Position numbers and translations under genes: made by a program
Shown: piece by piece, positions 1-64,000 of the stretch
How positions within the stretch are numbered: the first letter of the stretch is position 1
How the letters are laid out: every line of letters starts with the position of its first letter
Notes under the pieces: generated by a model
What the model was told of the DNA's origin: nothing
Databases searched by the model: none
What the model saw: the letters and a program-made list of their open reading frames with translations, nothing else
Assembly: GCF_019090165.1 (NCBI RefSeq)
Contig: NZ_JAHRIB010000100.1
Location: 1 to 64,000, forward strand
Direction: 5' to 3'
From: Streptomyces sp. BV286
GTDB lineage: Bacteria; Actinomycetota; Actinomycetes; Streptomycetales; Streptomycetaceae
Length of the DNA: 64,000 bases

Positions 1-104
1 ACAAGCGCGTCGCGACCATCAACCGGATCGCCACCGCCATCGGCCGCACCGCGGCCAAGCCCCAGGGCCTCGACTCCCTCGCCCCCTGCACGCTGAACAA
101 GTAA
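1..104 (+). CDS. C-terminal end of an unidentified protein (5' truncated by window edge)
   Basis: An open frame runs in from the left edge (codons in phase from base 3) and stops with TAA at 102-104. It gives about 33 residues ending in CTLNK. Codon third positions are almost all G or C, as in a real Streptomyces gene, and a strong hairpin follows it. The fragment is too short and carries no motif I recognise, so no function is assigned. Confidence 0.6.
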   Translation, partial: KRVATINRIATAIGRTAAKPQGLDSLAPCTLNK

Positions 105-148
105 CCGACGTCCCCCCACGGGCGCCCCGCACGCCGGCCGGGGCGGCT

Positions 149-184
149 CCGGGGCCCGTAGGCCACCAGGCCCACGGGCCCCGG
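149..184 (+). terminator. Hairpin terminator after the truncated first gene
   Basis: Perfect 11-bp inverted repeat: CCGGGGCCCGT at 149-159 and ACGGGCCCCGG at 174-184, with a 14-nt loop. There is no U-tract, which is usual for Streptomyces terminators. It sits 45 bp after the stop codon at 104. Confidence 0.6.
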
Positions 185-275
185 GGATCTCCGGGCGCCG
201 GCAAGGAGCCCGCCCCAGCGGCGGGCGACTCAATTACTTAGACAGGCGAACGAGTTTTCGCCCATAATCACCGGC

Positions 276-863
276 ATGGGAAAGACGTATCACCGCATAG
301 ACGGCCGCCTCCGTACGTTCATCGAGGCGCAGCCCCTCTTCTTCACCGCGACCGCGCCCCTGTCGGGCGACGGCACGGTCAACCTCTCCCCCAAGGGCCT
401 CACCGGTTCGTTCGTGGTGCTGGACGAACTCACCGTCGCCTACCTGGACTTCGCCGGCAGCAACGCCGAGACGATCGCCCACCTGCGGGAGAACGGCCGC
501 ATCACGCTGATGTGGTGCGCCTTCCAGGGCCCGCCCACCATCGTCCGCGTGCACGGCCGGGGCGAGCCGGTCTTCCGCGACGACCCTCGCTTCCCCGGAC
601 TCCTCGCACGCTTCCCGGACATCGACCCGGCCCCGCACGGCCTGCGGGCGATCATCGTCGTGACGGCCGAACTCGTCCGCGACACCTGCGGATACGCGGT
701 GCCCACCATGTCGTACGACGAGGACCGCGACCTGCACGCCAGGCGCTTCGGGCGGGAGGACGACGCCTCGCTGGACGCGTACTTCCAGAAGAAGGAGCAC
801 GTGGGGACGAGCCTGGACGGCCTACCCGGGCTGCCGCTCCCCCTGCCGCCCAGTAGCGTCTGA
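276..863 (+). CDS. Pyridoxamine 5'-phosphate oxidase-fold (PPOX) flavoprotein
   Basis: 195 aa, cytosolic, no signal peptide. The N-terminal half has the split-barrel pattern of PPOX-family proteins (IEAQPLFFTATAPLSGDG, then VNLSPKG and YLDFAGSNAETIAHL), which typically bind FMN, F420 or heme. The C-terminal part (about 140-185) carries the acidic CGYAVPTMSYDEDR segment typical of the Streptomyces subgroup. The substrate cannot be read from the sequence. The next gene starts 2 bp after its stop, so the two are probably co-transcribed. No clear Shine-Dalgarno precedes the ATG; a small inverted repeat (GGCGAA 245-250, TTCGCC 257-262) lies just upstream. Confidence 0.85.
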   Translation: MGKTYHRIDGRLRTFIEAQPLFFTATAPLSGDGTVNLSPKGLTGSFVVLDELTVAYLDFAGSNAETIAHLRENGRITLMWCAFQGPPTIVRVHGRGEPVFRDDPRFPGLLARFPDIDPAPHGLRAIIVVTAELVRDTCGYAVPTMSYDEDRDLHARRFGREDDASLDAYFQKKEHVGTSLDGLPGLPLPLPPSSV

Positions 864-865
864 GC

Positions 866-1567
866 ATGCGCCTCGGAGCCGTCGTCCTCGCGTCCGCCTC
901 CCTCCTCGTCCTGGCAGCCGTCCCGGCTCCCCCCGACCGGTCCCCGCTGCCCGAGCGGATGGCGGACACGGGCGGCGGCAGCCAGCTCGTCACCGCGCGA
1001 GCCTCCCGGACCTCCTCGACGACCGGCACGGTCACCTGGTGGAACCACCGTGGCGGACGCTGGGTGGAGGCCGGCTCCGCGCCCGCGCGCTTCGGCGCCC
1101 GGGGACTCGTCGAGGGCGGCTCCCGCGAGCAGGGCACGAACACCACCCCCACCGGCCTCTACGACCTGCCGTACGCCTTCGGCATCGAGCGCGCGCCCGC
1201 GGGGACGACCACGCCCTACCGCCGTGTGCGGCAGGCGTCCTGGTGGTGCCAGGACACCGCGTCCCGCTCCTACAACCGCTGGACCGAACCCAGGCCGGCC
1301 GACTGCCGCGCCGCCGAGTCCGAACACCTGATCTCGTACCGCGCCCAGTACGCCCACGCGCTCGTCATCGGCTTCAACTACGCGCGGCCGGTGCGGGGGC
1401 GGGGCGCGGGGATCTTCCTGCACGTCGACGGACCTGGGGCGACCGCCGGTTGCGTGTCCGTGTCCAAGGACGCGATGCGCCGCATCCTGGACTGGGCCGA
1501 GCCCGCGCGCAAGCCGCACATCGCCATCGGGACCGACAGCGGACCGACCTCAATCGTCCGTTACTGA
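866..1567 (+). CDS. Exported L,D-transpeptidase-like (YkuD) protein
   Basis: 233 aa. An N-terminal hydrophobic stretch (residues 4-20) looks like a signal peptide. The catalytic region near 190-205 reads FLHVDGPGATAGCVSVS, a version of the YkuD His...Gly-Cys pattern in which the Cys is the acyl-enzyme nucleophile. The family cross-links or edits peptidoglycan via meso-DAP/LL-DAP bonds. This protein lacks an obvious LysM or Ig-like domain, so its wall target is uncertain. The start lies 2 bp after the preceding stop, suggesting translational coupling with the PPOX gene. Confidence 0.8.
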   Translation: MRLGAVVLASASLLVLAAVPAPPDRSPLPERMADTGGGSQLVTARASRTSSTTGTVTWWNHRGGRWVEAGSAPARFGARGLVEGGSREQGTNTTPTGLYDLPYAFGIERAPAGTTTPYRRVRQASWWCQDTASRSYNRWTEPRPADCRAAESEHLISYRAQYAHALVIGFNYARPVRGRGAGIFLHVDGPGATAGCVSVSKDAMRRILDWAEPARKPHIAIGTDSGPTSIVRY

Positions 1568-1729
1568 CCTGCGCGCGGCCCCGGCGGAGCGCTTCGCGCC
1601 ATCGCGGTGTTACCGCGAGTCGCACCAGTTCACGGCTTGCCCTCCGGGCCGTTGAACACACGGCCGCCCCGGGACGTACCAGTGGGCCAAGGGGCCACTC
1701 CCCTTCCCAGCGTCCCACACGGAGGAACT

Positions 1730-3100
1730 GTGAGCACGATCGCCGGCGGCCGCGCGGCGCGGCGTCAGACGATGCGCCGCATTCGCCCTCGCCGCTCCCC
1801 CGCCATCCCGCTGCTGATCGCCGTATGGGCGGGCGCGGCCGGAGTGGTCTGGCTGTGGTGGAGCAACACCCCGGCCATCGCGGACGACAAGGGCCGGATC
1901 CTGAACGCGGGCCGCATCACGGGTCTGCTCGCCGGATACCTGATGGCCCTCGTCGTCCTGCAGATGGCCCGGGTGCCCGCGCTGGAACGCCGGGTCGGGT
2001 CGGACCGCGTCGCCCGCTGGCACGCCATGAGCGGCCGCTACACGCTCTGCCTCACCCTCGCCCACATCGGACTGACGATGTACGGCTACGCCCTCCAGGC
2101 CAACACGGGGTTCGTGCAGCAGACCGTCGACTCGGTGACCACCCTCCCCGACATGGGCAAGGCGGCCATCGGCACGGGTCTGCTGCTGTTCATCGGCCTG
2201 ATCTCCGTGGGCGGACTGCGCAAGCGGATCCCGTACGACACCTGGTACCACATCCACCTGCTCACGTACGCGGCCGTGTACCTGTCGTTCTGGCACCAGC
2301 TGTCCACCGGCAACGACTTCGCCGTCGAGCCGGCCGCGACCACGGCCTGGTACGCGCTGTACGGCACGGTGACCGCGCTGGTGGTGTGGTACCGGGTCAT
2401 CACCCCGATCCGCCTCAACCTGCGGCACCAGATGCGGGTCGAGGAGGTCGTCGAGGAGGCGCCCGGCATCGTCTCCGTGCTGATCAGCGGGAAGCGGCTG
2501 CACCGGATCGGTGCCGAGCCCGGGCAGTTCTTCCGCTGGCGGTTCATGGCGCCGGGCATGCGGCTCAGCTCGCACCCGTACTCGCTGTCGGCGGCGCCCC
2601 GGCCCGGTCTGCTCAGGATCACCGTCAAGGCGCTCGGCGACCACAGCACCGCGCTGAAGGGGCTGAAGCGGGGCACGCGGGTGTGGGCCGAGGGTCCGTA
2701 CGGGGCACTGACCGCGTCCCGGCGCAGCCGGGGCAAGGTGCTGCTGATGGCCGGCGGTGTGGGCATCACCCCGATGCGGGCGCTGTTCGAGACGCTGCCC
2801 GCGGAGCGCGGCGACCTCACCCTGCTGTACCGGGCCAACAGCACCCAGGACCTGGCGCTGTGGGACGAGTTGTCGGCCATCGCCGACGAGCGCGGTGCCC
2901 GGCTGATGTACGCGGTGAACAGCCCCGACGGGGAGCGCCCGGACATCAACCCCGAGACGCTGCGCCGCAAGCTGCCCGACATCGACGAGCACGACGTGTT
3001 CCTGTGCGGGCCGCCCGGCTTCGCCGAGGGCGCGTACACCGCACTGCGCGGCGCGGGCGTGCCGGCCCGCCGCATCCACCACGAGTCCTTCGAGCTGTGA
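1730..3100 (+). CDS. Membrane ferric-reductase-like flavocytochrome / FAD-NAD(P)H oxidoreductase
   Basis: 456 aa from a GTG at 1730 chosen for the GGAGGA 4 bp upstream; longer versions in this frame have no ribosome site. The first about 210 residues form membrane helices of the ferric reductase transmembrane family, with paired histidines (RWHAMSG, LAHIG, YHIH, FWHQL) suited to heme ligation. The C-terminal half is a ferredoxin-reductase module: FAD-binding HPYSLSAAP at 282-290 and NAD(P)-binding GGVGITPM near 340. It probably moves electrons from cytosolic NAD(P)H across the membrane to the FMN-carrying protein encoded next (19 bp downstream), which is modified by the third gene. The physiological acceptor outside the cell is not evident. 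Confidence 0.88.
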   Translation: MSTIAGGRAARRQTMRRIRPRRSPAIPLLIAVWAGAAGVVWLWWSNTPAIADDKGRILNAGRITGLLAGYLMALVVLQMARVPALERRVGSDRVARWHAMSGRYTLCLTLAHIGLTMYGYALQANTGFVQQTVDSVTTLPDMGKAAIGTGLLLFIGLISVGGLRKRIPYDTWYHIHLLTYAAVYLSFWHQLSTGNDFAVEPAATTAWYALYGTVTALVVWYRVITPIRLNLRHQMRVEEVVEEAPGIVSVLISGKRLHRIGAEPGQFFRWRFMAPGMRLSSHPYSLSAAPRPGLLRITVKALGDHSTALKGLKRGTRVWAEGPYGALTASRRSRGKVLLMAGGVGITPMRALFETLPAERGDLTLLYRANSTQDLALWDELSAIADERGARLMYAVNSPDGERPDINPETLRRKLPDIDEHDVFLCGPPGFAEGAYTALRGAGVPARRIHHESFEL

Positions 3101-3119
3101 GGAACGGGAGTCCGGACCG

Positions 3120-3962
3120 ATGAAGAAGAGCCATCCCCTGCGACGAGTCGTGCTGGCCGGTGCCGCCACGGTGTCCGGGATCGTCCTGCTGCTGACGCTG
3201 AAGCCCTCGTCCGACCCGGCGGCCGCGTCCGCCGACGGCGCGCCACAGCAGCAGCAGTCGGTCGCCCCGCAAGGGTCCGGAGGGGTGCAGGCCGCGGGCG
3301 GCGCCCAGGTCCAGACCCTCACCGGTGACGTCGTCAAGACCGAGTACGGCAACGTCCAGGTCCGGGTCACCGTGGCCGGCGGCAAGGTCACCTCGGCGGC
3401 TGCCGTGCAGTCGCCCACCGGCGGGCGCAGCACCGAGATCAGCACCAATGCGGTGCCGAAGCTGAACCAGGCCGCGGTCGCGGTCGGCACCGCCGACATC
3501 GACGCCGTCTCCGGAGCCACCTACACCAGCGGCGGCTACAAGAAGTCCCTCCAGTCGGCCCTCGACCAGGCGGGCGCCGCGGCGCCCGGCGGCGGCTCGG
3601 CCGACGCGAGCGGTGCGAACGGCGGCAGCGGCTCGGAGGGCGGTTCGGCCGACGCGAGCGGATCGGGTGCGGGGGCGGGCGCCGCCCAGGCGCAGACCCT
3701 CACCGGTACGGCCGTCACGACCGACTACGGTCCCGTGCAGGTCCGGATCACCGTGACCGGCGGCAAGATCACCAAGGCCGAGGCGGTCCAGTCGCCCAGC
3801 GGCGGGCGCAGCAGCCAGATCAGCGGCGACGCGGTGCCGAAGCTCAACCAGGCCGCGGTCGCGGCCGGCACCGCCGACATCGACGCCGTCTCCGGAGCCA
3901 CCTACACCAGCGGCGGCTACAAGGAGTCCCTGCAGTCAGCCCTGGATCAGGCCGGTGGCTGA
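3120..3962 (+). CDS. Exported protein with two tandem FMN-binding (flavinylation) domains
   Basis: 280 aa. Signal or anchor segment at residues 8-27, then two FMN_bind domains (about 62-145 and 190-278) joined by a Gly/Ser/Ala-rich linker. Each domain ends with the flavin-attachment motif DAVSGATYTSGGY; by analogy with NqrC/RnfG-type proteins the Thr of SGAT (T134 and T261) would carry FMN through a phosphoester bond. The next gene encodes the ApbE enzyme that makes this bond. The two domains are nearly identical in protein and DNA, pointing to a recent internal duplication. Expected role: a two-flavin extracytoplasmic electron carrier for the upstream reductase. Confidence 0.9.
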   Translation: MKKSHPLRRVVLAGAATVSGIVLLLTLKPSSDPAAASADGAPQQQQSVAPQGSGGVQAAGGAQVQTLTGDVVKTEYGNVQVRVTVAGGKVTSAAAVQSPTGGRSTEISTNAVPKLNQAAVAVGTADIDAVSGATYTSGGYKKSLQSALDQAGAAAPGGGSADASGANGGSGSEGGSADASGSGAGAGAAQAQTLTGTAVTTDYGPVQVRITVTGGKITKAEAVQSPSGGRSSQISGDAVPKLNQAAVAAGTADIDAVSGATYTSGGYKESLQSALDQAGG

Positions 3963-4752
3963 CCCGGCCGAACCGGCCGAGGCACCCGCGGAGTTGCGTC
4001 ACGCGGAGGAGGTGATGGGCACGGTCTTCTCCTTCGACGTGCGGGGCGGTGAACCCGGGGCCGTGCGGGCCGCGCTGGATGAGGCCGTCGCCCAACTCCA
4101 CGTGGTGGACGAGGTGTTCAGCACCTACCGCGAGGACAGTCAGATCTCCCGGCTGGCGCGTGGCCTGCTGACCGTCGACGAGTGCGACCCGCAGGTCGCC
4201 GAGGTGCTCGAACTGTGCGCCGAGGCCGAGCGGTTGAGCGACGGCTGGTTCAGCACGAAGTACGCGGGCGTCATCGACCCGACCGGCATCGTGAAGGGCT
4301 GGTCCGTCGAGCGGGCGGCCCAGCGGATCTTCGCGGCCGGGGCGAGCGGCGTGAGCGTGAACGGCGGCGGCGACGTGCAGATGTACGGCGTGCCGGGACC
4401 GCACCGGCCCTGGCGGGTCGGCGTGTCGGACCCGTTGCGCCCGGGCGGTCTGGCCGCCGTGGTCACCGCGGCAGGTGTCGACCGGCTGGCCGTGGCCACG
4501 TCGGGCTCCGCGGAGCGCGGCACGCACATCGTGGATCCGGGCACGGGCCGCTCCGCGGTCACCGACCTGGTCGCGGTGACGGTCGTCGGCCCCCGTATCA
4601 CCTGGGCGGACGCCTGGGCGACGGCGGCCTTCGCGATGGGCTCCCGGCAGGCGCTCGCCTGGCTGGAGTCCCTGCCGGACATCGAGGCGCTGCTCATCAC
4701 GGCGGGCGACGAGGTCAGATGCACGGGAGGTCTGGCCGACCGGCTGGGCTGA
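3955..4752 (+). CDS. apbE: FAD:protein FMN transferase (ApbE family)
   Basis: 265 aa from a GTG inside the end of the preceding gene (8-bp overlap, so translation is coupled). Recognisable ApbE elements in order: MGTVFSFDV at the N-terminus, FSTYREDSQIS, DPTGIVKGW, the nucleotide-binding VNGGGDVQMYG and the C-terminal THIVDPGTG and TWADAWATAAFAMG metal-site region. ApbE transfers FMN from FAD to Thr in SGAT-type motifs; the preceding protein offers two. No lipobox or signal peptide is seen, so this version may act before export or be exported by another route. Family length is usually 280-350 aa, so this is a compact member. Confidence 0.9.
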   Translation: MADPAEPAEAPAELRHAEEVMGTVFSFDVRGGEPGAVRAALDEAVAQLHVVDEVFSTYREDSQISRLARGLLTVDECDPQVAEVLELCAEAERLSDGWFSTKYAGVIDPTGIVKGWSVERAAQRIFAAGASGVSVNGGGDVQMYGVPGPHRPWRVGVSDPLRPGGLAAVVTAAGVDRLAVATSGSAERGTHIVDPGTGRSAVTDLVAVTVVGPRITWADAWATAAFAMGSRQALAWLESLPDIEALLITAGDEVRCTGGLADRLG

Positions 4753-4833
4753 GCCGGCTTGGCCCGGCCCGGCCGGTGTCCCGCTTTCGGGTGGGCGTGC
4801 GCATGCGGGTGCGGGTGCGGGTGCGTCGTGGCC

Positions 4834-4955
4834 GGTCGCGCAGTTCCCCGCGCCCCTGAAGAACGGGGCCGCGCCCCGGTTCTTCACCCCTACGCACCCG
4901 CGGCAGAACGTACCCCGCCGACCCCCACTTCCAGGGGCGCGAGGAACTGCGCGAC
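4834..4955. repeat. Inverted pair of a dispersed Streptomyces repeat; bidirectional terminator between apbE and argR
   Basis: A 24-nt core (GGTCGCGCAGTTCC then CCGCGCCCCT) at 4834-4857 faces an inverted copy at 4933-4955 (AGGGGCGCGAGG then AACTGCGCGAC). Between them lies a hairpin, GAAGAACGGGGC at 4858-4869 against GCCCCGGTTCTTC ending at 4885. The element fills the 213-bp gap between two convergent genes, so it can fold on either transcript and most likely ends both. Related cores occur at four other places in the window. A short GCGGGT run (4805-4824) precedes it. Confidence 0.7.
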
Positions 4956-4965
4956 AGCCGCTCCC

Positions 4966-5502
4966 TCAGTGGTGGCTCTGGGCCAGCCGCAGCAGGTGGT
5001 CCGCCAGTGCCTGACCGCCGGAGGGGTCCCGGCTGATCAGCATCAGCGTGTCGTCACCCGCGATCGTCCCGAGGATGTCCTGCAACTCGGCCTGGTCGAT
5101 GGCCGAGGCGAGAAACTGCGCGGCCCCGGGCGGGGTCCGCAGGACCACGAGATTCGCGGAGGCCTCCGCGGAGATCAGCAGCTCCGCGGACAGCCGGCGC
5201 ATCCGCTCCTCCTTCGCCGACTCCCCCAGCGGGGCGCGGGGGGTCCGGAAACCGCCCTCGCTCGGTACCGCGTAGATCAGGTCGCCGTCGTTGTTGCGGA
5301 TCTTCACCGCGTTCAGCTCGTCCAGGTCCCGGGAGAGCGTCGCCTGCGTGACGTTCAGTCCGTCGTCGGCGAGCAGTTTCGCCAACTGGCTCTGGGAGCG
5401 CACCGGTTGCCGGTTGAGGATGTCCACGATCCGGCGGTGGCGTGCGGTACGGGTCTGCGGGACGGCAGGTCCCGCGTGGTCGTGATCCTGCGCCTGACTC
5501 AT
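4966..5502 (-). CDS. argR: Arginine repressor ArgR
   Basis: 178 aa, close to the usual length. The N-terminal winged helix-turn-helix (about 20-95: [35 protein letters not shown]) binds ARG boxes; the C-terminal hexamerisation and arginine-binding domain (about 105-175) contains [12 protein letters not shown]. It senses L-arginine and represses the arginine biosynthetic genes. It is the last gene of the argCJBDR run, 7 bp after argD, so the repressor is made with the enzymes it controls. Confidence 0.97.
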
Positions 5503-5509
5503 CGTCGTC

Positions 5510-6712
5510 TCATTCCCCGGTTCGTCCGTCCCCGTTGGTCACCGCGTCGAGAACACCGGGGAGGGCCCGGAGGAACGCGTCCACCTCGTCCTCGCCGATG
5601 TTCAGCGGCGGCATCAGCCGTACGACATCGGGGGCGGGCGCGTTCACCAGGAGGCCGGCGTCCTGAGCCGCCTGCTGCACGCGGGGCGCCAGCGGCTCGG
5701 TGAGCACGATACCCAGGAGGAGGCCCGAGCCCCGGACATGGCCGATCAACGGGTGGCCGAGGGACTCGATTCCCTCCCGCAGCTTCTCGCCGGCCCGCTT
5801 CACGTTCTCCAGCAGGCCCTCGGTCCCGATCGTGTCGAGGACGGCGAGGCCCGCGGCGCACGTCACCGGGTTGCCGCCGAACGTCGTGCCGTGGTGACCG
5901 GGCTGCAGGAGCTGGGCGGCGCGGCCGAAGGCGACGGTCGCGCCGAGCGGCAGGCCGCCGCCGAGGCCCTTGGCCAGGGTGACGATGTCCGGCAGGACGC
6001 CTTCGTGCGCCTGGTACTCGAACCAGTGCCCGGTGCGGCCCACCCCGGTCTGCACCTCGTCCAGGACGAGAAGGCTGCCGGTGGCGGCGGTGATGGCACG
6101 GGCCGCCTTCAGATAGCCGGCGGGCGGCACGACCACGCCGTTCTCGCCCTGGATCGGCTCGATGACGACCAGCGCGGTGTCCTCGGTGACGGCGGCGGCC
6201 AGCGCCTGCGGGTCCCCGTACGGCACGTGGGTGACGTCTCCCGGCAGCGGCAGGAACGGCTCGCGCTTGCCCGGCTGGCCGGTGAGTGCCAGCGCGCCCA
6301 TGGTCCGGCCGTGGAAGCCGCCGTCGGTCGCCACCATGTGGGTGCGGCCGGTCAGCCGGCCGATCTTGAAGGCGCCCTCGTTGGCCTCGGCCCCCGAGTT
6401 GCAGAAGTAGACGCGGCCCTCGCGCCCGAAGAGCTGGAGCAGCCGCTCGGCGAGCAGGACGGGGGGCTCGGCGACGAAGAGGTTGGAGACATGGCCGAGC
6501 GAGGCGATCTGCCGGCTCACCGCCTCGACGATCGCCGGGTGGGCGTGGCCGAGCGCGTTCACCGCGATCCCGCCGACGAAGTCGAGGTACTCGGTGCCGT
6601 CGGCGTCCCACAGCCTGGTGCCGGCGCCGCGGACGAGGGGCAGCCGGGGGGTGCCGTAGTTGTCCATGAGCGCGCCCTGCCAGCGCTGGGTGAGCTCTTC
6701 GTTGGCGGTCAT
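5510..6712 (-). CDS. argD: Acetylornithine aminotransferase ArgD
   Basis: 400 aa, a class-III PLP aminotransferase. It converts N-acetylglutamate-5-semialdehyde plus glutamate to N-acetylornithine and 2-oxoglutarate. Visible features: [17 protein letters not shown] phosphate-binding region, [14 protein letters not shown] with the ring-stacking Asp, and the PLP lysine in [14 protein letters not shown]. The start overlaps the argB stop by 4 bp (6709-6712), so translation is coupled. Confidence 0.97.
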
Positions 6713-7607
6713 GCGTCCCCCTCCGCATCGGGCACGACCATCGTGCCGATGCCCTCGTCGGTGAAGATCTCCAGCAGGATCGAGTGCTGGACCCGGCCGT
6801 CGATCACACGGGCGGTGTTCACGCCGTTGCGAACGGCGTGCAGACAGCCCTGCATCTTCGGCACCATGCCGCTGGCCAGCTCGGGCAGCAGCTTCTCCAG
6901 CTCCCTAGCGGTGAGCCGGCTGATGACCTCGTCGGAGTTCGGCCAGTCCTCGTAGAGGCCCTCGACGTCCGTGAGGACCATCAGTGTTTCGGCGCCCAGC
7001 GCCGCAGCGAGTGCCGCAGCCGCCGTATCAGCATTGACGTTGTAGACATGTCCGTCGTCCTGGCTACGGGCGATCGACGAGACGACCGGGATCCGGCCGT
7101 CGGCGAGCAGTGCCTCGATCGCGCCCGTGTCGATCGCGGTGATCTCGCCCACCCGCCCGATGTCGACCAACTCCCCGTCGATCTCGGGCTGGTGCCTGGT
7201 GGCGGTGATGGTGTGCGCGTCCTCGCCGGTGAGTCCCACGGCCAGCGGTCCGTGCTGGTTGAGCAGCCCGACCAGCTCGCGCTGGACCTGTCCGGCGAGC
7301 ACCATGCGTACGACGTCCATGGCGTCCTCGGTGGTGACCCTGAGGCCCGCCTTGAACTCGCTGACGATGCCGTGCCGGTCCAGGGCGGCGCTGATCTGCG
7401 GTCCGCCGCCGTGCACGACGACGGGCTTGAGCCCGGCCTGGCGCAGGAACACGACGTCCTGCGCGAACGCGGCCTTCAGGTCCTCGTCGATCATGGCGTT
7501 GCCGCCGAACTTGATGACGACCGTCTTGCCGTTGTGCCGGGTCAGCCAGGGCAGTGCCTCGATGAGGATCTGGGCCTTGGGCAGTGCGGTGTGTTTCCGC
7601 GTGGTGC

Positions 7608-7611
<4 letters not shown>
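6709..7611 (-). CDS. argB: Acetylglutamate kinase ArgB
   Basis: 300 aa from the ATG at 7611; a longer reading upstream only extends into argJ. It phosphorylates N-acetyl-L-glutamate with ATP, normally the arginine-inhibited step in organisms with the ArgJ cycle. Motifs: VIKFGGNAM nucleotide-binding start, VVHGGGPQI substrate loop, [12 protein letters not shown] and [11 protein letters not shown]. It overlaps argJ by 4 bp (ATGA at 7608-7611). Confidence 0.97.
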
Positions 7612-9840
<2,229 letters not shown>

Positions 9841-9956
9841 TGCCTCGTCGAAGGGCGGGTCGGGGCCCTGAACGCCTTCTTCTCTACCCGCCACCGGTGG
9901 GGGATCATGCCGGTGGGCCGCGACCGGGTCCACGGGGCGGAGACGGGGTGGGGCGG

Positions 9957-10973
9957 ATGGGATCGCCGGAGTCGCGGGAGCGGTGGCGCTTCTCCACGGG
10001 CCAGGGGGGTATGTCGAGGCCGGCCGTGGCGGACGGCGTCGTGCACGTCAGCAGCGGACCGAAGCTGTACGCGCTGGACGCGCTCACCGGGCAGCAGCGG
10101 TGGAGCTTCGTCACCGGTCATGAGCGGATCAGTCCGCGGGCCCCGGTGGTGGCCGGCTCGGTGGTCCACTTCGGCAGCGACGACGCGACGGGTTCCGTGT
10201 ACGCGCTGGACGCGCTCACGGGGCGGCAGCTCTGGAAGACCGCCGCCGGTGCGCCCGTGAGCGCGCGGGCCGCCGTGGCCGACGGGGTGGTGCACGTCGG
10301 CGGCGGGGGCGGTCTGCTGGCCCTCGACGCCACCACCGGGGAGCGCCGATGGGAGCTGACCGGCGGCGAGGTGCTCGGCTGCCCGACCGTGGCCGACGGC
10401 GTGGTGTACGCGCACGTCGGCGGGGAGCGCGACAACAGGGGTCTCCATGCCGTGGACGCGGCCACCGGGGAGAGGCGCTGGCGGTTCACCACCGGCCACG
10501 AGTGGAACGAGGCGTCGGCGCCGGCGGTGTCCGGGGAGACCGTCTTCCTCAGCAGCGGAAGCAGCCTGTACGCGGTGGGCGCCCGCGACGGCCGACGGCG
10601 ATGGGAGTACCGCACCGGTCACTACGCGACCGCCTCCCCCGCGGTCGCCGACGGCCTGGTGTACTGCGGCAGCTGGGACCACCACCTCTACGCGGTGGAC
10701 GCCGTGAGCGGTGAGCTGCGGTGGCGGGTGCGCGCCGACGGGGCCGTGGCGTCCTCGGCGGCGGTGGCCGACGGGCTGGTCCACTTCGGCTCGTGGGACC
10801 ACCACCTGTACTCCGTGGACGCGGCCACCGGCGCCCCGCACGGGAAGTTCGCGGCCGGTGACCGGGTGGGCTCGCCGACGGTCGTGGACGGCACGGTCTA
10901 CGTCGGCACCCTCAAGGGCCATCTGCATGCCCTGCGGTCCCTGGCCACCGGGCCGGGGGACGACGCGAACTGA
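9957..10973 (+). CDS. Orphan eight-repeat PQQ-type beta-propeller protein
   Basis: About 338 aa from the ATG at 9957, preferred over a GTG at 9897 because purine-rich sequence precedes it. Almost the whole protein is eight repeats of about 38-40 residues with the pattern AVADGVVY...LYALDAxTGxxxW, which forms a PQQ/quinoprotein-alcohol-dehydrogenase-like propeller. There is no signal peptide, membrane helix or kinase domain, so it is probably cytosolic and a binding scaffold. In other actinomycetes such repeats are often fused to Ser/Thr kinases; here the propeller stands alone. It faces argC across about 170 bp. Ligand unknown. Confidence 0.8.
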   Translation: MGSPESRERWRFSTGQGGMSRPAVADGVVHVSSGPKLYALDALTGQQRWSFVTGHERISPRAPVVAGSVVHFGSDDATGSVYALDALTGRQLWKTAAGAPVSARAAVADGVVHVGGGGGLLALDATTGERRWELTGGEVLGCPTVADGVVYAHVGGERDNRGLHAVDAATGERRWRFTTGHEWNEASAPAVSGETVFLSSGSSLYAVGARDGRRRWEYRTGHYATASPAVADGLVYCGSWDHHLYAVDAVSGELRWRVRADGAVASSAAVADGLVHFGSWDHHLYSVDAATGAPHGKFAAGDRVGSPTVVDGTVYVGTLKGHLHALRSLATGPGDDAN

Positions 10974-11003
10974 GCGTCCGGCGCCCGGAGTTGCGCCGGA
11001 CGC
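10974..11003. terminator. Terminator hairpin directly after the propeller gene
   Basis: Perfect 11-bp stem: GCGTCCGGCGC at 10974-10984 and GCGCCGGACGC at 10993-11003, loop of 8 nt. The left arm begins at the base after the TGA. Genes on both sides converge here, so it may serve both strands. Confidence 0.75.
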
Positions 11004-11072
11004 CGGCGACGCGGACACCTGGCCGCGTCACCGGTCCGGCCGTCCTGCCCGCGGTCCGTGACGCTCGGGGCG

Positions 11073-11540
11073 TCAGTCGGCGACCATCCGGTTCCCGCGC
11101 CACCCCGAGCGGTCCATGGCCCGTTCGCGCTGGCGTCGTACGACGTAGCGGCCGGGCGCGATGCCCGTGCCGCCGTGTTCGGGGTGGACGAGGTAGGCGA
11201 CGGCCGTGGTCTCGAGGGCGCCGAGAGCCAGCCCCACGGGGTCACGGACGTCGGTGGTGAACCGGCAGGTGCCGGGGTCGGCGACGAGGGTGTGCGGGTT
11301 CCCTCCGGCGGCGCTGCGGAGGAGTTCGACGCCCTCGGCGGGGACGTCCTGCCAGCGGGTGGACGAGAGGGCCGGGTCCAGGTCCACGCTGTGCGCGAGG
11401 AACGCGTACGGGACGACGATCAGGTCGCCCTGGGCCTGGAGCCCGTCCACGACGGGGATGGTGACCTGGCGTTCCAGATGTCCGAGGACGTCGAGGCCGG
11501 TGCGGTCGGTGAGGTCGGCGAGGGTCATGGTCGTCTGCAT
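11073..11540 (-). CDS. Hypothetical protein, downstream partner of the DUF6745-like gene
   Basis: 155 aa from the ATG at 11540, chosen because AGAGG lies 8 nt upstream; a GTG 9 bp earlier lacks a site. The protein is soluble and mixed alpha/beta. Recognisable stretches are DLTDRTGLDVLGHL at the start, a centre rich in D and V (GDLIVVPYAFLAHSVDLD), and a basic C-terminus (GRYVVRRQRERAMD). I do not recognise the family. It lies 85 bp after the DUF6745-like gene on the same strand, so the two may form an operon. Confidence 0.65.
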   Translation of the reverse strand: MQTTMTLADLTDRTGLDVLGHLERQVTIPVVDGLQAQGDLIVVPYAFLAHSVDLDPALSSTRWQDVPAEGVELLRSAAGGNPHTLVADPGTCRFTTDVRDPVGLALGALETTAVAYLVHPEHGGTGIAPGRYVVRRQRERAMDRSGWRGNRMVAD

Positions 11541-11625
11541 GTGTGTCACCTCTGGTGGTGGGAAGGGCCGGGAGGGGCAAGAACCGGGATGGCCGGGACG
11601 GTTCCGGGACCGGGGCGGGAACGGG

Positions 11626-12894
11626 TCAGGTCCGGCGGACGAGCTGGGCGTACTGCTCGCCCGACAGGCCGTACGACCAGCCCGCGGCCGCCACCGGATC
11701 GTCGAAGTGGGAGGGCACGCTCAGGCCGTAGCGGCGGTGGCTGCCGTCGGGCTCCACCGAGCCGTTGACGACGAGCAGGAGGCGCGCCGGGCGTCCCCAC
11801 AGCTCCCTGGGAACGTCGTAGAGGTGCAGGTCCGAGCCCGTGTTGCCGGGGTCGGCGGCGGTGGCGACGTGCCGGAGGGCGGCCTGCTCGATGTAGGCGC
11901 CCCAGCCGATCCGTTCGATGGCGCTGCGCCGGACCTCCACGTTCCGCTCGGCGTGGATGCGGTCGGCCGTGGGGGCGTTGATCACCCAGGCCGGGACCCG
12001 GGTGCCGTGCAGTGCGTGCGTCGCGGTGCCGTCCCCGTACCGGACGGCCGGGCCGTCGTCGCGGTGCAGTCTCAGCTCGCCGTGGAAGGCGTTCGGGAGG
12101 GGTTCGGTGTGTACCTCGGTGGTGCGCTCGGCCATGACGCAGACGCCTTCGCCGGGCCACCACCAGCCGGTGGACCGGGCGAGTTCGGCCCAGTGGTCGA
12201 GGTGGGACCGGTCCGCGGGCCGGTGGACGGTCAGGCCGACGCGTTCGTGGACGTCGTAGTGGGCGATCCAGTGGGCGTCGTGCTGGCCGTACCAGGTCAC
12301 GCCGTCCGTGCCGCCGGTCGTGGGCAGGAACTCCGCCCGCAGCGGGGCCCGGACGCAGTCGTGCAGGGTCGCGTGCAGCGCGTCGTGGACGACACCTTCG
12401 ACCACACCGCTCACCGGCACGCCCGAGGCAAGGGCGTCCTCGGTACGCACGGCCATCGGTGTCCTGCGGCCCCACCACGCCGACCGGCGTCCCGTGCGGT
12501 GGTCCATGCGCCGGCGCAGGTGCATCACCTGTGACGCCAGGCGTGCCGCCACAGGCCAGTCGTCCGGCCGTCGGGGCATGGAGTCGCCGGCCATGCGAAC
12601 CGGAGGGAAGGAGAGGGGGTCGTCCAGGACGATCGACAGGGCCGCCCACGGCGACCGCACCCACACGAACTCGGGCGCGGGGCTGCCGATCAGGCGGTAC
12701 AGGGCGGTGACGGCCGCCTCGGCCCGGGGTCTGTCGGCCGGGCGGGTGGACAGGCCGTGCGTGAGCCATTCCTGCGCCAGAAGACGCGCCGACGCCACGC
12801 GCTCTGCGGGGGATGCGGGCTGAGGGAGGGTGGTGCGGCGCGCGGGGTGCGCGCCTCGGGGTGGTCCCTGCGCGGGACCCGGGACCGCGCTCAC
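11626..12894 (-). CDS. DUF6745-like protein of unknown function
   Basis: About 422 aa from the GTG at 12894 (a purine-rich stretch precedes it); a TTG at 12966 would add 24 residues. The C-terminal half has the pattern I associate with DUF6745: AERNVEVRRSAIERIGWGAY, followed by DLHLYDVPRELWGRPARLL and NGSVEPDGSHRRYGLSVP. The N-terminal half is rich in Arg and Trp. No catalytic motif, signal peptide or membrane segment is seen. The function of this family is unknown to me. It heads a likely two-gene unit. Confidence 0.65.
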   Translation of the reverse strand: MSAVPGPAQGPPRGAHPARRTTLPQPASPAERVASARLLAQEWLTHGLSTRPADRPRAEAAVTALYRLIGSPAPEFVWVRSPWAALSIVLDDPLSFPPVRMAGDSMPRRPDDWPVAARLASQVMHLRRRMDHRTGRRSAWWGRRTPMAVRTEDALASGVPVSGVVEGVVHDALHATLHDCVRAPLRAEFLPTTGGTDGVTWYGQHDAHWIAHYDVHERVGLTVHRPADRSHLDHWAELARSTGWWWPGEGVCVMAERTTEVHTEPLPNAFHGELRLHRDDGPAVRYGDGTATHALHGTRVPAWVINAPTADRIHAERNVEVRRSAIERIGWGAYIEQAALRHVATAADPGNTGSDLHLYDVPRELWGRPARLLLVVNGSVEPDGSHRRYGLSVPSHFDDPVAAAGWSYGLSGEQYAQLVRRT

Positions 12895-12998
12895 CGGACG
12901 GTGGCGGTGTCCGCCTTTCGACTCATCATGCGAGGGATCGTGACAGCGGGGACGGAGGTTCCGCAAGGTGTTTTCGCGCGCGGGCCGCTCCGAAGTGG

Positions 12999-13035
12999 GG
13001 GCGGCGCGGGCCCGTTTGGGGAGCCCGCGCCGCCC
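12999..13035 (-). terminator. Terminator after the arabinofuranosidase gene
   Basis: Perfect 13-bp inverted repeat GGGCGGCGCGGGC (12999-13011) and GCCCGCGCCGCCC (13023-13035), loop 11 nt, starting 6 bp beyond the stop codon at 13042-13044 on the minus strand. No U-tract. Confidence 0.8.
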
Positions 13036-13041
13036 GCCGGG

Positions 13042-15528
13042 TCAGCCCTTCTTGATGCGCAGGAACGTCACCGAGTTCGCCGGGAAGGTGTACGTGAACT
13101 TCTTCGCCACTCCCGTGAACGTGGACGTCACCGGCGCGACGGCCGTGGCCGTCTCGGTGTTCACGGCGTCGGGCGCGGCGGCGAGCGTCGTCACCTCGGC
13201 CTTCGGCCGGACCTTCGCGCCACCGAGGTCGATCGCCGTACGGGCGTCCGCCGCCTGGGCGTTGACCACCTTGACGATGAGGTCACCGGTCTTCCTGTCC
13301 TTCGTCACCACCTGCCGGAACGGCTCGGCCGGCTTGTCGTCGGTGAAGCTGCCCCACTCCTTGCCGTCGAGGAGGAGGGTCACCTGGCGGCCGCGCACCT
13401 TGATGTCGATGTCGTAGGCACGGCCCGTCTCGATCGACCCGGCCTTGGTGACGAGCGTCGACTTGCCGCCGTCCACGGCCTGTTCGACGGCGGACTGGGT
13501 GTTGTTCCAGCCGCCCAGGTTCCACCAGTAGTAGTTGCCGGTGTCCTTGACGCCGAAGGCGACGAGGAAGCCCTCCTTGCCGGACTTCTTGGTGGCCTTC
13601 ACGTGCACGTCGTAGTCGTGCCAGGCCGGGTCGCCCGCGGAGACCATGGTGTTCTCGGCGGCCGCGTCGCTCTGCACGTACTGCCCGTCCTGGACGCTCC
13701 AGCTGCCGCCGCCCGTGTGGGTCCACTTCGAGGCGTCACCGGAGAAGTCGTCGCCGAGGAGTTCCGTCCCGTCCGCGCCGGTCACCCTGACGTCGTCGTA
13801 CGCGGCACTCGTCGCCCAGGTCGACAGGCCGACCGCGCCGGTGATGGGCCCGCTCAGCGACGGCGTGCCGGTCGCCTTCGACGGGACGACACGGTCGCCG
13901 ACGTTGCGCATGAAGAGCTTCTGGACCTCGTAGTTGGCCGAGTTCCAGGAGGCGTGGTTGTTGAACCAGATCAGGTCCGGGCGCCACTGCACGTAGTCCT
14001 CGTTGGCGAGCAGCGGGGCGTACGAGGCGAGCTTCACGATGTCGGCGTTGCGCTCCAGGCCGGTCATGAACGCGGCTTCGGAGAGGGCGTTCTTGAAGGT
14101 GTTGCCCTGCGAGGCGTACTCGCCGAGGAAGACCTTGGGTCCCTTCCTGTCGTACGAGTCGTAGCGGTCGTTGTTCTGCAGGAACCAGGCCGGGCTGTTG
14201 TAGTAGTGCTCGTCGACCATGTCGACGTTCTCTTCCCGGTTGAGCTTCCAGGCCGTGTCGAACGTCGAACCGCTGTCGTCCGGGCCGGAGTTGGAGATGA
14301 CGGTGATCTCGGGGTACTTCGCCTCGACGGCCGCCCGGAACCGCTTGAAGCGGTCGATGTACTCGTTCGGCAGGTTCTCCTCGTTGCCGACCGCGAGATG
14401 GGTGAGGCGGAAGGGCTTCGGGTGGCCCGCCTTCGCCCTCTTCCTGCCCCATTCGCTGGTCACCGGGCCGTTGGCGTACTCGATGAGGTCCAGGGTGTCC
14501 TGGATGTGCCGCTCGAGGAGCGCGTCGTCGTCGGTGGCGCGGTTCTGGCCGCAGCCGGTGACGAGGGCGGGCACGACGGGCAGCGGCATGGCCCCGATGT
14601 CCTCGGAGAACTGGAAGTACTCGTGGTAGCCGAGGCCGTAACTCTGGTTGTATCCCCAGAAGTTGGCGTTCGTCGCGCGCTGCTCGACGGGGCCGATGGT
14701 GTCCTTCCACTGGTACGAGCGCTGACGCTCCCAGCCGGACGCCTCGTCGTACCCCTCCATGCTGCCGGTGTTGACCAGGCAGCCGCCCGGGAAGCGGACG
14801 AAGGCGGGATCGAGGGCGGCGATCTTCTGCGCGAGGTCCTTGCGCAGGCCGTGGCCCTTGTACGTGTCGCGCGGGATGAGCGAGATCATGTCGAGCGCGG
14901 CCGGGCCGCCCGCGGCCACTGTGAGGCGGCCTGTGGCGCTGGTGCGGGACGCGGTGAGGCGTGCCGTGTACTTGGCCCAGCCGCCGCGGGCGGTGACGCG
15001 CCGGGCCCGGGCGAGTTCGCCGTCGGCGTCCTGCAGGGTCACCGTGAGGGCGGCCGCACCCTCCGCGCGGGCCCACACCGAGAAGTCGTAGACCTTGCCC
15101 TTCTCGACCGGAATCCCGGTGTTGTAGCCGGAGTTGGTGACGGACGAGCCGCCGTCCAGGGCGAGGTAGGTGCGGTTGCGGTCGCCCAGGCGGCCTGCGT
15201 CGTCCACGGTCTTCGCGGTGCCGGCGGTCACCCACGAGGTGAGCGGCGTGTACGAGCGGTTGTCGGCCGTGGAGTACTCGAAGGACCGGTTCTGCACGAG
15301 CTCCGCGTACAGCCCGCCGTCCGCGGCCCGGTTGATGTCCTCGAAGAAGACGCCGTACATCGTGTCGTCGATCGTCGCGCCCGGGGTCTTCGGGTCGACG
15401 GTGATCGCGTAGTCGGTCGCGTCCTCGGCGGCGGCGTTCACCGGGGCCGGGACGAGGAAGGAGGCGGCCAGCAGGGTGGCGGCCGTGAGGGTCAGTCTCC
15501 GGCGAGTGCGGGTGCGGGCATGGGACAT
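13042..15528 (-). CDS. Secreted GH51 alpha-L-arabinofuranosidase
   Basis: 828 aa. Signal peptide at about 1-33 ending near VNAAAED, ATG preceded by GGAGG. The GH51 start (GATIDDTMYGVFFEDINRAADGG) is followed by a CBM4-like carbohydrate-binding insert (about 110-215), then the catalytic barrel with the acid/base Glu in HLAVGNEENLPN and the nucleophile Glu in KVFLGEYASQG. A jelly-roll insert (about 590-770) precedes the C-terminal sheet. Length agrees with Streptomyces arabinofuranosidase I enzymes (about 825 aa). It would release L-arabinose from arabinoxylan or arabinan outside the cell. It is transcribed alone, with a strong terminator and an inverted repeat in its promoter region. Confidence 0.93.
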   Translation of the reverse strand: MSHARTRTRRRLTLTAATLLAASFLVPAPVNAAAEDATDYAITVDPKTPGATIDDTMYGVFFEDINRAADGGLYAELVQNRSFEYSTADNRSYTPLTSWVTAGTAKTVDDAGRLGDRNRTYLALDGGSSVTNSGYNTGIPVEKGKVYDFSVWARAEGAAALTVTLQDADGELARARRVTARGGWAKYTARLTASRTSATGRLTVAAGGPAALDMISLIPRDTYKGHGLRKDLAQKIAALDPAFVRFPGGCLVNTGSMEGYDEASGWERQRSYQWKDTIGPVEQRATNANFWGYNQSYGLGYHEYFQFSEDIGAMPLPVVPALVTGCGQNRATDDDALLERHIQDTLDLIEYANGPVTSEWGRKRAKAGHPKPFRLTHLAVGNEENLPNEYIDRFKRFRAAVEAKYPEITVISNSGPDDSGSTFDTAWKLNREENVDMVDEHYYNSPAWFLQNNDRYDSYDRKGPKVFLGEYASQGNTFKNALSEAAFMTGLERNADIVKLASYAPLLANEDYVQWRPDLIWFNNHASWNSANYEVQKLFMRNVGDRVVPSKATGTPSLSGPITGAVGLSTWATSAAYDDVRVTGADGTELLGDDFSGDASKWTHTGGGSWSVQDGQYVQSDAAAENTMVSAGDPAWHDYDVHVKATKKSGKEGFLVAFGVKDTGNYYWWNLGGWNNTQSAVEQAVDGGKSTLVTKAGSIETGRAYDIDIKVRGRQVTLLLDGKEWGSFTDDKPAEPFRQVVTKDRKTGDLIVKVVNAQAADARTAIDLGGAKVRPKAEVTTLAAAPDAVNTETATAVAPVTSTFTGVAKKFTYTFPANSVTFLRIKKG

Positions 15529-15561
15529 GGATCCTCCGCGGCTCCGAGAGGCAAACGAGTT

Positions 15562-15596
15562 GTTCGATATACCGGACGGTGATCAATACTTCGAAC
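15562..15596. promoter_or_regulatory. Inverted repeat in the arabinofuranosidase promoter region
   Basis: GTTCGA at 15562-15567 and TCGAAC at 15591-15596, arms 29 bp apart, in an AT-rich patch (GATATACC, GATCAATACT) between two divergent genes. It lies 34-68 bp upstream of the GH51 start, where a sugar-responsive repressor could bind. No regulator gene is adjacent. Confidence 0.35.
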
Positions 15597-15663
15597 GGCA
15601 AGATAGGTAGGAGCCAGGAGTGCGTCAATGGGTTGGACAGGAGAGGCCGGGGAGGCGGAAGGG

Positions 15664-16191
15664 ATGGCCGAATTCTGGCCGGTGGGCGATGTGTTGGCGT
15701 ACCTGGCCGGCACCTGGCGCGTGGAGCGTTCGGTGCGGGATCTCGCGAGCGGGGCTTCGGGCATCTTCGGCGGGACCACGGTGTTCGAGCCGCCGGACGA
15801 CGGCGGGCCCGGGCTCGTTCACCGCGAGTCCGGCACCTTCGTGTGGCAGGGCGTGGCCCGGCCCGCCGAGCGCACCCTGAGGTTCCTCCCGGGCGACGGG
15901 GCCGGCCGGGCCGACGTGCGGTTCGCCGACGGCCGCCCCTTCCACGGGCTGGACCTGAGCTCGGGGCGGCACCTCACCGACCATCCGTGCGCGGCGGACC
16001 TGTACCGGGGCGAGTTCACCGTGCACGACGCGGACCGGTGGCGGACGGTGTGGCGGGTGGGCGGACCCGCCAAGCAGCTGCTGCTCACGACGGACTACAC
16101 ACGGGACCGCGTCGGCGTCCGGTCCGTCACGGCGCGGACGCGGGGCGGCGCGCCGCCCCCGGCAGGGGAGGACTACACGCGTTCGGACTGA
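15664..16191 (+). CDS. DUF6314-like protein
   Basis: About 175 aa from the ATG at 15664, preferred because GGAGG lies 8 nt upstream; an ATG at 15628 would add 12 residues. The pattern VLAYLAGTWRVERSVRDLASG, then FVWQGVARPAERTLRFLP and FHGLDLSSGR, ending in LYRGEFTVHD and WRVGGPAKQLLLTT, matches the small beta-barrel DUF6314 family as I remember it. No catalytic residues or membrane segments stand out. Its 3' end overlaps the convergent phosphatase-like gene by 19 bp. Confidence 0.7.
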   Translation: MAEFWPVGDVLAYLAGTWRVERSVRDLASGASGIFGGTTVFEPPDDGGPGLVHRESGTFVWQGVARPAERTLRFLPGDGAGRADVRFADGRPFHGLDLSSGRHLTDHPCAADLYRGEFTVHDADRWRTVWRVGGPAKQLLLTTDYTRDRVGVRSVTARTRGGAPPPAGEDYTRSD

Positions 16192-16757
16192 GCGTCGAAC
16201 CGGAGGTTCCAGCGCCCGGCCCGGCCGGTGAGCGTGGCCGTCGACAGCGGTCGGACGTCGAGGTTCCAGTACGTCGACGGATAGGACTTCAGGGCGTGGA
16301 CGAGCGCCGCGCGTACGACGGCGGGCTCGGCCACGGCGACGATCCGGCCGCCGTCGTCGACGGGGCGGGTGTCGAGCCAGCCGCCCACGCGCTGCACGAA
16401 CGCCGCCAGCGGCTCTCCGCCGTGGGCCGCGGAGTACGGGTCGGCCAGCCAGGCGTCGACGGCCTCGGGTTCGCGGGCCATCGCCTCGCCCAGGGTCAGC
16501 CCGCGCCAGCGGCCCATGTCGCAGTCCCGCAGAGCGGGCTGGACGAGCGGCGCGAGGCCCAACGCGTCGCCGGTGGCCCGGCTGCGCGGCGTCGGCGAGC
16601 AGTACCGCAGCTCGGCCGCCGCCAACGGCACGAGGACGTGGGCGACGCGCTGCACCTCGCCCCAGCCCGCCTGGTCCAGTGGCCGGTCGTCGTCGAAGCG
16701 CTCGGCGAGCAACGAGTTGCCGCGGGCGGCGGCGATCAGCGTGACCCGAACATGCAT
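16173..16757 (-). CDS. Histidine phosphatase-fold protein lacking both catalytic histidines
   Basis: 194 aa with the overall layout of phosphoglycerate-mutase-like proteins (YCSPTPRSRATGDAL after the first strand, CDMGRWRGLTLGEA in the middle). The N-terminal RHG motif is replaced by ARG in VTLIAAARGNSLL, and the second His, expected in a VSHGGV-like segment, is Glu in VAVAEPAVVRAAL. The normal phosphohistidine chemistry should therefore be impossible, so it may be a pseudoenzyme with a binding or regulatory role. Convergent 19-bp overlap with the DUF6314-like gene. Confidence 0.75.
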   Translation of the reverse strand: MHVRVTLIAAARGNSLLAERFDDDRPLDQAGWGEVQRVAHVLVPLAAAELRYCSPTPRSRATGDALGLAPLVQPALRDCDMGRWRGLTLGEAMAREPEAVDAWLADPYSAAHGGEPLAAFVQRVGGWLDTRPVDDGGRIVAVAEPAVVRAALVHALKSYPSTYWNLDVRPLSTATLTGRAGRWNLRFDAQSERV

Positions 16758-16872
16758 GCGGCGATGGTGAGGGCCGGAACCTGGCAGGTCAAGAGGCGAT
16801 CGGCAGCGTGCACGGAATACTCACCGCCGGTGGATCACCCGAGGTCCGGCGCCCGCTCGGGCCGGGTCCGCC

Positions 16873-18312
16873 TCAGACCCGGCTGACCTCGTCATATGCC
16901 ACACGCAGTCTCCGTACGCCTTCCGTGATCTCCGCCGTCCCGGCGACCGCGGCGAAACTCAGCCTCAGGTGCGGCGCCGGGGGCTCTGCGCTGAAGTAGG
17001 GGCGGCCGGGGGTGACGGCCACGCCCGCGCGCAGTGCGGCCGCGAGGAGGGCCGGCTCGTCCGTGCCGTCGGGCAGGCGCAGCCACAGCTGGTAGCCGCC
17101 CGACGGAATGTGCGGCAGGGAAAGCTCCGGCAGGCGCAGCCGCAGGGCGGCGGCCATCGCGTCGCGCCGGTTGCGCAGCTCGGCCGACACGGCCCGCAGA
17201 TGGCGCGGCCACGCGGGCGACCCGACGAGTTCCAGCGCCGCCTCCTGGAGCGGCCGCGGTACGAAGAACGTGTCGACGACCTGGATCGCCCGCAGCCGTT
17301 CCAGGACGGGCCCCCGGGCGGCCAGGGCGCTCACCCGGAAACTCGGCGAGGTCGCCTTGGTCAGCGAGCAGACGTGCACGACGACTCCGTCGGGGTCGTC
17401 CGAGGCCAGCGGACGCGGCATCGGGCCCGCGTCCTCGTGCACGAGACGGCGTACGAAGTCGTCCTCGACGACGAAGGCGCCCGCGTCACGGGCGATCCGC
17501 AGCACCTCACCCCGGCGCTGCGGCGCGAGCACCGCGCCCGTCGGGTTCTGGAACAGCGGCTGGCAGACGAAGACCCGGGCCCCGGTCGCCCGGAACGCGT
17601 CGGCGAGCAGCGCCGGCTTCACACCGTCCCGGTCGACGGGCACGGGCACGGGCCGCAGTCCTGCCGCGCGGGCGATCGCCAGCATGCCGGGATACGTGGG
17701 TGACTCGACGAGGACCGGAGCGCCGGGCGGGGCGAGGGCGCGCAGCGCGGTGGTCAGCCCGGACTGCCCGCCGGCCGTGATCAGCACCTCGGCGGCGGTG
17801 ATGGCGCCGCCGATGCCCCGCGCGAACCACTCCCGCAGCTCCGGCAGCCCGTCCGTCGGCGGACGGCCCCAGGCTCCCGGGCGCCTGCCCGCCCGGGACA
17901 GCGCCGCGGCCATCGCCCGTTCCGGCTGCAGCGAGGGATGCAGATAGCCGCCGTTGAACTCGACGACCCCCGGCGCCGGGGCGGCCAGCGAGACGAGCAC
18001 GCCCGAGGCGTCCACCGTGCGGGGGACGAGTTCGGACGCGGCGTCCGCACTGAGGGCGACCTCCTGCCAGGAGGTGTCCCCCGCGGCGGGCGCGGCGTCG
18101 CGGGGCTCGGCACGGAACGCCCCCGCCCCGGGCCGGGTGACCACGAGCCCCTCGGCGGAGAGCTGGGCCAGCGCCCGGGACACGGTCACGGGACTCACCC
18201 GGAACCTCTCGACGAGCGCACGACTCGACGGCAGCTTTCCACCTGGAGAGTAGCGGTCCAGCTCGCTTTTCAGCTGGTTCGCCAGTTCACCGACACTGCT
18301 ACGCTCATGCAT
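16873..18312 (-). CDS. MocR-type regulator (GntR winged helix fused to class-I aminotransferase fold)
   Basis: 479 aa from the ATG at 18312. Residues about 1-70 are a GntR helix-turn-helix (LPSSRALVERFRVSPVTVSRALAQL, LVVTRPGAGAF); residues about 110-479 form a type-I PLP fold with the lysine in VCSLTKATSPSFRVS. MocR proteins use bound PLP or an amino-acid aldimine as a signal and often control the divergent neighbour. Here that neighbour is an EamA exporter whose possible start codon overlaps this one, so the exporter is the likely target. Confidence 0.88.
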   Translation of the reverse strand: MHERSSVGELANQLKSELDRYSPGGKLPSSRALVERFRVSPVTVSRALAQLSAEGLVVTRPGAGAFRAEPRDAAPAAGDTSWQEVALSADAASELVPRTVDASGVLVSLAAPAPGVVEFNGGYLHPSLQPERAMAAALSRAGRRPGAWGRPPTDGLPELREWFARGIGGAITAAEVLITAGGQSGLTTALRALAPPGAPVLVESPTYPGMLAIARAAGLRPVPVPVDRDGVKPALLADAFRATGARVFVCQPLFQNPTGAVLAPQRRGEVLRIARDAGAFVVEDDFVRRLVHEDAGPMPRPLASDDPDGVVVHVCSLTKATSPSFRVSALAARGPVLERLRAIQVVDTFFVPRPLQEAALELVGSPAWPRHLRAVSAELRNRRDAMAAALRLRLPELSLPHIPSGGYQLWLRLPDGTDEPALLAAALRAGVAVTPGRPYFSAEPPAPHLRLSFAAVAGTAEITEGVRRLRVAYDEVSRV

Positions 18313-18352
18313 GAGAGCAGAGAATAGCGCTACCGCACAGACTTCGATAGCG

Positions 18353-19276
18353 GTGCCCATCGTGCCTGACGGCGCGGGGACGAACGGGCCCGCCGCGGAC
18401 CGGCACCCGGCCCAGCCCGCTCCCCGGACCGGGACCGTCCTGGCCGCGCTCGGCGTCACCGCCTTCTCCCTCACCTTCCCCGCCACCGCGTGGGGCCTGG
18501 AGGGCTTCGGCCCCTGGTCGCTCGTGGCCGTGCGGAGCGTCCTGGCCGCGGTCGTCGCGGGCGGCTGCCTCCTGGCCCTGCGCGTCCCGCTGCCCGGCCG
18601 CGCCCACCTGGCGGGGCTGGCCGTCGTCGGCGCCGGGGTCGTCCTCGGCTTCCCCATGCTCACCACGCTCGCTCTGGAGACGTCGACCACCGCGCACGCC
18701 GCGGTCGTCGTCGGACTGCTCCCCCTGACGACCGCCGTGTTCTCGGCCCTGCGGGTCGGCACCCGGCCCTCCCGCACGTTCTGGGGCGCGGCGTGCACGG
18801 GCGCCGCCGTGGTGATCGCGTTCACCGTGCAGCAGAGCGGCGGCGCCCTGTCCGGCGCGGACGTCTACCTCTTCGGAGCCCTGCTGGTCTGCGCCGCGGG
18901 CTACACCGAGGGCGGCCGGCTGGCCCGCGTGATGCCGGGCTGGCAGGTCATCGCCTGGGCGCTGGTGCTGTGCCTGCCGCTCACGGTGCCGGCGGCCGCG
19001 ATCGCGCTGTCGTACGAGCCCGTGTCGCTGACCGCGCACAGCGTGACCGGCCTCCTGTGGGTCGCCGTCGGCTCGCAGTTCTTCGGCCTGGTCGTCTGGT
19101 ACCGCGGCATGGCCGCGATCGGCATCCCCAAGGCCAGCCAGTTGCAGTTGGCGCAGCCGCTGCTCACACTGGTGTGGTCGGTGCTGCTCCTGGGCGAGCA
19201 CCTGACGCCGGCGGCCCCGCTGACGGCCGCCGCCGTACTCGTCTGCATCGCCGTCACCCAGCGGGCACGGGGCTGA
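18353..19276 (+). CDS. EamA (DMT superfamily) membrane exporter
   Basis: About 307 aa from the GTG at 18353; an in-frame ATG at 18311 would overlap the divergent MocR start codon and leave no promoter. About ten hydrophobic helices in two EamA halves are visible (VLAALGVTAFSLTFPATAWGL; PMLTTLALETSTTAHAAVVVGLLPL; QLQLAQPLLTLVWSVLLLGE). The family exports amino acids, metabolites or purines. Substrate unknown; the MocR neighbour suggests an amino acid or a B6-related compound. Confidence 0.85.
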   Translation: MPIVPDGAGTNGPAADRHPAQPAPRTGTVLAALGVTAFSLTFPATAWGLEGFGPWSLVAVRSVLAAVVAGGCLLALRVPLPGRAHLAGLAVVGAGVVLGFPMLTTLALETSTTAHAAVVVGLLPLTTAVFSALRVGTRPSRTFWGAACTGAAVVIAFTVQQSGGALSGADVYLFGALLVCAAGYTEGGRLARVMPGWQVIAWALVLCLPLTVPAAAIALSYEPVSLTAHSVTGLLWVAVGSQFFGLVVWYRGMAAIGIPKASQLQLAQPLLTLVWSVLLLGEHLTPAAPLTAAAVLVCIAVTQRARG

Positions 19277-19367
19277 GCGGCACGTACGAGCCGGTCACAA
19301 CCCGTGCCACCCGCCGTAGAATTGCGGCCACCAATCGCCACTCCCGTGCGGAACGAGGAGGCCCCGG

Positions 19368-19565
19368 ATGCAAGCAACCGTAGGCGACCATCTGCTGGTG
19401 CACGGCAGGACCGTCGGGCAGCACGACCGGGTCGCGGAAGTCATCGAGGTGCTCGGGACGAAGGGGAGTCCCCCTTACCGGGTCCGCTTCGGGGACGGTC
19501 ACGAAAGCCTGATGTCGCCCGGCCCCGACTGTGTGGTCCAGCACCACGAGGACACCGCCCGATAG
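19368..19565 (+). CDS. DUF1918 small protein
   Basis: 65 aa with GAGGAGG ahead of the ATG. The sequence VGDHLLVHGRTVGQHDRVAEVIEVLG followed by PPYRVRFGDGHESLMSPGPD is the DUF1918 pattern, a small SH3-like barrel common in actinobacteria and of unknown function. Its stop is 1 bp from the stop of the convergent next gene. Confidence 0.85.
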   Translation: MQATVGDHLLVHGRTVGQHDRVAEVIEVLGTKGSPPYRVRFGDGHESLMSPGPDCVVQHHEDTAR

Positions 19566-19566
19566 G

Positions 19567-20832
19567 TCAGCGTGAGTGCCTCGCCGGCTGCTGGTAGTGG
19601 TCGGCGACCACCCTCGCCATGGCCCCGACACGGTCGGCCGCCACTTCCTTGGCCGAGAAGAACACGTGCCCGCGCACCTGCGGATACCCCTTGGCGAGGG
19701 TGAGGTGCCTGGACAGCTCCGCCGGGTCCTGCCAGGCCGCGGGCTGCGCCGGGTCGCCGGCCTTGTAGAGCGCCTCGCCGACGTACAGCTCGGTGCCGCT
19801 GCCGCGCGCGACCTGCGCCCACCAGGGGATCAGCTTCGCGTAGTCGGCGGCGGTGAAGCCGATGTTCCAGTACAGCTGCGGGCAGATGTAGTCGATCCAG
19901 TTCTCCCGGACCCACTTCCTGGTGTCGGCGTGCAGGTCGTCGTACGTCTGGACGCCGGCCCGGGTGTCCGAGCCCAGCGGGTCGGTCACGGCGTTGCGCC
20001 ACACCCCGAAGGGGCTGATGCCGAACTTCGTGCCGGGCCGGATCCGCCGGATCCGGGCGGCCGTCTCCAGGACCAGCCGGTCGATGTTGTCGCGCCGCCA
20101 GGCCGCCCGGTCCGGGAACGGGCCGCCGTGTGCGGCGTACGCGGCGTCGTCGTCGAAGACCTGGCCCGCGACCGGATACGGATAGAAGTAGTCGTCCCAG
20201 TGGACGGCGTCCACGGCGTACTTCTTCACCGCGTCGAGCATCGCGTCCTGGACGAAGGCGCGGACCTCGGGCAGGCCCGGGTTGTAGTAGAGCTTGCCGC
20301 CGTACGGCACGACCCAGTCGGGGTGCCTGCGGGCGGGGTGCGAGGCGACGAGCTTCGTCGGGTCGGTGTGGTTGGCGACGCGGTACGGGTTGAACCAGGC
20401 GTGCAGTTCGAGCCCGCGCGCGTGGGCCTCCTTCACGGCGGTGCCGAGCGGGTCCCAACCGGGCGCCCTGCCCTGTACGCCGGTGAGGTACTGGGCCCAG
20501 GGCTCGTACGGCGAGGGCCACAGGGCGTCGGCCGTGGGGCGCACCTGGAAGATCACGGCGTTCAGCCGGCGCCGGACGGCCGTGTCGAGGTGCGCGAGCA
20601 GTTCGGTGCGCTGCTGGGCCGCGGTCAGGCCGGGCTTCGAGGGCCAGTCACGGTTCGCGACGGTCGCCAGCCACATCCCGCGCAGCGCACCCGTGCGAGC
20701 ACGGCGCGCGGGCGCGTCGGCCCCGCCGCCGCCCCCGGAGACCTCCGCCGCCACGGCCAGTCCCGCCGTGGCGAGCCCCGACAGTCCGACCGCCGCGGCC
20801 GCCGCGAAGCCCCGTCGTGACATACGCCCCAT
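19567..20832 (-). CDS. Exported GHL10-type glycoside hydrolase (DUF187)
   Basis: About 421 aa. A twin-arginine start (MSRRGFAAAAAVGLSGLATAG) suggests Tat export; the start could be the ATG at 20832 or at 20823. The body begins with LRGMWLATVANRDWPSK and LNAVIFQVRPTADALWPS, then LHAWFNPYRV, DAVHWDDYFYPYP, FGISPFGVWRN and DYICPQLYWNIGF, the signature order of the GHL10 TIM-barrel family. These enzymes are thought to act on cell-wall or polysaccharide glycosidic links; the substrate here is not known. Confidence 0.85.
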   Translation of the reverse strand: MGRMSRRGFAAAAAVGLSGLATAGLAVAAEVSGGGGGADAPARRARTGALRGMWLATVANRDWPSKPGLTAAQQRTELLAHLDTAVRRRLNAVIFQVRPTADALWPSPYEPWAQYLTGVQGRAPGWDPLGTAVKEAHARGLELHAWFNPYRVANHTDPTKLVASHPARRHPDWVVPYGGKLYYNPGLPEVRAFVQDAMLDAVKKYAVDAVHWDDYFYPYPVAGQVFDDDAAYAAHGGPFPDRAAWRRDNIDRLVLETAARIRRIRPGTKFGISPFGVWRNAVTDPLGSDTRAGVQTYDDLHADTRKWVRENWIDYICPQLYWNIGFTAADYAKLIPWWAQVARGSGTELYVGEALYKAGDPAQPAAWQDPAELSRHLTLAKGYPQVRGHVFFSAKEVAADRVGAMARVVADHYQQPARHSR

Positions 20833-21004
20833 GCCGCACACCCCAAACAGAGTGGGTCCGCCTGGTCACGGACCGTTTACCCCGCACAGCATGCCCGACC
20901 CGGCCGGTCGTTCGTGTGCAGATCCGGAGTAACGTGCGTGGCGTTGGCAGGCACCGCACAACGGGAACCTGCCGGGCCCGTGAACAGTGAGCGAAAGGGA
21001 CGAT

Positions 21005-21865
21005 GTGACCGACATCGAACGCGTCGGAGTGGTGGGCTGCGGCCAGATGGGAGCGGGCATCGCCGAGGTGTGCGCCCGCGCCGGTCTGGACGTGATGGTC
21101 GCCGAGACCACTGGTGAGGCGTTGGAGATTGGCCGGACCCGGCTCTACAACTCGCTCTCCAAGGCGGCCGAGCGCGGCAAGATCTCCGAGGAGGAGCGGG
21201 ACGCCACGCAGGGACGGCTGTCCTTCACCACCGACCTCGGTGAGTTCTCCGACCGCGATCTGGTGATCGAGGCGGTCGTCGAGAACGAGCAGGTGAAGAC
21301 GGAGATCTTCCAGGTGCTCGACCAGGTGGTGCTCCGGCAGGACGCGATCCTCGCCTCGAACACCTCCTCCATCCCGCTGGTGAAGCTCGCCGTCGCCACC
21401 TCGCGCCCCGACCAGGTCATCGGCATCCACTTCTTCAACCCGGCCCCGGTGCAGAAGCTCGTCGAGCTGATCCCGGCCCTCACCACCTCCGAGGGCACCA
21501 TCAGCCGGGCGCAGTCCCTGGTCGAGAAGATCCTCGGCAAGCACGCGATCCGCGCGCAGGACCGCTCGGGCTTCGTCGTCAACGCGCTGCTGATCCCCTA
21601 TCTCCTCTCCGCGATCCGGATGTTCGAGTCCGGCATGGCGAGCCGCGAGGACATCGACAACGGCATGGAGCTGGGCTGCGCCCACCCGATGGGGCCGCTC
21701 AAGCTGTCCGACCTGATCGGCCTCGACACCGTCGCGTCGGTCGCGTACTCCATGTACGAGGAGTACAAGGAGCCCCTGTACGCGGCCCCGCCGCTGCTCC
21801 AGCGCATGGTCGACGCGGGACGCCTCGGACGCAAGTCCGGCTCGGGCTTCTACACGTACCCCTGA
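21005..21865 (+). CDS. 3-hydroxybutyryl/3-hydroxyacyl-CoA dehydrogenase
   Basis: 286 aa from the GTG at 21005, which has AAAGGGA 4 bp upstream (a GTG at 20987 is also in frame). NAD-binding VGVVGCGQMGAGIAEVCARAG, the signature FFNPAPVQKLVELI with the catalytic His just before it (IGIHFFNP), and the C-terminal domain GMELGCAHPMGPLKLSDLIGLD. It interconverts acetoacetyl-CoA and 3-hydroxybutyryl-CoA, used in fatty-acid oxidation, PHB or ethylmalonyl-CoA metabolism. Stand-alone gene with its own terminator. Confidence 0.93.
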   Translation: MTDIERVGVVGCGQMGAGIAEVCARAGLDVMVAETTGEALEIGRTRLYNSLSKAAERGKISEEERDATQGRLSFTTDLGEFSDRDLVIEAVVENEQVKTEIFQVLDQVVLRQDAILASNTSSIPLVKLAVATSRPDQVIGIHFFNPAPVQKLVELIPALTTSEGTISRAQSLVEKILGKHAIRAQDRSGFVVNALLIPYLLSAIRMFESGMASREDIDNGMELGCAHPMGPLKLSDLIGLDTVASVAYSMYEEYKEPLYAAPPLLQRMVDAGRLGRKSGSGFYTYP

Positions 21866-21888
21866 CCCCCGAAGGCCGTTGACCGGCT

Positions 21889-21940
21889 GCGGGTTGTCAG
21901 TCGCAGGTCGCGCAGTTCCCCGCGCCCCGTCAGGGCTCGT
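21889..21940 (+). repeat. Copy of the dispersed GGTCGCGCAGTTCCCC repeat
   Basis: GGCTGCGGGTTGT spacer then GGTCGCGCAGTTCC and CCGCGCCCC (core 21906-21928), 24 bp after the dehydrogenase stop. Confidence 0.6.
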
Positions 21941-21970
21941 GACTACTGTCCGTACGACCGGCAGGCCTCC

Positions 21971-22004
21971 GCGGGCCCGGCTCTCTTTCGGGGGCCGGGC
22001 CCGC
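21971..22004 (+). terminator. Terminator hairpin downstream of the dehydrogenase
   Basis: Perfect 11-bp stem GCGGGCCCGGC (21971-21981) and GCCGGGCCCGC (21994-22004), loop 12 nt. Confidence 0.7.
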
Positions 22005-22133
22005 CGCATTCACACACCGTGTGCGCGGCGGGCCCGCATATGCCCCTCGCACACGCTCCCCACGCGTCCACCAGGCGAGTTGACTTTCCGTGCGCAGGTA
22101 GGGGATGTGACGACTACGGAAAGGAGCGGACAC

Positions 22134-22391
22134 GTGACCGCCGACCCGGAGCATCCCGTGGTCCATGGAGAACTCGCGGAGTTACGCCGTCGCCTCGATG
22201 TGGCGCATGCCCGCGTCGAGGGCGGCATGACTCTGCTCAGTCATCGCGCCGAACAGACCGCCAAGGAGCTCGACGACCTGAGTACCCGGGTCGTCTCACT
22301 CGAACACACCCGCTGGCCGCTGCGCGCGGTCGCGGTCGTCACGGCCGTGGGCGCACTCGCCGTGGCGGTCTGGCAGGCTCTGGGCCGCTAG
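22134..22391 (+). CDS. Small coiled-coil protein with C-terminal membrane anchor
   Basis: 85 aa from the GTG at 22134, with AAGGAG 7 bp upstream; the longer open frame before it has no ribosome site. Residues about 10-58 look like a coiled coil (LAELRRRLDVAHARVEGGM, AKELDDLSTRVVSLEH), and residues 61-83 form a single membrane helix (LRAVAVVTAVGALAVAVWQAL). A tail-anchored topology is likely. Family not recognised; no enzymatic motif. Confidence 0.75.
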   Translation: MTADPEHPVVHGELAELRRRLDVAHARVEGGMTLLSHRAEQTAKELDDLSTRVVSLEHTRWPLRAVAVVTAVGALAVAVWQALGR

Positions 22392-22414
22392 GCCCGTGGG
22401 CGCTGCGGGCAGGA

Positions 22415-22960
22415 TCAGGGCAGAGCGTCCTGCCCGAGCCTCAGGTGATGCAGGAGGAGCAGTGCGGCTGCCATGTTGGCGGCCGGGACCTCGCCGCGGG
22501 CGACCATGTCGGGGGCGAGCTTGAGGGGCACCCATTCCCGACGGTCGGACTCGAAGTCGTCCACGGGGTGTCCGATGTACGCGCCTTCGTCGGCCCAGTA
22601 GATGTGGTGCCGGGCGTCGGTGAGCCCGTTGGAGGGCTCGACGCTCATCAGATGGCGCAGGGGTCCCGGTCGCCACCCGGTCTCCTCCTCCAGTTCGCGG
22701 GCGGCCGCGACGGCGATGTCCTCACCGTCCTCGACGACGCCCGCGGGAAGCTCCCATCCCCAGCTGTCGGTGATGAAGCGGTGCCGCCACAGAAGCAGCA
22801 CCTCGTTCGCCTCATTCACCACAGTGGCCACGGCGACGGGCCGCAGCCGTATCAGGAAGTGATCGAGGTGCCGACCGTCCGGCAGCTCGACATCTGCGAG
22901 ATTGACGCTGAACCAGCGGTTTGCGTACACAGTTTGTTCGTTCAGTTTCGTCCACTGCAC
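22415..22960 (-). CDS. Nudix hydrolase
   Basis: 181 aa from a GTG at 22960 with GGAAGG 8 nt upstream. The Nudix box is complete (GVVEDGEDIAVAAARELEEETGW, shown here as G-x5-E-x7-REL-x-EE-x-G). The flanking layout, with TVVNEANEVLLLWRHRF before the box and HIYWADEGAYIG after it, resembles ADP-ribose pyrophosphatase-type members. It would hydrolyse a nucleoside diphosphate linked to another group; the exact substrate is not readable. Followed closely by no other gene on its strand. Confidence 0.9.
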   Translation of the reverse strand: MQWTKLNEQTVYANRWFSVNLADVELPDGRHLDHFLIRLRPVAVATVVNEANEVLLLWRHRFITDSWGWELPAGVVEDGEDIAVAAARELEEETGWRPGPLRHLMSVEPSNGLTDARHHIYWADEGAYIGHPVDDFESDRREWVPLKLAPDMVARGEVPAANMAAALLLLHHLRLGQDALP

Positions 22961-23176
22961 GGTTCTGCCACCTTCCGCCGAGTAGATGGCAATATCGCAG
23001 CAGGAGCGTCCGCACAGCAGGCTCACAGCGGGCCGCTCGCAGCGCAGCGGTAGGCGCAGAGTTGTACCACCGCGGAGGGCTCCGGGCCTCCGTCAGCGGT
23101 GGGGGTGTCGTCTCACGCGATCCTCCGGGTCTCTTCCCGGAGTGTTCCCCCACGGCCACTTCCTAGTTCCACGGCA

Positions 23177-24526
23177 CTAGAGCGGTACGCGCAGAGCTCC
23201 GTCGATGAGTTCGGCGGCCTCGGTGGTGCCCGCACACCCGTTGGCGACCAGGTGTTCGCGTACCGCGCGCAGTCTGTCGCGCAGGCGCTGGGACTCCATT
23301 CCCCGGGCGCGCTCCGCCATTTCGACCGCGGTGACGACCGCCTTGTCGGCGTTGCCCTGGCGCAGCTCGATCTGGCTGAGCATGGCGAGCCGGTGCACCC
23401 TGCCCCGGTCGTGCGCCGGGTTGTCCACGGCGGCAGCGGCGTGCTCCCGCGCGGCTACAAGGTCGCCCAGACTCAGCAAGGCCTCCGCCACCTGCACATT
23501 GACCAGGCCCGGCTGGACATAGCCGGTCTCGTCCGGTTCGTACCCGCGCCGGATGCGCTCGGCGGCCTGCTCGGCGCGCCGGATGCAGGACAGCGCGCTG
23601 CTGCCGTCGCCGAGGTGCGCGTACGCCTTCGCCTGCATCGCGTAGAGGTCCGACGCGAGCGCCGGAGTGATGTGCCGTCCCGCGGCGCGCAGCGCGGCCT
23701 CGGCGAAGGCCACCGCCTGCCGGTTCTCCCGCATGAACAGCGCCTGGTTGACGAGGAGCGCGATGACGTAGGCCCCGAGTCCCCTGTCCCCGCTGGCCTT
23801 CGCGAGCCTGAGCGCCTGGTGGAAGTAGCGCTGGGCGAGACCGTGGGCGTCGGAGTCGTACGCGCAGATGCCGGCGATCGCCACCAGGCCGCCGGTGGCG
23901 CGGTGGAGCTGACGGCCGGTGGCGTCGGTGTAACTGCCTCTGAGGAGCGGCGCGGTCTCGGAGTTGAGGAATCCGACGATGCGGGTACGGGTGGCGACAC
24001 CTCCCGCCTTGCGGTACATCTGCTCGTAGTGGGCGCGGGCGGCGCGCAGCATCTCGATGTCGGACATGCTCACGCGGTGCCGTCCGCCGCGCGAGACGTC
24101 CACGTCCTCCGGCGGGTTCTCCCACTCCCACACCGGCATCACGGCGGGCGTGCCGGTGACGGCGGGGGCGCCGAGGATGTGCGGTCTCTGCTGTTCGTCG
24201 GAGCGCCACAGGGCGGTCGCGCGTTCGACGAAACCGGAGAGTGTCGTGCCGTGCGGGGTGGCCGGCTCGCCGGGCACCCCGAGTCCGATGTCGTCGAGCG
24301 TGACGGGCCGTTGGAGCCGGGAGGCGAGCACCTCGCAGATCAGGTCGGGCACCTGGCCACGGGGCCGCTGGCCCTTCAGCCACCGAGCCACGGCGGTGTG
24401 TTCGTACCGGAGCGCGAGACCGCGCGCCCGGCCCGCCTGGTTCACATGGGCGGCGAGTCCCGCGTGCGAGATCCCTGCCTCGTCGAGGATCGCGTCGAGC
24501 AGAGTGTTGGGCTGCATGAAGGCCAT
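23177..24526 (-). CDS. TPR-containing regulator of the Streptomyces Nsd-like type
   Basis: 449 aa. The N-terminus (NTLLDAILDEAGISHAGLAAHVNQAG, then YEHTAVARWLKGQRPRG) looks like a divergent helix-turn-helix of the XRE type. The rest (about 150-440) is alpha-helical with tetratricopeptide spacing, e.g. YFHQALRLAKASGDRGLGAY and CIRRAEQAAERI. Such HTH-plus-TPR proteins in Streptomyces influence differentiation and antibiotic production; no direct evidence here says which. Two ATG codons near the start (24526, 24517) are possible. Confidence 0.75.
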   Translation of the reverse strand: MAFMQPNTLLDAILDEAGISHAGLAAHVNQAGRARGLALRYEHTAVARWLKGQRPRGQVPDLICEVLASRLQRPVTLDDIGLGVPGEPATPHGTTLSGFVERATALWRSDEQQRPHILGAPAVTGTPAVMPVWEWENPPEDVDVSRGGRHRVSMSDIEMLRAARAHYEQMYRKAGGVATRTRIVGFLNSETAPLLRGSYTDATGRQLHRATGGLVAIAGICAYDSDAHGLAQRYFHQALRLAKASGDRGLGAYVIALLVNQALFMRENRQAVAFAEAALRAAGRHITPALASDLYAMQAKAYAHLGDGSSALSCIRRAEQAAERIRRGYEPDETGYVQPGLVNVQVAEALLSLGDLVAAREHAAAAVDNPAHDRGRVHRLAMLSQIELRQGNADKAVVTAVEMAERARGMESQRLRDRLRAVREHLVANGCAGTTEAAELIDGALRVPL

Positions 24527-24904
24527 CCGGTGGCTCGGGTGCCGACGGTGCTGTTCAACGTAGCGCCTCCCTCATCACACGGGGTGTGAACGGAGTGCCC
24601 GAATCCGGGCAGTACGCGCGCTGTTGCGGAGAGTTGTGACCCGGTTGACTGAAATGCCTCGCAAGAGGCCGGCCGGGCCGCCGGCTCCCCCTCGTACAGT
24701 GCGGCGGCCCGGATTCACGCCGTCCGCCCAGCTGCCTGCCCGACACTCCGTGGCAGGGCGGACGGCTCCGCCGGATCGCTCAACCGGTTCGCTCCACCGG
24801 GTTGCGCCGGGCACTTGCTGGTTGTCCGTCGGCTGCGGGTCGGTTGTGGCTGGTCGCGCAGTTCCCCGCGCCCTTCGGGGAGCCGAACAGTGGGCGCGGA
24901 ACCG
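24527..24904. other. 378-bp gap between the TPR regulator and the PP2C gene
   Basis: It holds the upstream region of the TPR gene and, on its distal side, one copy of the dispersed repeat (24830-24881). I see no convincing coding frame or RNA gene in it. Confidence 0.5.
24830..24881 (+). repeat. Copy of the dispersed GGTCGCGCAGTTCCCC repeat
   Basis: GGCTGCGGGTCGGTTGTGGC, then core GGTCGCGCAGTTCC plus CCGCGCCC at 24852-24873, followed by TTCGGGG which lets GCCC/GGGG pair. It lies just beyond the 3' end of the PP2C gene, in reverse orientation to that gene. Confidence 0.6.
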
Positions 24905-26125
24905 TCACTTGACCTGGTGGGCCATGGGTTCGCTCTGTTGTCTCGGCACCCTCGCCCGGTCGTTGCGCAGGACCAGCACGGCCACGTCGTCGGAGGGTGG
25001 TCCCCCCGCGTGCCCGAGCAGTCGGGTGAAGACGGTGCGCAGTACGGCCTGAGGGGAGACCGGCTGAGTGCGGGCGGCTTCCGTCAGCGCGGTGGTCAGG
25101 GGAAAGAACCGGCCATGGCTGTCACGGGCGTCCTCGACACCGTCCGTGTGCAGGAACAGCGCCTCGCCGGGCAGCAGACGCCCGTAGCGCACGACGGGCA
25201 GCTCGGCCGGGAGCGGGAAGGGCCCGAGGGGAGGCAGGGGGTCGTCGGCCGCGAGGTGCTCCACCCGCCCTCGTACGTCAGCGGGCTCCCCGGGGCCGCG
25301 CAGCAGATACGGCCACGGGTGACCGCAGTTCAGGGCACGCACCTCGCCGTCGCGGCCGATCTCCAGGAGCAGCACGGTGACGAACTCCTCGGCGACCGGG
25401 TTGTCGGGGTCCAGTCCCGACGAGGGGTGCTCGGCCTTCGCGCGCTCCCGGAGGTGCCTGCCCATGGCGCGCTCCAGTTTCCGCAGCACACCGGGGAGTT
25501 CGGGCTCGTCGTGGACGACCTCACGGAAGCTGCCGAGCACGGCAGCGACGGTCCCGATGGCTGCCAGCCCGTGCCCGCGGACGTCACCCATCACGACCCG
25601 CACGCCGTGCTCCGTGCCGATCACCTCGTACAGGTCGCCCCCGACGCCGGCGCGGCGGTCCGCGGAGAACTGGGCGGCCGCGACACCCAGTCCGTCGACG
25701 CACGGCGGGAGCGGACGCAGGAGTACACCCTGGGTGGCCCCCGCGACCTTGCGGATCTGTCGCAACTCCCGCAGCAGTCCCCGCCGGACGTGCAGTATCA
25801 GGCCCGTACCGACCGTGAAGAACACGGCGCAGGTGACGATCCGCGCACCGAGGGCGTTCTCCTGGGCGAGCGGACAGGCCAGCTTGTACGTGATCGCCGC
25901 CGCGCCCCAGGCGGTGGGCAGCCCCATCGCCAGTACGCGGCGCAGCCGCTGTCGGTCCCGGCCGATGCGGCGGACCTCACCGCGGCGCAGCCGGCCGGCG
26001 CGGGAGCGGCCGAGACCGCGGGCCGGAGCCCGGTTCAGCGCACGGGTGACGGATTGCAGCCATCGTGTCCGACGGCTCCCCCCGGGCCGGGCCCGGCGGG
26101 GAGCCCCAGCCTTGGTACGGATCAT
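24905..26125 (-). CDS. Membrane PP2C/SpoIIE-type serine phosphatase
   Basis: 406 aa. A very basic N-terminus (1-65) is followed by two hydrophobic segments (about 66-115) and a SpoIIE-like PPM phosphatase domain (about 145-395). Metal-binding motifs: GVGGDLYEVI, VMGDVRGHGLAA, and near the end LHTDGVEDAR and PSDDVAVLVLR. Such enzymes dephosphorylate anti-sigma-factor antagonists and so tune sigma-factor use. No sensor domain (PAS/GAF) is fused and no antagonist or anti-sigma gene is next to it. Confidence 0.88.
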   Translation of the reverse strand: MIRTKAGAPRRARPGGSRRTRWLQSVTRALNRAPARGLGRSRAGRLRRGEVRRIGRDRQRLRRVLAMGLPTAWGAAAITYKLACPLAQENALGARIVTCAVFFTVGTGLILHVRRGLLRELRQIRKVAGATQGVLLRPLPPCVDGLGVAAAQFSADRRAGVGGDLYEVIGTEHGVRVVMGDVRGHGLAAIGTVAAVLGSFREVVHDEPELPGVLRKLERAMGRHLRERAKAEHPSSGLDPDNPVAEEFVTVLLLEIGRDGEVRALNCGHPWPYLLRGPGEPADVRGRVEHLAADDPLPPLGPFPLPAELPVVRYGRLLPGEALFLHTDGVEDARDSHGRFFPLTTALTEAARTQPVSPQAVLRTVFTRLLGHAGGPPSDDVAVLVLRNDRARVPRQQSEPMAHQVK

Positions 26126-26311
26126 GCCGATGGCCCCCCTAGGCCCTGTTCAGCGCAGGCACCGGCCTCTTCGGCCGGGTCGATTCTGTCGACCGCGTGC
26201 CCCGGCCGGACCGGATCACCCGCACTTGTCACCCAAAAGAGTGAGGTGACTACAGACAGCGCGCAGCCCCCGCCACCACCGGCGAAGCCGACTCCACTGA
26301 ACTCAGGGCGG

Positions 26312-26400
26312 GAGCCCCGAAAGGGGCGCGGGGAACTGCGCGCCCGGCCGAAATGCACCCGCACCCGACCGACAACCCGCAGTCCCCCGCCACTGCCTGC
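26312..26400 (-). repeat. Inverted copy of the dispersed repeat, 3' of pheT
   Basis: On the plus strand AAGGGGCGCGGGGAACTGCG at 26321-26340 is the reverse complement of the repeat core; GCCCCGAAAGGGGC around it (26314-26327) forms a small hairpin. CCGACAACCCGCAGTCCCCC (26369-26388) is the reverse of the CTGCGGGTTGTCGG flank seen in other copies. It lies just past the pheT stop. Confidence 0.6.
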
Positions 26401-26404
26401 GGAG

Positions 26405-28906
26405 CTAACTCCGCAGGACGGCCCCCGTGCGCTCGCCCGCCAGGGCGACCGCCGTGTCCCGCGCCGCGGACGCCTCGTCCACGGTCAGGGTCCGGTCGCC
26501 GGCCCGGAAGCGCAGCGCGTACGCCAGGGACTTCCGGTCCCCGCCGAGCTGCTCGCTCTCGTACACGTCGAACAGCCGGACGGACTCGAGGAGTTCACCC
26601 GCGCCCTCGCGCAGCGCGGCCTCCACGTCGGCGGCCGGGACGTCCCGGGAGACGACCAGCGCGACGTCCTGCGTGGCGACGGGGAAGGCGGAGATGCGCG
26701 GCGCCTGGAGAGCGCCGGCGCCGGCCCGCTCCAGGAGGTCCAGCTCGATCTCCATGGCGCAGCTGCGCTCCGGCAGGTGCAGCGCCTTGATGACACGCGG
26801 GTGCAGCTCACCCGCGTGACCGACGAGCGTCTCCTCGCCGTCCACCGTGGCGTACAGCGCGGCGCAGCGGCCCGGGTGCCAGGGCGCGTGCCGGTCACCG
26901 CGCACGGTCAGCTCGACGCCGGCCTCACGGGCGACGGTGCGAGCGGCCTCGACGGCGTCCGCCCAGTCCGCCGGGCGTCCCTTGCCCCACCAGCCGGCCT
27001 GCTCGCGGGCTCCCGCCAGGACGACGGCGGCGCGACGCGGCTGACGCGGCAGCGCGGCGTCGACCCCGGCGATCTCCTCGTCGGTGGGACGACGGTCGAC
27101 GGACAGCCGCTCGGCCTTCCGCTCCTGCCCCGTCGGCCGGAAGACCAGACCGGTCTCGAAGAGCGCCAGGTCGTGCGAACCGCGGCCGTCGTTGCGACGC
27201 AGCGCGCCGAGAAGACCCGGCAGCAGAGTCGTACGCATCGCGGGTTCTTCGTCGGAGAGCGGGTTGACCAGCCGCACGAGGGTGCGGCGCGGGTCGTCGG
27301 CCTCCACGCCGAGCTGGTCGAGCACCTCGGTCCCGATGAACGGGTAGTTCAGCGCCTCGACGTACCCGGCGCCTGCCAGCGCCCGGCCGACCCGGCGGTG
27401 CAGCCGCTGCCGGTCGGTCAGCCCCAGGCCCGCGGGGGGCCTGGGCAGCGTCGAGGGCAGGTTCTCGTAGCCCTCCAGGCGGATGACCTCTTCGGCGAGG
27501 TCGTTCGGGTCGCTCAGGTCGGGCCGCCAGGACGGGACGGTGACGATCAGCTCGTCCTGACCGTAGACGTCGCAGCCGACCTGCTGGAGACGGCGTACGA
27601 CGGTCTCGCGGCCGTAGTCGACGCCCGCGACCTTGTCCGGGTGGTTCGCCGGGATGGTGATGGTGTGCGGCGCGGACGGCGCGGTGATCTGGGTGACACC
27701 GGCGTCGGCGGTACCGCCCGCGAGGAGGACCAGCAGGTCGACCGTGCGCTGGGCGGCGGCCGCGGCGGCCTCCGGGTCGACGCCCCGCTCGAAGCGCTTG
27801 GACGCCTCCGAGGCCAGCTTGTGGCGGCGGGCCGTGCGGGCGATGGAGATCGGGTCGAAGTGCGCGGCCTCGATGACGACCTCGGTGGTGGTGCCCTCGG
27901 TGTCGTCGATCTCGGTGTTGGCGCCGCCCATGACACCGGCCAGGCCGATGGGCCCCCGGTCGTCGGTGATCACCAGGTCCTCGGCGTCCAGCGTGCGCTT
28001 GGTGCCGTCGAGGGTGGTGAGCTTCTCGCCCGCCTCGGCCCGGCGCACGCCGATCGCACCCTGGATCCGGGAGCGGTCGTACGCGTGCAGCGGCTGGCCG
28101 AGCTCCAGCATCACGTAGTTGGTGATGTCGACGGCCAGCGAGATCGGGCGCATGCCGGCCTTCTGGAGGCGGCGCTGCAGCCAGATCGGGGAGCCCGTCT
28201 CGGGCGCGAGACCGGTGACGGTGCGCGCGGTGAAGCGGTCGCAGCCCTGCCGGTCGGAGACCTCCACGGGGTGACCGAACGCGTTCGGTCCCGGCACGTC
28301 GAGCAGCGCCGGGTCGCGCAGCGGCAGCCCGTAGGCGGTGGCGGCCTCGCGGGCGACGCCACGCATCGACAGGGCGTAACCGCGGTCGGGCGTGACCGCG
28401 ATGTCGAGGACCTCGTCGACCAGTTCGAGCAGCTCGATCGCGTCCGTGCCGACCTCGTACTCGGGCGGCAGGACGATGATGCCGCCGCTTCCGTCGTCGC
28501 CCATGCCCAGCTCGTCGCCGGAGCAGATCATGCCGTGCGAGGTCTTGCCGTACGTCTTGCGCGCGGCGATCGCGAAGTCGCCGGGCAGCACGGCGCCGGG
28601 CAGGACCACGACGACCTTGTCGCCGACGGCGAAGTTGCGGGCGCCGCAGACGATCTCCTGGGGCTCACCCGTGCCGTTGGCGGTGCCGACGTCGACGGTG
28701 CAGAAGCGGATCGGCTTCTTGAAGCCCTCCAGCTCCTCGATGGTCAGCACCCGGCCGACGACGAGCGGCCCCTTGAGGTCGGCGCCGAGCCGCTCGACCC
28801 GCTCGACCTCCAGGCCGGCGGAGACGAGCCTGGCCTGCACGTCGCGGCCGGTCTCGGTGGCGGGGAGGTCGACGTACTCCCGCAGCCAGGAAAGCGGGAC
28901 CCGCAT
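26405..28906 (-). CDS. pheT: Phenylalanine--tRNA ligase beta subunit
   Basis: 833 aa, normal bacterial length. Domains in order: N-terminal EMAP/OB tRNA-binding region (about 40-155, with [11 protein letters not shown]), B3/B4 editing region, B5 DNA-binding fold, the catalytic-core-like domain, and the C-terminal anticodon-binding FDX-ACB domain (about 740-833, [20 protein letters not shown]). It pairs with PheS to charge tRNA-Phe. Start ATG shares one base with the pheS stop (TGATG), so the two are made in step. Confidence 0.97.
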
Positions 28907-30036
28907 CAGATCTCCATCCCGAACGGCCGGGTGAACCGGACGTCACCCTCGACCATGTCTCGCATGTCTTCGACGTTGTGGCGGAACATCAGCATCCGCT
29001 CGATGCCGAACCCGAAGGCGAATCCGCTGTACTTCTCGGGGTCCACGCCGCAGGCGGTCAGCACGCGCGGGTTGACCATGCCGCAGCCGCCGAGCTCGAT
29101 CCAGCCCTCGCTGGAGCAGGTGCGGCAGGGGCGGTCGGGGTTGCCGACGGACTCGCCCTTGCAGACGTAGCAGAGCATGTCCATCTCGGCGGACGGCTCG
29201 GTGAACGGGAAGAAGTTCGGTCGCAGCCGGGTCTTCATGTCCGCGCCGAAGAGCGACCGGACCATGTGGTCGAGGGTGCCCTTGAGGTCGGCCATGGTCA
29301 GGCCCTCGTCGACGGCCAGCAGCTCGATCTGGTGGAAGACCGGCGTATGCGTGGCGTCCAGCTCGTCCGTGCGGTACACGCGGCCGGGGCACACGATGTA
29401 GACGGGCGGCTCCCGGTCGAGCAGGGCGCGGGCCTGCACGGGCGAGGTGTGCGTGCGGAGCACGACACCGGACTCGCCGTCCGGGTCACCGCCGTCGGGG
29501 CCCTGGACGAAGAAGGTGTCCTGCATCTGCCGGGCCGGGTGGTCCGGGCCGAAGTTCAGGGCGTCGAAGTTGAACCACTCCGCCTCGACCTCGGGCCCTT
29601 CCGCGATCTCGTATCCCATGGACACGAAGACGTCCGCGACCCGCTCCATCATGGTGGTCAGCGGGTGCCGGGCACCAGCCGGTACACGGTCGTGGGGCAG
29701 TGTGACGTCCACGGCCTCCTCGACCAGCACACGGGCGTCGCGCTCGGCCTCCAGTTCGACCTGGCGGGCCGCGAGCGCCTTGTTCACGGCGCCGCGGGCC
29801 TGGCCGACGAGCTTGCCCGCGGCTGCCTTGGCGTGCGGGGGCAGTGCGCCGATCTCGCGGTTGGCGAGGGCCAGCGGCGAGGCGCCGCCGGTGTGGGCGA
29901 CCTTGGCCTCCTGGAGCGTGTCGAGGTCGCCGGCGGCGGCGAAGGCGGCGAGCGCCTCGTCCCGCATGCGCTCGATCTCTTCCGGTTTCAGTGCCTCGAC
30001 CTCAACAGGGTCGTACGACTTGTTCGGTGCCGACAT
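28906..30036 (-). CDS. pheS: Phenylalanine--tRNA ligase alpha subunit
   Basis: 376 aa from the ATG at 30036, chosen for a GGAAGAG site; the longer reading to 30117 is not supported. Class-II synthetase motifs: the HP(L)TTMMERV entry segment, motif 2 ([18 protein letters not shown]) and motif 3 ([12 protein letters not shown]). A Cys cluster ([14 protein letters not shown]) forms a zinc-type knuckle, as in many actinobacterial PheS. N-terminal coiled coil (about 1-90) binds tRNA. No T-box or Phe-rich leader peptide was seen in the 146 bp upstream. Confidence 0.97.
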
Positions 30037-30182
30037 CTCTTCCCGTGCTTCCGATTGGTTGGCCAAAGGTCCCCGTCGCGACTCTCGGGACGCCCTGTCC
30101 CTGAAGGGGGGACGCAAAGGTGCCAGAGGCCGAGTCTAACGGGGGTGAGGTGTGCGAATGCGCCCGTGGGGCCTCTTCGGCG

Positions 30183-31328
30183 TCACTGCAGATACGCCGG
30201 GGTGCTCACGGGCAACGTAAATCGGAACAGTGCCCCGCCCTCGGGGGCGCGGCCCACCGTGATGGTGCCGCCGTGGGCTTCGACGATGCCCTTGACGATG
30301 TACAGCCCGAGGCCGGTGCCGCCGCGCTTGCTGCCCCGCCAGAAGCGGGTGAAGACGCGGTTCATGGACTCCTCCGGGATGCCGGGGCCCTCGTCGCTCA
30401 CCGTGACCGACGTGCCGGCGTCCTCCCCTTCGCGGGGCGACGGCGCGGGCTCTACGTCGATGGTGACGGTTCCCTCGCCGTGCCGCACCGCATTTTCCAG
30501 CAGGTTGCTGAGCACCTGGTCGACCTTGTCGGGGTCGGCCCAAAGGTCGGGCAGCGGCTGGCCGATGCGCAGCAGGAAGCGGTCGGCCAACTGGCCGGAG
30601 GCGACGTACGCCTGGATGTGGCGGCCGACGGCGGCGCCTATGTCGACGGGCTGGCGGCGCACTTCGAGGCGCCCGGAGTCGATGCGGGAGATGTCGAGGA
30701 GCTCGGCGATCAGGCGCGTCACGCGGTTGGCGTCGGCGTCGACCGTCTCCAGCATCAGTTTCTTCTGGTCGTCGGTGAAGCGCTCCCACTTGGCGAGCAG
30801 GGTCGCGGTGAAGCCCTTGACGGAGGTGAGCGGCGAGCGCAGTTCGTGGGCGACCGTGGCGATGAGCTCGGCGTGACTGCGCTCGGTGCGGCGGCGGGCC
30901 TCGGTGTCGCGGAGCGAGACGACGACCCGGCGGACCGGGCCGGTGGGCCGCACCCGGACGTACCGGGCCGAGACGAGGACCTCCCGGCCTCCCGGCAGCA
31001 GCAGATTGCGCTCGGGCTGTCCGACGCGGATCGCGAGGCCGCCGTAGGGGTCGGTCAGCTGCCACCAGCGGCGGCCTTCGAGGTCCTCCAACGGCAGGGC
31101 GCGCTCCAGATGCCGCCCGAGGGCGTCGGCGGCGGGGGTGGCGGTGATCCGGGCGGCGGCGGCGTTGAAGCAGACGACCCTGCCGCGTTCGTCGGCGATC
31201 ACGAGGCCGTCGGGCAGTTCGTCGGGGTCGAGGCCGAGCTCGGCGGGGTCGGCGTGCCGGGACGCGGGAGCGCTCCGTACGTCGTGCGCCCGCAGTGCGC
31301 TCTTCGCACCGCTCGTGCCGACACTCAT
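30183..31328 (-). CDS. Cytosolic PAS-domain sensor histidine kinase (orphan)
   Basis: 381 aa from the ATG at 31328. PAS domain at about 35-140 (LPDGLVIADERGRVVCFNAAAA), then HisKA with the phospho-accepting H161 in ATVAHELRSPLTSVKGF, then HATPase_c with the N box LSNLLENAVRHGEG, G1 VSDEGPGIP and G2 GGTGLGLYIVKG. No membrane segment, so it senses a cytosolic cue. No response regulator is adjacent; its neighbours are translation genes (pheST and an rRNA methylase). Confidence 0.93.
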   Translation of the reverse strand: MSVGTSGAKSALRAHDVRSAPASRHADPAELGLDPDELPDGLVIADERGRVVCFNAAAARITATPAADALGRHLERALPLEDLEGRRWWQLTDPYGGLAIRVGQPERNLLLPGGREVLVSARYVRVRPTGPVRRVVVSLRDTEARRRTERSHAELIATVAHELRSPLTSVKGFTATLLAKWERFTDDQKKLMLETVDADANRVTRLIAELLDISRIDSGRLEVRRQPVDIGAAVGRHIQAYVASGQLADRFLLRIGQPLPDLWADPDKVDQVLSNLLENAVRHGEGTVTIDVEPAPSPREGEDAGTSVTVSDEGPGIPEESMNRVFTRFWRGSKRGGTGLGLYIVKGIVEAHGGTITVGRAPEGGALFRFTLPVSTPAYLQ

Positions 31329-31449
31329 CCCCGTACCCCACCTCTCCTCTGGCATCGGGGGTGCCTCCCTGCTCGAACGCGGCCGAGAGCTTGGGGGCGC
31401 CTCCCCGAGCCCGTCACCCTACTAGCTGGGAGTGACGGAACGGACCCCC

Positions 31450-32292
31450 TCAGGAACGAGCGCGGGGGGCACGCTGCGCGCGGGCCGACGCGTAGAGACA
31501 TACGGCGGCCGCGGTCGCGAGGTTCAGGCTCTCCGCCCTGCCGTGGATCGGTACGCGCACGACGGCGTCAGCCAGTGCACGGGTCTCCTCCGGGAGCCCC
31601 CACGCCTCGTTGCCGAACACCCAGGCGGTCGGCCCGCCCATGGTGCCGTTGTCGAGCTCGTCGTCCAGGTCGTCCTCGCCCGCGCCGTCGGCGGCGAGGA
31701 TCCGTACCCCGGCGTCCTTGAGGCCCTGCACGGCCTGTTCGACGGGTACGCCGACCGCGACGGGCAGGTGGAACAGCGAACCGACCGACGCCCGCACGGA
31801 CTTGGGGTTGTAGAGGTCGACGGACGCGTCGGTGAGGACGACGGCGTCGGCGCCGGCGGCGTCGGCGCACCGCAGGACGGTGCCCGCGTTGCCGGGGTCC
31901 CGCACGTGTGCCAGGACGGCGACCAGCCTGGGCCCGGCCTTGAGGATCTCGTCGAACGGTGTGTCCAGGAACCGGCAGACCCCGACGAGTCCCTGCGGGG
32001 TGATGGTCGTCGAGATGTCCGCGATCACGTCGTCGGCGGCGAGGTGCACGCGGGCGCCCGCGTCCCGGGCCTCCCCCACGATGTCGGCGTACCGCTCGGC
32101 GGCGTCCGGCGTCACGAACAGCTCGACGAGTGTCGCGCCGCTCTCCCCGTGGTGTCCGGCGGCCTCGCGCACGGCCTGCGGGCCCTCGGCGAGGAACAGG
32201 CGCTCCTTGCCCCGGAAGCTCCGCCTGGCCAGCCGCCGGGCGGCGGAGACACGCGCGGAGCGGGGGGAGATCAGCTCGGGGCCGCTGGACAT
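31450..32292 (-). CDS. SpoU/TrmH-family RNA 2'-O-methyltransferase
   Basis: 280 aa. N-terminal RNA-binding domain (about 15-110, FLAEGPQAVREA) and a SPOUT knot domain with the three family motifs: VRDPGNAGTVLR, WVFGNEAWGLPEE and VPIHGRAESLNLATAAAVCL. The family methylates ribose in 23S rRNA or tRNA using S-adenosylmethionine; its closest relatives include TsnR/AviRb-like and RlmB-like enzymes, so the exact nucleotide is open. It follows the infC-rpmI-rplT operon, after a strong terminator. Confidence 0.92.
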   Translation of the reverse strand: MSSGPELISPRSARVSAARRLARRSFRGKERLFLAEGPQAVREAAGHHGESGATLVELFVTPDAAERYADIVGEARDAGARVHLAADDVIADISTTITPQGLVGVCRFLDTPFDEILKAGPRLVAVLAHVRDPGNAGTVLRCADAAGADAVVLTDASVDLYNPKSVRASVGSLFHLPVAVGVPVEQAVQGLKDAGVRILAADGAGEDDLDDELDNGTMGGPTAWVFGNEAWGLPEETRALADAVVRVPIHGRAESLNLATAAAVCLYASARAQRAPRARS

Positions 32293-32431
32293 CGGTTCAC
32301 CTTCGGTTCACGGGCGGGGGTCGGGCGTACCGCTTGCCGCGCCGAGGGGGCGCCCCGTACTCCCGCCGCGGCGGCGCCCGGCCACGGCGGCGGATTCCGG
32401 CGGTGCCGGACCGGCCGGCCGTACGCGCGGC

Positions 32432-32481
32432 GACAAGGAAAACAAATGTGGGCCCGCAGCCTTACGGCAAGCGAGCCCACA
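32432..32481 (-). terminator. Intrinsic terminator of the infC-rpmI-rplT operon
   Basis: Stem TGTGGGCTCGC against GCGGGCCCACA on the minus strand (32471-32481 with 32447-32457, one G-U pair) with a small inner stem. It is followed by a real U-rich tail (TTTGTTTTCC, minus strand below 32447), which is unusual in this GC-rich window. Confidence 0.85.
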
Positions 32482-32511
32482 CACAGGATCCGGCCGAGGC
32501 CAGCGCCAGCG

Positions 32512-32895
32512 TCACGCAGCCTTCGGCGCGTTGACGTCCGACGGCAGCGCCTTCTGCGCGACCTCGACGAGCGCAGCGAACGCGTTGGCGTCGTTGACGG
32601 CCAGCTCCGCGAGGATCTTGCGGTCCACCTCGATGTTGGCGGCGTTCAGACCCTGGATGAGGCGGTTGTACGTCATGCCGTTCTGGCGGGCCGCAGCGTT
32701 GATGCGCTGGATCCACAGCCGACGGAAGTCGCCCTTGCGCTTCTTGCGGTCGTTGTAGTTGTAGACCAGGGAGTGGGTGACCTGCTCCTTGGCCTTGCGG
32801 TACAGGCGCGAACGCTGACCGCGGTAGCCGGAGGCCGCCTCGAGGATCGCCCGGCGCTTCTTGTGGGCGTTGACTGCCCGCTTGACGCGTGCCAC
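32512..32895 (-). CDS. rplT: 50S ribosomal protein L20
   Basis: 127 aa. Basic N-terminal tail ([20 protein letters not shown]) and the conserved body [41 protein letters not shown] start with AAGGAG 7 nt upstream. L20 is an early 23S rRNA-binding assembly protein and in other bacteria also represses its own operon by binding the leader. Third gene of infC-rpmI-rplT. Confidence 0.98.
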
Positions 32896-32990
32896 TTTTT
32901 AACTCCTTGTAGCGGGACCGTGGTGGTTGTCACACGGTCCGAAATCGATGGGGTCCCGGTTCTGACGTACGGCGCCTGGGCGCCGGGACG

Positions 32991-33185
32991 TCACTTGCCG
33001 AGAAGCTTCTTGATCTTCTTGGCGTCGCCCGGGGCCATCTCGGCGTTGCCGGTGAGGCGGCGCGTCACGCGCGACGACTTGTGCTCGAGCAGGTGGCGCT
33101 TGCCGGCACGCTCGCGAAGCACCTTGCCGGAGCCGGTGATCTTGAAGCGCTTGCTGGCACCGCTGTGCGACTTGTTCTTCGGCAT
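32991..33185 (-). CDS. rpmI: 50S ribosomal protein L35
   Basis: 64 aa from the ATG at 33185; the sequence [20 protein letters not shown] and [17 protein letters not shown] is unmistakable. Upstream purine site GAGGAG at an 11-nt distance. Lies between infC and rplT. An 8-bp hairpin (GGACCGTG 32915-32922, CACGGTCC 32933-32940) lies between it and rplT. Confidence 0.98.
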
Positions 33186-33216
33186 GGCGCCGTACTCTCC
33201 TCGTCGGTGGCGCTCC

Positions 33217-33242
33217 TGTGCCCGGTCGTTAAACCGGGCACA
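33217..33242 (-). promoter_or_regulatory. Hairpin between infC and rpmI
   Basis: Perfect 10-bp stem TGTGCCCGGT (33217-33226) and ACCGGGCACA (33233-33242), loop CGTTAA, 32 bp upstream of the rpmI start. It could attenuate, stabilise or act as a processing site between the IF3 and L35 cistrons. Confidence 0.55.
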
Positions 33243-33315
33243 ACGGAACGTCATGTGTATCGGTTGACGTCCCCGGACTCGCGTCCGGAAACCCTCCGGG
33301 ACTCGCGCCCCGGGA

Positions 33316-33993
33316 TCAGGCCTCGGCGGGAGCCTCGGCCGGGGCCTCGGCGACCTCGGAGTCGGCGATCTCCCCTTCGGGGATGTCGTCGTCCGCGTGG
33401 TTCTGCGACTTGCCCGGGTTGGCCTTCGCCTCCGCCTTGCGTGCCGCCTGGGCCTCGCGGGCCTCGGCCATCGCCTCGGTCTTCTTCTTGTGCGGACCGA
33501 GAACCATGATCATGTTTCGGCCGTCCTGCTTCGGGTTGGACTCGACGAACCCGAGGTCCTCGACGTCCGAAGCGAGACGCTGCAGCAGTCGGTAGCCGAG
33601 TTCCGGCCGGGACTGCTCGCGACCACGGAACATGATCGTGATCTTGACCTTGTCGCCCTGCTTGAGGAACCGGACGACGTGACCCTTCTTGGTGTCATAG
33701 TCGTGCGGGTCGATCTTCGGCCGGAGCTTCATCTCCTTGATGACCGTGTGCGCCTGGTTCTTGCGCGCCTCACGGGCCTTCATGGCCGACTCGTACTTGA
33801 ACTTGCCGTAGTCCATGAGCTTGCAGACCGGCGGTCGCGCGGTCGCGGCGACCTCGACCAGGTCGAGGTCGTACTCCTGTGCAAGCTCCAGGGCCTTGGC
33901 AAGCGGAACAATCCCGACCTGCTCGCCGCTGGGACCGACAAGTCGCACCTCGGGAACGCGAATCCGGTCGTTGATGCGGGGCTCGGCGCTGAT
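33316..33993 (-). CDS. infC: Translation initiation factor IF-3, starting at an AUC codon
   Basis: 225 aa when read from the ATC at 33993. IF3 homology begins at [17 protein letters not shown], which aligns with the start of other IF3 proteins, so the first in-frame GTG (33948) would delete conserved residues. No ATG, GTG or TTG lies between the upstream in-frame stop and that point; an ATC sits 4 nt after GAGGAGG. N-domain ends near MDYGKFKYE; the C-domain contains [11 protein letters not shown] and [11 protein letters not shown] charged, Ala/Glu-rich tail follows (about 190-225). A rare start codon lets IF3 limit its own synthesis, as known for E. coli infC (AUU). Confidence 0.9.
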
Positions 33994-33997
33994 GGAT

Positions 33998-34004
33998 CCT
34001 CCTC
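33998..34004 (-). promoter_or_regulatory. Ribosome binding site that decides the infC start
   Basis: GAGGAGG on the minus strand, spacer ATCC, then the ATC start at 33993-33991. It is the only strong Shine-Dalgarno near the start of IF3 homology. Confidence 0.75.
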
Positions 34005-34009
34005 GGATA

Positions 34010-34260
34010 GCACCACACGGCTGTCTGGCAGACAGCTCGCGTACGTCTTTTCACTGGACCAACCACCGAGGCGCATGAAAAATGCCCCGGACGGGACACA
34101 GGCGGTGGCTCCAAGGATTACCGGAGCACCGCCACGGTCAACCGCGGGGCGCATATCCAGCAGCTCCATCGTCCGTACGGAACGATGGTGGCCGCCTGAC
34201 CGGGTGACCCGCCTTCCCGGAGGATGGTCGGGTGGGAGATCGGAGCCTCCACTTGCGGGC
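34010..34260 (-). promoter_or_regulatory. Structured leader of the infC-rpmI-rplT operon
   Basis: At least three hairpins lie in the region before infC: a palindrome GCTGTCTG-G-CAGACAGC at 34020-34036, just before the ribosome site; a long stem GGCGGTGGCTCC (34101-34112) with GGAGCACCGCC (34123-34133), one bulged base; and CCATCGT (34166-34172) with ACGATGG (34182-34188). No coding frame is convincing. Operons of this type in other bacteria carry an L20-binding leader; whether this folds that way is inferred. Confidence 0.5.
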
Positions 34261-34393
34261 CGGGCACAGGAGTGTCCGGCCGGTCGTTACACAAGGTTAG
34301 CAGCTCCCCGGGGGTGGTGCTAATCGGTGTGCACGCACCGTTCGCGGTCTCCCGCGGGCCCGGGCCGCCGGGCCTGGGCCTATCGTGTGGGGC

Positions 34394-34750
34394 ATGAGTG
34401 ACACCCCTCCTGAGTCCCCCGGTTTCGACGACATGACCCGCGACATCGCGGAGGTCCCCGCGGTCGAGGTCCTGGTCACGGTCGCCGTCAACCTGATGAG
34501 CGCCGCCGCCGTGAAGCTCGGTCTGACCGAGGAGGGCGACAAGTACAAGGACCTCGACGAGGCCCGCAAGCTGGTCCACGCCCTGGCCGGACTGCTCGAC
34601 GCGAGCACGACCGAGATCAGCTCCTTCCACGCGGCTCCGCTGCGCGACGGTCTGAAGTCGCTGCAGCTGGCGTTCCGCGAGGCGTCGCTCGTCCCCGACG
34701 AGCCGGGTCAGGGCCCGGGCGAGAAGTACACGGGCCCGGTCTTCGGCTGA
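34394..34750 (+). CDS. DUF1844 family protein
   Basis: 118 aa from the ATG at 34394 (a GTG at 34385 is also in frame). The conserved DUF1844 core is VEVLVTVAVNLMSAAAVKLGL then DLDEARKLVHALAGLL. Small helical, highly conserved in actinobacteria, function unknown. It diverges from infC, a fixed arrangement in Streptomyces as I recall. Confidence 0.9.
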   Translation: MSDTPPESPGFDDMTRDIAEVPAVEVLVTVAVNLMSAAAVKLGLTEEGDKYKDLDEARKLVHALAGLLDASTTEISSFHAAPLRDGLKSLQLAFREASLVPDEPGQGPGEKYTGPVFG

Positions 34751-34849
34751 CCTCTCCACCCTCCTCGCCCTGTGGCTCCCGGGCGCGCGCACGGCGCGCC
34801 CATCGGGCTCCGGGGAACCGCCGGCGTACGGATCCGTCGGCGTCCGCGT

Positions 34850-35581
34850 CTACCGACGTACGTACAGGGGCTCGCCCGGTGGCGTCGCCTCGGCCGGCAG
34901 GAGTGCCAGGTCGAGGCCGCGCACCAGGCGGGCCCTCAGTGTGTCGTCGTCCGCGAGGCGCCGGGCGACCGCCTGGGCGGTCTCGGCCGGGGCGGCGGAC
35001 GGGTCCAGTACCAGGGCGAGGGTGCCGTCGGCCTGCCCGGGGCCGAGATGGGCACGGCGTACCGCGGGCTCGGCGGCGACCGCGGCGCGTACCGCGGCGA
35101 CCACGGCCGGGTCGGCCAGCGGGTCCGTCGTCGTACGCCCCTCGGCGAGCGCCAGCAGGGCCGGTCCGGTCAGTTCGTACGCGACCGGTCCTGCCAGGTC
35201 GAGCACGACCGTGTCGGCCTTCTCGTGCGCGGCGGCCTGGAGAGCCTGGTGCAGGGGTACGGCGACGGGGCGGGCCGCCGGGTCCCAGCGGGCCAGTGTC
35301 TCGGTGGAGGTGAAGGCGGGCAGCGCGGTGCGGTCGCCCGCCTTGAGGGTGGGCACCGCCATGTCGCTGGTCTTCTCGTGGCGCAGCCCGTTCTCGTCCT
35401 CCTCGACCTCGCCGAGCACGGCGACGACGGGGACGAGGAGTCGCGCGTCCCTGAGCGCCGCCAGGACGGGACCGTGCGCGGACCTGTCCTCGGCCCAGGC
35501 CGCGAGCGCCGCGCTCAGCCGGGGGTCGGCGGAGCCGTCGTCGTCGGAGAAGCCGGAGTCGGGGATGTTCTTGTTCGCCAC
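34850..35581 (-). CDS. SseB-family protein
   Basis: 243 aa from the GTG at 35581. An N-terminal SseB domain (about 20-130: PRLSAALAAWAEDRSAHGPVLAALRDARLLVPV..., LPAFTSTETLARW) and a C-terminal SseB-like domain (about 145-243, VRRAHLGPGQADGTLALVLD). The family name comes from enhanced serine sensitivity in E. coli; the biochemical function remains unclear. Monocistronic. Confidence 0.85.
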   Translation of the reverse strand: MANKNIPDSGFSDDDGSADPRLSAALAAWAEDRSAHGPVLAALRDARLLVPVVAVLGEVEEDENGLRHEKTSDMAVPTLKAGDRTALPAFTSTETLARWDPAARPVAVPLHQALQAAAHEKADTVVLDLAGPVAYELTGPALLALAEGRTTTDPLADPAVVAAVRAAVAAEPAVRRAHLGPGQADGTLALVLDPSAAPAETAQAVARRLADDDTLRARLVRGLDLALLPAEATPPGEPLYVRR

Positions 35582-35763
35582 GGGAACCGACCCTATCGGT
35601 GGCGTCCGGCCGGCTCCGCCGGTGGGCCGCCGTCGGCCGGCCGCACGCCCGGTGTGTGCCGGAGGGGGGACGTCGGCAGGTCTCACCGATTTCTCAGCGG
35701 TCTCCGATCCTCTGTTCACGCGCGGCCGACGCGGCGCACAGGGGCGGGCCCCACGATCGCGCC

Positions 35764-36741
35764 ATGTTCCCGCACAGAGCCGGTGGGCGCGTCGACCGCC
35801 CGTCCCGCCACAGGCCCTTCGCCCACGCGGCGGTCGCCTCCGTCGTCCTCCTGGGCACCATGGCCGCGGGGGCGGTGTACGTGACGGCGCAGGCGCACGA
35901 CTCCGGGGAGCTCGTATCCTCCTCGGCGGCACCCGGAGCGTGGGAGGCGGCAGTGGAATCGGCGACGGCAGGCACGTCCGCACCCGGTCCTGCCCGGACC
36001 TCGGCCCCTGCTCCGGCTCCCACGGCCGACCTGGATGCGCTGCTCGCCCGAGCGGTGGGGGCTGTTCCTGTCGAGGCAGGGGCGCGGGTGTCGGTGGCGG
36101 TGCTGGACACGGAGTCCGGGGAGAGCGCGGGGTACGGGGACGGGGCGTTCGACACCGCGAGCATCGTGAAGGTCGACATCCTGGCCGCCCTGCTGTTGCG
36201 GGCCCAGGACGCGGGTCGTGGGCTCACCGCGCAGGAGAGGACGTACGCCGCCGCGATGATCCGCGACAGTGACAACGCGTCCGCCACGGCGCTGTGGAAG
36301 GCGATCGGGCGGGCCGAGGGGCTGGCGGAGGCGAACGAACGCTTGGGGCTCGGCGGCACCAAGGGCGGGGACGGGCCGCTGTGGGGGCTGACCCGGACCA
36401 CGGCCGCCGATCAACTCGTCCTGCTGCGGCAGGTGTTCGGCGACGAGTCGGCGCTCGACGAGGGCTCCCGGGCGTATCTGCGGGGGCTGATGGGGGACAT
36501 CGCCGCGGGGCAGGACTGGGGGGTGTCGGCCGCGGGCGAGGCCGGGTCCGCCCTGAAGAACGGCTGGTTGCCGCGCAGTGCGACCGGGTTGTGGGTCATC
36601 AACAGCGTCGGCCGGGTGTCCGTGGACGGGCGCGAGTACCTCGTCGCGGTGCTGTCCGACGGCAACTCCACCAAGGAGAAGGGGATTTCCCTGGTGGAGG
36701 GGGCCGCGAGGGCTGCCGTGTCCGTGTTCGCGGGAGCCTGA
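35764..36741 (+). CDS. Exported serine hydrolase (beta-lactamase/PBP fold)
   Basis: 325 aa. Membrane or signal segment at about 22-43, then a Pro/Ala/Thr-rich spacer and a class-A-like fold. Active-site motifs: SIVK with S133 and K136, SDN at 169-171, and K265-N-G in place of KTG/KSG. The Glu of the class-A omega loop is not apparent, so true beta-lactamase activity is doubtful; a peptidoglycan peptidase or esterase-type role is more likely. Convergent with the mycosin gene. Confidence 0.82.
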   Translation: MFPHRAGGRVDRPSRHRPFAHAAVASVVLLGTMAAGAVYVTAQAHDSGELVSSSAAPGAWEAAVESATAGTSAPGPARTSAPAPAPTADLDALLARAVGAVPVEAGARVSVAVLDTESGESAGYGDGAFDTASIVKVDILAALLLRAQDAGRGLTAQERTYAAAMIRDSDNASATALWKAIGRAEGLAEANERLGLGGTKGGDGPLWGLTRTTAADQLVLLRQVFGDESALDEGSRAYLRGLMGDIAAGQDWGVSAAGEAGSALKNGWLPRSATGLWVINSVGRVSVDGREYLVAVLSDGNSTKEKGISLVEGAARAAVSVFAGA

Positions 36742-36813
36742 CGCGCCACGGGGCGGGCAGGCGGGACATGCGACGGACCGCGGCCGCCGGAGTCGTCCCG
36801 GAGACCCGTGCCC

Positions 36814-37998
36814 TCAGTCGGCGTCGGGGTGACGGGGCCGTCTGCTGCCTCTCCAGAGGATGACCGCGGCGACGAGGAGCACGCCGCCGACGCTGCCCGC
36901 CAGAGGGCCGGCCCAGCCGGTCGAGGGCTCGTCCTCCTCGGCGGTGTCCGGGCCCTTGCCGAAGTACCTGTCGGCGTCGGCCACCGCGGTGAGACCCTGC
37001 GGCTTCAGCCCGGCGGCCTTCTTGATGGCCGCCTCGGGGTCCACGAAGCCGAAGCCCCGGGAGTCGTCGCGGCCGCCGTCGGGGGCGTTTCGGGCCGTGT
37101 CCTCCAGGAGTTGCTTGATCTGGGCCGGGGACAGGCCGGGGTGGGCCGCCTTGACGAGGGCGACCGCGCCGGAGACGAAGGCCGAGGCGGCGCTGGTGCC
37201 CCAGCCCTCGTAGTACTTGCGGTCGGGGTCGGCGATGACGACGTCGACGCCGGGGGCGCTGACCGTGGCGTACCAGCGGCGGGTGGAGAACGAGGCGCGG
37301 GTGCCGTAGCGGTCGACGGCGGTCGCGGCGATCACACCCGGGTAGGCCGCCGGGTACGAGATGTGGTCGCCCTTCTCGCCGCCGTTCCCGGCCGAGGCGA
37401 CCACGACGGCGCCCTTCTTGAGGGCGTACTGGACGGCGGCGTCCTCGGTGGCCTCCGGATGGGCGGACTTGGAGTCGTCGCCGAGGGAGAGGTTGATGAC
37501 GTCGGCGCCTTGGTCGGCGGCCCACCGGATGCCCTCGGCGAGGGCGTTTCCGCGGGTGTTGCGGGCCTTGCCGCGGGCCGAGTCGCCGTCTTCAAGGATC
37601 ACGCGGACGGGGAGGATCTTCGCCTCGGGGGCTATGCCCATGACTCCGTCGGCGTTGCCCGCGCCGTGCCCGTGGCCCGCGATGATGCCGGCCATCGCCG
37701 TGCCGTGGCGTGCCCACGGACGGTCGCCGCGACCGGCGCCGAAACCGACCATGTCCTTGCCTGCGAGGACGTTGCCCGCCAGGTCGGGATGCTCGTCGTC
37801 GACGCCCGTGTCGAGGACGGCGACGGTGATGCCCTCGCCCTTGGTCGTCCGCCAGGCCTCCTGCGTGTGCATGGCCTCCAGGGCCCACTGCTTCGCACGG
37901 ATCTCGTCGGCGTGAGCGGCTGTGGAGGGCACAAGCGCGAGGCCGGCGGCCGTCACGGCGACCAGGAATCCCTTCGCGCGAAGGAGCTTCCGGGTCAT
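36814..37998 (-). CDS. Mycosin-like S8 serine protease (type VII secretion-associated family)
   Basis: 394 aa. Signal peptide (about 1-30, ending AHADEIRAK), subtilisin triad Asp in VAVLDTGVDDEHPDL, His in ARHGTAMAGIIAG and Ser in GTSAASAFVSG, oxyanion Asn in VVASAGNGG, then a C-terminal membrane helix (about 365-385, GPLAGSVGGVLLVAAVILW) and a basic tail. This layout is that of the MycP proteases. No EccB-E, EsxA/B or WXG genes are nearby, so it is an orphan. The start overlaps the stop of the proline-rich gene (ATGA, 37995-37998). Confidence 0.92.
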   Translation of the reverse strand: MTRKLLRAKGFLVAVTAAGLALVPSTAAHADEIRAKQWALEAMHTQEAWRTTKGEGITVAVLDTGVDDEHPDLAGNVLAGKDMVGFGAGRGDRPWARHGTAMAGIIAGHGHGAGNADGVMGIAPEAKILPVRVILEDGDSARGKARNTRGNALAEGIRWAADQGADVINLSLGDDSKSAHPEATEDAAVQYALKKGAVVVASAGNGGEKGDHISYPAAYPGVIAATAVDRYGTRASFSTRRWYATVSAPGVDVVIADPDRKYYEGWGTSAASAFVSGAVALVKAAHPGLSPAQIKQLLEDTARNAPDGGRDDSRGFGFVDPEAAIKKAAGLKPQGLTAVADADRYFGKGPDTAEEDEPSTGWAGPLAGSVGGVLLVAAVILWRGSRRPRHPDAD

Positions 37999-40511
37999 GA
38001 CGGCTTCTCCGTGGCCGAGTTGACGGTCTTGCGGAGGCTTCGCTCGACGCGGTCGGCGAGGCCCTGCGCGTCGTGGCCGAGTCCGGCCTGGGCGGGGGTC
38101 GTGGTGGCGTCGGCCTTCATCGCGTCCTCGGCGGGCTGCGGTTCGCCGACGGCGCGGCCGTCGGCGAAGCCGGACACCGCGTACGCGACCACGGGGGCGT
38201 CCGTCAGGACCGACAGCGTCCAGGACGCGCGCTGCGCGTCGCCGAAGCCCGCGGCGACGGTGCCCTTCGCCGCGTACGGGCGGGGCATGAGGTCGCGTCG
38301 GCGGTCGAGCCCCTGCTCCTCGAACCGGCGGTGCAGGACGCCCATCGCGGCGGAGTCCGCCTTCGTGAACAGCAGGCCGACCGTGGTGACATGGCTGCGG
38401 GTCGCGTCCGTGTAGGTGGCGCGCAGCAGGCGCAGGCAGCCCGCGGGGGCGAGGGCCTTGCGCAGGAGCGGGTCGAAGGCGTCCTTGCAGCCGCTGTCGG
38501 GGGCCACGGCGATCCGGGTCCAGGTGCGGTCGGCGCTGCCGGGGCCCGCGCCCTCGCCGTCGACCGTGGGCGGGAAGAGCTCGTCGACGGGGATGCTGTG
38601 CCACAGGTCGCCGGCCGCCGTGAACGCGTCCGGCTTCCCCGACGCCCCCGAACTGTCGCCGGTGAGCCAACTGCCCGTCACCGCACCACCGATGAGACCG
38701 AGGCCCAGCACCACACAGGCCGCGGCGGCCACGACGCTGCCGCGCCGCCTGGGGGCCACCGGCTGCGGGGGCGGGTTCTCCTCGTCGTACGTGTCCGGGG
38801 GCGCGAGGGGCACGTGGTGCCGGTGTGTCGGGTCCAGAGGCTCGGGGATGTGCCGGGCGGGGCCCGAGAAGGGCTCGCCGGGGCCGGTCATCGGCATGCC
38901 GGACGGTGACGTGCTCGGTGCCGCGGGCGGGTCGGCGGGGACGGGCCGGAGCCTGGTGGTGGTCTCCGGCGGGGCGTCCGTGGAGACCGCGGTGCGCCGG
39001 GCGGAGGGGTGGAAGGTGCTCGGGCGGGGTGGCAGCGGTGGCCTGACGGCCGGTCGTTCCCCGGTACCGGGACCGGCCGGTGACGCGACGCGGCGCTCGC
39101 CGGCGCCAGGGCTGGACGGCGGCGCGACGCGGCGCTCCCCCGCACCGGAACCGGCCGGTGTGCCGACGCGCCGTTCGCCGGCGCCCGAGCCGGACGACGG
39201 CGTGACGTGCCGCTCTCCAGCGCCTGCACCGGGGCCGGGGCCTGGGCCCGACGGCGGTGCGGCCCGCCGCTCCTCGGTACCCGGGCCGGAAGGCGGTGCG
39301 GCCCGCCGTGCGTCGGTGCCGGGGCGGGACGCCGTGGTGCCCGGTCGCGGCGGGGCGAAGGGGCGCAGGGGCAGGCCGGTGCCGGTGCCTGTGCCGGGCC
39401 GCTGCGGGGCGTTGCCGCCGGTCGTCCGGGGTTCGGCGGCGGGACGGGCAGGAGACTGCCCCTTCTCGCCGTCCGTCATGGAGGAGCGGGGCGCGCCCGC
39501 GGGGCGCGGCGGAACATCCGGCCCCCGGGTGCCCCGGGTGGCGGCGCCCGGTTCACTCGTGGGCCGCGGGGGGAAGTGCCGCTGATCGTCCCGCCTCGGA
39601 GCCGTCCCCGGGTTCGGCCCCGGGCCGCTCACCGGACGCGAGGGGATCCGGGCACCTGGGGCGCTCCCCGAGGAGCCGTACGGCTCACGCATCGGCCGCG
39701 GCGGGATGCGCTCACCCTCGGCGCTGCCCCTGGAGGCATGCCGCTCGGCCGCCGGGCGCGGCGGGGAATCGCCCTGAGCGGTGCGCGCCGGAGCCGCCCC
39801 CGGCGCGGTGGCCGGACGCGGCGGGACACCCGGTCTCGCCGGGCCTCCCGTCGAGGCGTGCGGTTCGGTCGTCGTACGCCGGGGAGGCGTCGGCCCGTCC
39901 GTGCCGGGGAGGATGCGCGATCCGCCGGGCGGTGTGTCCGGGAAGCGGGCCGAGGCCGCGGGAGGCGGAGGCGTCCCGGGCGTCTGGCGTCGGTCTCCGG
40001 CGGGGCGGAGGTTCGGGAAGCGGGGTGAGGCGGCCGGGGGCGTGTCCCGGGGACCGGCTCCGTCGGACGTACGCGGTCGCGGCGGCGCTCCGGCAGGGTG
40101 TCGTGGCGGCGTTCCCGCCGCGGCCTGACCGGGCCGGGCCGCTGCCGTTCCCGGCCTCGCGACGGTGTTCCCGCGCTCGCGCCCGGGCGGCGCCGCGGTG
40201 GTCCACTCCTCGGCCGGCTGCGGAGCCGTGGTGCCGGGGTGGTTCCTGTCCGGAGCACCCGCGCCGAAGCCCGCGCCACCGGATCCGTACGAGGCGCCCC
40301 GGGGCCTGGCGGGTCCGGCGGGACCGTGCCCCTGCGGGGCGCCGGGGCTCCGTGGCCCCTCGGCGGCCGGCCCGCTCTCGCGCTCAGGGTGCGGCCGCTT
40401 GTTCGGGTCGCCGGGCTCGGGCGACGGCTCCCGGTCGCTCTGCGCCCCGGGCGGTCCCGGTGGCGTCGACGGGCGCGGAGGGATGGAGGCACGGCGCGCT
40501 TCCGTACTCAT
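37995..40511 (-). CDS. Giant proline-rich single-pass membrane protein paired with the mycosin
   Basis: 838 aa from the ATG at 40511. Residues 1 to about 575 are disordered and dominated by P, G, R, A, S and T, with near-repeats of the GAGERRVAPPS kind at about 380-490. One membrane helix (about 595-620, GSVVAAAACVVLGLGLIGGAV) follows, then an outer domain of about 210 residues with paired Cys (DSGCKDAF, PAGCLRL). Topology: disordered tail in the cytosol, folded domain outside. It is translationally coupled to the protease gene, suggesting the outer domain is a partner, substrate or regulator. No family recognised. Confidence 0.8.
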   Translation of the reverse strand: MSTEARRASIPPRPSTPPGPPGAQSDREPSPEPGDPNKRPHPERESGPAAEGPRSPGAPQGHGPAGPARPRGASYGSGGAGFGAGAPDRNHPGTTAPQPAEEWTTAAPPGRERGNTVARPGTAAARPGQAAAGTPPRHPAGAPPRPRTSDGAGPRDTPPAASPRFPNLRPAGDRRQTPGTPPPPAASARFPDTPPGGSRILPGTDGPTPPRRTTTEPHASTGGPARPGVPPRPATAPGAAPARTAQGDSPPRPAAERHASRGSAEGERIPPRPMREPYGSSGSAPGARIPSRPVSGPGPNPGTAPRRDDQRHFPPRPTSEPGAATRGTRGPDVPPRPAGAPRSSMTDGEKGQSPARPAAEPRTTGGNAPQRPGTGTGTGLPLRPFAPPRPGTTASRPGTDARRAAPPSGPGTEERRAAPPSGPGPGPGAGAGERHVTPSSGSGAGERRVGTPAGSGAGERRVAPPSSPGAGERRVASPAGPGTGERPAVRPPLPPRPSTFHPSARRTAVSTDAPPETTTRLRPVPADPPAAPSTSPSGMPMTGPGEPFSGPARHIPEPLDPTHRHHVPLAPPDTYDEENPPPQPVAPRRRGSVVAAAACVVLGLGLIGGAVTGSWLTGDSSGASGKPDAFTAAGDLWHSIPVDELFPPTVDGEGAGPGSADRTWTRIAVAPDSGCKDAFDPLLRKALAPAGCLRLLRATYTDATRSHVTTVGLLFTKADSAAMGVLHRRFEEQGLDRRRDLMPRPYAAKGTVAAGFGDAQRASWTLSVLTDAPVVAYAVSGFADGRAVGEPQPAEDAMKADATTTPAQAGLGHDAQGLADRVERSLRKTVNSATEKPS

Positions 40512-40699
40512 GCACCCCCCTGTTTCCTCGCCCCCGGGCGACCGACTCGCCGAAGGAACCCCTCCGGATCCGTTCCCCGCTTGCGTGCGCGTCACTCTAC
40601 GGGTTGACGCTGTGCGAGGGGGAACCAGTCCGCGGGCCCGCGGCATCTGCCCGGAACGTCCCCCTACCCTGCGGTAATCAGGTCTGGCAGGCTTCGCCC

Positions 40700-41902
40700 A
40701 TGACTGCCCGCGCCGCAGACCGGGCCCGCTACGACCGGGCCACCGCTCACCTAGACGCACCCGTCGCGATCGTGGACCTGGAGGCATTCGACGCCAACGC
40801 GGACGATCTCGTCCGGAGGGCTGCGGGCAAGCCCGTACGCGTCGCGAGCAAGTCCGTGCGCTGCCGGAACCTGCTCGAACGCGTGCTGGCCCGGGAGGGC
40901 TTCGCGGGGATCATGTCGTTCACGCTCGCCGAGTCGCTGTGGCTGGCCCGCTCCGGCTTCGACGACGTACTGCTCGCCTATCCGTCCGCCGACCGGACGG
41001 CGTACGCGGAGCTCGCGGGCGATCCCAAGCTCGCCGCCGCCGTGACCGTCATGGTCGACGACCCGGCGCAGCTGAAGCTCATCGACGACGCCCGGGACGG
41101 CGGCCGCGAAGTGGTGCGCGTCTGCCTGGAGTTGGACACCGCGCTCAGGATGCTCGGCGGCCGGGTGCGGGTCGGTGCCCGTCGTTCGCCCCTGCACTCC
41201 GCGGCCCAGGTCGCCGAGATGGCCCGTGCGGTGGCCCGCCGGCCCGGTTTCCGGCTCGTCGGGATCATGGCGTACGAGGGGCACATCGCCGGTGTGGGCG
41301 ACGCCCTGCGGGGGCGCCCGCTGCGCTCGCGTGCGATCAGGCTGATGCAGGCCACGGCCCGCAAGGAGCTGGCGCAGCGCCGGGCGGACGTCGTGCGGGC
41401 CGTTCGCGCCGTCGCGCCGGACCTGGAGTTCGTCAACGGGGGCGGCACGGGCAGTGTCCAGCACACCGCGGCCGAGGACTCGGTGACCGAGATCGCGGCC
41501 GGGTCGGGGCTGTACGTGCCGCGTCTCTTCGACAACTACACGTCGTTCAGCGGGCGTCCGGCCGCGCTCTTCGCGCAGCCCGTCGTGCGCCGGCCCGGGG
41601 TCGGTGTCGTGACCGTCCTCGGCGGCGGCTATCCGGCGTCGGGCGCCCCGGGCCCCGACCGGCTGCCCGTGCCGTACCTTCCCGAGGGCCTGCGGTACGA
41701 CGCCCAGGAGGGTGCCGGAGAGGTGCAGACGCCGCTGCTCGGCTCGCCCGCCGACGACCTGCTGATCGGCGACAAGGTGTGGTTCCGGCACGCGAAGGCC
41801 GGAGAGCTGTGCGAGCGGTTCGCCGTGCTGCACCTCGTCGAGGGCGACACGGTGACGGCGACCGTGCCGACGTATCGCGGCGAGGGCCACACGTTCCTCT
41901 AG
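40700..41902 (+). CDS. PLP-dependent amino acid deaminase/aldolase (alanine-racemase-like fold)
   Basis: 400 aa from the ATG at 40700; the open frame extends upstream but lies opposite the proline-rich gene. Fold-type III start with the PLP lysine in VRVASKSVRCRNLL, TIM-barrel strands FAGIMSFTLAESLWL and VCLELDTALRMLGG, substrate-side VNGGGTGSV, and a C-terminal beta domain ending with the metal-binding-type HLVEGDTV and YRGEGHTFL. Related enzymes cleave D-threonine or deaminate D-amino acids. The exact substrate is unknown. Confidence 0.85.
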   Translation: MTARAADRARYDRATAHLDAPVAIVDLEAFDANADDLVRRAAGKPVRVASKSVRCRNLLERVLAREGFAGIMSFTLAESLWLARSGFDDVLLAYPSADRTAYAELAGDPKLAAAVTVMVDDPAQLKLIDDARDGGREVVRVCLELDTALRMLGGRVRVGARRSPLHSAAQVAEMARAVARRPGFRLVGIMAYEGHIAGVGDALRGRPLRSRAIRLMQATARKELAQRRADVVRAVRAVAPDLEFVNGGGTGSVQHTAAEDSVTEIAAGSGLYVPRLFDNYTSFSGRPAALFAQPVVRRPGVGVVTVLGGGYPASGAPGPDRLPVPYLPEGLRYDAQEGAGEVQTPLLGSPADDLLIGDKVWFRHAKAGELCERFAVLHLVEGDTVTATVPTYRGEGHTFL

Positions 41903-41947
41903 CGGCGCGACAGGCGACGAGCGGAGCGGGGGCCGGGGGCGGTCGCG

Positions 41948-42904
41948 CTATCGGGTGGGCCCGATGCTGCTGCCCACTCCGCCACCCGTGCCCTCGTCCC
42001 CGACCGGCCGGATCCCCTTGGTGATCCGGTCCATGTCGGCGAGCGGCGGCCCCTCCTCGCCCGCGTCGAAGACGTACCGCACCATGACCAGCGACTCCGA
42101 GCCGACGCTGGACGGGAACGCCGTCGACTGGACGTACCCTCCGGGCCCCGCCTCGGTCCTGACGCGCCAGCGCACGAAGTAGCCGGTGCGCCCCGCGACC
42201 GCGACCGGCCCCTGCTCGACGAGCCGGTGGGACGTGATGCCGTGGTACGGGCGCTCGTCGACCTTGTTGCGGTCGAACGCCCGGTCGGCCGCTTCGGATA
42301 TGTCGTCCTTGGCGAGGGCCTCGGGGGACTTCTCGTCGTTCGCGGTCACCGTGCGCGAGATGACGGTGCCGTGGCGGCAGAGGCCGTCGTCGCCCGGGCA
42401 GTCGTACGTTCCCGGTGTGGTCATCACGACGTCCGTGTCGGTGACGTTCTCGGGTCTGGCCCATCCGTCGAGCAGCGGCAGGGTGATGCCGTTGAGCTCG
42501 TCCACGACGACGGCGGGGTCGTCGGCGGAGGGTTCCGAGGTGGACTCCGAGGGAGAGGGTGAGGGCGGCCCGCTCGTCGGCGCGGATGCCGTGGGCGTCG
42601 GCGCGGTCCGTGCCTCGGGGTCGCCGTCGTCCCCGTTCAGGATCACGGCGCCCGTGACGATGGCGGCGACGAGGACGGCCCCGGCGGTGGTGAGGGCGAT
42701 CGTCCTCGCCCGCCCGGAGCCGCCGCCGGGCGCTGTCACCACCGTCTGCGCCATCGGCGCGAACTGCGGCTGTCCCTGCGGCGGTTGGGGTTGCGGCACC
42801 TCGGGAGTACGCCGGTGCTCGGTCCAGGCGGTCCCGTCCCACCAGCGCTCCACGTGCGGGCCCGAGGGGTCCCGGTACCAGCCGGGCGGAGGCGTCATGC
42901 TCAT
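41948..42904 (-). CDS. DUF2510 domain membrane protein with exported C-terminal domain
   Basis: 318 aa. The first 35 residues are a DUF2510 motif (PPPGWYRDPSGPHVERWWDG), a short tryptophan-rich element at the N-terminus of many actinobacterial membrane proteins. Membrane helix at about 68-90 (TIALTTAGAVLVAAIVTGAVIL), a Pro/Ser/Thr-rich spacer, then an outer domain (about 130-318) with a CPGDDGLC disulphide candidate. Function unknown. Monocistronic, convergent with the aldolase gene. Confidence 0.82.
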   Translation of the reverse strand: MSMTPPPGWYRDPSGPHVERWWDGTAWTEHRRTPEVPQPQPPQGQPQFAPMAQTVVTAPGGGSGRARTIALTTAGAVLVAAIVTGAVILNGDDGDPEARTAPTPTASAPTSGPPSPSPSESTSEPSADDPAVVVDELNGITLPLLDGWARPENVTDTDVVMTTPGTYDCPGDDGLCRHGTVISRTVTANDEKSPEALAKDDISEAADRAFDRNKVDERPYHGITSHRLVEQGPVAVAGRTGYFVRWRVRTEAGPGGYVQSTAFPSSVGSESLVMVRYVFDAGEEGPPLADMDRITKGIRPVGDEGTGGGVGSSIGPTR

Positions 42905-43020
42905 CCAGGCACTCTAGGGGGCTTCGACGAACACCGGTGCGGTACCCGCGCCCCGAGGGGGCGCGGGACCGTGTGCCGGCGTGCGGTCCCGGTGCGGGGT
43001 CGCCTGCTGCCTGCTGGGGG

Positions 43021-43812
43021 TTACTGGGGCGTGACGTACGCGCCCGAGATCCCCCCGTCCACCAGGAAGTCCGTGGCGTTCACGAACGACGAGTCGTCGC
43101 TCGCGAGGAAGGCGACGGCAGCGGCGATCTCGTCGGCCTCCGCGAACCGCCCGAGCGGGATGTGCACGAGACGGCGCGCGGCCCGCTCGGGGTCCTTGGC
43201 GAACAGCTCCTGGAGCAGGGGGGTGTTGACCGGCCCGGGGCACAGGGCGTTGACCCGGATCCCTTCGCGGGCGAACTGCACGCCCAGCTCTCGGGACATG
43301 GCGAGGACGCCGCCCTTGGACGCGGTGTACGAGATCTGGGAGGTCGCGGCGCCCATCCGGGCCACGAACGAGGCGGTGTTGATGATCGACCCCCTGCCCT
43401 GTCGCCGCATGTAGGGGATCGCGGCCTTGCAGCACAGGAACACCGAGGTGAGGTTGACCTCCTGGACGCGCTTCCACGCCTCCAGGCCGGTCTCCAGGAT
43501 CGAGTCGTCGTCGGGCGGGGAGATGCCCGCGTTGTTGAAGGCGATGTCGACGGATCCGTACGTGTCGTTCGCGGCCCTGAAGAGCGCCTCGACCTGTTCG
43601 GCGTCGGTGACGTCGACCTTGACGAAGATCCCGCCGAGTTCGTCGGCGGCGGCCTTGCCCCGGGTCTCGTCGACGTCACCGAAGACGACATGGGCGCCCT
43701 CGGAGGCGAGCCGGCGGGCGGTGGCGAGGCCGATGCCGCTCCCGGCACCCGTGATGACAGCGGTACGGCCGACCAGGCGGCGGCAGACGATGGCGTCGGT
43801 CGATTCGGTCAC
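43021..43812 (-). CDS. Short-chain dehydrogenase/reductase, last gene of the gamma-glutamyl amine operon
   Basis: 263 aa. Rossmann TGAGSGIGLATARRLASEGA, NNAGISPP, the catalytic Ser and YTASK motif (ISYTASKGGVLAMSREL) with Tyr and Lys present, and PGPVNTPL. Classical SDRs oxidise alcohols with NAD. It starts 4 bp inside the aldehyde dehydrogenase stop, so it is co-translated. The context suggests it oxidises the hydroxyl of gamma-glutamylethanolamide to the aldehyde used by the next enzyme. This substrate is an inference. Confidence 0.9.
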   Translation of the reverse strand: MTESTDAIVCRRLVGRTAVITGAGSGIGLATARRLASEGAHVVFGDVDETRGKAAADELGGIFVKVDVTDAEQVEALFRAANDTYGSVDIAFNNAGISPPDDDSILETGLEAWKRVQEVNLTSVFLCCKAAIPYMRRQGRGSIINTASFVARMGAATSQISYTASKGGVLAMSRELGVQFAREGIRVNALCPGPVNTPLLQELFAKDPERAARRLVHIPLGRFAEADEIAAAVAFLASDDSSFVNATDFLVDGGISGAYVTPQ

Positions 43813-45221
43813 TGTGCGGGGCCCTCCGTACTGATGAAGACGTTCTTGGTCTCGGTGAAGGCGGTCAGGGCGTCGGGGCCGAGCTCACGGCCGATGCCCG
43901 ACTGCTTGAAGCCGCCGAAGGGGGTCCAGTAGCGGACCCCGGCGTGCGAGTTGACGGACAGGTTCCCGGCGCGGACGGCGCTCGACACGCGCAGGGCGCG
44001 GCCCACGTCGCGTGTCCAGATGGAGCCGGCCAGGCCGTAGTCCGTGGCGTTGGCGAGGCGGACGGCGTCGGCCTCGTCCTCGAAGGGGAGGACCACGGCG
44101 ACCGGCCCGAAGACCTCCTCGACGGCCACGCGCGCGTGGGGCTCGATTCCGGTCAGGACGGTGGGCGGGAACCAGAATCCGGGGCCTTCGGGGGCGGTGC
44201 CCCGGATTCCGGCCAGGTCGTCGGTGACGTACGACCGTACGCGGTCCCGCTGGGCCGCCGAGATCAGCGGGCCCATGGTGGTCTTCTCGTCGGCCGGGTC
44301 GCCGACGACGACGGACTCGATCGCGGGGGCGAGGAGTTCGAGGAAGCGGTCGTACGCCGAGCGCTGGACGAGGATGCGGGTGCGGGCGCAGCAGTCCTGG
44401 CCGGAGTTGTCGAGGAACGACATGGGGGCGGACGCGGCGGCGGCCTCGATGTCGGCGTCGGCGAAGACGATGTTGGGGCTCTTGCCGCCGAGTTCGAGGG
44501 TGACGCGCTTGAGGAGCGCCGAGCCCTTGGCGAGCACCTGTTTGCCCACGGTCGTCGAACCCGTGAAGACGATCTTCGCGACTCCGGGGTGTTCGACCAG
44601 CGCGTTGCCGGTGACCGCGCCCGCCCCGGGGAGCACCTGGAAGAGGTGTTCCGGCAGGCCCGCCGCGAGGCCGAGCTCGGCCAGCCGAAGGGCGGTCAGC
44701 GGGGTCGTCTCGGCGGGCTTGAGGATCACCGCGTTGCCCGCGGCGAGCGCCGGAGCCGTGCCCCATGCCGCGATCGGCATCGGGAAGTTCCAGGGCGCGA
44801 TGACCCCGACGACGCCCAGCGGTTCGAGGATCGTCACGTCGAGGCCGCCCGGCACCGGGATCTGGCGCCCGGTGAGCCGCTCCACTCCCCCGGCCGCGTA
44901 GTCGAGGAGGTCCCGGACGTTGCCCGCCTCCCAGCGGGCGTTGCCGACGACGTGTCCCGCTTCGCGGACCTCCAGCTGGGCCAGCTCTTCGAGGTGTTCG
45001 TCGACGACGACGGCGAACCGGCGCAGCAGCCGGGCCCGCTCGCCGGGTGCGAGGGCGGCCCAGCGGACCTGGGCCTTCGTGGCCCGTGCGACGGCCGCGT
45101 CGACGTCCGCCGCGTCGGCGCCGCGGACGGTGGCGACGACTTCTTCGGTGGCCGGATCGAGCACCAGCAGCTCGTGTTCTCCGGACGGGGAGGGCGTGTG
45201 CGACAACGGAGGACCTTTCAC
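43809..45221 (-). CDS. Aldehyde dehydrogenase of the gamma-glutamyl amine operon
   Basis: 470 aa. NAD-binding PWNFPMPIAAWGTAPALAAGN and FTGSTTVGKQV, the general-base Glu in VTLELGGKSPN, the nucleophilic Cys in DNSGQDCCARTRI, and VEEVFGPVAVVLPF near the C-terminus. It oxidises an aldehyde to the acid. A GTG start at 45221 overlaps the glnA4 stop by 4 bp; a TTG 15 bp later is an alternative. In context it fits oxidation of a gamma-glutamyl-amino-aldehyde, analogous to PuuC in putrescine use. Confidence 0.92.
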   Translation of the reverse strand: MKGPPLSHTPSPSGEHELLVLDPATEEVVATVRGADAADVDAAVARATKAQVRWAALAPGERARLLRRFAVVVDEHLEELAQLEVREAGHVVGNARWEAGNVRDLLDYAAGGVERLTGRQIPVPGGLDVTILEPLGVVGVIAPWNFPMPIAAWGTAPALAAGNAVILKPAETTPLTALRLAELGLAAGLPEHLFQVLPGAGAVTGNALVEHPGVAKIVFTGSTTVGKQVLAKGSALLKRVTLELGGKSPNIVFADADIEAAAASAPMSFLDNSGQDCCARTRILVQRSAYDRFLELLAPAIESVVVGDPADEKTTMGPLISAAQRDRVRSYVTDDLAGIRGTAPEGPGFWFPPTVLTGIEPHARVAVEEVFGPVAVVLPFEDEADAVRLANATDYGLAGSIWTRDVGRALRVSSAVRAGNLSVNSHAGVRYWTPFGGFKQSGIGRELGPDALTAFTETKNVFISTEGPAQ

Positions 45222-46582
45222 ATGCGTTCGAAGGAGCGGCGGAGCTCCCAGTCGGTCACCGCGGCGTCGAAGGCGTCCAGTTCGACGCGCGCCATGTTGC
45301 GGTAGTGGGCGACGACCTCGTCACCGAAGGCGGCCTTGGCGACGGGACTGTTCTCCCAGAGCTCGGCGGCCTCGCGCAGGGTGGTCGGCACGTGTTCGTA
45401 CCCCGCGGTGTAGGCGTTGCCCGTGCACGCCTCCGGCAGCTCCAGCTTGTGCTCGATGCCGTACAGGCCGGCCGCGACCAGGCCGGCGACGGCCAGGTGC
45501 GGGTTGACGTCCCCACCGGGCAGCCGGTTCTCGAACCGCATCGAGCGCCCGTGGCCGACCACGCGCAGCGCGCAGGTGCGGTTGTCGTACCCCCAGGCCA
45601 CGGCCGTCGGCGCGAACGAGCCCTGCTGGAACCGCTTGTAGGAGTTGATGTTGGGCGCGTACAGCAGGGAGAAGTCGCGGAGCGCGACGAGCTGTCCGGC
45701 GAGGAAGTGCCGCATGACCTGCGACATTCCGCCCTCGCCGTCACCCGCCATCACGTTGGCGCCGTCGGCGTCGGTGAGCGAGAGATGGATGTGGCAGGAG
45801 TTGCCCTCGCGCTCGTTGTACTTCGCCATGAAGGTGAGCGAGACGCCCTCCTGGGCGGCGATCTCCTTGGCGCCCGTCTTGTAGACGGCGTGCTGGTCGC
45901 AGGTGACCAGGGCCTCGTCGTACTTGAAGACGATCTCGTGCTGGCCGGGATTGCACTCGCCCTTGGCGGACTCGACGGTCAGGCCCGCCCGGGTCATCTC
46001 GTTGCGGATGCGGCGCAGCAGGGGCTCGATGCGGCCGGTGCCGAGCACCGAGTAGTCGATGTTGTACTGGTTCGCCGGTGTCAGGCCCCGGTAGTTGGCG
46101 TCCCAGGCCTGCTCGTAGGTGTCCTTGAAGACGATGAACTCCAGCTCGGTCCCCACCTGGGCGGTGAAGCCGTGCTCGGCGAGCCGCTCCAGCTGGCGGC
46201 GGAGGATCTGGCGGGGCGCGGCGACGACGGGCGAGCCGTTGTTCCAGGCGAGGTCGGCGACGAGCATCGCCGTCCCCGCGTTCCAGGGGACGCGGCGCAG
46301 GGTGCTCAGGTCCGGATGCATGGCGAAGTCGCCGTAGCCGCGCTCCCAGGACGACATCTCGTAGCCGTCGACGGTGTTCATGTCGGTGTCGACCGCGAGG
46401 AGGTAGTTGCAGCCCTCCGTACCGTGGTCGAGGACCTCGTCGAGGAAGAAGCGCGCGGCGAACCGCTTGCCCTGGAGCCGCCCCTGCATGTCGGGGAACG
46501 CCAGGACGACCGTGTCGATCTCGCCGCTCGCGACGAGGGTGTGCAGTTCTTCGACACTGAGGGATGGTGTGCGGTCTGCCAC
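45218..46582 (-). CDS. glnA4: Glutamine synthetase-like gamma-glutamyl amine ligase (GlnA4 type)
   Basis: 454 aa, shorter and divergent from housekeeping GlnA. Fold landmarks: AVDTDMNTVD, VGTELEFIVFK (metal Glu), AKGECNPGQHEIVFKYDEA, NSCHIHLSL (His/Ser of the nucleotide site), RFENRLPGGDVNPHLAVA. The adenylylation Tyr region of true GlnA is absent. From memory, the S. coelicolor homologue GlnA4 (SCO1613) ligates glutamate to ethanolamine. First gene of an operon with ALDH and SDR, divergent from a GntR regulator. It probably traps ethanolamine (or a similar amine) as the gamma-glutamyl derivative. Confidence 0.88.
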   Translation of the reverse strand: MADRTPSLSVEELHTLVASGEIDTVVLAFPDMQGRLQGKRFAARFFLDEVLDHGTEGCNYLLAVDTDMNTVDGYEMSSWERGYGDFAMHPDLSTLRRVPWNAGTAMLVADLAWNNGSPVVAAPRQILRRQLERLAEHGFTAQVGTELEFIVFKDTYEQAWDANYRGLTPANQYNIDYSVLGTGRIEPLLRRIRNEMTRAGLTVESAKGECNPGQHEIVFKYDEALVTCDQHAVYKTGAKEIAAQEGVSLTFMAKYNEREGNSCHIHLSLTDADGANVMAGDGEGGMSQVMRHFLAGQLVALRDFSLLYAPNINSYKRFQQGSFAPTAVAWGYDNRTCALRVVGHGRSMRFENRLPGGDVNPHLAVAGLVAAGLYGIEHKLELPEACTGNAYTAGYEHVPTTLREAAELWENSPVAKAAFGDEVVAHYRNMARVELDAFDAAVTDWELRRSFERM

Positions 46583-46615
46583 GGGAAAGGCCTCCTTGGG
46601 TCAGCCGAGAGCCAT

Positions 46616-46638
46616 AAGGTATTGCGGAGAACCATTGC
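46616..46638 (+). promoter_or_regulatory. Shared element, copy 1: AAGGTAT-N9-CCATTGC
   Basis: In the 77-bp divergent gap between glnA4 and the GntR gene: AAGGTAT 46616-46622, nine other bases, CCATTGC 46632-46638. The same two blocks with the same spacing recur ahead of the permease gene. Ends 21 nt before the regulator start. It may be the operator of the cluster regulator; it is not a perfect palindrome. Confidence 0.5.
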
Positions 46639-46659
46639 TTGGGAAGGGGGTACGGCCAG

Positions 46660-47406
46660 ATGTCGCAGACGAACGCGGACCGACAGGCTCCGCAGGTCGA
46701 CGACCGCCTGACGCCGGTGCTGCGTCCGGTGCGGGCGGGCAACGGCTTCGAGGAGGCCCTGGAGCAGATCCTCCAGGTCGTGCGGCTCGGCCTGGTGCCG
46801 GGCGGCGAGCGGCTGCCGTCGGAGCGGGAGCTGGCCGACCGCCTGGGCATCAGCCGGGTGACACTGCGCGAGGTGCTGAAGGTCCTCCAGGACCAGGGCC
46901 TGGTCGAGGCACGGCGCGGCCGGTACGGGGGCACGTTCGTGCTGCCGCGGACCGTGACGCCCGGCGAGGACGAGCTGCGCCGGCGCATCGGGGCGGTCGA
47001 CGTCGAGGACGTGCTCCGCTTCCGGGAGGTGCTGGAGGTGGGTGCGGCCGGGCTGTGCGCCCAGCACGGGCTGGACGACGAGCAGGCCACACGACTGCGG
47101 GACGCCCTCACGCGCACGCGCGAGGCCCCGCTCGCCGACTACCGGCGCCTCGACACCATGCTGCACCTCACGCTCACCGAGCTGTGCGGTTCACCGACGC
47201 TGAGCGCCCAGTACGCGGGCGTACGGGCGTCCGTCAACGACCTCCTGGACTGCATCCCGCTGCTCGTGCGGAACCTGGAGCACTCGCAGCGCCAGCACGC
47301 CGCCCTGGTGGAGGCGGTGCTCGACGGTGACGCGGACGGGGCGCGGGAGATGATGCGCGAGCACTGCGCGGGCACGGCCGCCCTGCTGCGCGGCTTCCTC
47401 ACGTGA
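46660..47406 (+). CDS. GntR-family (FadR-like) regulator of the gamma-glutamyl amine cluster
   Basis: 248 aa from the ATG at 46660, with GGGAAGGGGG 9 bp upstream. Winged helix-turn-helix at about 25-90 (GGERLPSERELADRLGISRVTLREVLKVL, ARRGRYGGTFV), then an all-helical FCD ligand domain (about 105-240) with metal-type His residues. Such regulators usually repress neighbouring catabolic genes and let go when they bind the pathway substrate or intermediate. Divergent from glnA4 and upstream of the permease. Confidence 0.9.
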   Translation: MSQTNADRQAPQVDDRLTPVLRPVRAGNGFEEALEQILQVVRLGLVPGGERLPSERELADRLGISRVTLREVLKVLQDQGLVEARRGRYGGTFVLPRTVTPGEDELRRRIGAVDVEDVLRFREVLEVGAAGLCAQHGLDDEQATRLRDALTRTREAPLADYRRLDTMLHLTLTELCGSPTLSAQYAGVRASVNDLLDCIPLLVRNLEHSQRQHAALVEAVLDGDADGAREMMREHCAGTAALLRGFLT

Positions 47407-47492
47407 CACCGCCCCCTGTCGGGCGGCCGCTGTGAGGACCGTTTAACGGTCACGTAGCGCACAGGTGTTGCTTTCTGGCCACGCAGCCCGCA

Positions 47493-47515
47493 AAGGTATG
47501 GATCCGTTCCATTGC
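47493..47515 (+). promoter_or_regulatory. Shared element, copy 2: AAGGTAT-N9-CCATTGC
   Basis: AAGGTAT 47493-47499, nine unrelated bases (GGATCCGTT), CCATTGC 47509-47515; ends 27 nt before the permease ATG. The blocks are identical to copy 1. Confidence 0.5.
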
Positions 47516-47542
47516 GTATCGCCGCCCCGTGGGGAGCCGTCC

Positions 47543-48988
47543 ATGTCCGTGGATTCCACCAAGCCTCGTGCCGCCGGAGAGGCGGACGACTATCTGGAGC
47601 GCAGAACCCTGCGCAGAGGCAGCGCCGGATGGGTGCTGCTGACCGGTCTCGGCGTCGCGTACGTCGTCTCCGGCGACTACTCGGGCTGGAACTTCGGCCT
47701 CGCCGAGGGCGGCTTCGGCGGCCTCGCGATCGCCATGGTCCTCATGGGCCTGATGTACACGTGCATGGTCTTCGCGCTCGCCGAGCTCTCCTCCGTCCTA
47801 CCGACGGCGGGCGGCGGCTACGGCTTCGCGCGCCGGGCGCTCGGCCCCTGGGGCGGCTTCCTGACCGGCACGGCGATCCTCATCGAGTACGTCCTCGCGC
47901 CCGCCGCCATCGCCATCTTCATCGGCGACTACGTCGAGTCGCTGGGCCTGTTCGGTCTCACCTCCGGGTGGCCCGTGTACCTGGCCTGCTTCGTGATCTT
48001 CATCGGCATCCACCTGTGGGGGGTCGGCGAGGCGCTGCGCTTCAGCTTCGTCGTCACCGGGATCGCGGTGGTGGCGCTGCTGGTGTTCGCGGTCGGCGCG
48101 TTCCCGGACTTCGACGCCTCGCGGCTCGACGACATCGCGGTGGATCCGAGCGCCTTCGGCTCCAGTTCGTGGCTTCCCATGGGCCTGCTCGGCATCTGGG
48201 CCGCCTTCCCGTTCGGCATGTGGTTCTTCCTCGGGGTCGAGGGCGTACCGCTGGCGGCCGAGGAGACGAAGGACCCGGCCCGTTCGCTGCCGAGGGCGAT
48301 CCGCTGGTCGATGGGCATCCTGATCGTCCTGGCCCTGCTGACCTTCTTCGCCGCCGCCGGGGCGCGCGGCTCGGCCGCGATCCAGGAGGCCGGCAACCCG
48401 CTCGTCGAGGCCCTCCAGCCGGACGGCGAGGCGACCGCGCTGAGCCGCGTCGTCAACTACGCGGGCCTCGCGGGCCTGGTGGCCTCGTTCTTCTCGCTGA
48501 TCTACGCGGGCTCGCGCCAGCTCTTCGCCCTCTCCCGGGCCGGCTACCTGCCCCGCTTCCTGTCCCTGACGAGCGGCCGCAAGGCCCCGTACCTGGGTCT
48601 GCTGGTACCGGGCGCGATCGGCTTCTCGCTGGCCGCGGCGACGGGCGACGGCGCCCGCATGCTGAACATCGCGGTGTTCGGCGCCACCATCTCGTACGCG
48701 CTCATGTCGCTGTCCCACATCGTGCTGCGCCGCCGCGAGCCGGATCTGGAGCGGCCCTACCGTACGCCCGGCGGTGTGCTGACCTCCTCGGTGGCGCTGG
48801 TCCTGGCCTGCTCCGCGCTGGTGGCGACGTTCCTGGTGGACGTGACGGCGGCGGTCATCGCGCTCCTGGTGTACGTGGTCGCGCTCGCCTACTTCGGTCT
48901 CTACAGCCGCAAGCACCTGGTGGCGAAGGCACCGGAGGAGGAGTTCGCCGCGCTCGCCGCGGCCGAGGCAGAGTTGGAACGCAACTGA
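47543..48988 (+). CDS. APC-superfamily permease, probably for ethanolamine or a related amine
   Basis: 481 aa from the ATG at 47543 with GGGGAG upstream. About twelve hydrophobic helices; the first contains VAYVVSGDYSGWNFGLAEGGFGG and the fifth-sixth area FFLGVEGVPLAAEETKDPARS, patterns of the ethanolamine permease (EutH-unrelated, Eat-type) branch of APC transporters. It starts with the shared element upstream and is followed after 20 bp by the hydrolase gene, so import, ligation, oxidation and hydrolysis are all encoded here. Confidence 0.85.
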   Translation: MSVDSTKPRAAGEADDYLERRTLRRGSAGWVLLTGLGVAYVVSGDYSGWNFGLAEGGFGGLAIAMVLMGLMYTCMVFALAELSSVLPTAGGGYGFARRALGPWGGFLTGTAILIEYVLAPAAIAIFIGDYVESLGLFGLTSGWPVYLACFVIFIGIHLWGVGEALRFSFVVTGIAVVALLVFAVGAFPDFDASRLDDIAVDPSAFGSSSWLPMGLLGIWAAFPFGMWFFLGVEGVPLAAEETKDPARSLPRAIRWSMGILIVLALLTFFAAAGARGSAAIQEAGNPLVEALQPDGEATALSRVVNYAGLAGLVASFFSLIYAGSRQLFALSRAGYLPRFLSLTSGRKAPYLGLLVPGAIGFSLAAATGDGARMLNIAVFGATISYALMSLSHIVLRRREPDLERPYRTPGGVLTSSVALVLACSALVATFLVDVTAAVIALLVYVVALAYFGLYSRKHLVAKAPEEEFAALAAAEAELERN

Positions 48989-49008
48989 ACCGGCAGAAGG
49001 AGAACAGG

Positions 49009-49689
49009 GTGGGCGGCAGGCCGCTGATCGGAGTCAGCACGTATCTGGATTCCGCGCGCTGGGGCGTGTGGGAGCTGGAGGCGGCGCTGCTGCCTGCCGG
49101 GTATCCCCGGCTGGTGCAGGCCTCGGGCGGGCTCGCCGCGATGCTGCCGCCGGACGATCCCTCGTTCGCCGCGGCGGCCGTCGCCCGCCTCGACGGGCTC
49201 GTGATCGCGGGCGGCCCCGACGTGGATCCGTCGCGGTACGACGCCGAGCGCGACCCCCGGACGGGCCCCGAGGCACGTCGGCGGGACACCTGGGAACTCG
49301 CGCTGATCGATGCCGCGCTGACCCGCGGCACCCCGCTCCTCGGTGTCTGCCGCGGGATGCAGCTCCTGAACGTCGCGCTCGGCGGGACGCTCGTCCAGCA
49401 CATCGACGGGCACACCAGGGCCGTGGGGGTCTTCGACCGGCATGCGGTGAAGCCGGTGCCCGGGTCCCTGTACGCCGCGCTGGTGCCGGAGGAGGAGTCC
49501 GTGCCGACCTACCACCACCAGGCCGTGGACCGCCTCGGCACCGGGCTCTTCGCCTCGGCGTTCGCGGGGGACGGCACCGTGGAGGCCATCGAGCTTCCCG
49601 ACGCCGGCTTCGTCCTGGGCGTCCAGTGGCATCCCGAGATGGGCGAGGACCCGCGCGTCATGTCAGGGCTGGTCCGAGCCGCTTCCTGA
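49009..49689 (+). CDS. Class-I glutamine amidotransferase-like gamma-glutamyl hydrolase (PuuD-like)
   Basis: 226 aa from the GTG at 49009 with AAGGAG 8 nt upstream, 20 bp after the permease. Catalytic triad visible: Cys in PLLGVCRGMQLLNVALGG, His and Glu in GVQWHPEMGE. PuuD-type enzymes split gamma-glutamyl amides to glutamate plus the amino acid. In this cluster it would hydrolyse gamma-glutamylglycine (if the substrate is ethanolamine), freeing glutamate for the ligase. Its 3' end overlaps the convergent kinase-fold gene by 32 bp. Confidence 0.88.
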   Translation: MGGRPLIGVSTYLDSARWGVWELEAALLPAGYPRLVQASGGLAAMLPPDDPSFAAAAVARLDGLVIAGGPDVDPSRYDAERDPRTGPEARRRDTWELALIDAALTRGTPLLGVCRGMQLLNVALGGTLVQHIDGHTRAVGVFDRHAVKPVPGSLYAALVPEEESVPTYHHQAVDRLGTGLFASAFAGDGTVEAIELPDAGFVLGVQWHPEMGEDPRVMSGLVRAAS

Positions 49690-50626
49690 GCCAGTCGACG
49701 GCGGCCTCGCCCTGGGCTCCCTGGAAGGCCCTGAGGGTCGGCAGGCCCGGTGGCGCCGGCTGCCGCGACTGGTGCACGAAGTAGCCCGCGAGGGCGGCGA
49801 GGACGGACGTGACACCGTCCGGGTCCGCCTCCCGGCCCAACGGGTGGGCGGTGAACGTCTCTTCGGGATCCGGGCCGCCCTGCGCGCGGACGCACGGCAG
49901 CATCCCCAGGAGGTCGAACCACGGGGCGGCGAGCTGGGCGTGGGGCCAGTCGACGAACAGGACGCGCCGGGCGGCGGAGTCCGTGAGAAGGATGTTGTCC
50001 GCGCGGAGGTCGCCGTGGGCGAGGGTGTCACCCGAGGCGAACTCCCTCCAGGGCGACGCCAGTTCGGCGAGCGCGGACAGGTTCCGTACGATCCAGGGGT
50101 CCAGGCCCTCCCCCTCGTCACCGGCGTCGAGCATCTTCCGCCAGCCGAGGAAGGCGCCCGCGAGACGTTCGGAGACCGGGGGAACAGCCACCGGTGACGG
50201 GGTGAGCGCGCGGCTCAGCTCCGTCACGGCGTCGAGCACCAGCTCCAACTCGCTCTCGTTCCACGGCACATGCGGCTGGCGCCCCTCGACGTCCTCGAAG
50301 ACGAGCGCCACCCAGGTCCCGTCGTCGTAGGTCCCGAGGAGTCGCGGTGCGGGCACGTCCGCGGGCAGTGCGGCGGTGTTCCTCGCCTCCCGCCGGTGCA
50401 TGGGAGCGCTGTGCGGATTCACCGCGCCGGTCACCGCCTTGACGAACCCCCGCCGCCCTTCGGCGGTCCTGACCCGGGCCGCCGCTCCCGGCGAGAAGCC
50501 GCCGGTCTGGGTGACGGCCTCGACGACGGGTGCGCCGAGCACGTCCGCGACGGCCCGGCGCACCGCCTCGGGGAGTTCCTCCCACGGCGTACGGACGCCT
50601 GCGGCCGGCGGAGCGGTTGGAGTCAT
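49658..50626 (-). CDS. Aminoglycoside-phosphotransferase-fold (APH) protein
   Basis: 322 aa from the ATG at 50626. Catalytic loop LAHGDLRADNILLTD (Asp and Asn) and metal-binding FVDWPHAQLAAPWFDLL are present, with GTWVALVFEDVEGRQP as the hinge. APH-fold kinases phosphorylate antibiotics or small metabolites; nothing shows an aminoglycoside is the substrate, and resistance is not implied. The upstream DNA carries the 11-copy heptamer repeat. Confidence 0.85.
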   Translation of the reverse strand: MTPTAPPAAGVRTPWEELPEAVRRAVADVLGAPVVEAVTQTGGFSPGAAARVRTAEGRRGFVKAVTGAVNPHSAPMHRREARNTAALPADVPAPRLLGTYDDGTWVALVFEDVEGRQPHVPWNESELELVLDAVTELSRALTPSPVAVPPVSERLAGAFLGWRKMLDAGDEGEGLDPWIVRNLSALAELASPWREFASGDTLAHGDLRADNILLTDSAARRVLFVDWPHAQLAAPWFDLLGMLPCVRAQGGPDPEETFTAHPLGREADPDGVTSVLAALAGYFVHQSRQPAPPGLPTLRAFQGAQGEAAVDWLRKRLGPALT

Positions 50627-50690
50627 GCCCCGCATGGTGGGCCGGGAGCGGGACTCGGCGCCACCGTAATTTCCAGGGCTCGCGGCTCAC

Positions 50691-50767
50691 GGGTTCCGGG
50701 TTGTGGGTTCCGGGTTCCGGGTTCCGGGTTGTGGGTTCCGGGTTCCGGGTTGTGGGTTCCGGGTTCG
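50691..50767 (+). repeat. 11-copy GGGTTNN heptamer repeat
   Basis: Eleven perfect-phase 7-bp units from 50691 to 50767: seven GGGTTCC, three GGGTTGT (units 2, 6, 9) and one final GGGTTCG. The GGG every 7 bp gives 11 G-tracts on the plus strand, so G-quadruplex folding is possible. It lies 65-141 bp upstream of the APH-fold gene and 40 bp past the LysR stop. Confidence 0.9.
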
Positions 50768-50806
50768 GCAGGCGATGGGCGCGGTACGGACAGCCCCCGG
50801 CCGCGC

Positions 50807-51757
50807 CTACGAGCGAGTCAGTGTCAGCAGGTCCCGTGCGGGTCCCGTCGGTCGGTGCCCCGCCGGCCAGACGGCCCGCAGGTCGCGGCTCAGCCGGACG
50901 CCGTCCACGGGAATCGAGACGAGCCGCCGGGCGGACAGCTCCTCGCCGAGCGCCAGCTCGCTCAGCACCGCGGGCCCCGCCCCGGACGCGACGGACGCCT
51001 TGACCGCCGTCGTCGAGGACAGCTCGATCAGCGGGCGGGCCAGCCCGCCGAGCGCCTCGTCCAGCACCTGCCGGGTACCCGACCCCTTCTCCCGCAGGAT
51101 CAACGGCGTCGCCGCGAGCTCCTCGGCCCCGAGCGCCTTCCGCCTGCGCGCCCACGGATGCCCGGGCGCGGTGACCACCATCAACCGGTCGTGCCCGATC
51201 ACGACCGAGTCGAGCCCGCCCGCCACGGACACCCCCTCCACGAAACCGAGGTCCGCCTCACCCCCGATCACCCGCTCGGCGACCACCGTCGAGTTGCCTG
51301 CCAGCAGCGACACCGCCGTGTCCGGCCGCTGCGCCCGCAACGCGATCAGCCACCCGGGCAACAGGTACTCGGCGATCGTCATGCTCGCGGCGACCCGCAG
51401 CCGGGAGTCCCGCCGGTCCCGCAACGCCTGCGCGCCCGCGTCGAACGCCTCCGCCGCCTCCACCACCCGCCGGGCCCAGTCCGTCACCAGCGCGCCCGCG
51501 TCGGTGAGTCGCGACCCCCTGGGCGACCGGTCCACCAGGGCGACGCCCAACTGCCGTTCCATGGAGCGGATCCGGCTGCTGGCGGCCGGCTGCGTGATCC
51601 CGACTTCCCGGGCCGCCCGCCCCAGACTCCCGAGCCGCGCCACGGCGAGCAGCAGCTCCAGCGCGCCCAGGTCGGGCACCCGGTGCGCCAGCCCGCCGCC
51701 CGGGCCCGCCCCCGCTCCACGAACTCCCTGGTCGCCCGCCCCGCCATCCCGACTCAT
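50807..51757 (-). CDS. LysR-family transcriptional regulator
   Basis: 316 aa. After a Gly-rich N-terminal extension (about 1-25), the helix-turn-helix reads LGSLGRAAREVGITQPAASSRIRSMERQLG; the effector domain (about 110-310) includes LLPGWLIALRAQRP and GGEADLGFVEG. A LysR box overlaps its own start codon, suggesting autorepression and control of the divergent transporter gene. Confidence 0.9.
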   Translation of the reverse strand: MSRDGGAGDQGVRGAGAGPGGGLAHRVPDLGALELLLAVARLGSLGRAAREVGITQPAASSRIRSMERQLGVALVDRSPRGSRLTDAGALVTDWARRVVEAAEAFDAGAQALRDRRDSRLRVAASMTIAEYLLPGWLIALRAQRPDTAVSLLAGNSTVVAERVIGGEADLGFVEGVSVAGGLDSVVIGHDRLMVVTAPGHPWARRRKALGAEELAATPLILREKGSGTRQVLDEALGGLARPLIELSSTTAVKASVASGAGPAVLSELALGEELSARRLVSIPVDGVRLSRDLRAVWPAGHRPTGPARDLLTLTRS

Positions 51758-51771
51758 AAGCCCACCTTATG
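51755..51771. promoter_or_regulatory. Candidate LysR operator (T-N11-A) between LysR and the TDT transporter
   Basis: CATAAG-CCCAC-CTTATG: perfect 6-bp arms with a 5-bp spacer, at 51755-51771. The inner part TAAGCCCACCTTA fits the LysR T-N11-A consensus. The left arm contains the LysR ATG. Confidence 0.6.
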
Positions 51772-51828
51772 CCCCCCATAGACCCGTACTCCCTGGTGAG
51801 GCCCCCGCCCGGCAGGCACCGTGAAGTC

Positions 51829-53067
51829 ATGGTCACCGCCGCCCGCCCCCTCCCCACACCCACAGGTCACGCCGACCACACCGACCGCGTCGACCGCTTC
51901 GGTCACTCGGATCACTCCGGTCACTCGGGCACGCGTATCGGCCGGAGCCCTCACCCCCGGGCCCGGGCCGTCCGCCACCTCGGCCCCAACTGGTACGCCA
52001 CCGTCATGGGCACCGCGATCGTGGCCACGGCGGGCGCCGGCCTCCCGATCGGCATCCCGGGCCTGCGGACCCTCTGCACGGCGTTCTGGGCGCTCTCCCT
52101 GGCCCTGCTGACCGCCCTGCTCGTGGCCAGGGCCGCGCACTGGACCCACCACCGGGACCAGGCGAGGGCCCACCTCCTGGACCCCGCGACGGCCCCGTTC
52201 TACGGCTGCCTCGCGATGGCCCTGCTCGCCGTCGGCGGCGGCGCCCTCACGGTCGGCCGGGACTGGATCGGCACACCGGCGGCGGTCGCCCTGGACGCCG
52301 TCCTGTTCACGACCGGCACCCTCATCGCCCTGACAGCGGCCGTGGCGGTCCCGTACCTGATGGTCGTACGCCATCGCGTGGACCCCTCCCAGGTCACCCC
52401 CGTCTGGCTGCTCCCCCTGGTCGCCCCGATGGTCTCCGCCGCGCTCGGCCCGCTGCTCGTGCCGCATCTGCCGGCCGGCCAGCCCCGCGAGACCCTGCTT
52501 CTCGCCTGCCTGGCGATGTTCGGCCTCAGCCTGCTGGCCACCCTGGTGACGCTGCCGATGATCTTCGCGCGTCTCCTCACGGGTGGCCCCCTGCCGCTCG
52601 CACTCACCCCGTCGCTGTTCCTGGTACTGGGTCCGCTGGGGCAGTCCACGACGGCCGTCGACAAGTTCGCCGTCGTCGCTCCCGGCGTCGTGCCCGCCCC
52701 GTACGAGCAGGGCTTCGCGGTCCTGGCGGTGCTCTACGGCGTGCCGGTCATGGGTTTCGCGCTGTTCTGGCTCGCGCTGGCGGGCGCGATGGTGCTGCGG
52801 GCCCGGCGCCGGGGCATGGGCTTCACGATGACCTGGTGGGCGTTCACCTTCCCCGTGGGCACGTGTGTGACCGGCGCCGAGGGACTCGCACGGCACACGG
52901 GGCTCGTGGTCTACGACGGACTCACGGTCGCCCTCTACACCCTGCTGCTCGCCGCCTGGGCCGTGGCCGCCACGCACACGGTCCGCGGCCTGGTCAGCGG
53001 ACGGCTGCTCGCAGCGCCCTCGCGAGCACGTCCGGTGCCTGCGCCAACGACGGCCCGTACCACGTGA
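51829..53067 (+). CDS. TDT-family transporter (tellurite-resistance/dicarboxylate, SLAC1/TehA-like)
   Basis: 412 aa from the ATG at 51829. The N-terminus is rich in His and Asp (HADHTDRVDRFGHSDHSGHS). The body has about ten helices starting LGPNWYATVMGTAIVATAGA and including LGPLGQSTTAVDKFA. The family moves C4-dicarboxylates, tellurite or sulfite (anion channel or exporter); the substrate is not evident. The His/Asp-rich start could bind metal. Controlled by the divergent LysR. The 3' end overlaps the convergent metal-receptor gene by 74 bp. Confidence 0.88.
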   Translation: MVTAARPLPTPTGHADHTDRVDRFGHSDHSGHSGTRIGRSPHPRARAVRHLGPNWYATVMGTAIVATAGAGLPIGIPGLRTLCTAFWALSLALLTALLVARAAHWTHHRDQARAHLLDPATAPFYGCLAMALLAVGGGALTVGRDWIGTPAAVALDAVLFTTGTLIALTAAVAVPYLMVVRHRVDPSQVTPVWLLPLVAPMVSAALGPLLVPHLPAGQPRETLLLACLAMFGLSLLATLVTLPMIFARLLTGGPLPLALTPSLFLVLGPLGQSTTAVDKFAVVAPGVVPAPYEQGFAVLAVLYGVPVMGFALFWLALAGAMVLRARRRGMGFTMTWWAFTFPVGTCVTGAEGLARHTGLVVYDGLTVALYTLLLAAWAVAATHTVRGLVSGRLLAAPSRARPVPAPTTARTT

Positions 53068-53713
53068 GATGGCGCCCGTCGACGAGGGCACAGGGCACCC
53101 CCGGAAACTCCTCGGGCCCGTCGTCGCGGGTGAAGCGGTACGGCTCGTCGGGCAGCACGACCAGGTCCAGGTCCGCCGCGCGCAGTTCGTCGGCGGACAC
53201 CCGCGGATAGCGTTCGGCGTGTGCCGCGTAGGCGTTGTCGACGCCCATCCGCGCGAGCACGTCACCCGCGAAGGTGTCCCGTCCGAGCACCATCCAGGGC
53301 CGCCGCCAGACCGGTACGGCCGCACGCAGCCGGACCGCGGGTGACGGCGGGTCGAGCCAGGCCTCCTCGGCCTCGTCCAGCCAGCGCGGCCGCCCGCGCG
53401 CCCCGCACGCCGCGAGCACCCGCTCCAGTTCACGGAAGGCACCCGGCACGTCCCGTACCTCGGTGACGAGCACCTCCAGGCCCGCGTCCCGCAGCGCGGT
53501 CAGGTCGGGCTGCCGGTTCTCCTCCTCGTTGGCCACGACGAGGTCGGGAGCGAGCGCGGCGATCCGCTCCACGTCCGGGTTCTTGGTGCCGCCGACGCGT
53601 ACGACGTCGAGTCCGGCGGGGTGGCTGCACCAGTCGGTCGCCCCGACGAGGGCGCCCGGCGCCGACACCGCGACGGCCTCGGTGAGCGACGGGACCAGCG
53701 ACACCACTCTCAC
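52994..53713 (-). CDS. Cytosolic BtuF-like helical-backbone metal/cobalamin receptor
   Basis: 239 aa from the GTG at 53713 (MRVVSLVPSLTEAVA); a longer frame would run into the next gene. The two-lobe layout of periplasmic-binding-type III proteins is present (ATDWCSHPAG, GGTKNPDVERIAALAPDLVVANEEEN). No signal peptide or lipobox is present, unlike true BtuF. It may bind a corrinoid or metal complex in the cytosol. No ABC transporter gene is next to it. Confidence 0.85.
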   Translation of the reverse strand: MRVVSLVPSLTEAVAVSAPGALVGATDWCSHPAGLDVVRVGGTKNPDVERIAALAPDLVVANEEENRQPDLTALRDAGLEVLVTEVRDVPGAFRELERVLAACGARGRPRWLDEAEEAWLDPPSPAVRLRAAVPVWRRPWMVLGRDTFAGDVLARMGVDNAYAAHAERYPRVSADELRAADLDLVVLPDEPYRFTRDDGPEEFPGVPCALVDGRHLTWYGPSLAQAPDVLARALRAAVR

Positions 53714-53753
53714 GCCCGGGCCGGGGTGCGGGCGCGGGCCCCCGGCACGCCGC

Positions 53754-54317
53754 TCACCGGCCGGGATGGTCCACCGCCTCGACGTGGTCGGCGACGGCGA
53801 CGACGAGGACACGGGTGTCCTCCTCGGTGGCCCGCCACCGGTGACGCACTCCGCCGGTCAGGTACAGGGTGTCGCCCCGTCCCAGGCGGTACGCGCGGCC
53901 CTCCGCCTCGACCTCGACGGCACCGTCGGCCACGTACATCAACTCGTCGTTGCGGTGCTGGAACTCACGGCCGGCGTCCTGGTCACCGGAGAACTCCATG
54001 GCGTGCAATTGGTGGTGACCGCGCACCAGGGGGCGCACGCGGGGCTCGTGGGTGAACTCGGAGTCGTCGGCGCGCACCACGTCGACACTGCGCGCCGGGT
54101 CGGCTGCCGCGAGCAGCTCCACGCGGGTCGTGCCGAGGGCATCGGCCATGCGCTCCAGCGAACGGGTGCTGGGCCGGGCCCGTTCGTTCTCGACCTGGCT
54201 GAGGAACGGCACCGACAGACCACTGCGCTCGGCGACGACGGCAAGAGTGAGCTCCAGCGCCCGGCGGCGCCGCCTGACGGCCGCGCCCACTCGAAGGGTC
54301 TCTTTGCTTTCGTCCAT
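53754..54317 (-). CDS. XRE helix-turn-helix / cupin regulator
   Basis: 187 aa from the ATG at 54317 with GGGGAGCC upstream. HTH at about 10-65 (LTLAVVAERSGLSVPFLSQVENERARPS) and a cupin at about 110-180 (HRNDELMYVADGAVEVEAEG, TLYLTGGVRHRW) that probably binds a small ligand. Family members often regulate nearby amine or amino-acid use. Upstream of the betaine operon and on the same strand, separated by a terminator. Confidence 0.88.
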   Translation of the reverse strand: MDESKETLRVGAAVRRRRRALELTLAVVAERSGLSVPFLSQVENERARPSTRSLERMADALGTTRVELLAAADPARSVDVVRADDSEFTHEPRVRPLVRGHHQLHAMEFSGDQDAGREFQHRNDELMYVADGAVEVEAEGRAYRLGRGDTLYLTGGVRHRWRATEEDTRVLVVAVADHVEAVDHPGR

Positions 54318-54478
54318 CGCTTCGGCTCCCCCCTGTGCGTCGTCGGTGCATGAGGTGCGACGGCGGCGCGGTTCCCGGTGCCACGCGCCGATGCCTCGCG
54401 GGTTCCTGATGTGTTCTCTGCACCCTACGGGTGTTCGGCAAACCGTTTCATGCGCCCGCCACATCGCCCCGAAAAGAA

Positions 54479-54522
54479 CGCGCGCGTGGGGGCCGGTCGC
54501 GAAACCGGCCCCCACGCGCGCG
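54479..54522 (-). terminator. Strong terminator of the betaine transport operon
   Basis: Perfect inverted repeat of at least 17 bp (CGCGCGTGGGGGCCGGT 54481-54497; ACCGGCCCCCACGCGCG 54504-54520), 19 bp when the flanking pairs are counted. The loop is CGCGAA. It starts 27 bp past the operon stop at 54549. Confidence 0.9.
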
Positions 54523-54548
54523 GGTATGCCCCGACCACCGCGAAGCGG

Positions 54549-57164
54549 CTACTGCCCGGTCATGCGTTCCACCATGTCCGGGTGCTCCTTGAGCCACGCG
54601 GCGACGGCCTCTTCCTCGTGGCCCTGCCCGCGGTCCTTGATCTCGGCCTCCAGGGTGCCGAGTTCGTCCTCGCTCATCTTGAAGTTCCTGATCCACTTGG
54701 TGAGCTGCGGATACTGCTCGGGGAACTTCTTGCTGGAGATGGTCCGGATCGTGTTGCCCTCACCGAACGTCTTCTTCGGGTCGGCGAGCTTCGTCAGCTT
54801 GTAGTCGCTGTAGGCCCAGTGCGGCGACCAGAGCGTGACGGCGACGGGTTCCTTCTTGGCGTACGCGCGCTTCAGCTCGGCCAGCATCGCGGGCGTGGAG
54901 CCGTCGACGACCTCGTACTCCTTGTCCAGTCCGTAGCCGGGCAGGACCTTCGTCTTGGCGAGGTTCATCTCGCCTGTGCCCGGCTCGATGCCGATGATCT
55001 TCCCGTCGAAGAGGTCGCCCTTGCCCTTGAGGTCGGCGAGGGACTTGACGTCCTTCACGTACGAGGGCACGGCGATCTCCAGGGAGGTCGGCTCGTACCA
55101 GGTGCCGAGGTCGCGCAGGTTGTCCTTGTGCTTGTCCCAGTAGTTCTTCTGCGCGTAGGGCAGCCACGCGTCGAAGTTGAGGTCGATGTCGCCGGTGGCC
55201 AGGCCCGTGTAGACCGGGCCGACGTCCATCTGCTTGAGGTTCAGCTTGTAGCCGCGCCGGGCCAGGACGTCCTTCCACAGGTAGGTGACGGCGATGTCCT
55301 CGTCCCAGGGGAACCAGGCGACGTCGACCGGGCGCTTGGCCTCTGCGGGGGTGCCGGACGAGGAGCTCGCGACCGGGGCCAGCTTGTCGACGACACCGGG
55401 GTTGCTCTTGAGCCAGGTGCGCACGGCTTCCTGCTGCGCGCCCTTGCCCGCCTTGTTGATCTCCGCCTCAAGGCTGGTGAGCTGCTTCTCGGTCATCTTG
55501 AAGCTCTTCAGCCACTTGCCGACGACCGGGTTCTCCTCGGTGAAGCCCTTGCGGGAGAGCGTGTGCACGCCGTCGCCCTTGCCCCAGGCGCCCTTGGGGT
55601 CGTCGAGCTTCTTCAGCTTGTACTCGCTGTACGCCCAGTGCGGCGACCAGAGCGTGCCGACGAACGGCTCCTTCTTGGCGTACGCGCGCTTCAGCTCGGC
55701 CAGCATCGCCGGCGTGGAGCTGTCGACGACCTCGTACTCCTTGTCGAGCCCGTACTCCTTGAGGACCTTGGTCTTGAGCAGGCCCATCATTCCGGCGCTC
55801 GACTCGATGCCGGTGATCTTGCCGTCGAACTCGCCGGCCTTGCCCTTGAGGTCGTCCAGGGAGTCGATGCCCTTCATGTAGGTGGGCACGCTCAGCTCCA
55901 GCGACGTCGGGCCGTACCAGGAGCCCAGGTCGTCGAGCTGCTTGCCGTACTTCTTCCAGTACTGCTCGTGCGTGGTGGGCAGCCAGGAGTCGGTCTGGAA
56001 GTCGATGTCGCCCTGCGCGAGGGAGGTGTAGAGCGGGCCCGCGTCGAACTGCTTGACGTCGACCTCGTAGCCCCGCTGCTCCAGGATCTCCTTCCAGAGG
56101 AAGGTGGAGGCCACGCCCTCGTCCCAGGGGATGTAGCCGATGCTGATCTTCTTGCCCTGGCCGACGTTGTCCGCGTCGGACGCTGCGGTCTCGCTGTCGC
56201 CGGAGCCGAAGATGCCCATTCCGCCCGCGACGAGCGCGAGCACGACGACGCCGACCACGGCCACGGTGGGCCTGGGGCGGTAGGACCAGATCTTCAGGCC
56301 CTGCGCGGCGCTCAGCTTGGCGGCGGTACGGCGGCCGAGCGGTGAGACCTGGGTGCCCAGCGCGCTGGTCATGCGGTCCAGGTAGATGGCGAGGATGACG
56401 ATGGCGACGCCCGCCTCGGAGCCGAGGCCGACGTTCAGCTGGCCGATGGCCTCGTTCACGTCGCCGCCGAGGCCGCCGGTGCCGACCATGCCCGCGATGG
56501 CGGCCATGGACAGACCCAGCATGATGACCTGGTTGACGCCCGCCATGACGGTGGGCAGGGCCAGCGGCAGCTGGACGCGCAGCAGGATGTTCCCGGGAGT
56601 CGTGCCGAACGCGTCGGCGGCCTCGACCAGTTCCTTGTCGACCTGGCGGATGCCCAGCTCGGTCATGCGGACGCCGGGCGCCAGGGCGAAGATCAGGGTG
56701 GCCACGATGCCCGCGGGGGCGCCGGTGCCGAAGAACAGGATCGCCGGGATCAGGTAGATCATCGCCGGCAGCGTCTGCATGAAGTCGAGCACGGGCCGCA
56801 CGATGCCGCTGACCCGGTCCGAGCGGGCCGCCCAGATGCCGACGGGCACGGATATGACCAGCGCGATGATCGTCGCCACGAGGACGAGCGACAGGGTGAT
56901 CATCGCGTTCTCCCACAGTTCGAGGGAGTCGATGAACGCGAATCCGACGAACGTGAGGAGACCGGCCGAGGTGCCGCGCAGCCAGAAGGCGACGACCGCG
57001 AAGATGCCCGCGAGGAGGAGGGGTTCGGGGGCCTGGAGGACGGCGTTGATGCCGTCGTAGGCGCCGAGGAAGACGGTCTTGAAGAAGTCGAAGAGCCACG
57101 CCATGTGGTTCAGCAGCCAGTCGACCGTGTCGTTGACCCAGTCGCCGAAGGGGATCCTAGGCAT
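54549..57164 (-). CDS. Glycine betaine ABC transporter: permease fused to two tandem substrate-binding domains
   Basis: 871 aa. Residues about 40-290 are the OpuA/ProW-type permease (FGTTPGNILLRVQLPLALPTVMAG is the coupling loop). A membrane helix at about 300-325 leads to a first OpuAC-type binding domain (about 338-605, SIGYIPWDEG, WLPTTHEQYW) and, after a linker (SSSSGTPAEAKRP), a second one (about 612-871, DVAWFPWDEDIAV, WLPYAQKNYW). The Trp-box pattern is kept in both. Imports compatible solutes for osmoprotection. ATPase gene overlaps by 8 bp upstream. Confidence 0.93.
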   Translation of the reverse strand: MPRIPFGDWVNDTVDWLLNHMAWLFDFFKTVFLGAYDGINAVLQAPEPLLLAGIFAVVAFWLRGTSAGLLTFVGFAFIDSLELWENAMITLSLVLVATIIALVISVPVGIWAARSDRVSGIVRPVLDFMQTLPAMIYLIPAILFFGTGAPAGIVATLIFALAPGVRMTELGIRQVDKELVEAADAFGTTPGNILLRVQLPLALPTVMAGVNQVIMLGLSMAAIAGMVGTGGLGGDVNEAIGQLNVGLGSEAGVAIVILAIYLDRMTSALGTQVSPLGRRTAAKLSAAQGLKIWSYRPRPTVAVVGVVVLALVAGGMGIFGSGDSETAASDADNVGQGKKISIGYIPWDEGVASTFLWKEILEQRGYEVDVKQFDAGPLYTSLAQGDIDFQTDSWLPTTHEQYWKKYGKQLDDLGSWYGPTSLELSVPTYMKGIDSLDDLKGKAGEFDGKITGIESSAGMMGLLKTKVLKEYGLDKEYEVVDSSTPAMLAELKRAYAKKEPFVGTLWSPHWAYSEYKLKKLDDPKGAWGKGDGVHTLSRKGFTEENPVVGKWLKSFKMTEKQLTSLEAEINKAGKGAQQEAVRTWLKSNPGVVDKLAPVASSSSGTPAEAKRPVDVAWFPWDEDIAVTYLWKDVLARRGYKLNLKQMDVGPVYTGLATGDIDLNFDAWLPYAQKNYWDKHKDNLRDLGTWYEPTSLEIAVPSYVKDVKSLADLKGKGDLFDGKIIGIEPGTGEMNLAKTKVLPGYGLDKEYEVVDGSTPAMLAELKRAYAKKEPVAVTLWSPHWAYSDYKLTKLADPKKTFGEGNTIRTISSKKFPEQYPQLTKWIRNFKMSEDELGTLEAEIKDRGQGHEEEAVAAWLKEHPDMVERMTGQ

Positions 57165-58245
57165 CGGTCTTCACCGCCCCGAGGGTCTTGCCGCGCGGGG
57201 AGTCGCAGGGCGCGGGTTCGCCCTGCTCGTCGCCGAGGAAGCCCACGAGCCGCCGCCGGGGCACGACTCCGACCAGCTCGCCGGTCTTGTCGACGACGGC
57301 GACGGGGTGGGTCAGCCGTGCGCTGATGGCGCACAGTTCGCCGAACGACGTGTCGGGCCTCGCGGTCTCGCAGTCGCAGTCCGCCTCGTCGCCGCGCAGC
57401 TCCGTGTCCATGACGGAGGACGCGGTGAGGACCCGGGAGCGGTCGACGTCCTGGGTGAAGGACGCGACGTAGTCGTTCGCGGGACGGACGAGGATGTCCT
57501 CGGCGGTGCCGATCTGGACGATCCGGCCGTCGCGCATGACGGCGATGCGGTCACCGAGGCGCATGGCCTCGTTGAGGTCGTGGGTGATGAAGACGATGGT
57601 CTTCTTGAGCTTCTTCTGCAGCTCGATCAGCTGGTCCTGCATGTCACGCCGGATCAGCGGGTCGAGCGCGCTGAACGACTCGTCCATCAGCAGCAGGTCG
57701 GCGTCGGTGGCGAGCGCCCGGGCGAGGCCCACACGCTGCTGCATTCCGCCGGACAGTTCGTCGGGCCAGGACTTCTCCCAGCCGGCGAGTCCGGCCAGCA
57801 CCAGGGCCTTGGTGGCGCGCTCGTGGCGTTCGGCGCGCGGTACGCCCTGCACCTCCAGGCCGTAGGCCGCGTTCTCCAGGACGCTGCGGTGCGGGAAGAG
57901 CGCGAAGTGCTGGAAGACCATGCTGACCTTCCGCGAGCGGACCTCGCGCATCTCGCGGTCGTTCAGCGCGGTCAGGTCCTGCCCGTCGAAGACCACGCGT
58001 CCCGCGGTCGGCTCCAGGAGTCCGTTGAGCATGCGCAGCAGAGTGGACTTGCCGGACCCGGACAGGCCCATGACGACGAAGATCTCGCCCGGTTCCACCG
58101 TGAAGGAGGCGTCGATCACCGCTGCGGTGATGCCCTCGGCCCGCAGCTCCTCACGGTCGGCGCCTGCGCTCAGCCGTTCGACCGCTTCGCCGGGTCGTCT
58201 GCCGAACACCTTGTAGAGCTGTTCCGCCTGCAGCCTGGATGACAC
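57157..58245 (-). CDS. Glycine betaine ABC transporter ATP-binding protein (OpuAA/ProV-like)
   Basis: 362 aa from the GTG at 58245 with GAGAGG 5 nt upstream. Walker A GLSGSGKST, Q-loop VFQHFALFPHRS, signature LSGGMQQRV, Walker B DLLLMDESFSALD. The C-terminal about 90 residues resemble the CBS region that senses ionic strength in OpuA. Operon with the permease/binding fusion. A perfect 9-bp hairpin (58271-58297) sits in the 5' leader. Confidence 0.93.
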   Translation of the reverse strand: MSSRLQAEQLYKVFGRRPGEAVERLSAGADREELRAEGITAAVIDASFTVEPGEIFVVMGLSGSGKSTLLRMLNGLLEPTAGRVVFDGQDLTALNDREMREVRSRKVSMVFQHFALFPHRSVLENAAYGLEVQGVPRAERHERATKALVLAGLAGWEKSWPDELSGGMQQRVGLARALATDADLLLMDESFSALDPLIRRDMQDQLIELQKKLKKTIVFITHDLNEAMRLGDRIAVMRDGRIVQIGTAEDILVRPANDYVASFTQDVDRSRVLTASSVMDTELRGDEADCDCETARPDTSFGELCAISARLTHPVAVVDKTGELVGVVPRRRLVGFLGDEQGEPAPCDSPRGKTLGAVKTDA

Positions 58246-58270
58246 AAGTACCTCTCAGGTCGAACGAAGA

Positions 58271-58297
58271 CGGCCCGCCTCCCCCGCCGGCGGGCCG
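58271..58297 (-). promoter_or_regulatory. Leader hairpin before the betaine ABC operon
   Basis: CGGCCCGCC (58271-58279) and GGCGGGCCG (58289-58297), loop of 9 nt, ending 25 nt before the GTG. A regulatory role is possible but not shown. Confidence 0.45.
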
Positions 58298-58511
58298 TGG
58301 AGCGACGCGGGTTCCGCCCGCCAGTCCGTTCGCGCACATGTCAGGTGTGGTTGAAAACGTGACCGAGTTCGCTCCGGGTCCGCCCCTGCCCCCGACCCCT
58401 TGGCGCAAACCCGACCGTGTCCCAGTTCACAGGACGTTTACTCCGGGCCGGTGGTGGAAGCCTCTTTCGCCCACTGTCCGCGCCGGGCGGTGACTGTCGG
58501 TGGCGTACGGC

Positions 58512-59462
58512 ATGATGCGGGGCGTGACGCAGCAGACTCAGCAGCCCCGGCGAACCATGCTCCTCGACACCGCCTCCCTGTACTTCCGGGCCTATTTCGG
58601 GGTCCCGGAGTCCGTGCGGGCCCCGGACGGCACTCCGGTGAACGCCGTGCGGGGCCTGCTCGAGTTCATCGACCGGCTGGTGAAGGACCACCGGCCGGAC
58701 GATCTGGTGGCCTGCATGGACGCGGACTGGCGTCCGCAGTGGCGGGTCGACCTGATTCCGTCGTACAAGGCGCATCGGGTGGCCGAGGAGACCGAGGTCG
58801 GACCGGACGAGGAAGAGGTGCCGGACACCCTGTCGCCGCAGGTGCCGGTCATCGAGGAGGTCCTGGACGCGCTGGGCATCGCACGCGTGGGCGTCGAGGG
58901 GTACGAGGCGGACGACGTGATCGGCACGTTCGCCGGCCGCGCCACGGGCCCGGTCGACATCGTCACGGGCGACCGCGACCTGTACCAACTGGTCGACGAC
59001 GAGCGGAAGGTGCGCGTGCTGTACCCCCTCAAGGGTGTCGGCATGCTGCAGGTCACGGACGAGACGTGGCTGCGTGAGAAGTACGGCGTCGACGGCGCGG
59101 GTTACGTGGATCTGGCGCTGCTGCGCGGTGACCCGAGCGACGGCCTGCCGGGGGTGCCGGGCATCGGTGAGAAGACTGCCGCCAAGCTGCTGGCCGAGTT
59201 CGGGGACCTGGCCGGGATCATGGCGGCGGTGGACGACCCGAAGTCGAAGCTCACGCCGTCGCAGCGCAAGCGCCTCGACGAGTCGCGTCCGTACGTCTCC
59301 GTCGCCCCGAAGGTCGTCCGGGTGGCCGGTGACGTGCCGCTGCCGGACGTGCGGACGGCACTGCCCCGCGCGCCGCGCGATCCGGCGGCCGTGGAGGCGC
59401 TCGCGGCCCGCTGGGGTCTCGGTGGATCACTGGCGCGGCTGCTGTCCACGCTGGGGTCCTGA
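58512..59462 (+). CDS. 5'-3' exonuclease (FEN/Pol I exonuclease family)
   Basis: About 316 aa; the start could be the ATG at 58512 or one of several close in-frame codons. Metal-binding clusters typical of the family: LLDTASLYFRAYFG, CMDADWRPQWRV, YEADDVIGTFAG, VTGDRDLYQLVDD, then the helix-hairpin-helix GVPGIGEKTAAKLLAEFG. It would remove flaps or RNA primers. It is a stand-alone homologue of the polA exonuclease domain, common in actinobacteria. Confidence 0.92.
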   Translation: MMRGVTQQTQQPRRTMLLDTASLYFRAYFGVPESVRAPDGTPVNAVRGLLEFIDRLVKDHRPDDLVACMDADWRPQWRVDLIPSYKAHRVAEETEVGPDEEEVPDTLSPQVPVIEEVLDALGIARVGVEGYEADDVIGTFAGRATGPVDIVTGDRDLYQLVDDERKVRVLYPLKGVGMLQVTDETWLREKYGVDGAGYVDLALLRGDPSDGLPGVPGIGEKTAAKLLAEFGDLAGIMAAVDDPKSKLTPSQRKRLDESRPYVSVAPKVVRVAGDVPLPDVRTALPRAPRDPAAVEALAARWGLGGSLARLLSTLGS

Positions 59463-59617
59463 GGGGGACACTGGGACTTCAGGGGCGCCCAGTGCCTTCG
59501 CGTGTTCCTGCCCGACGTGTCCCGGCGGTTCAGGAGTGATCCCCGATTTTTCGGGTTACCGCAGGGGAGACCCTGGGCTCGGCGGCTCAGGGGTGTTAAC
59601 TGGGGGGAGATGCTAAC

Positions 59618-59636
59618 TTAGGTAAGCCTAAGCGAA
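59618..59636. promoter_or_regulatory. Candidate iron box (IdeR/DmdR site) upstream of the SIP gene
   Basis: TTAGGTAAGCCTAAGCGAA at 59618-59636. Its reverse complement matches the DtxR/IdeR consensus (TTAGGTTAGGCTAACCTAA) at 16 of 19 positions by hand. It lies 18 bp before the ATG of an iron-uptake gene. Confidence 0.75.
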
Positions 59637-59654
59637 CTTATGCAGGAGGCCGTC

Positions 59655-60500
59655 ATGGCAGAGCGTCCGGCACGCAGGGCCCCCAGGCCCCATTCCGCGC
59701 GGGTCGTCCGTACGGAGCGGCTGACCCCCCATATGCAGCGGGTGGTCGTCGGGGGCGAGGGTCTCGCCGATTTCACGACGGGCACCAGCACCGACCATTA
59801 CGTCAAGCTGCTGTTCGGCGCCGCGGGCGTGACGTATCCGGAGCCTTTCGACATGACCCGGATCCGCGAGGAGTTCCCGCGCGAGCAGTGGCCCGTGACG
59901 CGGACGTACACCGTGCGCGCCTGGGACCCGGAGCTGCGCGAGCTGACCCTGGACTTCGTGATCCACGGCGACGAGGGACTCGCGGGACCCTGGGCCACCC
60001 GCGTGCAGGCGGGCGAGCTCGTGCGGTTCCTCGGGCCGGGCGGGGCGTACGCCCCCGATGCCGAGGCCGACTGGCATCTGCTCGCCGGTGACGAGAGCGC
60101 GCTGCCCGCGATCGCGGCGACGCTGGAGGCGATGCCCGACGGTGCGCAGGTGCGTGTCTTCCTGGAGGTCTCGGGCCCCGAGGAGGAGCAGAAGTTCGAC
60201 TCGGACGTCGAGGTCGTCTGGCTGCATCGCGGTGACCGGCCGGTCGGCGCGGCGCTGGTGGAGGCCGTACGGGCGCTGGAGTTCCCGGCGGGCCGGGTGC
60301 ACGCGTTCGTGCACGGCGAGGCCGGGTTCGTGAAGGAGCTGCGCAGGCTGCTCCGCGTCGAGCGTCAGATTCCGCGCGAGGACCTCTCGATCTCCGGGTA
60401 CTGGCGGCTCGGGCACAACGAGGACGGGTGGCAGGCCGCGAAGCGGGACTGGAACGCGCAGGTCGAGGCGGAGCAGGAGGCTGCGCCGCCCGCCGCCTGA
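59655..60500 (+). CDS. Siderophore-interacting protein (flavin ferric-siderophore reductase)
   Basis: 281 aa from the ATG at 59655 with AGGAGG 6 nt upstream. SIP-family layout: flavin site RTYTVRAW, then the VFLEVSGPEEE and FVHGEAGFVKELRRLL NAD(P)-side segments and C-terminal YWRLGHNEDGWQAAKRDW. It reduces Fe(III)-siderophores to release iron inside the cell. The iron box implies repression when iron is plentiful. Confidence 0.92.
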   Translation: MAERPARRAPRPHSARVVRTERLTPHMQRVVVGGEGLADFTTGTSTDHYVKLLFGAAGVTYPEPFDMTRIREEFPREQWPVTRTYTVRAWDPELRELTLDFVIHGDEGLAGPWATRVQAGELVRFLGPGGAYAPDAEADWHLLAGDESALPAIAATLEAMPDGAQVRVFLEVSGPEEEQKFDSDVEVVWLHRGDRPVGAALVEAVRALEFPAGRVHAFVHGEAGFVKELRRLLRVERQIPREDLSISGYWRLGHNEDGWQAAKRDWNAQVEAEQEAAPPAA

Positions 60501-60551
60501 TCCGACGCCCCGCCCCGGGACCGGCTTGCCGTCCGCGGGTGGTCACGGGTC

Positions 60552-60588
60552 GGTCGTGCGGTTCCCCGCGCCCCTCGCAGGGGCGCGG
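60552..60588 (+). repeat. Variant copy of the dispersed repeat with terminator hairpin
   Basis: GGTCGTGCGGTTCC then CCGCGCCCCT; CGCGCCCCT-CGC-AGGGGCGCG (60568-60588) is a perfect 9-bp stem with a 3-nt loop. It lies 52 bp past the SIP stop. Confidence 0.65.
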
Positions 60589-60847
60589 CCGACCGCAGGC
60601 CTTCCGCGGCGCGGCCCCGGGTGAGCGCACCCCGGCGGCCGGGCGTCGCCGCAACTGAACGTCACGCACGGCCGAATCCCGCGGCCCCGCCAGGACGGTC
60701 AGTGCCGACGAGCCCCGCCCGAGCCGGCCGGTCCGAGGACGGCACCCGCCTCGACGGCGCGGATCAGGCAGCCGAACCACGGCGAGACCTTCGAAGCACA
60801 TCCCCCACACACACGACGCACCGCGATCCCGGCCCGGGCGCATGGAC

Positions 60848-60905
60848 GTGAGGACGTAGAGCGCAAGGGCGTGAGGACGTAGAGCGCATGGGCGTGAGGA
60901 CTTAG
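60848..60905 (+). repeat. 23-bp tandem repeat, about 2.5 copies
   Basis: Two full units of a 23-bp sequence (GTGAGGACGTAGAGCGCA plus 5 bp) start at 60848 and 60871, and a third partial unit at 60894. Units differ at one base (AAGGGC versus ATGGGC). Confidence 0.8.
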
Positions 60906-61026
60906 GCCCGGCGCGGACATGGCCACGTCACGCGGGCGAAACAGGCTCTCCCTAATTTCTGTCACCCGACAGGAATGAGCTGTCGCCTCCAGGATCCCGC
61001 TCCCTGCGCCGAAGGCAGGTGCCGTC

Positions 61027-62565
61027 GTGGCCACCACCGCTCCCCCCGACGTACGCCCCGATCCGCCGGAGCCGTCCGGCGACCGATCCCTCGCGGAGTT
61101 CGGCTACCGCCAGGAGCTGCACCGCAGCCTCGGCAGGTACGCCTCGTTCGCCGCCGGCTTCTCCTTCATCTCCGTGCTGACGACCGTCTTCCAGTTCTTC
61201 GCCTTCGGGTACGCGTTCGGCGGCCCCGTCTTCTTCTGGGCCTGGCCGGCCGTGCTGGTCGGTCAGTTGCTCGTCGCCGCGTGCTTCGCGGAGCTGGCGG
61301 CGCGCTATCCGATCTCCGGCGCCATCTACCAGTGGTCCTCCCGGCTCTCCAGCCTCACCTTCGGCTGGTTCGCCGGCTGGATCATGGTGATCGGGCAGAT
61401 CGTGGTGGTCGCCGCGGCGGCCCTCGCCCTGCAGGTGGTGATGCCCGCGATCTGGGCCGGCTTCCAGCTGATCGGCGACGACCCGGCGCCGACGTCGGCG
61501 AGCGGCGCGGCGAACGCGGCGGTCCTCGGCGTGCTCCTGCTGGTCCTGACGACCGTCGTGAACGTCCTCGACAACCGCGTGATGTCCCTCGTCAACCGCA
61601 TCGGCGTGACCGCGGAGATCATCGGCGCGGTCTTGATCGTCGTTCTCCTGTTCACCCACTCCGAACGCTCGCCCGGCATCACCTTCCACACCGGGACGAG
61701 CGCCCAGTCGGGCCTGGTCGGGGCCCTGCTGGTGGGTTCGTTCACGGCGGCGTACGTGATGATCGGCTTCGACAGCGCGGGCGAGATGAGCGAGGAGACA
61801 CGCAACCCCCGGCGCACCGCGCCCCGCACGATCCTCACCGCGCTCGGCGCGGCGGGCCTGCTCGGCGGCCTCATCATCCTCGGCGGTCTGCTCGCCGCGC
61901 CCAGCCTCACCGACGGCCGGCTCGGCGTCGAGGGACTGAGCTACGTGCTCACCAGCAGCCTCGGCGACGGCGTGGGCCGGGCACTGCTGGCCGACGTGGT
62001 GATCGCCATCGCGGTGGCGACCCTCGCGATCCAGACGTCCGCCTGCCGAATGCTGTTCTCCATGGCCCGCGACGGTCAACTGCCCTTCTCCGGACGGCTC
62101 GCGAAGGTCAACCCGCGCACCGGCATGCCGAGCGCCCCGGCCCTCGTCGTCGGCGCCTCGGCGGCGGCCCTGCTGCTCCTCAACTTCGCCTCGCCGGAAG
62201 CCTTCCTGGCCATCGGTACGACCTGCATCGTGATGCTGTACCTGGCGTACGCCATGGTCACCGGGCCCCTCCTGTGGCAGCGCCTGCGCGGCGGCTTCAC
62301 CGTCGAGGGCACCGACGAGACGGGCCGCCCGCTCTTCTCCCTCGGCCGCTGGGGCGTCCCCGTCAACGCGCTCGCCCTGCTGTACGGCCTCTTCATGACC
62401 GTCAACCTGGCCTGGCCCCGGGCGGAGGTGTACGACCCGGCGGGCGGACACTGGTACTTCCAGTGGTTCACGGTGCTCTTCCTCGGGGCGACCCTGCTCC
62501 TGGGCGGCGCGTACCGGGCGTACCGGGCCCGGGGCGCGGCGTCGCAGGCGCCCGCCCCCACCTGA
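61027..62565 (+). CDS. APC-superfamily amino acid permease
   Basis: 512 aa from a GTG at 61027. About twelve helices with the APC signature region MIGFDSAGEMSEETRNPRRTAPR, and YRQELHRSLGRYASFAAGFSFIS at the start. It is a different branch from the ethanolamine-type permease above. The substrate is unknown. Preceded by a 526-bp non-coding gap. Confidence 0.88.
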   Translation: MATTAPPDVRPDPPEPSGDRSLAEFGYRQELHRSLGRYASFAAGFSFISVLTTVFQFFAFGYAFGGPVFFWAWPAVLVGQLLVAACFAELAARYPISGAIYQWSSRLSSLTFGWFAGWIMVIGQIVVVAAAALALQVVMPAIWAGFQLIGDDPAPTSASGAANAAVLGVLLLVLTTVVNVLDNRVMSLVNRIGVTAEIIGAVLIVVLLFTHSERSPGITFHTGTSAQSGLVGALLVGSFTAAYVMIGFDSAGEMSEETRNPRRTAPRTILTALGAAGLLGGLIILGGLLAAPSLTDGRLGVEGLSYVLTSSLGDGVGRALLADVVIAIAVATLAIQTSACRMLFSMARDGQLPFSGRLAKVNPRTGMPSAPALVVGASAAALLLLNFASPEAFLAIGTTCIVMLYLAYAMVTGPLLWQRLRGGFTVEGTDETGRPLFSLGRWGVPVNALALLYGLFMTVNLAWPRAEVYDPAGGHWYFQWFTVLFLGATLLLGGAYRAYRARGAASQAPAPT

Positions 62566-62636
62566 CCGCACGGAGACGCCTGATCGAGGGACCGTCCGCC
62601 CGCCCCGCCGGGACACCCCTGCGTACGCTTGACCAG

Positions 62637-63593
62637 GTGAGACGCAAACCCCGGATCCCGCCCTCTCCCCTGCCCCAGCGCGAGGGGGTGGATCCGGTGC
62701 GGCTGCGCCTGCCCGCCGCCGGCGCCTGGAGCACCGTACGGGAGCATCTGGTGGAGCGGCTCGCGGGGCGGGCCCCGGTGATCGACGAGATGCTCGCCAC
62801 GGGGCAGGTCGTGGCGGCGGACGGACGGCCGGTGACCCCTGAATCGCCGTTCGTGCCGGGGATGTTCGTGTGGTTCCACCGCGAACTGCCCGACGAGGAG
62901 CGGGTGCCGTTCCCCGTGGACGTCGTGTACCGCGACGAGCACATCGTGGTCGCCGACAAACCGCACTTCCTCGCCACGACGCCCCGGGGCAGCCACGTCG
63001 CCGAAACGGCTCTGGCGCGGCTGCGGCGGGAGCTGGACGTCCCGGCGCTCGGAGCCGCGCACCGGCTCGACCGGCTCACCGCCGGGCTCGTGCTGTTCAC
63101 CGTGCGGCCCGAGGAGCGCGGCGCCTACCAGTCACTGTTCCGCGACCGGCTGGTACGCAAGGAGTACGCGGCGGTCGCCCCGTACGCGAAAGACATCGAC
63201 CTGCCCCGGACCGTCCGCAGCCGGATCGAGAAGGAGCGGGGAGTCCTGGCCGCCCAAGAGGTACCGGGCGAGCCGAACGCCGAGAGCCGGATCGAGCTGG
63301 TGGAGCACCGGGACGGCCGGGCCCTCTACCGGCTGCTCCCCCGCACCGGGCAGACGCACCAACTACGGGTGCACATGAGCGCGTTGGGCGTGCCGGTCCT
63401 CGGTGACCCGCTGTACCCGGTGGTCGCCGCCCCCGTGCCGGCCGGTGACTTCCGGCGCCCGCTGCAACTGCTGGCGCGGGCGCTGGAGTTCACCGATCCG
63501 GTCACGGGACGCAGGCATGCGTTCCGCAGCGCGCGGACGCTGGGAGCGTGGTCCGCGTACGACGACTGGGCCGGCGGCGGGCAGGCTCAGTAG
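62637..63593 (+). CDS. RluA-family pseudouridine synthase
   Basis: 318 aa from the GTG at 62637. Catalytic motif GAAHRLDRLTAGLVLF with D145; DEHIVVADKPHFLATTPRG and LPRTGQTHQLRVHMSALG are the other family landmarks. It isomerises uridine in 23S rRNA or tRNA. The specific site cannot be read. No S4 domain is obvious at the N-terminus. The 3' end overlaps the convergent P450 gene by 7 bp. Confidence 0.93.
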   Translation: MRRKPRIPPSPLPQREGVDPVRLRLPAAGAWSTVREHLVERLAGRAPVIDEMLATGQVVAADGRPVTPESPFVPGMFVWFHRELPDEERVPFPVDVVYRDEHIVVADKPHFLATTPRGSHVAETALARLRRELDVPALGAAHRLDRLTAGLVLFTVRPEERGAYQSLFRDRLVRKEYAAVAPYAKDIDLPRTVRSRIEKERGVLAAQEVPGEPNAESRIELVEHRDGRALYRLLPRTGQTHQLRVHMSALGVPVLGDPLYPVVAAPVPAGDFRRPLQLLARALEFTDPVTGRRHAFRSARTLGAWSAYDDWAGGGQAQ

Positions 63594-64000
63594 CCGCGCC
63601 ACCAGCGCACGAAGCGCTGCCAGGCGCCGAGCCGGTGGCCCGGTTCGACGACCGGTTCGGGAGCCGGGTCCAGCGGCTGGTCGATCGTGGGCCGCGGCGC
63701 CGGAGCGGTCTCCGCGGTGTCCCCGGAGAGGTCCCAGTCCGGTCGCGGCCGGGGCAGCTGGCTCACCCCGGGGCGCTCCATGACGTCCTTCGGCGAAGCC
63801 GGGTCGAACACGACCGGCAGTTCCACCAGGTGGCGCGAGGAGATGGACGCGGTCCACTTCAAGTCGTCCTCGTCGACACCGAGCTGGACGTCGGGAAGCC
63901 GCTTGAGGAGCGCGTCGACACCGGTGTCGGCGATGGCACGACCGATGTCCTGGCCGGGGCACTCGTGCGGACCGCCGCCGAAGGCGAGGTGCGAGCGGTT
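63587..64000 (-). CDS. Cytochrome P450, C-terminal part (5' end beyond window)
   Basis: About 137 residues to the stop at 63587. The heme-binding loop FGGGPHECPGQDIGR with the axial Cys is present, followed by the usual C-terminal strands (WTASISSRHLVELPVVF) and an extra, unusual Pro/Glu-rich tail of about 60 residues ending WQRFVRWWRGY. The gene continues right of 64000. From memory, the equivalent S. coelicolor P450 is the last gene of conservon 9 (cvn9/rar type), so conservon genes may lie just outside the window. Confidence 0.92.
   Translation of the reverse strand, partial: NRSHLAFGGGPHECPGQDIGRAIADTGVDALLKRLPDVQLGVDEDDLKWTASISSRHLVELPVVFDPASPKDVMERPGVSQLPRPRPDWDLSGDTAETAPAPRPTIDQPLDPAPEPVVEPGHRLGAWQRFVRWWRGY

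Follow-up and report, generated by a model that had tools for sequence, protein, structure and literature searches.

How does a flavin transferase that lacks an export signal come to serve a protein that carries one? This question is raised by three consecutive genes in the window, a 64,000-nucleotide stretch (72% G+C) of a 9.42-Mb Streptomyces genome. On the forward strand they encode a ferric-reductase-like membrane protein, a protein with two FMN_bind domains and the flavin transferase ApbE, and this order, proposed in the initial annotation, was confirmed by Pfam and the coordinates. The first two genes are separated by 19 nt, and the second and third overlap by 8 nt. The features of the locus are the following:

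1651–1708, forward strand: conserved block, probable promoter (TTGAAC...TACCAG-like), from a phylogenetic footprint of five close relatives
1730–3100, forward strand: ferric-reductase-like membrane protein with FAD and NAD(P)H domains, 456 aa, GTG start (Pfam, invariant histidines, structure matches)
3120–3962, forward strand: FMN_bind protein with two domains, SaFMN3 ortholog by sequence, 280 aa, ATG start (ORF, Pfam, 8P2A match)
3141–3206, forward strand: twin arginine (residues 8–9) and N-terminal membrane helix (residues 10–29) of the FMN_bind protein (conservation, charge)
3348–3566, forward strand: FMN_bind domain 1, site T134, codon 3519–3521 (whole-genome profile scan, SGAT motif)
3582–3686, forward strand: Gly/Ser/Ala-rich flexible linker, residues 155–189 (AlphaFold2 pLDDT)
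3729–3947, forward strand: FMN_bind domain 2, site T261, codon 3900–3902 (whole-genome profile scan, SGAT motif)
3955–4752, forward strand: ApbE (FAD:protein FMN transferase), 265 aa, GTG start, no signal peptide (Pfam, solved relatives, signal test)

We read the operon as a transmembrane electron exporter with a two-flavin relay that is loaded with FMN by ApbE in the cytosol and then exported, and assign this reading a probability of roughly 70%. In this scheme cytosolic NAD(P)H is the electron source: the reductase would conduct its electrons by way of FAD and two bis-His hemes across the membrane, and at the outer face they would pass to the FMNs of the N-terminally anchored FMN_bind protein. 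ApbE would attach both FMNs, derived from FAD, in the cytosol; the loaded protein would then be exported, possibly by Tat in this gene type, and would act in the cell wall as a flexible, equipotential relay or store of two flavins that delivers electrons to an outside acceptor.

Dozens of Streptomyces genomes, and members of other actinomycete families, share the reductase-FMN_bind-ApbE order, which indicates that the operon arrangement is not due to chance. The three genes are a tight operon and, judged by gene content (a PF01794 protein, an FMN_bind gene and apbE together, with a NAD-binding domain), a MsrQ-like flavinylation cluster of Actinobacteria, a kind already known. The conserved block ahead of the operon is the probable promoter of the reductase gene. 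A perfect palindrome at 1603–1617, upstream of the reductase (CGCGGT-GTT-ACCGCG), was rejected as an operator because its left arm is not conserved; relatives keep the right half only (GGTTACCGCG). In most relatives the operon is situated within the arginine gene region, with argR and argD downstream. Upstream, at 276–1567, are genes for a member of the PNPOx-type flavin/F420-binding family and a YkuD L,D-transpeptidase, which recur in ∼35 relatives. In 22 sampled loci of type A, as orthologs of the window's gene type are termed here, an extra pair of a reductase and a single-domain FMN_bind protein directly precedes the operon (L014:2869-4723 and 21 more) and apparently shares its ApbE; no such pair is present in the window. 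The same genome also holds a second, diverged cluster of a reductase, a two-domain FMN_bind protein and ApbE (L009:5253-8219, contig C87 of G000). The ApbE of the second cluster shows 43% identity to that of the window and is likewise signal-less, and KR replaces RR in its substrate anchor.

The reductase matches Ferric_reduct, FAD_binding_8 and NAD_binding_1 in Pfam. Histidines 98, 112, 176 and 189 are invariant in 103 relatives and fall into two pairs 13–14 residues apart. Members of the ferric-reductase/NOX superfamily are expected to bind two bis-His hemes with such a spacing, and the reductase would accordingly carry two. Both membrane and soluble reductases of the superfamily are found among its matches to solved structures; the best, 8qt6/8qq7, bears the record title FAD-binding FR-type domain-containing protein, and we take it to be pneumococcal NOX. 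The charge around the helix of the FMN_bind protein, +4 before and 0 to −1 after it in the window's type, predicts that this protein is oriented N-in/C-out. Together, the invariant histidines and this charge pattern suggest a path from NAD(P)H via FAD and two hemes to FMN on the outside. We infer that the electrons flow from inside to outside and, from gene order, that the reductase and the FMN_bind protein are partners.

A PF04205 profile search, which the initial annotation had put forward as a check on the two domains, gave 68.5 bits for the product of 3120–3962 (cut-off, 22 bits) over two stretches, and in the whole-genome scan each domain was above the cut-off separately. The SGAT motifs occupy residues 131–134 and 258–261 of the 280-residue reading frame, so the threonines named earlier, T134 and T261, are the correct ones. 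With PF04205 found twice and an anchor that is N-in by charge, the protein has the make-up of a multi-flavinylated protein, a class marked by two or more FMN_bind domains on a single polypeptide outside the cytosol. Among solved structures the best match is 8P2A (E 6e-36), a crystal structure of the second domain of Streptomyces azureus SaFMN3 with FMN bound to the SGAT threonine (PMC10339131). Its identity to the window protein is 66/88 with domain 2 and 63/88 with domain 1, and reaches 86/88 with domain 2 of the three-domain type-A ortholog in L017; on sequence, the window gene is an ortholog of SaFMN3. Alignment with 8P2A indicates that the residues contacting FMN in SaFMN3 domain 2 (Tyr14, Ser42, Ile45, Thr72, Tyr73 and Thr74) are present in both window domains. 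SaFMN3 has been purified with three covalent FMNs and partly crystallised; upon co-expression with ApbE in E. coli, its mass was that of the fully flavinylated form (PMC10339131). Given the two FMN_bind matches and an ortholog flavinylated on all three domains, two covalent FMNs on the window protein, at the two likely FLAVINYLATED sites, are a well-founded expectation. In L021, L018 and L019, SGAT is changed to STAT or SSAT with the threonine kept, and both domains are altered in L021. The FMN_bind gene of L052:6339-7792 is broken, with domain 2 cut before SGAT and an in-frame read into ApbE, and may be a pseudogene, a natural fusion or an assembly error.

The initial annotation had gone further. 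Its statement that one exported polypeptide carries two covalent FMNs is supported by the two FMN_bind matches and the mass spectrometry of SaFMN3, but its proposal of an electron wire in place of a carrier with one flavin is not. In a wire, electrons would travel over long distances along a directed chain of the two FMNs, and the cluster survey does propose that multi-flavinylated proteins are similar to multi-heme cytochromes (PMC8238504). However, the two window domains are near-identical, with 79% protein identity (66/84 residues), and are joined by a flexible linker (pLDDT <50 across residues 155–186 of an AlphaFold2 model, which has a mean pLDDT of 58 and served for the domain and linker layout only). 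Titration of SaFMN3 yielded a single midpoint potential, −184 mV, and no directionality was inferred by the authors (PMC10339131). Nor are two domains a fixed design, since type-A reading frames contain one domain in 9 cases, two in 72, three in 53 and four in 2. A directed wire is thus very improbable, and we read the FMN_bind protein as a flexible chain whose similar flavins relay or store electrons. Between domains 1 and 2 of the window, 9/48 fourfold-degenerate sites differ; for domain 1 compared between close species, the values are 10/53 to 15/46. Such low divergence of the two domains fits a recent duplication or gene conversion.

The acceptor outside the cell had been called unexplained, and the surroundings of the operon agree, as no recurrent acceptor gene is found among its neighbours in relatives. 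If O2 were the physiological acceptor, the system would resemble an NADPH oxidase and the flavin protein would make extracellular hydrogen peroxide or superoxide. The best known-structure matches of the reductase would suit such a function, and O2 does reoxidise reduced SaFMN3, with a rate of 1.2 per second (PMC10339131). At the 130 μM O2 of that experiment, however, this rate is slow for a dedicated oxidase. Moreover, reactivity in vitro is weak evidence of a role, as O2 reacts with many flavins, whether free or bound, and we consider an oxidase unlikely. Alternatively, the flavins might serve iron uptake by reducing extracellular Fe(III). Such an assimilatory ferric reductase would be in keeping with the Ferric_reduct domain and with the VIT1 iron transporter gene reported for some MsrQ-like clusters (PMC8238504). 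Against it, the searched region upstream of the operon contains neither an iron box nor a Rex box, and control by either was rejected. The same window has a near-consensus iron box at 59618–59636 on the reverse strand (three mismatches, 0 expected by chance), directly preceding the gene of a siderophore-interacting protein (reductase; 59640–60500, forward strand), which provides an internal control for the search. The recurrent neighbours also include no iron transporter (cluster sequences read, profile scan on some only). A role in iron assimilation is accordingly rather improbable.

The remaining component, ApbE, bears on the opening question. It scores 149.6 bits against PF02424, its residues 107–264 align with solved ApbEs, and it has the sequence and conserved motifs of the family. 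The protein starts VADPAEPAEAPAELRHAEEVMGTVF, with the first ApbE motif directly after, and has no signal, lipobox or TM helix by which it would be exported or lipid-anchored; no upstream in-frame start adds a hydrophobic segment. Its membership in the family stands, since cytosolic ApbEs are known. The signal test was applied to every possible start in the open frame at 122 loci with a scored ApbE. Both genes adjoin at 97 actinomycete loci (82 from Streptomyces and 15 from other families, all within the class). None of these ApbEs (0/97) has a signal peptide, lipobox or membrane helix, and the substrate has a signal or anchor at 96 of the 97; in the lone exception, L121, the start may fall outside the scanned stretch. 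A further 20 ApbEs of the class, with no detected FMN_bind neighbour, likewise show no signal. The test is not blind, as it detected a signal in 3/5 ApbEs from outside the class. In the window's genome PF04205 occurs only in the window protein and in one second exported protein, and DUF2271 is absent; a cytosolic FMN_bind target for the signal-less ApbEs was thus not found there.

An ApbE with no export signal, FAD that is made in the cytosol and a substrate with a signal anchor suggest that FMN is probably attached in the cytosol while the substrate has yet to be exported, which departs from the usual account. Most ApbEs are described as secreted (PMC12052999), and those that act outside need FAD outside (PMC9973259); export of pre-loaded proteins by Tat has been named as a general alternative (PMC9973259). 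A literature search, with most subscription journals outside its reach, returned no account of a signal-less actinomycete ApbE with an exported substrate. Alternatively, ApbE might be secreted non-classically, or be carried out in a frameshift fusion with the FMN_bind protein, and act outside as in Listeria. The two genes share 8 nt in most type-A loci, at the FMN_bind stop and the ApbE start, and a +1 shift there would yield a fused protein. The overlap is not conserved, however (the C87 type has a 5-nt gap and L024 no overlap), and the fusion was rejected on these grounds; an ApbE outside would also require exported FAD. Export of ApbE by any of these means is highly unlikely. Loading in the cytosol is the preferred reading, and it would dispense with an FAD exporter, because FMN would be attached before export. 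A more general proposal is tentative, with the odds somewhat against it: actinomycetes may reverse the order of flavinylation, with a cytosolic ApbE loading FMN ahead of export and without an FAD exporter, in the Streptomyces type by Tat and with the signal retained as an anchor.

The route by which the loaded protein would cross the membrane may differ between gene types. Residues 8–9 are RR in 131/131 type-A loci. The window's RRVVL matches the usual Tat pattern RR.[FGAVML][LITMVF] and is followed by a moderately hydrophobic helix, the type-A N-terminal consensus is HP.RR.VLA..AATVSG.VLLL.LKP, and a TatC gene is present in the genome. Given the CGN codons, R-to-K at these positions mostly takes two base changes, so the invariance of RR is less telling than it seems; R/K swaps were dropped as proof of an arginine-specific constraint, being confounded by codon usage. 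Relatives with a signal-less ApbE have KR (C87 type), RH (L065) or no RR (L111 and L118), and KK is also seen. RR is therefore not kept in all of them, and Tat was rejected as a general rule. For the window's gene type only, we give Tat export about even odds. AxA, found in 116/131 type-A loci, is uninformative as a sign of a cleaved signal, since the region is Ala-rich. Conservation of the type-A protein is highest in the N-terminal helix: mean pairwise identity is 0.85 for the N-terminal 33 residues versus 0.62 for the flavin domain (the latter without gaps and somewhat low). The neighbouring secreted YkuD protein shows the opposite trend, with identities to the window of 0.40 for the signal and 0.76 for the mature part. 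Such strong conservation suggests that the helix is kept as an anchor and binds a partner; the reductase and TatC are plausible candidates.

The family to which the FMN_bind protein belongs has already been characterised, a point that the initial annotation lacked, as it did the missing export signal of ApbE. SaFMN3 resembles the window protein in the kind of domain, the SGAT sites, the predicted N-terminal anchor, the flexible linkers and the neighbouring flavin transferase gene; it differs in having three domains rather than two, and is known as an N-terminally truncated recombinant protein whereas the window protein is known from its sequence. As a two-flavin protein, the latter adds little beyond SaFMN3. 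In Meheust et al. (2021; PMC8238504), 1797 MsrQ-like clusters, broadly conserved in Actinobacteria, are reported, 1437 of them with a NAD-binding domain, as are 2081 proteins that contain multiple FMN-binding domains. By gene and domain content, the window operon belongs to both sets. Like the window operon, these clusters, which are mainly from Actinobacteria, combine a PF01794 protein and a NAD-binding domain with adjoining FMN_bind and apbE genes; the gene content is the same, but the missing ApbE signal is not discussed in the available text.

The extracellular electron transfer system of Listeria (PplA, FmnB and EetB/FmnA) shares with the window operon an exported protein flavinylated by an ApbE-family enzyme and acceptors on the outside, but FmnB acts outside and needs exported FAD (PMC9973259), whereas the window ApbE has no export signal. 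The window substrate also has no lipobox, unlike the lipoprotein PplA, and with a signal-less ApbE as well the locus is not of the Listeria type. The cytosolic ApbE of Klebsiella pneumoniae likewise has no signal peptide, but acts on a soluble fumarate reductase of the cytosol (PMC12052999), whereas the recognisable targets in the window's genome are exported only. The absence of a signal from ApbE throughout the actinomycete loci suggests that flavinylation precedes export and merits the attention of specialists. If true, this is a wider point than a two-flavin protein, and the place and time of FMN attachment, together with the choice of Tat or Sec for a loaded domain, become a clean question. 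Published accounts place ApbE outside the membrane, hence the need for an FAD exporter (PMC9973259); in actinomycetes the enzyme is apparently inside and its target outside.
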